Positions 1-32,826 of a stretch of 32,826 nt of DNA are shown here, piece by piece. A program made the position numbers and the translations under genes. Each line of letters begins with the position of its first letter. Position 1 is the stretch's first letter. A model generated the notes under the pieces. It worked only from the letters and a program-made list of their open reading frames with translations, ran no database searches and was not told where the DNA came from. Source of the stretch: Okeania sp. KiyG1 (lineage in GTDB: Bacteria; Cyanobacteriota; Cyanobacteriia; Cyanobacteriales; Microcoleaceae); NCBI RefSeq assembly GCF_014132355.1, contig NZ_BLZO01000040.1:1-32826 (forward strand), written 5' to 3'.

Positions 1-206
1 AGGAAGGAAGAAAGAAGAAGGAAGAAGGAAGAAATTTAAAGTTTTTGATATGTCCGCGCCCTTTTCTTCCAATGCTATAGTAGGCAATCAGAATTGATAA
101 ATTTCCAGAAGGAAGAAAAAATAAATATTTTGCCGAGTTAATCCTGAAAATACAAATTTTAATAGATATTATTTGTATTTTTCCGAAATATGTAGATAGT
201 AAGCTG

Positions 207-345
207 AGAGCTGATTTATAAACTGAGTTGAAACTCCTTTCTAGCATGGGTTTGCCTAAAATTATGCCCTTGGGGCTTAGATAGTTTCAAACCCTTACAC
301 TGTAAAGCATTTATCCTCTTAATATTTACTTTATAAATCAGCTCT
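207..345. mobile_element. MITE-like element with 16-bp perfect inverted ends
   Basis: A perfect 16-bp inverted repeat (agagctgatttataaa at 207-222 and its reverse complement at 330-345) encloses about 107 bp without a coding frame. This is the layout of a small non-autonomous element, but no target duplication is obvious, so it could also be a large hairpin or a regulatory structure. Confidence 0.4.
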
Positions 346-430
346 GATATACCAGGTATTATTATTTATATAAATTCAACTGCTTTTCCTCTTTTTTATT
401 ATGTTTGTCTTTCCCTATTTCCTATTCCCT

Positions 431-802
431 GACTTATGCAAAAAGTCTAATGATATATAGCACTTCCCAGATCCCCCCTAACCCCCCTTAATAAGGGGGG
501 AACTGCTTGAAAAGGGGGGAGCTTTCATGCGTCCCCCTGTTTAAGGGGAATAATGGAGGATCGTAAATGTACTTCATCTTTATGAAAAATGCTATATCAA
601 AGAAAGAAAACGCTATCTGTAGAGGGCGAATGGCATTCGCCCCTACTCGCAAATTCTTAGATAAAACGCTATCTGTAGAGGGCAAATGCCATCTGTAGAG
701 GGCAAATGCCATCTGTAGAGGGCAAATGCCATCTGTAGAGGGCAAATGCCATCTGTAGAGGGCAAATGCCATTTGCTAGATATGGCGCTTGGTGCATAAG
801 TC
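431..802. mobile_element. MITE-like element, GACTTATGCA ends, carrying internal tandem repeats
   Basis: The sequence starts with gacttatgca (431-440) and ends with its exact reverse complement tgcataagtc (793-802). Inside are a palindromic stretch of C and G runs (about 470-550), a palindrome around 630-645 (gcgaatggcattcgc) and a 20-bp tandem array. The ends match those of the elements at 9295-9383 and 10437-10571 except for one base (gacttacgca there), so all three look like one family. No transposase frame is present. An apparent minus-strand reading frame through it is only a translation of the tandem repeat. Confidence 0.5.
672..770. repeat. 20-bp tandem repeat, about five copies
   Basis: The unit gccatctgtagagggcaaat recurs at a 20-bp period, nearly identical in each copy. 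A diverged unit lies just upstream at about 615-640. The array sits inside the MITE-like element 431-802 and ends about 50 bp upstream of the methyltransferase start at 818. Being 20 bp long, it shifts frame in every unit and is not protein-coding. Confidence 0.8.
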
Positions 803-817
803 CTGAGAAATGAGAAT

Positions 818-1551
818 ATGGGAGGAAATGAATTTAGATTTAAACAGTTTACTATCCGACAAGACCGATGTGCAATGAAAGTCGGTACTGATGGTACTTT
901 ATTAGGAGGATGGGTAGATATTTCTGGAGCAGAAAAAATCTTGGATATTGGTACTGGTACAGGTTTAATTTCTTTAATGCTGGCACAACGTTCTCTTCAG
1001 CGGTGCGAAACACTATCCCTTGCTCAAATTGATGCTGTAGAAATTGATGTTAACTCATCTATTCAAGCTAGAGAAAATGTGGAGCGATCGCCTTGGTCAG
1101 ATAGGGTTAAAATTTATAATTCTTCTATTCAGGAATATACGGAATATTGTCAAAAAAGTATGATTTAATAGTATCAAATCCACCTTTCTTTGAAAATGCT
1201 TCTAAGGCTGCCAAAAAAGCCAGGACAGTTGCTAGACATACAGACTTTCTTTCGCAAACTGATTTATTACAAACAGCAGTTCAACTTTTGTCTGATACGG
1301 GTAAATTAGCTGTCATTTATCCGGTAGAGCAGGCTAAAAATTTTCAGACAAAAGCAAGGTTTTTGGGATTATTTTGTCACAAAAAATTATATGTAAAACC
1401 CATGCCAGAAATTCCGACAAAACGAATTTTGATGGAACTAAGCAAAAATAAATTGCTCGTTCGAGAAGATACTCTGATTATTGAAGCCAAACAATATTTA
1501 TACACCCCTGAATTTATCGCATTAATCAAAGACTTTTACCTAAAATATTAA
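818..1551 (+). pseudogene. trmN6: tRNA1(Val) (adenine37-N6)-methyltransferase, frameshifted
   Basis: This is a class I SAM-dependent methyltransferase of the YfiC/TrmN6 family, which methylates N6 of A37 in tRNA1(Val). The first part (818-1168) holds the SAM-binding motif ILDIGTGTGLISLML. The second part (1147-1551) continues with DLIVSNPPFF, the NPP[FY] catalytic motif of N6-adenine methyltransferases. The two halves are in different frames. Adding one A to the A6 run at 1152-1157 joins them as ..CQKKYDLIVSNPP.., giving a continuous protein of about 244 residues, the normal size for the family. The break is therefore a one-base deletion, either a sequencing error in a homopolymer or a true inactivating mutation. 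The family call is secure; the exact tRNA substrate is inferred from the family. Confidence 0.85.
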
Positions 1552-1950
<399 letters not shown>

Positions 1951-2613
1951 ATGTTGACTCTTTATCACACCCCAATATCTCCTAATTCCCGTCGCGTCTG
2001 GGTGACATTGCTAGAAAAAGGACTTGAGTTTGAGCTGGTAGAACTCAAACTGAGTGATGGAGAACAATTTAAACCGGATTATTTGGCAATTAACCCTTTC
2101 CACCACATTCCTGCTTTGGTAGATGATGGCTTTAATGTAGTGGAATCTTTGGCAATTCTGGACTATTTAGAAGCTAAGTACCCTACCCCTACTATGTTGC
2201 CTCAAGATGTCAAAGACCTAACAATTGTACGAATGGTACAAATGGTCAGTGTTAATGAATTGTTGCCTTCCATCGATGCATTAGTACCAAGAATTTTTGA
2301 TTTACCAGGAGAGGATTTAGAAAAAGTTGAGAAGGCGCAGCAGAAAATTGCTACAGCACTAACATTTTTTGAGAAATTATTGGGCGATCGCTCTTATTTT
2401 GGTAGTGACAATTTAACTTTAGCTGATGCTGTTGCTGGAACAATTGTTCCTATATTCTCAATAAGAGGTGGTATTTCTTTGAGTGAATATCCTAAAGTAA
2501 GTGCTTGGTGCGATCGCTTAATGGCACGTCCAGCATGGCAAGTTTCTGAGGCCAAACCAGGAGCATTTGAAGAGTTAAGGTCTGTTCTGGCAGCTCGAAT
2601 GCAAAAAAATTGA
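1951..2613 (+). CDS. Glutathione S-transferase family protein
   Basis: This 220-aa protein has the two-domain layout of soluble GSTs. Residues 1-80 form the thioredoxin-like glutathione-binding domain, with SPNSRRV near the N terminus (Ser10/Ser13 are candidate catalytic hydroxyls), the cis-proline (Pro54 in HHIPALV) and the glutathione-contacting Glu65-Ser66 pair in VVESLAIL. Residues 85-205 form the all-helical C-terminal domain, including LTLADAVAGTIVP. GSTs conjugate glutathione to electrophiles or act as peroxidases; the substrate cannot be told from sequence. It stands alone, about 400 bp downstream of the methyltransferase, and is probably cytoplasmic. It carries two HIP1-type sites. 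Length and motifs are complete. Confidence 0.9.
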   Translation: MLTLYHTPISPNSRRVWVTLLEKGLEFELVELKLSDGEQFKPDYLAINPFHHIPALVDDGFNVVESLAILDYLEAKYPTPTMLPQDVKDLTIVRMVQMVSVNELLPSIDALVPRIFDLPGEDLEKVEKAQQKIATALTFFEKLLGDRSYFGSDNLTLADAVAGTIVPIFSIRGGISLSEYPKVSAWCDRLMARPAWQVSEAKPGAFEELRSVLAARMQKN

Positions 2614-2925
2614 AGAAGCTGGTAGGTTTTAGGTTTTAGGTGGTAGGTTTTATAGCAGTCGCCACTATAGTTAGGACATCGGGTAATTATGATGATTCAT
2701 AACGCGAGCAAGATGCTCGTACTAATTGTCAAACACTAACCAGGTGGTTGCTATAGAATTCGTCGCTGTCTAAAAGATATGAAGTCAAGTGTCCTAACAG
2801 TTATGGCGGTTGCTATAGGTGGTAGTTGAAGAAGCTTACCAATTGAAGAAGGTTGTAGGTGGTAGATAAAAAATTTACCACCCTATTCCCTATTCCCTAT
2901 TCCCTATTCCCTATTCCCTGCCATA
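2614..2925. other. Spacer of short tandem repeats around a MITE-like element
   Basis: It holds ggtaggtttta-type repeats (2620-2652), the element 2651-2817 and a 7-bp tandem tattccc at about 2884-2919 just past the proA stop. No gene is seen. Confidence 0.6.
2651..2817. mobile_element. MITE-like element with imperfect 28-bp inverted ends
   Basis: The left end reads tatagcagtcgccactatag and the right end, read on the other strand, tatagcaaccgccataactg, both followed by gttaggaca or ttaggaca. The inside includes the palindrome cgagcaagatgctcg. The arrangement is that of a non-autonomous element; no transposase frame fits. Confidence 0.5.
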
Positions 2926-4221
2926 TTACAAATCTCGGTGAGTAAATGCCTGAGCGCGATCGCCAGAATAAGTAGCAGCAATATGACCATCACCTACAAC
3001 TTGATATTTATAAGTTACTAACCCTTCTAAACCTACTGGACCTCTTGGTGGCATTTTTTGTGTACTAATTCCTACTTCAGCTCCAAAACCATAACGGAAG
3101 CCATCAGAAAACCTAGTCGAACAGTTATGGAATACACCTGCTGCGTCTATTTGAGCAAGAAATAACTCTGCGGCTTCTCTATCCTCAGTGACGATAGCAT
3201 CTGTATGTCCAGAACCATAAGTATTGATGTGAGCGATCGCTGATTCTAAATTATCTACTACTTTAATTGACAATACTAAATCGCTGTATTCTGTTGCCCA
3301 GTCTACTTCTGTTGCCACTTTTGCCGATGGTAAAATCTTCCGAGTAGCTGCATCACCTAGTAACTCTACCTGATGCTTTTCCATCATTGGGAAAACTTGT
3401 GTCAAGAACTTGTCAGCAATATCAGTATGAACCAACAAAGTTTCTACTGCATTACAAGCAGCAGGATACTGAGTTTTTGCATCTACGGTAACAGCAACTG
3501 CCTTTTGAATATCTGCTGACTTATCTACATAAACATGACATATTCCTTCAGCGTGACCCAAAACCGGAATTTGAGTATTTTCCTGCACAAATTTAACAAA
3601 AGAATTAGAACCTCTGGGAATAATTAAATTGACATATTTATCTAATTTCAGTAACTCCAGAGTTTCTTCCCGCGTAGTCAACAACTGTACTGCATCAGGA
3701 TTAACAGAAGTTGTTGCCAGTCCTTGACGAATTGCTGTAACTAACTCTTGACATGAATTAGTTGCTTCTTTTCCTCCTTTGAGAATGACACCATTTCCTG
3801 ATTTAATTGCCAAAGCCGAAATTTGAATTACAGCATCAGGACGAGCTTCAAAAACTACACCAATAACTCCCAATGGACAAGTCATACGTTTGAGAATTAA
3901 TCCTTCATCTAGTTCTCGATGTATTTGCACCACACCCACTGGGTCAGCCAAAATAGAAACATTCCGTAGACCTGCGATCGCGCTGTTAAGTTTGGCCTCG
4001 TCCATTTTCAATCGATTATAAAGAGGTTTAGCAATGCCATTGGTTTGAGCTATCTGACAGTCAAGTTTATTTGCTGCGATAATTTTTGGTGCTGCGGTTT
4101 CTAGTGCTTGGGCGACTGCTTCAATTGCTTGATTTTTGGCTTCTGTGGATAAACCTGCTGATTTTTGTGCTGCTTGACGGGTTGTTTTGGCTATTTCAGT
4201 CAAAGAAACTTCTATAATCAT
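2926..4221 (-). CDS. proA: Gamma-glutamyl phosphate reductase
   Basis: ProA reduces gamma-glutamyl phosphate to glutamate-5-semialdehyde with NADPH, the second step of proline synthesis from glutamate. The 431-aa protein is full length for the family and has the aldehyde-dehydrogenase-like fold. Visible marks are [15 protein letters not shown] (116-130, cofactor region), [13 protein letters not shown] (141-153), the loop IPRGSNSFV (201-209) and the catalytic cysteine Cys256 in [12 protein letters not shown]. The C-terminal [13 protein letters not shown] is typical. The start at 4221 gives [12 protein letters not shown] and leaves no missing N-terminal part. It is monocistronic on the minus strand, and proB is not in the window. 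Confidence 0.97.
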
Positions 4222-4336
4222 ATCGTTTTTTTGGGATTTTTTTACGACTTATATTCTTATTATACTGCTTAGTTCTCAATAATTATTAATGATATTATGA
4301 TTGATATTAATTATTAAATTTGCAGATATATTTTCA

Positions 4337-4712
4337 GTAAGCATTTCCTGTGGAATGCTGCGCAAATAGCTATTAGCTTTTCCTAGGTCATGCTCCGCAA
4401 ACAGCATTCAGCTTTTGAAGGTACAGTATTTACTAAGGTTAGCTAGGGATATTTTTCTTTTATTGAGTAAAAAAAATTATGTGAATTTATAACATTGATT
4501 TTGATTGAGATTTTGTGATTCAGCCAACCTAAGCATTCAGCGGTCAGCAATCAGCAATCAGCTATTAATTTACTGCCTTTATAGCAGGAATTAGTATTGA
4601 GAAGTTTAAGGATAATTCAAAGTATTGAAAAATAATAACCTTGACCTTAGCAGTGTATATTCATTATTTATGAAACAGCTAAAAGCTGAATGCGAGCTAG
4701 CTGAATACTTAC
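4337..4712. mobile_element. MITE-like element, GTAAGCATT ends, long copy
   Basis: It starts with gtaagcatttcctgtggaat and ends with aatacttac, inverted relative to the start. Its 3' half (from about 4550) aligns with the second element at 4904-5083, sharing agcaggaattagt, accttgacc, agtgtata and agctaaaagctga. The sequence cctgtggaatgctgcgcaaa is the palindromic repeat type seen widely between cyanobacterial genes. Confidence 0.45.
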
Positions 4713-4836
4713 CAGCCAACTTAAAAATAATCAATTACAATAGATTTTTTTGAAAGTATTCTAAATATACTTTAGAAATCAAAACTATACTGAATTATTT
4801 TAAATTTGATATATTTTTTGATTAGTAAAAACTTTT

Positions 4837-5083
4837 GTAAGCATTTCCTGCGGAATGCTGCGCAAACAGCCCTCAGCTAACCTCACTAGGTCAGAACTAC
4901 GTTATCAGCTATCAGTTATTAATTCATTGCTTTGAGAGCAGGAATTAGTCTTAAAAAATTTAAGGAGAATTACAAAGTATTGGAAAAAAACTGACCTTGA
5001 CCAAGAGAGTGTATATACATTATCTATATCTATGAAATAGCTAAAAGCTGACCGTTAATAGCTGAATGTTGCTGAATGCTTAC
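4837..5083. mobile_element. MITE-like element, GTAAGCATT ends, short copy
   Basis: It starts with gtaagcatttcctgcggaat and ends with gaatgcttac, the exact inverse of gtaagcattc apart from the last base. It is a shorter, diverged copy of 4337-4712, lacking roughly 130 bp of internal sequence. Both copies lie in the same orientation 125 bp apart. Confidence 0.5.
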
Positions 5084-5496
5084 AAACTTTTTATGGGAAA
5101 AATTAGAACATATAATTTGACATATTTATATAATTTTTTTCAAAAATTATTAGTTTATAAGACTTTAAAAATCAAGGGATATTATTGAAGAGTAGTCTTT
5201 TAGCGGTAGCATTACATTAGTAATAGAGTGATATGCGATTTGCTAATTCCTATATACGATTAACTAATTATTAAAATATTACAACTTCTGTCCGGATGTT
5301 TCTCCTTTCAGGTAGAAAGCAATCAATAGACTAATTTTATCTTCAATAACCAAAAAAATCAGGTCTCAAGCCTCCCATTTTAAGGGGATAAAAAAGAAAA
5401 TTATGCTTTCTATTGCAGCAGGTACTGATAATATAGTTCCTCTGTAAAGAGGCTAACTGATAACTGATAACTGTTAACTGATAACTGAATTGATTT

Positions 5497-7252
5497 ATGC
5501 AAATTTATACATTTATTTCATTCAAACAACTACTCATCAAGCAAAATAACTTCTTCGATGGCTATAAAATCTCAAAAATTATCACAGTTATAATTTTTAG
5601 CCTCTTAACCTTTATTCTGATAACTAATCAAACTTTCTTAGCATTAGGCCAGACTTCAGAAACATTAGAGAATAATAATATTGAAAATATTACTCAAGTT
5701 CAATCATTAACACCTATCAGTAATATAGTTTATAAACCAATCAAAATCGACAGCAGAGAAATTTTCAAAGTAGCTGCAGTAGCAGGACAAGAAATCCAAG
5801 GAAATAGCAGTACATCTCCCCTCAATATTCGAGTTAGACTGTATGAAAATAATCTTAAACAAACAATTAAAAATTGCTTTGATGCTGATACTTTAAAATT
5901 AACTATTGAAACTCTAGAACATCAAACTTTAGTATTTGCCTCAGACGCAGAAGAACTAAAAAATCAATTTCTGATTGCTATCACAGATTTAGATGCTCAA
6001 ATTCATGGCATATCTAGAGAAGATTTAACTAATCAGATTATTGGTTTTATGAAGGATGCTTTAATTAGAGCCCAGAGAGAACGACAAACAGATTATTTAT
6101 TGAGGCAACTTTTAATTTCTTTCGGAATAATATTAGCTTTGATTCTATTGAGCTTTCTCTTATCAATTTTGCAAAAATACTGCTTAAGAAAGTACCAAAA
6201 ATCAAAAATCTATAGAAAATTTAAAAGTATCTCGCCCACAAATAGATGAATTGAGAAATTATCAAGAATTAACTACAGTAAAAACAGAATTAGCTTTAGG
6301 GCAAAAACAACAGTTAATATGGGAACAACAACAGCATAAAAATTCTTTTTTTAGAAGTTTTCTGCAAGTAAATCATTTGATTTTCTGGCTGTGTGGCATG
6401 ACTTGGATTTTGGGTAATTTTCCTTATAGTCGTTGGCTACAGATTTTCTTAGTTTCTCATGTCATAGTTATAACCATTATAATTGGTACTTATTTAGCAA
6501 TTAAAGGTAGTCCGGCGATCGTCAATTGGTTCGCTATAAATAGTTTTAAAAGATTAGAAAATCAAAGTTATAGTCATAGAAAAATACCACAGGCAATTAC
6601 TTTTTCTCATACATTGAAAGGAATTGTGATGTTTGTATTAGGTTGTATTGGTATGCTGGGAATATTTCAAAATTTCAATGTTTCTATAACCATAATATTA
6701 TTAGGTTTAGGTATTATTAGTTTGACAGTCTCTTTAGGTGGTCATAATCTAGTTAAAGATATCATCAGTGGAATTTTAATATTGCTAGAAGACCGGTATG
6801 CAATTGGTGATTTAATTGACCTAGATTATACGATGGGTTATGTAGAAGATATGAGTTTTCGTGTAACACAATTACGCGATGCAGGAGGACGTTTAAGTTC
6901 AATTCCTAATAGTAAAATTTCTATAGTACATAATTTAACTAAAGATTGGGCAAGTATTGATTTAAGAATAACAGTAAATTTAGATTCTAATTTAAGCCAA
7001 GCAGTACAATTAGTTAAACAAGTTGCTAATGAGTTAAAAAATGATGCCGAGTGGGGAGATAAACTTTTAGATGCTGGCAGTATTTTAGATGTACATAGTG
7101 TTTCTCAAGCTCAAGTAGAACTTATGATTAGAATGAAAAGTATACCAAGAGAACAATGGAATGTAGCTCGTGAGTTTTGCTACAGGTTGAAACAAATTTT
7201 TGAGCTTAAAAAGATTGCCTTTAATGCCACAATATCTTCAAAATATAGATAA
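5497..7252 (+). pseudogene. MscS-family mechanosensitive ion channel, frameshifted
   Basis: Small-conductance mechanosensitive channels open under membrane tension to release solutes. The first part (5497-6249) has a hydrophobic signal segment (about residues 29-50), an extracytoplasmic region and a transmembrane helix near residues 203-225. The second part (6251-7252, TTG start as read) has further membrane helices, then the MscS pore and beta-domain signature GLGIISLTVSLGGHNLVKDIISGILILL.DRY.IGD.I, and a typical C-terminal domain ending near MKSIPREQW. The frames differ by one. Dropping one A from the A5 run at 6197-6201 gives a continuous reading ..KYQNQKSIENLKVSRPQIDELRNYQEL.., which looks like one protein of about 584 residues. 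Either a homopolymer error or a true frameshift is possible. The halves are not two natural genes, because the second half alone would lack its leader. Confidence 0.8.
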
Positions 7253-7472
7253 GTCCCTTCGGTTTCCTTTCAATAATTTAGAATTTAGAATTTAGAATTA
7301 CCTCTTTCTTATAAACTAAGAGGATTGGTTAAAAGGATTTTTTTTCTTCTCTTAGTCGATTGGATATGGCGAGGAGAGGCTTTATACCTGAATTTTTCGG
7401 TAAAATAAATACAAGTACCTAACTATATACCCAAAACTCAAGACAGTATAACCGTCGATCGCCCAGTTAAAA

Positions 7473-7988
7473 ATGATACTAAATAAAAAAATCTCAAAAT
7501 TACTGATATTAAAAGGATTTGCCCTGATTGTACCTTTAGCTGTAAATACCATCACATATCCTACATCTGCCCAAATTAACCCTAACCCACCCCCAAATAA
7601 TCAAAACCCCTCAGGACGTACTATGACTGTCCGATCCGACATTCAAGAAGCAGACTCTCGAACAGGAGTTGTTACAGCTCGTGGTAATGTCCAAATTAAC
7701 TATCCAGCTCGCCAAATTCAAGCGACAGCAGCTCAAGCTCAATACTTTAGTAGAGAACGTCGAATTGTCCTCAGTGGAGATGTATTTATCCTACAGGAAG
7801 GCAATACAATTCGTGGAGAAACAGTTACCTATCTTATAGATGAAGGACGCTTTATTGTTCTACCTCAATCTCAAGGACAAGTAGAATCTGTATATTTGGT
7901 GCCCGCAGGTGAAGCTACAGGTGGGGGTAGCGATGTTACTGCTCCATTCAATCCAAAACCCGCCTTTAAAACTCCAATAAGTCCCTAA
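7473..7988 (+). CDS. lptA: OstA/LptA-like periplasmic LPS-transport protein
   Basis: This 171-aa protein has an N-terminal signal peptide (hydrophobic residues 10-30, ending near TYPTSAQ), a Pro/Asn-rich linker (34-47) and an OstA-like beta-jellyroll region (about 50-130). The latter has the repeating pattern of LptA: ADSRTGVVTARGNVQI, ATAAQAQYFSRERRIVLSGDV and GNTIRGETVTYLIDEGR. LptA forms the periplasmic bridge that carries lipopolysaccharide from the inner-membrane LptBFG complex to the outer membrane. The ABC ATPase LptB is the next gene downstream, 470 bp away in the same orientation, which supports the call. Confidence 0.88.
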   Translation: MILNKKISKLLILKGFALIVPLAVNTITYPTSAQINPNPPPNNQNPSGRTMTVRSDIQEADSRTGVVTARGNVQINYPARQIQATAAQAQYFSRERRIVLSGDVFILQEGNTIRGETVTYLIDEGRFIVLPQSQGQVESVYLVPAGEATGGGSDVTAPFNPKPAFKTPISP

Positions 7989-7989
7989 T

Positions 7990-8058
7990 AGGGAGTAGGG
8001 GAGTAGGGGAGTAGGGGAGTAGGGGAGTAGGGGAGTAGGGGAGTAGGGGAGTAGGGGA
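7990..8058. repeat. 8-bp tandem repeat (agtagggg)
   Basis: About eight and a half perfect copies follow directly after the lptA stop codon. It is a simple repeat likely to vary in copy number. G-runs spaced by four bases could form a G-quadruplex on the plus strand; this is inference. Confidence 0.85.
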
Positions 8059-8262
8059 GCTTACAAGGGAATGTTTTTAACAAAGGGGTGAGTAATCACT
8101 TTTATTCAGTATAAAATTTCAAAATAAATGTACTTTTTTATACGACAAATTGCTAAAAACTTCCCCATCTTCCCACACTCCCCACACTCCCCATCCCCTA
8201 TAGTGGTAGTGTATATAGAAGCCCCCTGGAATTGGTAAAATATTTGTTGTTTCTACTGCTTG

Positions 8263-8422
8263 TATCATGTCTGAATAATAGGGCGATAGAACTCCGTTCC
8301 GCTTACGCGACCAAAAAACTTTCTCTTTCTTCTTCTTTCTTCCCCTCCTGGGAGGGGTTAGGGGTGGGTTGACTTCTGTCTCCTGTCTCCTGACTCCTTA
8401 GTCATTTATCCAGACATAATAT
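8263..8422. mobile_element. MITE-like element, ATATCATGTCCGG family (copy C)
   Basis: The left end tatcatgtctgaataat and the right end atccagacataata are imperfect inverses and match the ends of copies at 1707-1848 and 27703-27831. The interior again holds ttcttctttcttcccctcc and tgactcctta-like pyrimidine tracts, plus the palindrome cccctcctgggagggg. Confidence 0.45.
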
Positions 8423-8458
8423 TGGTTAATCTTTAAGAGGTGGCTTCTAACTCATAAT

Positions 8459-9187
8459 ATGAAAATTGTTCTTGAGAATATTCACAAAAACTATGGTAAA
8501 CGTGCCATAGTTAGTCGAGTTAATCTATTCATTGCCCAAGGAGAAATTGTTGGCCTCCTCGGTCCTAATGGTGCAGGTAAAACCACTACATTCTATATCG
8601 CTACAGGTATAGAAAAACCCTCCCTTGGCACTGTCTTTTTAAATGACTTAGAGATCACAACTCTACCAATTCACAAGAGAGCAAAACTGGGTATTGGCTA
8701 TCTAGCACAAGAACCAAGTATTTTCCGCAACCTCAGTGTTAGAGATAATATTCTCCTAGTCTTAGAACAAACAAAAATTCCTCGTCGTCAGTGGAAAAAG
8801 TCCTTAGATTCACTATTGTATGAGTTTCGCTTAGAAAAAGTTGCTTCTACTTTAGGTTCCCAAGTTTCCGGTGGAGAACGGAGGCGAACAGAACTAGCAA
8901 GAGCTTTGGCCTCTAGTCAAGATGGACTAAAATTTTTGTTTTTAGATGAACCATTTGCTGGAGTAGACCCAATTGCCGTTTCTGAAATTCAAAAGATTGT
9001 TGCTAAATTAAGAGAACGAGAAATGGGCATTCTTATCACCGACCATAATGTTAGAGAAACTCTAGAAATTACCGATCGAGCCTATATTATGCGCGATGGA
9101 CAAATCTTGGCATCTGGAACAGCAGAAGAACTTTATAGTAATCCCTTAGTACGTCAGTATTATTTGGGTGATAAGTTTAGGTTTTGA
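8459..9187 (+). CDS. lptB: LPS export ABC transporter ATP-binding protein
   Basis: LptB is the cytoplasmic ATPase that drives extraction of lipopolysaccharide by LptFG. The 242-aa protein has one complete ABC domain: Walker A GPNGAGKT (35-42), Q-loop in YLAQEPSIFR, signature VSGGERRR, Walker B FLFLDEPFAGVDPI with the catalytic Glu, and the switch His in ITDHNVRETL. YLAQEPSIFRNLSVRDNI and SGGERRRTE are typical of LptB rather than of amino-acid transporters. The start at 8459 gives MKIVLENIHKNYGKR, the usual N terminus. It lies downstream of lptA; the membrane partners LptF/LptG are not in the window. Confidence 0.95.
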   Translation: MKIVLENIHKNYGKRAIVSRVNLFIAQGEIVGLLGPNGAGKTTTFYIATGIEKPSLGTVFLNDLEITTLPIHKRAKLGIGYLAQEPSIFRNLSVRDNILLVLEQTKIPRRQWKKSLDSLLYEFRLEKVASTLGSQVSGGERRRTELARALASSQDGLKFLFLDEPFAGVDPIAVSEIQKIVAKLREREMGILITDHNVRETLEITDRAYIMRDGQILASGTAEELYSNPLVRQYYLGDKFRF

Positions 9188-9585
9188 ATTATAAGGAAGA
9201 GGGAAGAGGGAAGAAGGAAGAAGGAAGAAGGAAGAAGGAAGAAGGAAGAAGGAAGAGGGAAGAAGGCTTATAGCAGTTTTCATTTGTCCTAACCAGGACT
9301 TACGCAAAGACACTATTTATAGAGTATAAAAACTATTGTTCAACAGTTTGTAGCACTATATATAGCCTATCAGCGTAAGTCCTACTAACCTTATAGTTAA
9401 AAAGAGCCCATGGAACTTTTTTGCTAATTAGCAGCTAAGTTAATGTTAATTATTCTGATGTTTACTTCCCCTCCTGGGAGGGGTTAGGGGTGGGTTCCCT
9501 CCCTGTACGGACGTTGCATGCAACGTCCCTACCTACTCCCCCACTCCCCTACTCCCCTACTCCCCACTCCCCACTCCCAACAACT
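9188..9585. other. Spacer between lptB and the PP2C gene
   Basis: It holds a purine-rich 7-bp tandem (gaaggaa, about 9200-9265), a MITE-like element (9295-9383), the palindromes cccctcctgggagggg (about 9470) and ggacgttgcatgcaacgtcc (about 9509-9528), and repeated ccccactcccctac-type tracts to 9575. The two genes converge here. The palindromes could act as terminators, but none has a clear T-run. Confidence 0.6.
9295..9383. mobile_element. 89-bp MITE-like element, AGGACTTACGC ends
   Basis: The ends are perfect 11-bp inverted repeats: aggacttacgc at 9295-9305 and gcgtaagtcct at 9373-9383. The 67-bp interior is AT-rich and non-coding. It is the smallest and cleanest of the three elements sharing this end sequence in the window. 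Confidence 0.65.
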
Positions 9586-10368
9586 CTAACCGGAAATGAT
9601 ATTACACCGCCGTGCCAACAATAAAGTTAAATCATCATCAGTTCTACCTGTAACTTTAGGCGATCGCAAAAATTCCTCCAATTGTTTAGTCGCTTCTTGT
9701 TCATCTGTCACCACAGTCATAAACTTAAACAATGGTGCAAAAAACGGACAATGAGGCACACCCCTTGGCATATTCAAAGCCAGCATCTGCAACCCATCCG
9801 AAAAAATTGCCAAGTTTACAGTCTTTCCTTGCCAAATCTTCACTTGAGCAGCTTCCACACCTTGCTCTGAAATCAAAAAAGTTGTCTCATTAATATATTC
9901 TCCACTTTGAGGAGCAGTCAGCGGAAAAATATTCTCCTCACCATCTTCCACCACAACCGCACCATCTCCCACCTGAGCAGCAATAGCAAACTCTGGTGTC
10001 GCCACCACCAAAATCAAAGTTGCAGCAAACTCCCGTGCCTCAACTTTCTTCACTTGAGACTCAGCCAAAACTGCTGTCCTGGCAGCTCTCAAAGCTTCAA
10101 TTAACTTATACTGCCAATCAACATTATTATCTTTAGACAACGAATGTTGTTGAGAAATAGTTTCTACTGCAGCACTGACAGCTATTTTCGCCCCTACTTC
10201 CCCAAAACTCGATGAACCAGCACCATCAGCAACTGCTGCAACTAAAATACCTCCCGGCAAAATCTGCCAATGATTTGCATCCTGACATGGTTGTCCACGT
10301 TTTTTGTGACTCGTACCTGCCACTGACGCCGATACCACTCGCCAATGACTTTGTTCTTCTGTTGACAT
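9586..10368 (-). CDS. PP2C-family serine/threonine phosphatase
   Basis: This 260-aa protein is a metal-dependent PPM-type phosphatase of the short, TerY-associated form. Metal-binding acidic residues sit in the expected places: Asp in RGQPCQDANHW, Asp-Gly in AAVADGAGSSSFGE, Asp-Gly in AIFSDGLQML and the Asp run in TGRTDDDLTLLLA. There is no membrane or signal segment. It lies downstream of a vWA-domain gene on the same strand, 253 bp away, which matches the known TerY (vWA)-PP2C-kinase triads. The kinase is not adjacent. The partner phosphoprotein cannot be predicted. Confidence 0.88.
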   Translation of the reverse strand: MSTEEQSHWRVVSASVAGTSHKKRGQPCQDANHWQILPGGILVAAVADGAGSSSFGEVGAKIAVSAAVETISQQHSLSKDNNVDWQYKLIEALRAARTAVLAESQVKKVEAREFAATLILVVATPEFAIAAQVGDGAVVVEDGEENIFPLTAPQSGEYINETTFLISEQGVEAAQVKIWQGKTVNLAIFSDGLQMLALNMPRGVPHCPFFAPLFKFMTVVTDEQEATKQLEEFLRSPKVTGRTDDDLTLLLARRCNIISG

Positions 10369-10436
10369 AACCTAACTTTTGTTCAAGAATTTAGAATTTA
10401 GAATTTAGAATTTAGAATTACCTCTTCTTAATAAAC

Positions 10437-10571
10437 AGGACTTACGCAAATTATTAGACAATACGCTATTTGTAAGAGGCGCCATTCGGAGCTTTGCGGA
10501 GCGCAAATGCCATTTGCTTCGCATAACTATCGTTAACGCCCCTACTAGATATGGCAGCTTGGTGCGTAAGT
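10437..10571. mobile_element. MITE-like element, AGGACTTACGCA ends
   Basis: The left end aggacttacgca (10437-10448) pairs with tgcgtaagt at 10563-10571. The interior includes a repeat derived from the gcaaatgccatttgc palindrome, related to the repeats at 620-780. It sits between the vWA gene and the PP2C gene and so separates the two members of a functional pair. A tttagaa tandem (10388-10419) precedes it, a sequence also seen at 7275-7300. Confidence 0.55.
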
Positions 10572-10621
10572 ATGGTTGAGGAGGAGCTGAAATGCTGACT
10601 GCTGAACGCTGAAGTGCTTCT

Positions 10622-11284
10622 TCAAACTGTTCCCCATCCAGGAGGAGGCAGCGCAACTTGTTCGTCAACTTTAGAATGGGAAACCTGCTGCATACTAGCA
10701 GATAACCAAATAAACATTTCCCGAAAGTCAAGTCCTCTCAGTTTTAGCGGTGTTCTGAGGACAATTTCTCCAAGCTTATCCATATTCGCCCCTTCTACAC
10801 CCACGGCAAAAAAGGCAACGTGTTTGTTATCTTCTTCTTGTCTGATGCGGTCTGCTGCTTCCTTTACAACTTTTTCTGATTCTCCTTGAGGTTCGCCATC
10901 AGTAATCAAAAAAACCCACGGTCGATAGTAAGTTATGCCATTATTCCGATATTCTAACTTCCGAGTTGCAATCATATCCAGGGCTTTGTTAATAGCTGTG
11001 CCCATATAAGTTTGTCCTTGGGCTGTTAATACCGGGTTTTCAAATTGGTCTGCAGTGATAAACTCTTGCACAATTTTTACTTGGTTGTCAAAGGCAATAA
11101 TTGCAACCTCTACTCGTTTTTTGGCTAAGTCATCGGTAATTAAATTATTTCTAAAAGTTTCTAACCCGTCATTTAAAGCTTGAATAGGTGTACCTGTCAT
11201 TGATGCTGAGGTATCTAATAGTAGGACACAAGGACAGCGGGGTTCAGGATTTTCTGCAAATTCGACTGCTTCATCAAGTCTCAT
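10622..11284 (-). CDS. TerY-like von Willebrand factor A domain protein
   Basis: This 220-aa protein is a single vWA domain with an intact MIDAS metal site: DTSAS at residues 24-28 (in VLLLDTSASM), the Thr in QTYMGTAINKAL and the Asp in VFLITDGEP. The C-terminal LRGLDFREMFIWLSASM and the SxSQ-like tail followed by PPPGW are typical of TerY proteins of the tellurite/stress TerY-P triad. TerY is cytoplasmic and is thought to act as a metal-dependent scaffold in a phosphorylation circuit with a PP2C phosphatase and a kinase. The PP2C gene follows downstream on the same strand. The start at 11284 gives MRLDEAVEF and is the only reasonable one. Confidence 0.88.
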   Translation of the reverse strand: MRLDEAVEFAENPEPRCPCVLLLDTSASMTGTPIQALNDGLETFRNNLITDDLAKKRVEVAIIAFDNQVKIVQEFITADQFENPVLTAQGQTYMGTAINKALDMIATRKLEYRNNGITYYRPWVFLITDGEPQGESEKVVKEAADRIRQEEDNKHVAFFAVGVEGANMDKLGEIVLRTPLKLRGLDFREMFIWLSASMQQVSHSKVDEQVALPPPGWGTV

Positions 11285-11419
11285 AGTAGTTTTTTTGGCC
11301 TTATATTATATTAGCAATCTATATTTTGACATCTTCAGGGTTAAAACACCCTAGCTAGATTTGGGCGTGGATGTGCGTAGCAGGCTAAACCCAGACTACG
11401 CAATGCTTACGATATGTTT

Positions 11420-11698
11420 TATAGTGCTACTTGAGTCGGGGATAGGGAATAGGGAATAGTAAACTGTTAAAGGTTGTCTGAGAAGTCCCTTATGCTACAT
11501 CACTCGCCCCCTAAATCCCCCAAAATTGGGGGACTTTTACCAGCTAATGGATTCTTGTTCCCCCCAGAATTGGGGTGCTAGGGGGGCAAAATTCAGTATT
11601 AAACAACTTTTCAAATATCCTCTTAAAGGGTTTTCGGTGCTCAAATGCTCCGCTAACAGGGTTTAGAAATGTCAAACACCTGAATGCGTAGTGCTATA
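11420..11698. mobile_element. MITE-like element, TATAGTGCTAC ends, with nested hairpin
   Basis: Perfect 11-bp inverted ends: tatagtgctac at 11420-11430 and gtagtgctata at 11688-11698. Inside is the paired-hairpin repeat made of ccccctaaatccccc and attgggg/ggggggc tracts (11506-11587), which resembles the interior of the elements at 11849 and 24237. Confidence 0.5.
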
Positions 11699-11728
11699 GT
11701 TAGGAATATCCTATATTGTCAAAGTTTT

Positions 11729-11827
11729 TATAGCGCTACTTGAGTCGAGAATAGAGAATAGGGAATAGCAAACTGTAAAAAGGTTGTAGGATTGAAAAAT
11801 GTCCTAATCAATTCTTGTAGTGCTATA
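11729..11827. mobile_element. 99-bp MITE-like element, TATAGYGCTAC ends
   Basis: The left end tatagcgctac (11729-11739) pairs with gtagtgctata (11817-11827) with one mismatch. Its left half (acttgagtcg, gggaatag, aaactgt, aggttgt) repeats the left part of the element at 11420, so the two are relatives lying 30 bp apart. Confidence 0.5.
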
Positions 11828-11848
11828 GTCAATCAAATTTAACTTCTG

Positions 11849-11996
11849 GGCGTTGCTGAATTGAAGTATGAATGCGCGATTGTTTGGTTCTGGTAAAGCC
11901 CCCTAAATCCCCCAATTTTGGGGGACTTTTAGAGTCTTATCCCCCCCAATTTTGGGGGGCTAGGGGGGCAAAATCATACCCAGAATCAGCAACACC
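11849..11996. mobile_element. 148-bp MITE, GGCGTTGCTGA ends, with 8-bp target duplication
   Basis: The element begins ggcgttgctga and ends tcagcaacacc (inverted, one mismatch). It is bracketed by a perfect 8-bp direct repeat, aacttctg at 11841-11848 and 11997-12004, the footprint of transposition. The interior is a pair of C-run/G-run hairpins. A second copy lies in inverse orientation at 24237-24385. The end sequence and 8-bp duplication recall IS1-like elements, but this is only a guess since no transposase is present. Confidence 0.8.
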
Positions 11997-12028
11997 AACT
12001 TCTGAATTCTAAATTCAGAATTCTAAAT

Positions 12029-13429
12029 TCAGAATTCTAACTTCTCTAACCAAGCTTTCATTTTTCCCGGATTTAATAATCCATAAGGGTCTACTTTTCG
12101 CTTAAATTTTAACTGTTCAAAATCTGTGGTTTTCATTCCTCCATCTTCCAAAATATAGGTATGAGGATTAAAAATATTTACTCCATTTTCTTCGTGATAT
12201 TCAATAATTTCATTCAACCTTTCTTCTGAACTATAACGGACAATTTGTAATCCTACTGGTGTCGTTTGACCATCCATTCGCACAAACTCTAAGTGCATGA
12301 TTACTTCATCACCAAAATGCTGATACATTTTTTCTACAAGTGCTAGATTTCTATCAGTTGGAAAACCACTTTGTAAATAAGTCAAATTTGTATCTACACT
12401 CCGAGCGTGTAATGTTGTATGATTCCAAGTAAATTCATATATTGGCGTACCTTTACTTGCTTCTTCAGCAGTTTTTTTATAACAAATTTCACCTTTAAAT
12501 TCTTTAACTAAATCCTGAAAGGACTCCAAACTATATTCAGAAAGCATCAAAAAAGCACAATGTTTTCCTTCAGGAATTGAATTTTTTACCCCAGCAAAAA
12601 AACTAGGTATCGGCCAAGCAAAAACAGTAATTAATTTTTTGACAATTCCATCACTATCTCCCAATGTTTGAGCAAATTTTGCACAGGTCATAAAGTCGTC
12701 AAAAGTTACTATTAATTCTGCCCAAGGATAAGTAGGAGCTAGGGGTATTTCTAATTGAGTAATAATTCCATTTGTTCCATAAGCATGATTAACTTTTTGT
12801 ACGTCATCGCCACGCAATTCTATAACTCTTGGTTCATCTTCCATTGTGACAACTCGCGCTGCAGAAACATTTCCACGATGACGTAATCCACCATAATTAA
12901 TTGAGCCAATTCCACTACTACCACCACCAATAAAACCGCCAATTGTAGCGGTGCGATAAGTTGAGGGAAACATCCTGATTTCCCAACCTATTTCTCTGGC
13001 TTTTTTATCTAATGCTAATAATTTTACTCCTGGTTCTACACAGGATAAACCTGGTTTTATCCAGTTAATATTATTCATTTTTGTAGTGTCGAGAACTACT
13101 CCTCCTTCTAAAGGAATACATTGTCCGTAGTTACCAGTTCCGGCACCTCTAATTGTTAAAGGGGCTTGATATTTAACGCAAGTTTTAGCTATTTGTAAAA
13201 CTTCTGTTTCATTGGTAGGGCGAACAATTAAATTAGCTTTTTTATCTTTTAGTTGGGATTGTAAAATAGGGCTGAAATGATAATAGTCTAAGGAGAGTTT
13301 GGTGACTTGATTTGGCTCGGTAATAATTTCGATATCTGTTAGTTCTGATGCTAGGGCATCCCAATCTATTTGTTTTGTTTTAGTTGCTGTCATTGGTATT
13401 TTTAAAGAATAAGTAAGAAATTGTTGCAA
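12029..13429 (-). CDS. FAD-binding oxidoreductase (GlcD/PCMH type)
   Basis: This 466-aa protein has an N-terminal PCMH-type FAD-binding domain (about 70-240). Its features are RPTNETEVLQIAKTCV, the pyrophosphate-binding stretch TIRGAGTGNYGQ, GVVLDTTKMN and GGFIGGGSSGIGSINYGGLR. A C-terminal cap domain follows, and the end NPGKMKAWLEKL matches the conserved LNPGK motif of the glycolate oxidase/D-lactate dehydrogenase family. Such enzymes oxidise 2-hydroxy acids or related substrates; the true substrate is not evident. An alternative start at MTATKTKQIDWDAL (13393) would remove 12 residues and looks equally likely. The gene is divergent from the sspB-like gene, with 208 bp between them. Confidence 0.87.
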   Translation of the reverse strand: MQQFLTYSLKIPMTATKTKQIDWDALASELTDIEIITEPNQVTKLSLDYYHFSPILQSQLKDKKANLIVRPTNETEVLQIAKTCVKYQAPLTIRGAGTGNYGQCIPLEGGVVLDTTKMNNINWIKPGLSCVEPGVKLLALDKKAREIGWEIRMFPSTYRTATIGGFIGGGSSGIGSINYGGLRHRGNVSAARVVTMEDEPRVIELRGDDVQKVNHAYGTNGIITQLEIPLAPTYPWAELIVTFDDFMTCAKFAQTLGDSDGIVKKLITVFAWPIPSFFAGVKNSIPEGKHCAFLMLSEYSLESFQDLVKEFKGEICYKKTAEEASKGTPIYEFTWNHTTLHARSVDTNLTYLQSGFPTDRNLALVEKMYQHFGDEVIMHLEFVRMDGQTTPVGLQIVRYSSEERLNEIIEYHEENGVNIFNPHTYILEDGGMKTTDFEQLKFKRKVDPYGLLNPGKMKAWLEKLEF

Positions 13430-13637
13430 TTAACAGTTATTAATACCCCTATAAAAAATATTTGGGCTATTTTTATACAATTATTTAGCTTTTCATGAAA
13501 CCCTTGTGGGAATTTTCTATGGCAAAGAATATATACATAAAAATCTTAAATCATTTGTGAGAATCTGACCATTGAATTTTTCAATTATGTATAATAATAC
13601 CACTATAAGCTTTAAAATTTAATTCATTTGCAGTTTA
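13430..13637. promoter_or_regulatory. Divergent promoter region of the FAD oxidase and the ssp locus
   Basis: This AT-rich 208-bp gap must contain the promoter of the sspB-like gene and that of the FAD oxidase. A tataat at 13590-13595 lies 43 bp upstream of the sspB start and could be a -10 box. No matching -35 at the right spacing was found, so this is weak. There is no clear Shine-Dalgarno before 13638. Confidence 0.3.
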
Positions 13638-14552
13638 ATGGTACAGCCAACTCTTACCCCTATCTACTCAAATCAACCTATAACATGGGTAAACTCAGTT
13701 TTTGCACGTCACGAGACGTTTCACCCTCGTTTTGGTTGGTTGAAAAAAGGTTTTGATGCAGCAAAAAAAAATCCAGAAGTTTTTTTGAAGGAGGATGCGA
13801 CAGTGCATTTGGGAGTAGGAAAAAATATGGTACGCTCCATTCGCTATTGGTGCAATACTTTCAAAGTTCTTGAAGGGGACAAACCATCTGAGTTTGGTAG
13901 TAAGCTCTTTGAAAAGAGAGGGTGGGACCCTTTTTGTGAAAATCCTGCCTCTCTGTGGTTATTGCACTGGAATTTACTGAAACCTTCCTGTAATGCTGCG
14001 GCGTGGTATTTTACTTTTAACCGTTTTCATCGACATGATTTTACTGTAGATGACTTATTTAACGATTTATCTGAATATTGCAATAATAATTTAGGAAGTC
14101 GCACTGCTGAGTCATCTTTAAAGAAAGATATTTCTTGCATACTCAGGATGTATGTACCACAACCACTTAAAGGTCAAATTAGTGAAGATAGTTTAGATTG
14201 TCCGTTTACAGAATTAGGTTTGCTACACACTGCTGGAGACTCTAGACGTTATAGTTTTCGAGTCGGAGAAAAGAAAAATTTACCACCGGAAATTATTGTT
14301 TCTGCTTGCTTAGAATATACTGCTTGGATGGGTAGTCAAAAAACCATCGCCCTTTCCCGATTATTATATGATTCAAGTAGTCCGGGTATGGTATTTAAAC
14401 TTACTGAAAGTGCAATATGTGATGCTATAGAAAAAGTTAGCCGACAGTTTAATTCTTTATACCTATCAGATACAGCAGGTTTAATTCAATTTGCTTTTAA
14501 TGACGAACCAGTTGAACTAGCAACAGAGATTCTCAGGTATTATTATAATTAA
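13638..14552 (+). CDS. sspB: DUF4007 protein, SspB-like phosphorothioation nickase
   Basis: This 304-aa protein shows the DUF4007 signature: FARHETFHPRFGWLKKGFDA near residues 22-41, DATVHLGVGKNMVRSIRYW (52-70) and WFTF/WLLHW aromatic motifs. It ends in a region predicted to be mixed alpha/beta. DUF4007 proteins occur in DNA phosphorothioation loci. In the Ssp system the DUF4007 protein SspB nicks DNA so that sulfur can be placed in one strand of the backbone. The next genes fit the rest of that system (large ATPase, DndC-like ATP pyrophosphatase, DUF262 nuclease), so the SspB assignment rests on family plus context. It is separated from the ATPase gene by 199 bp that contain a repeat element. 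Which residues catalyse nicking cannot be told here. Confidence 0.82.
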   Translation: MVQPTLTPIYSNQPITWVNSVFARHETFHPRFGWLKKGFDAAKKNPEVFLKEDATVHLGVGKNMVRSIRYWCNTFKVLEGDKPSEFGSKLFEKRGWDPFCENPASLWLLHWNLLKPSCNAAAWYFTFNRFHRHDFTVDDLFNDLSEYCNNNLGSRTAESSLKKDISCILRMYVPQPLKGQISEDSLDCPFTELGLLHTAGDSRRYSFRVGEKKNLPPEIIVSACLEYTAWMGSQKTIALSRLLYDSSSPGMVFKLTESAICDAIEKVSRQFNSLYLSDTAGLIQFAFNDEPVELATEILRYYYN

Positions 14553-14751
14553 TAATTAATAATTAATAATTAATAATGGATAATTAAAACTACAGCACTT
14601 TCCGTTGTTATGAGGTACACTATCGCGGGCAAGATGCCCGCACTACATATTTTTACCTAATTATCCATTGAAAAGGAGAGGATTTAAACCTCTAGGAATT
14701 AATTATCAATTATCTATTATTAATTATCCATTGGTAAAACCGAGTTATTAA
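14553..14751. repeat. Repeat element between sspB and sspC
   Basis: A ttaataa tandem (14551-14573) and the inverted pair ggataatta (14578-14586)/taattatcc (14656-14664) enclose the palindrome gcgggcaagatgcccgc. The block 14592-14647 is the reverse complement, with differences, of 24707-24764 beyond the other end of the ssp genes. It probably splits what was one operon. Confidence 0.6.
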
Positions 14752-17700
14752 ATGACAAAAATACAATCAAAAACTTTATCAAATTATTTTCAACTTAATC
14801 GCCGTTATTCTCGTTCTATTAATTTGGAACGAGACTTAGCAAAACAAGATTCTCTAGATGGTTATGTTTTGACAGAAAGAGCAGTTGATGCTCTCAGACG
14901 CATTTTAGTAGGTTTCGTCAACCCACAGGGAAATAAAGCTTGGACTTTAACGAGTGTTTACGGAACGGGAAAATCAGCTTTTGCTCATTATCTAGCTTGT
15001 ATTTGTGCTGATAGCAAAAGCTCTAGTCGCCAAAAATCTCTAGAAATTACAGCAGAAACACTAGGTGCAGATAGTCCTGAATATATTGACTTGTGTGACA
15101 ATATTCCGAAACAAGGATTTTTTATAGCTGTAGCGACAGCGCAAAAGGAAGCAGTTGGCAATACAATTATTAGAGCGTTACAAACAGGAGTAGAAAAATT
15201 TTGGACTCCTACAAAACGAAGCAAAATAAATGTTGTTAAGAAAATTACTGATTTTGTTAGTGAGATAGATGCAGGTAAAACAGTAGATAGTCGAGAAATA
15301 CTTCCTCTGATTCAAGAAATTGCTGAAGTTGCCAAAACAGATGTATTACTAATTATTGATGAATTAGGGAAAAATTTAGAATATGCAGTTCATAATCAGG
15401 GTTCAGAAGACCTTTATTTGTTACAACAAATAGCCGAATTGCCTACGACAAGTAAAAACAATAGTGTCTACATTTTAGGAGTATTACACCAAGCATTTTC
15501 AGATTATGGAGAAAGGTTAGCATCTGTTCAAAGGAACGAATGGGCAAAAATTCAAGGAAGATTTGAGGATATTCCTTTTCGTGACTTACCCGCTCAAATG
15601 ATGCGATTGATAGGTGAAGCAATTGAAGCTAAACCAACACAAAAAGTTAGTTCTAAAATATCTCAAGCAGCACAAAAATGGTTTGATATTTTGCCTGATG
15701 ATATTGTCTCTGATACTACTCCAGAGATAATAGCATCTACCTATCCGCTCCATCCCATCGCAGCTTTAGTATTGCCGACTCTCTGTACCCGCTACGCTCA
15801 AAATGACCGCTCTCTATTTACTTTTCTCACCAGCGCTGAACCCTTTTCCTTCCCTAGCTTTTTAGAGGAAACAACTTTTAATCGAAATACTTTGCCTACA
15901 TTAAAATTGGCAAGAGTTTATGATTACTTTATCGAAGCAGTAGGTATGGGATTAGCTTCTCGTCCTAATTTGCAGCGATGGGTAGAAATTCAAGGATTAA
16001 TTGCTGATGCTAAACATCTGGATGTTGATAGTTTACAGGTATTAAAAACAATTGGCACTTTAAATCTGATAACTACAACTGGTTCAATGCGAGCAACTCG
16101 AAAAATGGTAGCATTGGCAATGTGCGATAGTGCTGATGATGAAAGAGTGCTGGAAAGTTGGGAACTGGTAATAGATACCTTATTAAAGAAAAATCTGATT
16201 ACTCATCGACGACAACTTGACGAGTTGCGGATATGGCAGGGTTCTGATTTTAACGTTGATGGAGAATTAGTAACTTATCTTGAGCAAGAGCGATCGCCAC
16301 TGGTTGAGCTTTTATCTGAGTTAAGACCTCTCAAACCTCTAGTTGCTCAAAGTCATAGTTATAAAACAGGTACGTTGCGTTATTTTGAACGTCAATATCT
16401 TGATGGGAGCAGAAAATTCTCGGAGTTGGTTTGTTCCGAACCAAGTATTGACGGGTTTGTTGGTTATTGGGTTGACGATACAAAACCTAAAAAAGTTCCA
16501 TCTCTGACAGCAGATGGTAAACCTTTAATTTTGGTTGCTGCGGGAGAATTAGATATTTTGAGAATTACAACTAGAGAATTTGCTGCTCTGACAACTCTGA
16601 ATAAGAGTGCGCCAGAATTACAAAAAGACGGGGTAGCAAGGCGAGAGGTGCGTTATCGTTTAGCACAAGCTGAAACTGCTCTTGATGAAAATTTAGAGCA
16701 AGCATTTGATGTATCATTGCCAGAAAATCTGTGTTGGGTGAATGGTAAAAATAAAACAATTAATCGGGTAACTGATTTTAACGCTCAACTGTCAAAAGTA
16801 TGCGATAAAATTTACCATAAAAGTCCGATTCTCTGGAATGAATTAATTAACCGTCGGGAACTTACTGCTCAAGGTGCAGCAGCAAGGCGAAAATTAATTG
16901 AAGCAATGCTCGAATCTGCTGAACAAGAGCGACTCGGATTAGATGGATATGGACCAGAAGTGAGTATTTATTATTCTGTGTTGCATGAAACGGGTATTCA
17001 CCGACAAGAGGGAGAAGAATGGGGATTTTATCCACCTGCGGAACATTCTAAATTATGGTATTTGTGGGAAGCAATTGAAGAATTTTGTCTGGGAGCAACA
17101 GAAAAAACTAAGACGTTTGAGTTATTGAATGAATGTCTTGCTCAACCTCCTTATGGAGTTAAAGAAGGTGTAATTCCAATTGTTTTGGCTGCAGTTTTGC
17201 TGTATCATGTTGATGATTTTGCTGTTTATAAAGAAGGTACATTTTTAACTGTATTAGGTTCAGAACACTTTGATTTAATGGTAAAAGCTCCCAGTCGGTA
17301 TGGGGTTAAGTATTTTGAATTGGTAGGAGCGCGATCGCAAGTATTTAAGGAATTAGAGGCAATTTTACGTCAATCAAAGGCTAAAAAGTCAGATAAATTG
17401 CGTAATGCTACTCTCTTGTCTGTGGTTAAACCTTTAATTCAATTTGTGAATAAGTTACCTAAATATACTCAAGAAACAGAAAGGATGATACCAGAAGCTA
17501 AAGCTGTTTTGAAAACGCTACAAAAAACAACCGAACCAGACGAACTGTTATTTGTGGAGTTACCGAAAGCTTGTAATCTTGCTCCTATAGGAACTAAAGA
17601 AGAAAATGATACTGAAATCGCAAAAACTTTAAAGCAGAAGTTAGTGCAAGCTTTAAAAGAAATCCATACTGCTTATGACAAAATGTTGAAAGACTGTCAT

Positions 17701-18222
17701 AAATTACTGTATGAAGCTTTTGGAGTTCGAGAACAAGAAGCTAAATTACGGGAAGACTTGGCAGTAAGAGCTAACTATATTTCTGGAAAATGTGTTGAGT
17801 CTGTACTGAAGAGGTTTACACAAGCAGCGATCGACACAACTACCACAGACGAACAATGGTTACAAGCAATAGTTATGATTATCGCGGATAAACCTCCTGA
17901 GTCTTGGCAAGATAGTGATGTGACAGCATTTGAAATGAAGCTTGCAGATATTGCTAGACGGTTCAAAAATATGGAAACTCTACAGGAGGAAATCAAAACA
18001 ACAGGAAAAGAAGTTGAAGTACGCAAAATTACAATTACAAAACCTGATGGAAACGAAACTCATCAAACTGTTTGGATAGAAAAAGAGCAAAAGCAGATTA
18101 GTAAAATCGAACTGTTAATTGAGAAAACTTTAAATGATGATTTATTAAGAGATAATCCTCAACTTCAGCAAACATTTTTAGCGAAGTTAACAGAAAAGAT
18201 ATTCGGAACAAATTCAGATTAA
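14752..18222 (+). CDS. sspC: Large P-loop ATPase, SspC-like phosphorothioation protein
   Basis: This 1156-aa protein has a P-loop near its N terminus (SVYGTGKS, 68-75, with Lys74) and a Walker B LLIIDELGK (Asp203-Glu204), followed by a long helical region. The fragment ASTYPLHPIAALVLPTLCTRYAQNDRSLFTFL (about 328-360) resembles the sensor/lid part of large defence ATPases of the BREX and phosphorothioation systems. The C-terminal third is Lys/Glu-rich and probably helical (about 970-1150). Its size and position between the DUF4007 and PAPS-reductase-like genes match SspC, the ATPase needed for sulfur incorporation. No nuclease or helicase motif was recognised. It carries HIP1 sites like its neighbours, so base use gives no sign of recent foreign origin. 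A BrxC-like alternative cannot be excluded from sequence alone. Confidence 0.75.
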   Translation: MTKIQSKTLSNYFQLNRRYSRSINLERDLAKQDSLDGYVLTERAVDALRRILVGFVNPQGNKAWTLTSVYGTGKSAFAHYLACICADSKSSSRQKSLEITAETLGADSPEYIDLCDNIPKQGFFIAVATAQKEAVGNTIIRALQTGVEKFWTPTKRSKINVVKKITDFVSEIDAGKTVDSREILPLIQEIAEVAKTDVLLIIDELGKNLEYAVHNQGSEDLYLLQQIAELPTTSKNNSVYILGVLHQAFSDYGERLASVQRNEWAKIQGRFEDIPFRDLPAQMMRLIGEAIEAKPTQKVSSKISQAAQKWFDILPDDIVSDTTPEIIASTYPLHPIAALVLPTLCTRYAQNDRSLFTFLTSAEPFSFPSFLEETTFNRNTLPTLKLARVYDYFIEAVGMGLASRPNLQRWVEIQGLIADAKHLDVDSLQVLKTIGTLNLITTTGSMRATRKMVALAMCDSADDERVLESWELVIDTLLKKNLITHRRQLDELRIWQGSDFNVDGELVTYLEQERSPLVELLSELRPLKPLVAQSHSYKTGTLRYFERQYLDGSRKFSELVCSEPSIDGFVGYWVDDTKPKKVPSLTADGKPLILVAAGELDILRITTREFAALTTLNKSAPELQKDGVARREVRYRLAQAETALDENLEQAFDVSLPENLCWVNGKNKTINRVTDFNAQLSKVCDKIYHKSPILWNELINRRELTAQGAAARRKLIEAMLESAEQERLGLDGYGPEVSIYYSVLHETGIHRQEGEEWGFYPPAEHSKLWYLWEAIEEFCLGATEKTKTFELLNECLAQPPYGVKEGVIPIVLAAVLLYHVDDFAVYKEGTFLTVLGSEHFDLMVKAPSRYGVKYFELVGARSQVFKELEAILRQSKAKKSDKLRNATLLSVVKPLIQFVNKLPKYTQETERMIPEAKAVLKTLQKTTEPDELLFVELPKACNLAPIGTKEENDTEIAKTLKQKLVQALKEIHTAYDKMLKDCHKLLYEAFGVREQEAKLREDLAVRANYISGKCVESVLKRFTQAAIDTTTTDEQWLQAIVMIIADKPPESWQDSDVTAFEMKLADIARRFKNMETLQEEIKTTGKEVEVRKITITKPDGNETHQTVWIEKEQKQISKIELLIEKTLNDDLLRDNPQLQQTFLAKLTEKIFGTNSD

Positions 18223-18329
18223 AATATCAATAAAAATTCACTAATTATGGTTGTTTTGTAAAGCTGGTCATTGTTCTGTAAAATTTTACTTGCTAAGATT
18301 AGAAAGCCACTTTTAAAATAACTGCAACA

Positions 18330-19130
18330 ATGGCCAAAAACAAAGTTAGACATATTCTAGGTTTATCAGGAGGTAAAGATTCTACCGCCTTAGCAATTTT
18401 GCTGCATCAAGAAATTCCAGAGATGGAATATATTTTTTGTGATACTCAGAAAGAATTACCGGAGACCTACGAATATTTAGAGAGAATCAAAGCGCGTTTA
18501 GGTATAAAAATCCATTATTTGAATGCTGCAAAAGGTTTTGATTACTGGTTAGCAATACATGATGGTTTGCTCCCCTCACCTCAAAAACGTTGGTGTACTG
18601 TCAAAATGAAAATTGAACCTATAGAAAAGTACATTGGAAATGACTTGACATATAGTTACATAGGTATTCGAGCAGATGAGGATAGGGAGGGTTATATTTC
18701 GACAAAGCCTAATCTTAAACCCATTTTTCCTTTTAAAGAAAGAGGATTAGTTAAAAAAGATATTATTTCGATTTTAGAAGAAAGTGGTATTGGATTGCCT
18801 AAGTATTATAAATGGCGCAGTCGTTCTGGTTGTTATTTTTGTTTCTTTCAACGTAAATATGAATGGGTAATGTTGGCCCAAGAACATCCCGACTTGTTTG
18901 AAAAGGCGATCGAATATGAAGAAAAACATCAAGATGGTAGACATTATACTTGGACTAATGGAGAGACTTTAAGAGAACTTTTAGCCAGAAAAGATGAAAT
19001 TATTGCTAAACATGATGAGGCAATGGTTAAGGAAAAAAAAGCTGCTCCAAAGCGGCCTTTAGTTGAGTCTTTAGAGTCAGTTTTAGATGAAGAGGATGAT
19101 ATTTTGCCTTGTTTGGTTTGTCATTTATAG
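18330..19130 (+). CDS. sspD: PAPS-reductase/DndC-like ATP pyrophosphatase, SspD-like
   Basis: This 266-aa protein carries the PP-loop SGGKDST (13-19) of ATP pyrophosphatases, then RWCTVKMKIEP (Cys89), RSGCYFCFFQRKYEW (Cys168, Cys171) and a C-terminal CLVC (Cys261, Cys264). Several cysteines in this arrangement are known to hold an iron-sulfur cluster in DndC. The enzyme is thought to activate the DNA backbone with ATP so that sulfur from a cysteine desulfurase can replace an oxygen. Length fits SspD; DndC proteins are about twice as long. It is followed after 15 bp by 19146-19865, so these are almost surely cotranscribed. A role in a different sulfur-transfer pathway is possible but unlikely given the context. 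Confidence 0.87.
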   Translation: MAKNKVRHILGLSGGKDSTALAILLHQEIPEMEYIFCDTQKELPETYEYLERIKARLGIKIHYLNAAKGFDYWLAIHDGLLPSPQKRWCTVKMKIEPIEKYIGNDLTYSYIGIRADEDREGYISTKPNLKPIFPFKERGLVKKDIISILEESGIGLPKYYKWRSRSGCYFCFFQRKYEWVMLAQEHPDLFEKAIEYEEKHQDGRHYTWTNGETLRELLARKDEIIAKHDEAMVKEKKAAPKRPLVESLESVLDEEDDILPCLVCHL

Positions 19131-19145
19131 GATGCAAAATTATTT

Positions 19146-19865
19146 ATGAATTTAAAAAGTTATCATTTACGAGTTTGTGACAATTTGAAATCCATTATAA
19201 ATGAGTCACATACTCAACTAGATTTAGGAAAATATCATGTTTTTTCTAGTGATTTATTGCAATGGTCAAATATTCTTAAAAGTCAGGGAACAGAAATGAA
19301 AGTTTTGGAAAACGTAGCATATGAACTACAGTTTTCAGTTTTTCTAATATCCTCTGGACTCTATAGGCAAGCATTTGCGTCACTAAGATTAGTATTGGAA
19401 TTGGCTTTATCTGGAATACTATTTTCTTCTGATGAATTTTATTTCCGTAAATGGAAACAAGGTTTAGCAGATATATCATGGCAGAAAATAACAGATAAAG
19501 ATACTGGAATTTTTTCAATAACATGGTTTAAAGCATTTTGTAATTCAGAACCCGAGCAAAAAGATAGGGAAGATATTGAAGCAATTGCAGAATTAGCTAA
19601 GGAAACATATCGAAAATTATCAGGGTATGTTCATGGGGGTAATTATACTTGGGAAACAAAGGATTCTCATATAGTTTTTAATCAAACACAATTTGATTTA
19701 TGGAAAAGTTTATCTGACAATACTTCAAGAATTATACTTTATTCGCTCTTAGTTAGATTTTCTCAAGACCTATCTTCAGAGAATTTAAGCAAAGTAGAAG
19801 ATTGCTTAACTAATATTATAGATGATATAAAAATAACTAGAGTTATTTTAGGAAGACCTTTATAG
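19146..19865 (+). CDS. Helical protein of unknown family, HEPN-like motif, in ssp operon
   Basis: I do not recognise a named family. The 239-aa protein is predicted to be mostly alpha-helical, without signal or membrane segments. Residues 57-90 (VAYELQFSVFLISSGLYRQAFASLRLVLELAL) look like a packed helix pair. Residues 149-164 (ELAKETYRKLSGYVHGG) contain Arg156 and His163 in an R-x6-H arrangement, which fits the R-x4-6-H motif of HEPN nucleases and the YxxLSxYVHG motif of uncharacterised defence-associated proteins. The gene starts 16 bp after the sspD-like stop and ends 23 bp before an ATPase gene, so the three form one unit. An RNase or toxin role is inference from motif and context only. 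It could equally be a structural partner of the ATPase. Confidence 0.6.
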   Translation: MNLKSYHLRVCDNLKSIINESHTQLDLGKYHVFSSDLLQWSNILKSQGTEMKVLENVAYELQFSVFLISSGLYRQAFASLRLVLELALSGILFSSDEFYFRKWKQGLADISWQKITDKDTGIFSITWFKAFCNSEPEQKDREDIEAIAELAKETYRKLSGYVHGGNYTWETKDSHIVFNQTQFDLWKSLSDNTSRIILYSLLVRFSQDLSSENLSKVEDCLTNIIDDIKITRVILGRPL

Positions 19866-19888
19866 TTGATAAAAGGAGCTTTAAATAT

Positions 19889-21498
19889 ATGTTTTATCTA
19901 AGAACTGAAAGTATCAGAGATGAAGAAATAAAAACAATTTTTGTATCAACTGATTTAGAAAGACAAATTATTGATGCTTTAAAATCTCAAAATCCTACTG
20001 TATTAGAAGGAAGTCGAGGAACTGGAAAGACTTTTTTGTTAAAAATGTGTCAAATTGAATTAAATGAAAAATATAATACAGAAAAATATTACCTGTATAT
20101 CTAACTTTCTCAAGAGCTACACTTATTCAAACTAACGATCCTAATCAATTTACAAACTGGATGATGGCTAAAATTTGCAAGGAACTTTATCGGCAACTTT
20201 GCTATAAAGGATTTCTAATAGAGAATGTTCCTTCTAATCAATTGCTTTTCAATAACAACTTAAGTACCGAGTCTCTTGAATCAAAATTTAAAAATATAAT
20301 GCAAGCTTATGAAAATTCTTATCAAAATGCAAATCAAAATCTAGATAGTTCTATTATTGCTGGTATTCCTGAAGTAGAAGATTTTTTGTCAACTGTTGAA
20401 GAAGTATGTAAATTTTATAAAATTCAAAGGATATGCTTTCTTTTTGATGAAGCTATTCATATGTTCAGACCTCAACAGCAAAGAGAATTTTTTTCTCTTT
20501 TTAGGATGCTTAGAACTCCCTACATTGATTGTAATGCAGCAATTTATCCTGGTGTAACTTCTTTTGGAGATTCATTTGAAAGATTTCATGATGCAAATTT
20601 GATGCGTCTGGAGAGAAATATAAAAGATAATGATTATTTGAATACTATGGAAGATATTGTTTATAAGCAAGCAAATGAAGAACAAATAAGAAAAATAGAA
20701 AAGGAAAAAGGCAACTTTAAAATTCTTGCCTATTCTGCCAGTGGAAATCCTAGAATATTGTTGAGAACTCTAGATAGATGTAACAATTTAAAAACGGATA
20801 CAATAATCAAAGTTATTAAAGACTTTTACATTGCAGATATTTGGTCTGAACATTCAGCTTTAGGGGAAAGATATACAGGGCATAGAGAAATTGTTGATTG
20901 GGGAAGAAACTTTATTGAAAAAAAGGTAATTCCTTCAACTCAAGATAAAAATAATCGCAGAATAAAACATGAAGAATCAACTTGTTATTTTTGGATTGAT
21001 AGAGACGCACCTGAAGTAGTGAAAGAGTCTTTAAGACTATTAGAATACACAGGTATTCTCAGAAAAAATGGAGAAAGAATCAGAGCAACTTATTCTAGAA
21101 TAGGTACACGCTATGAGATTAAACTAGGATGTATTTTAGCTATTGAAAAATCTAATAAAACCGCTAATCAAATAATTGATTACTTAGATGATTACTTGTT
21201 TACTGAATATAGTCGTAACAGCAATGCTTTTTCCAATCTCCCAAATCCAATCAGTTTAGAGTCAGACTCAGAAATACGAGAAATAATTAATAATTTACTT
21301 CAAAAATCTATTAGTAATTTAAGCCTAACGAATTGGCAAAAAGAGCAACTTATAAAGAATAAATTTAATACCATTAATGATGTTTTAACTGTTTCTGAGA
21401 AAAAACTAATTAAGAGCATTCGTGGTGTAGGAGAAGTTAAAGCCAGAAGAATTCAGAATGCAGCAATCGCTGCAATTTTAGAATATCTTTCTGGTTAA
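19889..21498 (+). pseudogene. P-loop ATPase with C-terminal helix-hairpin-helix, frameshifted
   Basis: The first part (19889-20104) holds Walker A GSRGTGKT (residues 41-48) and stops after KYYLYI. The open frame resumes in another phase and runs to 21498. It has a Walker B (ICFLFDEA, near 20434), a sensor-like arginine stretch (GDSFERFHDANLMRLER) and near the end RGVGEVKARRIQNAAI, a helix-hairpin-helix DNA-binding motif. Adding one C to the CC at 20092-20093 gives ..KYYPVYLTFSRATLIQ.., a natural join, so the intact protein would have about 536 residues. A good Shine-Dalgarno (aaaggag, 19872-19878) precedes the ATG. It looks like an ORC/STAND-type ATPase; I know no established role in Ssp. It is tightly linked to the HEPN-like gene. 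Error or true inactivation is unresolved. Confidence 0.75.
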
Positions 21499-21660
21499 AG
21501 ATACTTTTCACTCATTATTATCCTAATTATAAAAGTAGTCTTTCGATAAAATTGTTACAGGCCACTATACTTATTTTTATGTAGTCAAATTATACAATAC
21601 AATAAAATCACTCAGAAATTAAAATTTTCAGGATTTGTTTTGAGGTTAATAACAACAGCA

Positions 21661-21667
21661 AAAGGAG
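21661..21667 (+). promoter_or_regulatory. Ribosome binding site of the sspE-like gene
   Basis: aaaggag lies seven bases before the ATG at 21675, a near-consensus Shine-Dalgarno. It fixes the start MVDISSAF. The 176-bp gap from the preceding ATPase gene is AT-rich and may carry a separate promoter for the nuclease. Confidence 0.7.
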
Positions 21668-21674
21668 TCAAAAA

Positions 21675-24017
21675 ATGGTTGATATATCATCTGCATTTAT
21701 TACCCGTAGTGAAACAGTATTAGAATTTTTTCAAAGACCAGGAGTTGGCTTATACATTCCTTTATACCAACGACAGTATAGTTGGGACAAAGAAAATATA
21801 GATCAACTAATGGAAGATATCTGTCACGGTGTAGAAATGCGTGTAGAACAAGACAATGCTATTCGTTTTTTAGGAACTATTATTTCAGTTGTAGAATCTA
21901 ATTCAGATGCTAATATTAATCCAAAAGATAAAAAGGCATTACCCACACGAATTGAAAACATTATAGATGGGCAGCAAAGAATATCAACTATTGCTATATT
22001 GGCTTGTTTATTGTACCAAAAAATAGTAAATATTCTTAACCAATTACTTGATGAAATCAAAAATCACGGAATGGAAGAAGCAGCAAAAAGTTACTTAGAT
22101 AAACTATTAGGTATATTTTCACTCGATCTACAGCGAGGTTTGCCACAAAGAAAACCAATTATTATTAGGGGGGAGATAGATAATTGGACTTATGCAGGTA
22201 ATGAAAATGATTACTATAAATCTGATATATCCCTGTATATAGCATCATTTATTAGTGCTATCATAGAAAAAGAAAAAGAAGAGAAAGAACAAGGAGAAAA
22301 AAAAGTCAAGATACAGTTTCCGAAACCTCCACGCGACTCCTTAGTAGAGAAAAATATAAAATTAATCAACACATGGCTGAGAAAAGTAGAAAAAGCCTAT
22401 GATGGAGATGGTAATAACAGTTATCCTACTGCTTGGAAAATATTAGATAGTCGTTTGTCTCAAAAATCTTTATGGAGTTATGAAAGACCCGAATTATATG
22501 ATAGAGTTCTCTGTAATAGTAACCCGATGTCTGCTCAAGATAAAAGGGTTTGTTCTCTAGTTCAAATTTTTGCTTTTTGCCATTATTTACTTGATTGTTG
22601 TTGTTTTACTGTAATTGAACCTAAAACAACTGATTGGGCATTTGATATGTTTCAATCCTTAAATGCTACAGGAACACCTCTGACTGCTATAGAAACTTTT
22701 AAACCGATAGTTGTTAATTATTGTAACTTAAACAATAACAATGGTAGTGGATTTAGAGGTTCTAAATCAGAAGAATACTTTTCTCAGTTAGAAGAATTAC
22801 TAGGAACAGAAAAAACAGCAGCAAGCAAAAATAAATTAACTAACGAGTATCTTACCACGTTTGGCGCTTACTATAACGGAGAAAACAAGCCACCTAGACA
22901 ATTTAGCACACAACGAAAATGGTTAAATGATAAATATTCAAATGAAAATGAATGTAAAACTTATGAAGAAAAAGAAGATTTTATTAGATGTATGGCAGAT
23001 ATAGCTGATTATTGGAAGAATATAATTCAGTTTGAGCCAAACAAGTATAGTGCTTTACCTAAAACAGATAAAGTGACAGAAAGCGATCGAAAAGAATCAG
23101 CAATTTGTGTTATGTACTTAGAGGATGCTAATCATAAAATGGCTCGTGCTTTGCTGAGTCGATTTTATTCCCTAGTTTTGCGCGATGAACCAGGTAGAGA
23201 TAGTGAATTTGTTTATGCTTGTAAAAAAGTTGCAGCGTTTTTTACTCTTTGGCGTTCAGCATTACCTAATACAGGTCTTGATGACGCATATAGGAAAATA
23301 CTTAGAACAAAAATGTCCTGGAAAACTTGCAACGAAAAAGGCAATAAACAGCTAAATAAAGAAACACTATCTGAGTGTTTTATGGATGAGTTGAAAGAAA
23401 AAAAAATAGGTACTAAAGAAGAATGGAAAAATAGAGCAGTTTCATATTTACTGTACGATAATAATATCAAGAAAGTATGCAAATTTGTATTATTTGTCAC
23501 AGCTCACGACACCATTCCAGACCCTGATTATCCTGGATTAATGAAACCTAGCTCGCCAGGTACTTGTTTGTATCTAGAACCTAATAAGTGGGTATCTAAA
23601 GACTTTAATAGTATAGAACATATAGCTCCTCAAAAACAATCTGAAAAAGAAGAGTTTACACAAGCGTGGGATGATAGTTTGAATTATGAAAGTATTGGAA
23701 ATTTAACTCTATTACCTACTGAAATTAATTCTTCTGTAAGTAATAAAACATGGATAGGAAAGTGGATTTACTACAAACATCTAGCAGAATCTAATCCTGA
23801 TATAATCAAAGACTTAAAGCAGGAAGCAAAAGATAGCGAAGTTAAACTAGAACAAAAAACAATTAATTTGTTTAAACAAGCGTCGTTTCAACATCACATC
23901 GAGCCCATAGTAAAATTGGGAAAAGATGGAACATGGAACAAAAAATTAGTGCAAGATAGAACTGAACGAATATGCGATATTTTATGGGACAGAATGTATC
24001 AGTGGTTATCAGAATAA
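21675..24017 (+). CDS. sspE: DUF262/DUF1524 nuclease, SspE-like phosphorothioation-sensing effector
   Basis: This 780-aa protein has an N-terminal DUF262 domain and a C-terminal DUF1524 (HNH-type) domain, as in the GmrSD restriction family. The N-terminal motif IPLYQRQYSW (Tyr31, Gln32, Arg33) and IDGQQRIST (Asp98-Arg102) are the conserved DUF262 elements; in SspE the DGQQR motif supports NTP hydrolysis and the YQR region helps sense phosphorothioate. The C-terminal part has SIEHIAPQ (His649) followed by IGNLTLLP (Asn676) and a further Asn/Ser/Lys stretch, an HNH-like site. SspE cleaves or nicks non-self DNA and is stimulated by the host's phosphorothioate marks. Motifs look intact and the length fits. 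It is last in the plus-strand block. A stand-alone Gmr-type enzyme is the main alternative, but the context favours SspE. Confidence 0.87.
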   Translation: MVDISSAFITRSETVLEFFQRPGVGLYIPLYQRQYSWDKENIDQLMEDICHGVEMRVEQDNAIRFLGTIISVVESNSDANINPKDKKALPTRIENIIDGQQRISTIAILACLLYQKIVNILNQLLDEIKNHGMEEAAKSYLDKLLGIFSLDLQRGLPQRKPIIIRGEIDNWTYAGNENDYYKSDISLYIASFISAIIEKEKEEKEQGEKKVKIQFPKPPRDSLVEKNIKLINTWLRKVEKAYDGDGNNSYPTAWKILDSRLSQKSLWSYERPELYDRVLCNSNPMSAQDKRVCSLVQIFAFCHYLLDCCCFTVIEPKTTDWAFDMFQSLNATGTPLTAIETFKPIVVNYCNLNNNNGSGFRGSKSEEYFSQLEELLGTEKTAASKNKLTNEYLTTFGAYYNGENKPPRQFSTQRKWLNDKYSNENECKTYEEKEDFIRCMADIADYWKNIIQFEPNKYSALPKTDKVTESDRKESAICVMYLEDANHKMARALLSRFYSLVLRDEPGRDSEFVYACKKVAAFFTLWRSALPNTGLDDAYRKILRTKMSWKTCNEKGNKQLNKETLSECFMDELKEKKIGTKEEWKNRAVSYLLYDNNIKKVCKFVLFVTAHDTIPDPDYPGLMKPSSPGTCLYLEPNKWVSKDFNSIEHIAPQKQSEKEEFTQAWDDSLNYESIGNLTLLPTEINSSVSNKTWIGKWIYYKHLAESNPDIIKDLKQEAKDSEVKLEQKTINLFKQASFQHHIEPIVKLGKDGTWNKKLVQDRTERICDILWDRMYQWLSE

Positions 24018-24081
24018 AACAACTCAAAGTAAGTTTTAAATATTTAGAAGTAGATAAAATTAATAAGTAGCGATCGCTATT

Positions 24082-24144
24082 TTGCGTATTATCAGTCAGA
24101 GTACCCTGAAAGTTTACTGGGAAAAACATTCTAATGCTAAATAA
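24082..24144 (+). pseudogene. HigB-type toxin, N-terminal remnant
   Basis: Read from TTG at 24082, the frame gives LRIISQSTLKVYWEKHSNAK and then stops. This matches the conserved start of HigB/RelE-type mRNA interferases (MRIISxxTLxxFWExHPDAE). The rest of the toxin, about 75-80 residues, is missing, and the higA remnant starts within the fragment (ATG at 24134). The fragment is short, so the assignment rests on pattern match and on the antitoxin remnant that follows. Confidence 0.55.
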
Positions 24145-24637
24145 CGAAACTGAATTAATAGCTACTCAAAATCGGATTAACTCTATTTTAGACAAAAGTT
24201 CCCTGACAAAAGACGACCGCGACTATTTAAAAATATGGTGTTGCTGATTCTGGGTATGATGCAAGCCCCCCGAGCAAGCCAAAATTGGGGGGAATAAAAC
24301 TCTAAAATTCCCCCAAACTTGGGGGATTTAGGGGGCTTGACCAGAACCAAAAAATCGCACATTCATACTTCAATTCAGCAACGCCAAAATATTAGGAATG
24401 TTAGTCTATGAATATGAAGAAAAACACGAACTAATTCCTACTATTCGTGGTGTCGAACTCCTGAAAGCTTTATTAGAATAATCTCAACTTTCTCCTCAAG
24501 ATTTAGTTCCTATTTTAGACAATGAATTTATGGTATTAGAAGTATTGAATGGCAAATGTAAACTCTCAAAAAATCAAATTCAAGAACTAGCTAATTTTTT
24601 CCACATTTCTCCATCTTTATTAATATATGTTCCGTAA
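24134..24637 (+). pseudogene. HigA-family antitoxin, split by a MITE and a stop codon
   Basis: The N-terminal part reads MLNNETELIATQNRINSILD.. to DYLKI (24236). After the inserted element the frame continues LGMLVYEYEEKHELIPTIRG to a TAA at about 24478, and then SQLSPQDLVPILDNEF and ..ISPSLLIYVP to the final stop at 24637. Removing the element plus one target copy restores DYLKILGMLVYEYEEKH exactly. The internal TAA probably replaces GAA (Glu). The whole matches HigA-type antitoxins with a C-terminal helix-turn-helix (about 110 residues). Two independent lesions show the gene is dead. It follows a HigB remnant, so this was a higBA pair. Confidence 0.8.
24237..24385. mobile_element. 149-bp MITE inserted in higA remnant
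   Basis: It begins ggtgttgctga and ends tcagcaacgcc, and is flanked by the direct repeat aaaatat (24230-24236 and 24386-24392). It is the reverse-complement counterpart of 11849-11996, sharing both ends, the C/G hairpin tracts and the flanking words aagtatgaat and gaatcagcaac. There is no coding content. It lies inside a gene whose intact form can be reconstructed, which proves insertion. Confidence 0.85.
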
Positions 24638-24850
24638 TTCCTGAAATCTATAAAGTTATACAACAGATTTCGGGGAAATTATCTACAAGGTAAATGGTGA
24701 AAATATTGTAGTGCGGGCATCTTGCCCGCGATGAGTGTGCCTCACGGGCAGTGGAAAGTGCTGTCACACTGTAGCTTTGCTAGGTTTGGTTGAAGTCGGA
24801 AAGCGAACAAAAGTAAGTATCTGTTGGGTTGCGCTGTCGCTTAACTCAAC
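24638..24850. repeat. Spacer with repeat inverted relative to the sspB-sspC spacer
   Basis: 24707-24764 reads tgtagtgcgggcatcttgcc and so on to gtggaaagtgctgt, the reverse complement of 14592-14647 with some differences. It is a palindromic cyanobacterial repeat type. The minus-strand cysteine desulfurase ends at 24851; no clear terminator hairpin with a T-run is seen for it. Confidence 0.6.
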
Positions 24851-26023
24851 CTACATTATTTCCCTAATTGCAAAAACAACCTCTGACAAAATTTCAACTG
24901 CTCGCTCTATTTCCTCCTCCGTCGTAAACTTCCCAATACCTATCCGCAACGCTCCCTCCATTTCCTCCCTAGACAAACCTAACGCTCTCAAAACATGAGA
25001 AGGAGCTTCGACACCAGACGAACAAGCAGCTCCAGTAGAAATAGCCAACCTCGATCGCACTCTAGCAATAATCGCACTATTAGGAATACCAGGAATAGAA
25101 ATATGCAAATTTCCTGCTAAACGAGACCCAGTATCCCCATTCACAACTAAACCGGGAATAGCTGCCATCAATAACTCCTGCATTTTATCTCGCTTAGTGG
25201 CGATCGCTCTCTCATCCTCCACCATTTCCAATTTCCGCAAACGACACGCTTCTCCCAAACCAACTATTCCGGGTACATTCAAAGTACCAGACCTCATACC
25301 TTTTTGATGTCCGCCTCCATAAATTAAAGGTTTGAGACGATATCCTTTTGCCACCACTAACGCTCCCACACCTTTAGATGCGTAAAGTTTGTGCCCAGAA
25401 ATAGTCAAATAACTAATTCTCCACTCAGCAAAATTTATTGGTATTTTTCCCACTGCTTGAGAAGCATCACAAAGAAAAGGAATTTGATATTTTTGAGCAA
25501 TTTTACCAATCTTTTCAAGAGGATAAATATTGCCTATTTCATTATTAGCTGCCATGACACATAATAGAGAAATTCCTCCTGCACAAACATTCTCTAAATA
25601 TTCTAAATTAACTCTACCTTTTCTATCAACTTGAAGCCAAATAATTTCTGCCAATTTTTGTTTAACTAGAGCAGCGCAAGTATCAATAACTGCTAGATGT
25701 TCTACAGGTAGAATAGCAATCCGAGGTAAAGTAGAATAACTATTTCTAAAAATATGACCGAAAATAGCCAGATTAATACTTTCCGTCGCTCCCGATGTCC
25801 AGATTATTTGTTTCGGCGAGGCTCCAATTAACTCTGCCACATTTGATGCAGCTTGAGTAACTGCTATTTCTGCTTCATCCCCATATTGATGATCCACACT
25901 ATTAGCATTGCCGAATACTTCAGTCATCTGATAAAGGATTTTTTCAGCTACTCTCGGATCGACAGGAGTAGTAGAATGATAGTCGAGGTAAATAGGTCGA
26001 TTTTGATTATTATTAATTGTCAT
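24851..26023 (-). CDS. Cysteine desulfurase (IscS/NifS family; possible SspA role)
   Basis: The enzyme takes sulfur from cysteine as a persulfide for iron-sulfur clusters, tRNA thiolation or DNA phosphorothioation. Starting at 26023 (MTINNNQNRPIYLDYHSTTP) it has 390 residues. The longer frame up to 26089 adds 22 residues that look like translated repeat, so I reject it. Visible sites are the PLP pocket TSGATESINLAI, the PLP lysine Lys212 in ISGHKLYASKG, and the catalytic cysteine Cys334 in STGAACSSGVEAPSHVLRAL. It is a class V aminotransferase fold with the long active-site loop of the IscS group. The gene converges on the ssp block across the higBA remnant. Dnd/Ssp systems need such an enzyme (DndA/SspA), but a housekeeping enzyme placed here by chance is also possible. 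Confidence 0.9.
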   Translation of the reverse strand: MTINNNQNRPIYLDYHSTTPVDPRVAEKILYQMTEVFGNANSVDHQYGDEAEIAVTQAASNVAELIGASPKQIIWTSGATESINLAIFGHIFRNSYSTLPRIAILPVEHLAVIDTCAALVKQKLAEIIWLQVDRKGRVNLEYLENVCAGGISLLCVMAANNEIGNIYPLEKIGKIAQKYQIPFLCDASQAVGKIPINFAEWRISYLTISGHKLYASKGVGALVVAKGYRLKPLIYGGGHQKGMRSGTLNVPGIVGLGEACRLRKLEMVEDERAIATKRDKMQELLMAAIPGLVVNGDTGSRLAGNLHISIPGIPNSAIIARVRSRLAISTGAACSSGVEAPSHVLRALGLSREEMEGALRIGIGKFTTEEEIERAVEILSEVVFAIREIM

Positions 26024-26164
26024 TTCAGTAGTCCTGTAGGGTGCGTTTTGCTGCGCAATATGTTTCGGATGTCGCCGACATGAATACATAGCATTCCGTC
26101 AGGAAAAAGGCGCTTACGACAAACTATAGTTGAACTGTCAAATATTACGTTGTGTCGTAACGCA

Positions 26165-26242
26165 TCATTGCGGTCGTTTTTCTAGAGTCAGATAACCACA
26201 ACAAGGGCAAGGATAAAATTTAGTGATTTTTGCTATGCTCAT
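26165..26242 (-). pseudogene. CPCC-domain protein, N-terminal remnant
   Basis: The minus-strand frame ends MSIAKITKFYPCPCCGYLTLEKRPQ and stops. This is the N-terminal end of a CPCC (cysteine-rich) domain, in which CPCCGY.TL is normally followed by another cysteine pair after about 15 residues. That second pair is absent, so the fragment is truncated. The upstream 39 codons of the open frame (to 26359) may be unrelated. Confidence 0.5.
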
Positions 26243-26359
26243 TAAATTTTTAATTTTTCCTATTCTCAATGCTACTTTATTCTGTTGAGACTTTGGATAT
26301 ATATAAAGTGATAGCAGTTGTCCTGTCGATCGATTAAAGCAATACCTTAAGTCGATCAT

Positions 26360-26981
26360 GCTAAAATTGTCCAGAAAATCAACTGGGCTATATGGCCATT
26401 TGATGATTTAATGTTTGGCATTGGATATCTAAATAGGAAAGTCTATCAATCTATCAAATTGTTGAGATTCTAAATCTATATGTAAATTTGGTTATTCCAA
26501 ATCTGACAAAATAATAGGTTGTCGAATAAAGAAGACAAAATTGCATAAGTAACTGTAGCTGAGAAATATCTTTACTCCAAGAATAAACGGAGTTATTAAC
26601 AAATAACTATAAACCTATGCTGATGTAATTTTAGTGTTGGAGGGGAATACTATCTATTGAACAGGGAAATCACGAATAATTGATGGCGAAACGGGGACAT
26701 TATTATTATCTGAATCGTCAGCAATTAGATTTTGGGTAGTGGGAGCATCTTGCTCCCGTGGCTTAAGTCCATTCTAGTAGTGGAATGACACACCTTAAAT
26801 GGTGCATTATAAAAATGGGTCAAACCGTGCCATAACAAGAATTATACGAAAAAATCTATTGCACTATTTTAGCTGTGTCAGTCTAGTGGGTTGCGTTAGA
26901 AGGCTACAATTACCCAGTGAATAATTTAACAGTCCGTACTCCAAGAATAAACGGAGTTATTAACAAATAACTATAAAACCT
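26360..26981. other. Spacer with decayed gene copies
   Basis: The gap holds an ABC-transporter tail fragment (26619-26733), a palindrome tgggagcatcttgctccc (about 26741-26758), and two copies of the HTH-gene leader (tactccaagaataaacggag at 26573 and again at 26937). The part 26360-26570 shows nothing recognisable. Confidence 0.55.
26619..26733 (+). pseudogene. Fragment of C39-ABC exporter 3' end (copy 1)
   Basis: The sequence aligns closely with 32068-32182, the last part of the exporter gene: ctgatgtaattttagtgttg, ttgaacagggaaatca, ttgatggcgaaacggggaca, tgaatcgtcagcaatt. Small indels break the frame. It is joined directly to a copy of the HTH-gene leader (26573-26618), so two pieces of the locus have been fused by rearrangement. 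Confidence 0.75.
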
Positions 26982-27398
26982 ATGTTGTCTGATCGCTCAA
27001 ACTCCGAAATCAAAATGAGTAAATCAGGTGTCCATGGAAACTGCTTAACATCTTTTCAGCGTAAACTCCTAGAAAAAAATCTAGACGATAAGTTGCCGTG
27101 GCAATATAGTCAGAGAATAGAAATTATGCTGCTAGCAGATGAAGGTAAAACCCAGAGTCATATTTGTAAAGCTATAGGTTGTTCTCCTGGTACAGCTAGA
27201 CATTGGATACTTGTGGCTAAGTCTGGTCAAGCTCACCAATGGAACAATCATCCCATAGGTTGTCCCCAAGAAGTTAACGAACAATATTTAGAACGCTTGA
27301 AAGAGTTAGTAACTAATAGAAATCGAACTTTGTACCGGAGTTTCAACTCCATAGACGGTTCCACCAGTGAAATCTATTGTTACAGCATTAGCCGTTGA
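26982..27398 (+). pseudogene. HTH (IS630-like N-terminal) protein, truncated copy
   Basis: Its first 112 codons match the gene at 28366-28971 almost residue for residue: SGVHGNCLTSFQR, LLADEGKTQ, GCSPGTARHWI, QEVNEQYLERLKELVTN. The region 40-75 is a helix-turn-helix like those at the N terminus of IS630-type transposases. Similarity stops at about 27316, after which the frame reads unrelated codons belonging to the reverse strand of a truncated secreted-protein gene. The C-terminal half is therefore lost. Confidence 0.75.
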
Positions 27399-27458
27399 AG
27401 CAACAGTAGTAGTTGATAACGCTATTAAAAACGCAACTGAGCCTGATTTTATTTTCAT
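27306..27458 (-). pseudogene. Secreted protein, 5' fragment with signal peptide
   Basis: Read on the minus strand from ATG at 27458, the frame gives MKIKSGSVAFLIALSTTTVA followed by STANAVTIDFTGGTVYGVET and stops after 50 codons. The first 25 residues are a clear signal peptide (positive start, hydrophobic core, ANA cleavage site), and the following sequence is of the kind seen in cyanobacterial PEP-CTERM-type exported proteins. An aagg lies just upstream of the ATG. The gene is cut off where it meets the truncated HTH copy, near 27316. Confidence 0.5.
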
Positions 27459-27635
27459 AGCCTTAATTTATTGTGAGATTTATAGCGGTTTTTACTCATA
27501 TTGACTACAAAACTTCTGCTCTCTTTCCTCTGCATTTAGGCAAAAATCTCTGTATTCTGTGTTAATGAAAACTGCTATAAGCTTATTGTTATAAAATACT
27601 ATCCTCTTTTTATAAAAACGCTAGTGTTTGGAGAC

Positions 27636-27674
27636 AAAAAAAGACATAACTTCTACAATTATGTCTTTTTTTTT
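27636..27674. terminator. Rho-independent terminator, bidirectional
   Basis: aaaaaaagacataa pairs with ttatgtctttttttt across a loop of about nine bases. With A-runs on one side and T-runs on the other, it can act in both directions. No intact gene now ends here; it may be a relic of a lost gene. Confidence 0.7.
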
Positions 27675-27702
27675 AGCTATTGCTGACAAGGTTGACGATG
27701 TT

Positions 27703-27831
27703 ATATCATGTCCGGATAATAGCGTGATAAAAAACCATTACTCTTGAAACCTTTCTTTCCCTTCTGCCTTCAGCATAGCTGCCTTCTGCATTCCTTCCTC
27801 CAAAGTATAACTATTCAACCGGACATGATAT
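27703..27831. mobile_element. MITE-like element, ATATCATGTCCGG family (copy B)
   Basis: The ends atatcatgtccgg (27703-27715) and ccggacatgatat (27819-27831) are perfect 13-bp inverted repeats, the best preserved of the three copies. It abuts the ABC-transporter tail fragment: the homology to the exporter gene begins right at the element's right border, as if the insertion marks the breakpoint. Confidence 0.65.
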
Positions 27832-27983
27832 TAATTATTGCTCACCGTTTATTTACATAATGAGAAAAGTTGATGTAATTTTAGTGTTGGATCTGGGAAT
27901 ACTATCTATTAAACCGGGAAATAACGCAGAATTAATGGCTAAACGGGAACATCATTATTATTTGAATCGTCAACAATTTAAGC
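27830..27983 (+). pseudogene. Fragment of C39-ABC exporter 3' end (copy 2)
   Basis: It aligns with about 32028-32172: ttaattattgctcaccgttt, gagaaaagttgatgtaattt, aatggctaaacgggaacatc, tttgaatcgtcaacaattt. It lacks the start of the gene and has small indels. It is followed, as in copy 1, by a tagtaggagcatcttgttct-type palindrome and, further on, by an HTH gene. Confidence 0.75.
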
Positions 27984-28151
27984 GTTGGTTAGTAGGAGCA
28001 TCTTGTTCTCGTGGCTTAAGTCCATAGTGGACTGTTTCAACTAAGCAATAGAAAATTCGTTAGAGATTGTTTTCCTAACGGAATGCTACGCAAACACTAT
28101 CATTCGCAATGACAATTCTAATGCGCCATTTTAGCTGTGTCAGTCCAGTAG

Positions 28152-28269
28152 TAGCGCGTCTAGGCTAAAATTGTGGGTAAAATCAACTCTCCGATCCCCC
28201 CCAACCCCCCGAGGATGCGGGGGGAGAGGTCTATATTTTCTAACCCACATTTTCAAACTTGACGCGCTA
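28152..28269. mobile_element. 118-bp MITE-like insertion, TAGCGCGTC ends
   Basis: Perfect 9-bp inverted ends (tagcgcgtc 28152-28160, gacgcgcta 28261-28269) enclose a non-coding core with a gatccccccc/ggggggag hairpin and inverted words gtgggtaaaat/aacccacattt. The related spacer before the truncated HTH gene (about 26863-26900) lacks this segment, so it is a recent insertion. The duplicated target is short (tag or gtag). Confidence 0.7.
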
Positions 28270-28365
28270 GTAGGTTGCGTTAGAAGGTTACAATTACCCA
28301 CTGAGTAATTTAACGCTCCGTACTCCAAGAATAAATGGAGTTATTAACGAATAACTATAAAGCCT

Positions 28366-28971
28366 ATGTTGTCCAATCATTTCAACTCCCAAGTCAAAAT
28401 AAGTAACTCAGGTGTACATGGAAACTGCTTAACATCTTTTCAGCGTCAACTCCTAGAAAAAAATCTAGATGATAAGTTGTCGTGGCAATATCGCCAGAGA
28501 ATAGAAATTATGCTGCTGGCAGATGAAGGTAAAACCCAAGGTCAAATTTGTAAAGCTGTAGGTTGTTCTCCCGGTACAGCTAGACATTGGATATTTATTG
28601 CTAAGTCTGGTCAAGCTCACAAATGGAACAATCATCCTATAGGTCGTCCCCAAGAAGTTAACGAACAATATTTAGAACGCTTGAAAGAGTTAGTAACTAA
28701 TAGTCCCAAGGAATTTGGTTATGTATTCCAGCGGTGGACTGCTAGTTGGTTGAGCAAACATTTAGCAAAAGAATTTGGTAGGGAGTTGAGCGATCGCCAC
28801 ATTAACCGCTTACTCAAACAAATGGGTTTATCGACTAAACCAAAGCCACCGAAAGCTGAAGAAATGTCTGGTCAAGATATTAATGGGAAAAATATTGTCA
28901 TTCGCGATCTGAACTTTGACATTAATCAAAACAAATCTTTAGGAATGTTAAGTTTCAACACTTTTAACTAG
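28366..28971 (+). CDS. Helix-turn-helix protein with IS630-transposase-like N-terminal domain
   Basis: This 201-aa protein has a first HTH (LLADEGKTQGQICKAVGCSPGTARHWI, about 50-78) and a second, winged-helix-like part (WTASWLSKHLAKEFGRELSDRHINRLLKQMGL, about 126-158), as in the DNA-binding N terminus of IS630/Tc1-type transposases. The DDE catalytic domain is absent. The tail (DINGKNIVIRDLNFDINQNK) is not transposase-like. Such stand-alone proteins are found upstream of C39-ABC exporter genes in cyanobacteria and may be regulators derived from a transposase; this is inference. The exporter gene follows on the same strand about 490 bp away. A longer truncated copy of this gene lies at 26982. 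Confidence 0.65.
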   Translation: MLSNHFNSQVKISNSGVHGNCLTSFQRQLLEKNLDDKLSWQYRQRIEIMLLADEGKTQGQICKAVGCSPGTARHWIFIAKSGQAHKWNNHPIGRPQEVNEQYLERLKELVTNSPKEFGYVFQRWTASWLSKHLAKEFGRELSDRHINRLLKQMGLSTKPKPPKAEEMSGQDINGKNIVIRDLNFDINQNKSLGMLSFNTFN

Positions 28972-29084
28972 CTATCAGCTTTTAGCAGCTCTGGGTTAAA
29001 ATCCCCTTTCGGTCCGGAATGCTCGGCAAACAATGAGGGCCACAAAAATGTTCGCGGAGCGGAACGGGGTTCTACCCTATTGAT

Positions 29085-29208
29085 TGCTGAGTGCTTCTTT
29101 AACAGCTAATAGTAAATATTTAGTAAATAAAATTTTGAGTTATGGTTCAAAATGCATCTACCCCTGCTTTGACTCAGGGACAGCTCTCTGATGTCTTGGG
29201 ATATCAAC
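29085..29208 (+). repeat. Direct repeat: leader and first 22 codons of exporter gene (copy 1)
   Basis: This 124-bp stretch repeats 29403-29526 with very few changes in the leader and none in the coding part (atggttcaaaatgcatctac to ttgggatatcaac). Its ATG at 29142 opens a 40-codon frame (MVQNASTPALTQGQLSDVLG.. then repeat-derived residues) that ends at 29264. Confidence 0.9.
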
Positions 29209-29212
29209 ATTT

Positions 29213-29288
29213 CAGTTATCAGTTAGCCTCCTCCGGAGGAACTGCGTTAACAGTTATCAGTTAGCCTCCTCCGAAGGAACTGCGTTAA
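29213..29288. repeat. 38-bp tandem repeat, two copies
   Basis: cagttatcagttagcctcct followed by ccggaggaactgcgttaa occurs twice in a row (29213-29250, 29251-29288) with one difference. The segment cctcctccggaggaa is nearly palindromic. Confidence 0.8.
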
Positions 29289-29459
29289 CAGTACCTCTGC
29301 AATAAGGAGGCTTGAAATATAGGATATTCTCTTTTTTTTATCCCCCTAAAAGAGGAAGCTATTGACCAAAATTTTGGGGTCAAAAAAAATGTTCCTACTG
29401 AGTGCTGACTGCTTCTTTAACAGCTAATAACAAATATTTAGTAAATAAAATTTTGAGTT

Positions 29460-32182
29460 ATGGTTCAAAATGCATCTACCCCTGCTTTGACTCAGGGACA
29501 GCTCTCTGATGTCTTGGGATATCAACTTTCACAAAAAGAAATAGAAAATTGCTTTAAAACTACAGAACATTTGACACCAAAAGTTGGTCAGTTTTGGCAA
29601 GCAGGAGATGCTCAACCAGGTATATATATTGTAACTGTGGGCAAAGTTAGACTATTAGATAGTCAGGGTGAATTAATCACTACCCTCAATGCAGGAGCGT
29701 CATTTGGGGAATCGACCCTATTTCCTAATCATTCCTTTCAACCCTACTCTGCAAGAGCATCAGTAAACCTCAAACTTTCCTATATTCCTGGAGAAACCCT
29801 TCTTCCACTAATTCAAAAACACCCTGAAATCGAAGAACATCTTCATCAAGTTGCTCTCAAACTCGATTCTCTACAGAAAAAGGTGAGCCAGAAACTGCCC
29901 ATTCCTCTGATGAAAATCTGCCAGAAGCGAACATAACTGAATATCGGCAACCAGAGGTTAAACCACAAAAAACTATTAACAAAGCTTATTTCCCTAGTCC
30001 CACCCAACGAGTAGGTCATCTCTGGCAGCGCATCACCAAACGCTATCCTTTCTTTGCTCAACAAAGCGGTTCTGACTGTGGTGCTGCTTGTTTAGTTATG
30101 GTCGCTCGTTACTGGGGCAAAAATTTCAGCGTCAATCGGGTGCGGGACATTGCCAACGTAGACCGTAATGGTGCTTCACTGCGAGGATTATCTGCAGCAG
30201 CAGAAAGTATCGGATATTCCACCAGACCAGTAAAAGCAAGTCTTGACCAACTAGCTAAACAAAAATTACCAGCGATCGCTCACTGGGAAGGCAAACATTA
30301 TGTAGTAGTCTATGAAATAACTCCCAAACAGGTGATCATTGCTGACCCCGGTATTGGTCAACGCCATCTCACTTACCCAGAATTTCAAGCTTGTTGGACT
30401 GGTTACACCCTACTCTTACAACCTACTGCTTTAATCAAACAACTCAAAAATTCCACTACTCCCTTCTGGCAATTCTTTGAGTTGGTCAGTCCTCACGGAC
30501 AAGTGTTGCTGGAAGTATTTATCACTTCCATACTAATTCAACTATTTGGATTAATTACACCTCTATTTACCCAACTACTACTAGATAGGGTAGTTGTTCA
30601 AGGTAGCACTCTAACTCTAACCGCAGTGGGATTGGGTTTAGTCATCTTTGGTTTATTCAGGGTGGCAATGACTGGTTTACGACAATATTTGCTCGACCAC
30701 ACAGCTAATAAAGTACATTTAGCAATGATTGTGGGGTTTATTCGTCACACATTCCGACTACCCATGAGTTTTTTCGAGTCTCGTTATGTGGGGGATATTA
30801 TTGCTCGGGTTCAAGAAAATCGGAAAATTGAGAATTTCCTCACTGGGGAAGCTCTTTCTATTGTGTTGGATTTGCTGACAGTTTTCATTTATTTAGGATT
30901 AATGTTCTGGTATAGTTGGAAAATGGCTTTACTAGCATTAGTTATTGTGCCACCGTTTTTTTTATTAGCACTTATTGCCACACCTTTCCTACAAAAAATC
31001 TCTAGAGAAATATTTGCAGCTCTATCTGAAGAAAGTAGTTATCTGATTCAATCTCTGACTGGTGTAAGTACTGTCAAGTCTCTAGCAGTTGAGCAAACAG
31101 TACGCTGGCGATGGGAAGAATTTCTGAATAAGTCAATCAGAAAAAACTTTTCTGGACAGGTGATTAGTAACCGACTGCAAATATTCAGTTTAACTATTGA
31201 ATCGTTAGTAACGACAGGGTTACTCTGGTTTGGAGCTTGGTTGGTGATTCAAGGGGAGTTAACTATTGGGCAGTTGGTGGCTTTTAATATGTTGATTGGT
31301 ACTGTGATTAGTCCTTTTCAGCGACTGACTGTTTTGTGGAATCAATTACAGGAGGTAATTATTGCGGTGGAGCGCATTAATGATGTTATTGATACTGAAC
31401 CAGAGGAAGATTTACAATCAGAAGGACGTCAGTATTTGGTAGAGTTACGGGGTAATATTATTTTTGATAATGTGACTTTCCGTTACCACCCAGAAAGCGA
31501 TATTAATGTTTTGGAAAATTTGAGTTTTGAGGTAAGAGCGGGACAAACTGTGGCTTTAGTGGGGCGTTCTGGGTCTGGGAAAACAACGATTTCTAAGTTG
31601 GTTTTGGGGTTGTATCCACCTACTGATGGGAAAATTTTGATTGATGGTTATGATATAACGACGATTTCGTTGCCATCCCTGCGCAACAAAGTAGGTGTGG
31701 TTGACCAGGATACTTTTTTATTTGGTGGCACTATTCGGGAAAATCTGACTATTGCTCATCCCTCTGCAACTCTTGAGGATATTGTACGAGCAGCAAAGTT
31801 AGCTGGTGCTGATGAATTTATTCAAAGGTTGCCAATGGGTTATGAAACTCAGATTGGTGAAGGTGGGGGTTTGTTATCTGGTGGTCAACGGCAAAGATTA
31901 GCGATCGCTCGTGCTTTGTTAGGAAATCCTCGTTTGTTGGTTTTTGATGAGGCCACTTCTCATCTGGATGTTGAGTCGGAGCGTATTATTCAGACAAATT
32001 TGAATACTATTCTCCAAGGTCGCACTACGTTAATTATTGCTCATCGTTTATCTACTGTGAGAAAAGCTGATGTAATTTTGGTGTTGGATAGGGGGGTGTT
32101 AATTGAACAGGGAAATCATGAAGAATTGATGGCGAAACGGGGACATTATTATTATTTGAATCGTCAACAATTGGAAAGTTAA
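29460..32182 (+). pseudogene. CNBD-C39 peptidase-ABC exporter, frameshifted
   Basis: The protein would export peptides, cutting their leader after a double-glycine. The first part (29460-29936) is a cyclic-nucleotide-binding-like domain (VGQFWQAGDAQPGIYIVTVGKVRLLDSQGELI, FGESTLFP). After the frame change come the C39 peptidase (SGSDCGAACLVMVARYWG, catalytic Cys, and HYVVVYEI with the His), six membrane helices (about 30530-31350) and an ABC domain with GRSGSGKTT, LSGGQRQRLAIARAL, LLVFDEATSHLD and the AHRLST switch His. The frame open from 29882 has no ATG before 30098, and that ATG would cut off the catalytic Cys. Adding one A to the A5 run at 29877-29881 joins the two parts as LQKKGEPETAHSS.., about 907 residues. 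No double-glycine precursor was found nearby. Error or true frameshift is unresolved. Confidence 0.85.
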
Positions 32183-32206
32183 AATTTAAAATTCAAAAGT
32201 CAAAAG
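32183..32206. other. Short A-rich spacer after exporter gene
   Basis: A few aaaagtca words lead into the repeat array; no terminator hairpin is visible. Confidence 0.4.
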
Positions 32207-32826
32207 TCACAAATGAATTCAAAAGTCAAACTGTAGGGGCGAATGGCATTCGCCCTCCCTATATGTAGAGTCCCTGCCTCAGGAAAGTTAAAACTCAAAA
32301 TTCATGCATTCAAAATTAAGATTTTAGGGGTTTCAAATGGAAATTCAAAAGTCAAAATGTAGGGGCGAATGGCATTCGTCCTCCCTATATGTAGACTCCC
32401 TGACTCAGGAAAGTTAAAACTCAAAATTCATGCATTCAAAATTAAGATTTTAGAGGCTTCAAATGAAAAGTTCAAAGTCAAAATGTAGGGGCGAATGGCA
32501 TTCGTCCTCCCTATATGTAGACTCCCTGACTCAGGAAAGTTAAAACTCAAAATTCATGCATTCAAAATTAAGATTTTAGAGGCTTCAAATGAAAAGTTCA
32601 AAGTCAAAATGTAGGGGCGAATGGCATTCGTCCTCCCTATATGTAGACTCCCTGACTCAGGAAAGTTAAAACTCAAAATTCATGCATTCAAAATTAAGAT
32701 TTTAGAGGCTTCAAATGAAAAGTTCAAAGTCAAAATGTAGGGGCGAATGGCATTCGTCCTCCCTATATGTAGACTCCCTGACTCAGGAAAGTTAAAACTC
32801 AAAATTCATGCATTCAAAATTAAGAT
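32207..32826. repeat. 126-bp tandem repeat array, about five copies, running off the window
   Basis: The word gtaggggcgaatggcattcg recurs at 32233, 32359, 32485, 32611 and 32737, exactly 126 bp apart. The first copy is the most diverged, the second intermediate, and copies 3-5 look identical, so the array is growing at its right side. Each unit contains the palindrome gcgaatggcattcg and catgcattc words. Stops occur in all frames I checked, so it is not coding. The array continues past the end of the window. Confidence 0.92.

Follow-up and report, generated by a model that had tools for sequence, protein, structure and literature searches.

Ssp genes of the locus

The window, a 32,826-nucleotide stretch forming contig C40 of an Okeania sp. 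KiyG1 assembly (10.98 Mb, 198 contigs, estimated 92% complete), carries sspB, sspC, sspD, a two-gene insertion and sspE, in this order, on the plus strand, with an sspA gene convergent on the minus strand. The first-pass annotation had described a DUF4007 protein, a 1156-aa ATPase, a PAPS-reductase-like protein and a DUF262/DUF1524 protein, all on the plus strand, as an Ssp-type locus; these four open reading frames are found where it placed them, and their best PADLOC families are SspB, SspC, SspD and SspE in B-C-D-E order, with an SspA-type gene nearby. Its inventory thus holds for SspB to SspE and is incomplete for SspA and the two genes between SspD and SspE, which it had missed. One DUF4007 gene is found in the host genome at the estimated completeness of 92%. 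Promoter and terminator scans of the window are at chance level (50 found vs 49.4 expected and 7 vs 7.0, respectively).

The modification core includes: (i) SspB (13638..14552, plus strand, 304 aa), which we take to be the DNA-recognition/nicking component and which matches the PADLOC SspB model (4.5e-123) and solved SspB structures (6juf/6lb9, 5.3e-57), (ii) SspC (14752..18222, plus strand, 1156 aa), a P-loop ATPase with GTGKS at 71-75 and DELGK at 203-207, which matches the PADLOC SspC model (E=0) but no Pfam family above cut-off and no PDB entry by sequence, and (iii) SspD (18330..19130, plus strand, 266 aa), a PP-loop/PAPS-reductase-like sulfur transferase (PADLOC SspD 2.9e-113; PAPS_reduct, PF01507, 57.8 bits, cut-off 22.5) with SGGKDS at 13-18 and the cysteines C89, C168/C171 and C261/C264. 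The P-loop and the PP-loop with Cys motifs are as first described. The DUF4007 match, on which the first-pass annotation had made its reading depend, is strong (PF13182, 347.5 bits, cut-off 27), and PF03235 and PF07510, the other two families it had proposed to search for, likewise score above cut-off.

DUF4007, an ATPase and a PAPS-reductase are common to Ssp and type-4 BREX, according to the accessible text of PMC12839542, and SspC also matches a BrxC model (5e-141); the locus might on these grounds be read as type-4 BREX. The ATPase is, however, SspC-like rather than BrxC-like, with profile scores of 1526.5 bits for SspC and 469.4 bits for the best BrxC model. Neither PglZ nor BrxL is detected in the 18 of 23 window open reading frames of at least 100 aa that were scanned (Pfam 17, PADLOC 14), and thus type-4 BREX is not supported. 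SspE is present, and in six loci of the same phylum that read as BREX4-like (L069-L071 and L073-L075) the B and C proteins share no more than 22-28% identity with their window counterparts and the gene order is different. Type-4 BREX is rejected as very improbable.

SspE (21675..24017, plus strand, 780 aa; PADLOC SspE E=0) is composed of a GmrSD_N domain (PF03235, DUF262, 97.1 bits, cut-off 33.2) and a GmrSD_C domain (PF07510, DUF1524/HNH, 40.2 bits, cut-off 23). By phmmer, it aligns along its whole length with SspE of E. coli (20yv, 8.6e-103) and nearly full length with SspE of Streptomyces (6jiv, 1.8e-76). In the E. coli enzyme, mutation of Y63 (phosphorothioate (PT) sensing), R133 (GTP hydrolysis) or N724 (nicking) each abolishes defence, as stated in the accessible text of PMC13251355. 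These residues correspond, counted by eye in the phmmer alignment, to Y31, R102 (the arginine of DGQQR at 98-102) and N685 of the window SspE, of which the HNH histidine is H649. Judged by this conservation of the PT-sensing, GTP-hydrolysis and nicking residues, SspE is predicted to be of the working type.

The desulfurase (24851..26089, minus strand, 412 aa) matches the DndA and SspA models of PADLOC with near-equal strength (3e-133 and 5e-132, respectively). Its identity is 58-70% with the desulfurases within 16 other cyanobacterial Ssp loci and 42% with the closest paralogue encoded by the same genome. A 24-row tree places it with the 16 Ssp-linked desulfurases, apart from three own-genome paralogues, with moderate support (90/57). 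In SspABCD-SspE systems, the desulfurase may be encoded by the locus or provided by IscS; the window has the former arrangement. At the motif positions it retains K234, presumably the PLP lysine, and C356, presumably the active-site loop cysteine.

The two-gene insertion between sspD and sspE

The first inserted gene (19146..19865, plus strand) begins 15 bases past sspD and encodes a 239-aa protein with an R-x4-6-H motif, the motif that defines HEPN proteins. R156 and H163 of this R-x6-H are invariant in all five sequences compared, and both residues are present also in the Planktothrix locus (L083) described below. The protein is all-helical, and HEPN-type folds lead its VIA-align list, with unrelated helical proteins close behind (7.9). 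Foldseek returns nothing below E 0.42, and a sequence search of solved structures with the HEPN-like family gives no convincing match, the best being a designed protein (E 0.03). A HEPN fold is probable. The neighbour of a distant ATPase copy (L042) lacks the arginine of R-x6-H, and its profile and that of the HEPN-like gene align over no more than 30 columns (probability 0.9 of 100); thus, no kinship between the two is claimed.

The second gene encodes an accessory ORC/Cdc6-like ATPase, split in the window into two reading-frame pieces. The first piece (19889..20104, plus strand, 71 aa) has the Walker A motif GSRGTGKT and is ended by a stop in a frame differing from that of the second piece (20083..21498, plus strand), which is open from 20083 and has its first ATG at 20161 (445 aa). 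The second piece has no PF24389 (ORC-CDC6-like) match in Pfam when scanned alone, but it is 44% identical to the intact copy of locus L040, in which this family scores 59.7 bits (cut-off 27); the score is 42.4 bits in a Snowella copy (L039) and 16.9 bits, below cut-off, in the distant L042 copy. The C-terminus has a helix-hairpin-helix-like region that is weak and below cut-off, and the ATPase profile matches a single protein among solved structures, RNA polymerase alpha, over the C-terminal part of the ATPase (E 0.0013).

A programmed frameshift is not supported, as the relatives L083, L079, L080 and L081 read through in one frame. The break is more likely due to decay or to an assembly error and, barring the latter, the cassette is probably inactive in the window. 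The broken frame could also be taken as a sign that the whole locus has decayed or is a solitary modification system, devoid of active defence. This is improbable, as SspA to SspE are full length with key motifs present, and dN/dS relative to Planktothrix is 0.18 for SspB and 0.11 for SspC (the synonymous sites of SspD are saturated).

Of the 386 genomes searched in the window's phylum, three have the 239-aa gene and four have the ATPase, the window's genome included in each count; the fourth ATPase (G195, L042) is the distant one. A scan of genome contigs with the ATPase piece of the window gave no matches, and its repeat with an alignment gave four loci. In Snowella (G133; L039, L082; record QBMS01000031.1), SspB-C-D are followed by the pair, and a second contig carries a helicase, a GHKL ATPase, a phospholipase-D protein and SspA; the two contigs appear to join, since the ATPase is split between them. 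On plasmid p2 of Planktothrix agardhii (L083), SspB-C-D and the pair are followed by helicase, ATP-binding (GHKL), DUF2779 and phospholipase-D genes. The pair also occurs with no adjoining Ssp genes in Cyanobacteria bacterium RI_101, a Verrucomicrobia bin and a Methylacidiphilales bin. Thus, three of the six close pairs lie within an Ssp locus and three lie outside; DUF4007 is not found elsewhere in the latter three assemblies, which may be incomplete. In a sample of the phylum of the Verrucomicrobia locus, 1 of 194 genomes gives a match, the starting genome itself. The ATPase is not found in the viral contigs and phage records searched, and plasmid records give five matches, the close Planktothrix copy and four distant copies (23-26% identity; Rhizobium, Limimaricola and Cupriavidus).

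The pair may have a history separate from that of the core. Its G+C content in the window is 0.25-0.30 vs 0.35-0.37 for SspB to SspD and, at composition-corrected fourfold sites, the window and Planktothrix are more alike in the pair (0.379, 95% 0.271-0.488) than in the core (0.128, 0.072-0.193). This higher likeness could also reflect slower synonymous change in the pair. The window core is sister to that of Planktothrix (100% SH-aLRT) and both are joined to the pair; thus, plain inheritance is possible. On the core tree, the pair requires two changes.

The pair might be a working part of the Ssp system, as a back-up effector controlled by PT or SspBCD: it lies between sspD and the effector in three loci, with two kinds of effector, and its spacing to sspD is short. 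Back-up endoRNases including HEPN proteins are, moreover, described for Dnd and BREX loci in the accessible text of PMC10853773 and PMC12839542; thus, an additional RNase in such loci has precedents. Nonetheless, complete pairs occur in the three genomes in which no DUF4007 is found, the pair differs from the core in base composition and synonymous distance, and the window has a disrupted ATPase frame next to intact SspBCD-E. A working part of Ssp is therefore the less likely role, at perhaps one chance in four, and the pair is most likely an autonomous abortive-infection module inserted between sspD and sspE.

Candidate effector cassettes across cyanobacterial Ssp loci

DUF4007 occurs in 45 of the 386 genomes of the phylum, and 37 DUF4007 loci beyond the window were compared (7 left out). 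SspB is more than 40% identical in 30 of the 37, and 20 of these 30 have a recognisable SspD. The genes that follow, named by PADLOC and Pfam scans of representatives, fall into overlapping classes, such that one locus may count in several. SspE is found in one of the 20 loci, SspFGH in three (L046, L061 and L065), the HEPN-like/ATPase pair in one, a DEAD helicase in 11 (two as fragments; 10 of the 11 with a GHKL ATPase) and a long DndB-like protein in eight (six with a GIY-YIG-like gene); as certain loci extend beyond the compared stretch (e.g., L044 and L048), absences in these counts are lower bounds. Some names are weak, including PbeA-like (3.2e-30), MzaB (2.9e-18), DndB (0.00027) and GIY-YIG (0.008), the last two below cut-off. 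SspE is, thus, rare among the cyanobacterial Ssp loci sampled.

The descent of the core was estimated from a quick SspB+C+D tree of 21 loci, consisting of 19 of the 20 (L053, with a broken SspC, was dropped), the window and the Planktothrix locus; the long branches of L063 and L065 are uncertain. Six cassette labels require 13 changes on this tree vs a shuffled mean of 12.8, with 148 of 200 shuffles as low, and thus no association of cassette type with the core is seen in this small sample. Four effector classes require 10 changes, a count made without a shuffle control.

A tentative reading, with somewhat less than even odds, is that the sspD-sspA stretch of cyanobacteria is an effector exchange slot, in which one sulfur-marking core is joined, independent of its own descent, to SspE, SspFGH, DEAD-helicase/GHKL-ATPase, DndB-like/GIY-YIG or other cassettes, and into which the HEPN-like/ORC-ATPase pair would plug repeatedly as an undescribed autonomous immunity module. 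In the literature listings and passages covered, neither this pair nor an exchange slot in Ssp loci is described. A 2021 survey (PMC8092258) finds neither SspE nor SspFGH in 2,211 of 2,678 sspBCD loci and asks if further effectors exist. If the slot reading is true, its cassettes would be the missing partners of these loci, about four in five of the total, that lack a known effector. The locus offers an entry point to the missing-effector question, which becomes directly testable with candidates that sit in the same slot and whose combinations are not aligned with the core tree.

Predicted function and relation to known systems

The locus is, with a probability of roughly 0.9, a complete SspABCD-SspE phosphorothioation defence locus. 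The genes present, their order, the families to which they belong and the key residues they conserve are observed directly, and PT in the DNA, a target motif and antiviral activity are predicted by homology. With Y31, R102 and the HNH residues all retained in SspE, the locus is best read as an ordinary SspABCD-SspE system. In studied strains, SspABCD-modified DNA carries 5'-C-PS-CA-3' on one strand. By analogy, SspA would take sulfur off cysteine and SspD, a PP-loop enzyme using ATP, would hand it on, while SspB and the SspC ATPase would locate and open the DNA site, such that one strand gains a phosphorothioate. SspE would then sense the PT mark via the Y31 pocket, hydrolyse GTP via R102 and free its HNH nickase onto invading DNA. 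The inserted cassette, where intact, may act through an ATPase that senses invasion and unleashes an RNase, leading to abortive infection. The Ssp part itself is an ordinary, well-conserved system of an already known kind, and the interest lies in the proposed mix-and-match slot after SspD rather than in the Ssp locus.

The locus resembles the SspABCD-SspE systems of E. coli 3234/A, Vibrio FF75 and Streptomyces in its SspB-C-D-E order, in the nearby cysteine desulfurase and in a DUF262/HNH SspE with the PT-pocket Tyr, the DGQQR Arg and the HNH Asn. It differs from these in the two-gene insertion between SspD and SspE, the convergent SspA on the opposite strand and the cyanobacterial host. The modification core is also like that of SspABCD-SspFGH, as far as described in the accessible text of PMC8092258, but the effector of the window is SspE. 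Type-4 BREX shares the DUF4007 protein, a BrxC-like ATPase and a PAPS-reductase; by contrast, the window has SspE and no PglZ or BrxL in its scanned open reading frames. The back-up HEPN/endoRNase genes near Dnd and BREX (PMC10853773 and PMC12839542, accessible text) are a parallel, as in the window a probable HEPN protein is likewise encoded among DNA-modification defence genes. Compared to these, the HEPN-like gene of the window is paired with an ORC/Cdc6-like ATPase and lies within the Ssp operon, not at its margin; the pair also occurs alone.

Gene content downstream of sspD

The genes 3' of sspD differ among the cyanobacterial Ssp loci compared with that of the window (L039-L068 and the Planktothrix agardhii plasmid p2 locus, L083) and include: (i) SspE, (ii) SspFGH, (iii) a DndB-like protein with a GIY-YIG-like protein, (iv) a DEAD helicase with a GHKL ATPase and, in some cases, PLD, and (v) a second DUF262 protein, in L062. 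The SspBCD modification core is almost identical across L044, L046 and L048, and SspFGH of L046 occupies the place of the long DndB-like protein of L044 and L048.

The Planktothrix plasmid locus ends with a DUF2779 protein, which has a weak Cas4-type match (1e-07), and a phospholipase-D protein (L083:25979-28436). In L063, a divergent second SspB-like (292 aa) and SspC-like (1574 aa) pair lies 3' of SspE in the same locus, as assigned by clustering; a stricter panel gave these two proteins no name.

A distant ORC-like ATPase

In L042 (7683-9943), from the same phylum, a distant ORC-like ATPase overlaps a 252-aa upstream gene. The latter includes a YSELSKGVHH stretch that resembles the HEPN-like motif (R-x6-H) without its arginine. 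Ssp genes were not found in the 18 kb fetched at this locus.

Genes flanking the Ssp locus of the window

At 29460-32182, a cyclic-nucleotide-binding protein precedes a bacteriocin/RiPP-type peptidase-C39 ABC exporter. On the minus strand (9586-11284), a PP2C phosphatase is near a von Willebrand A protein, a pair similar to a TerY-P type set.
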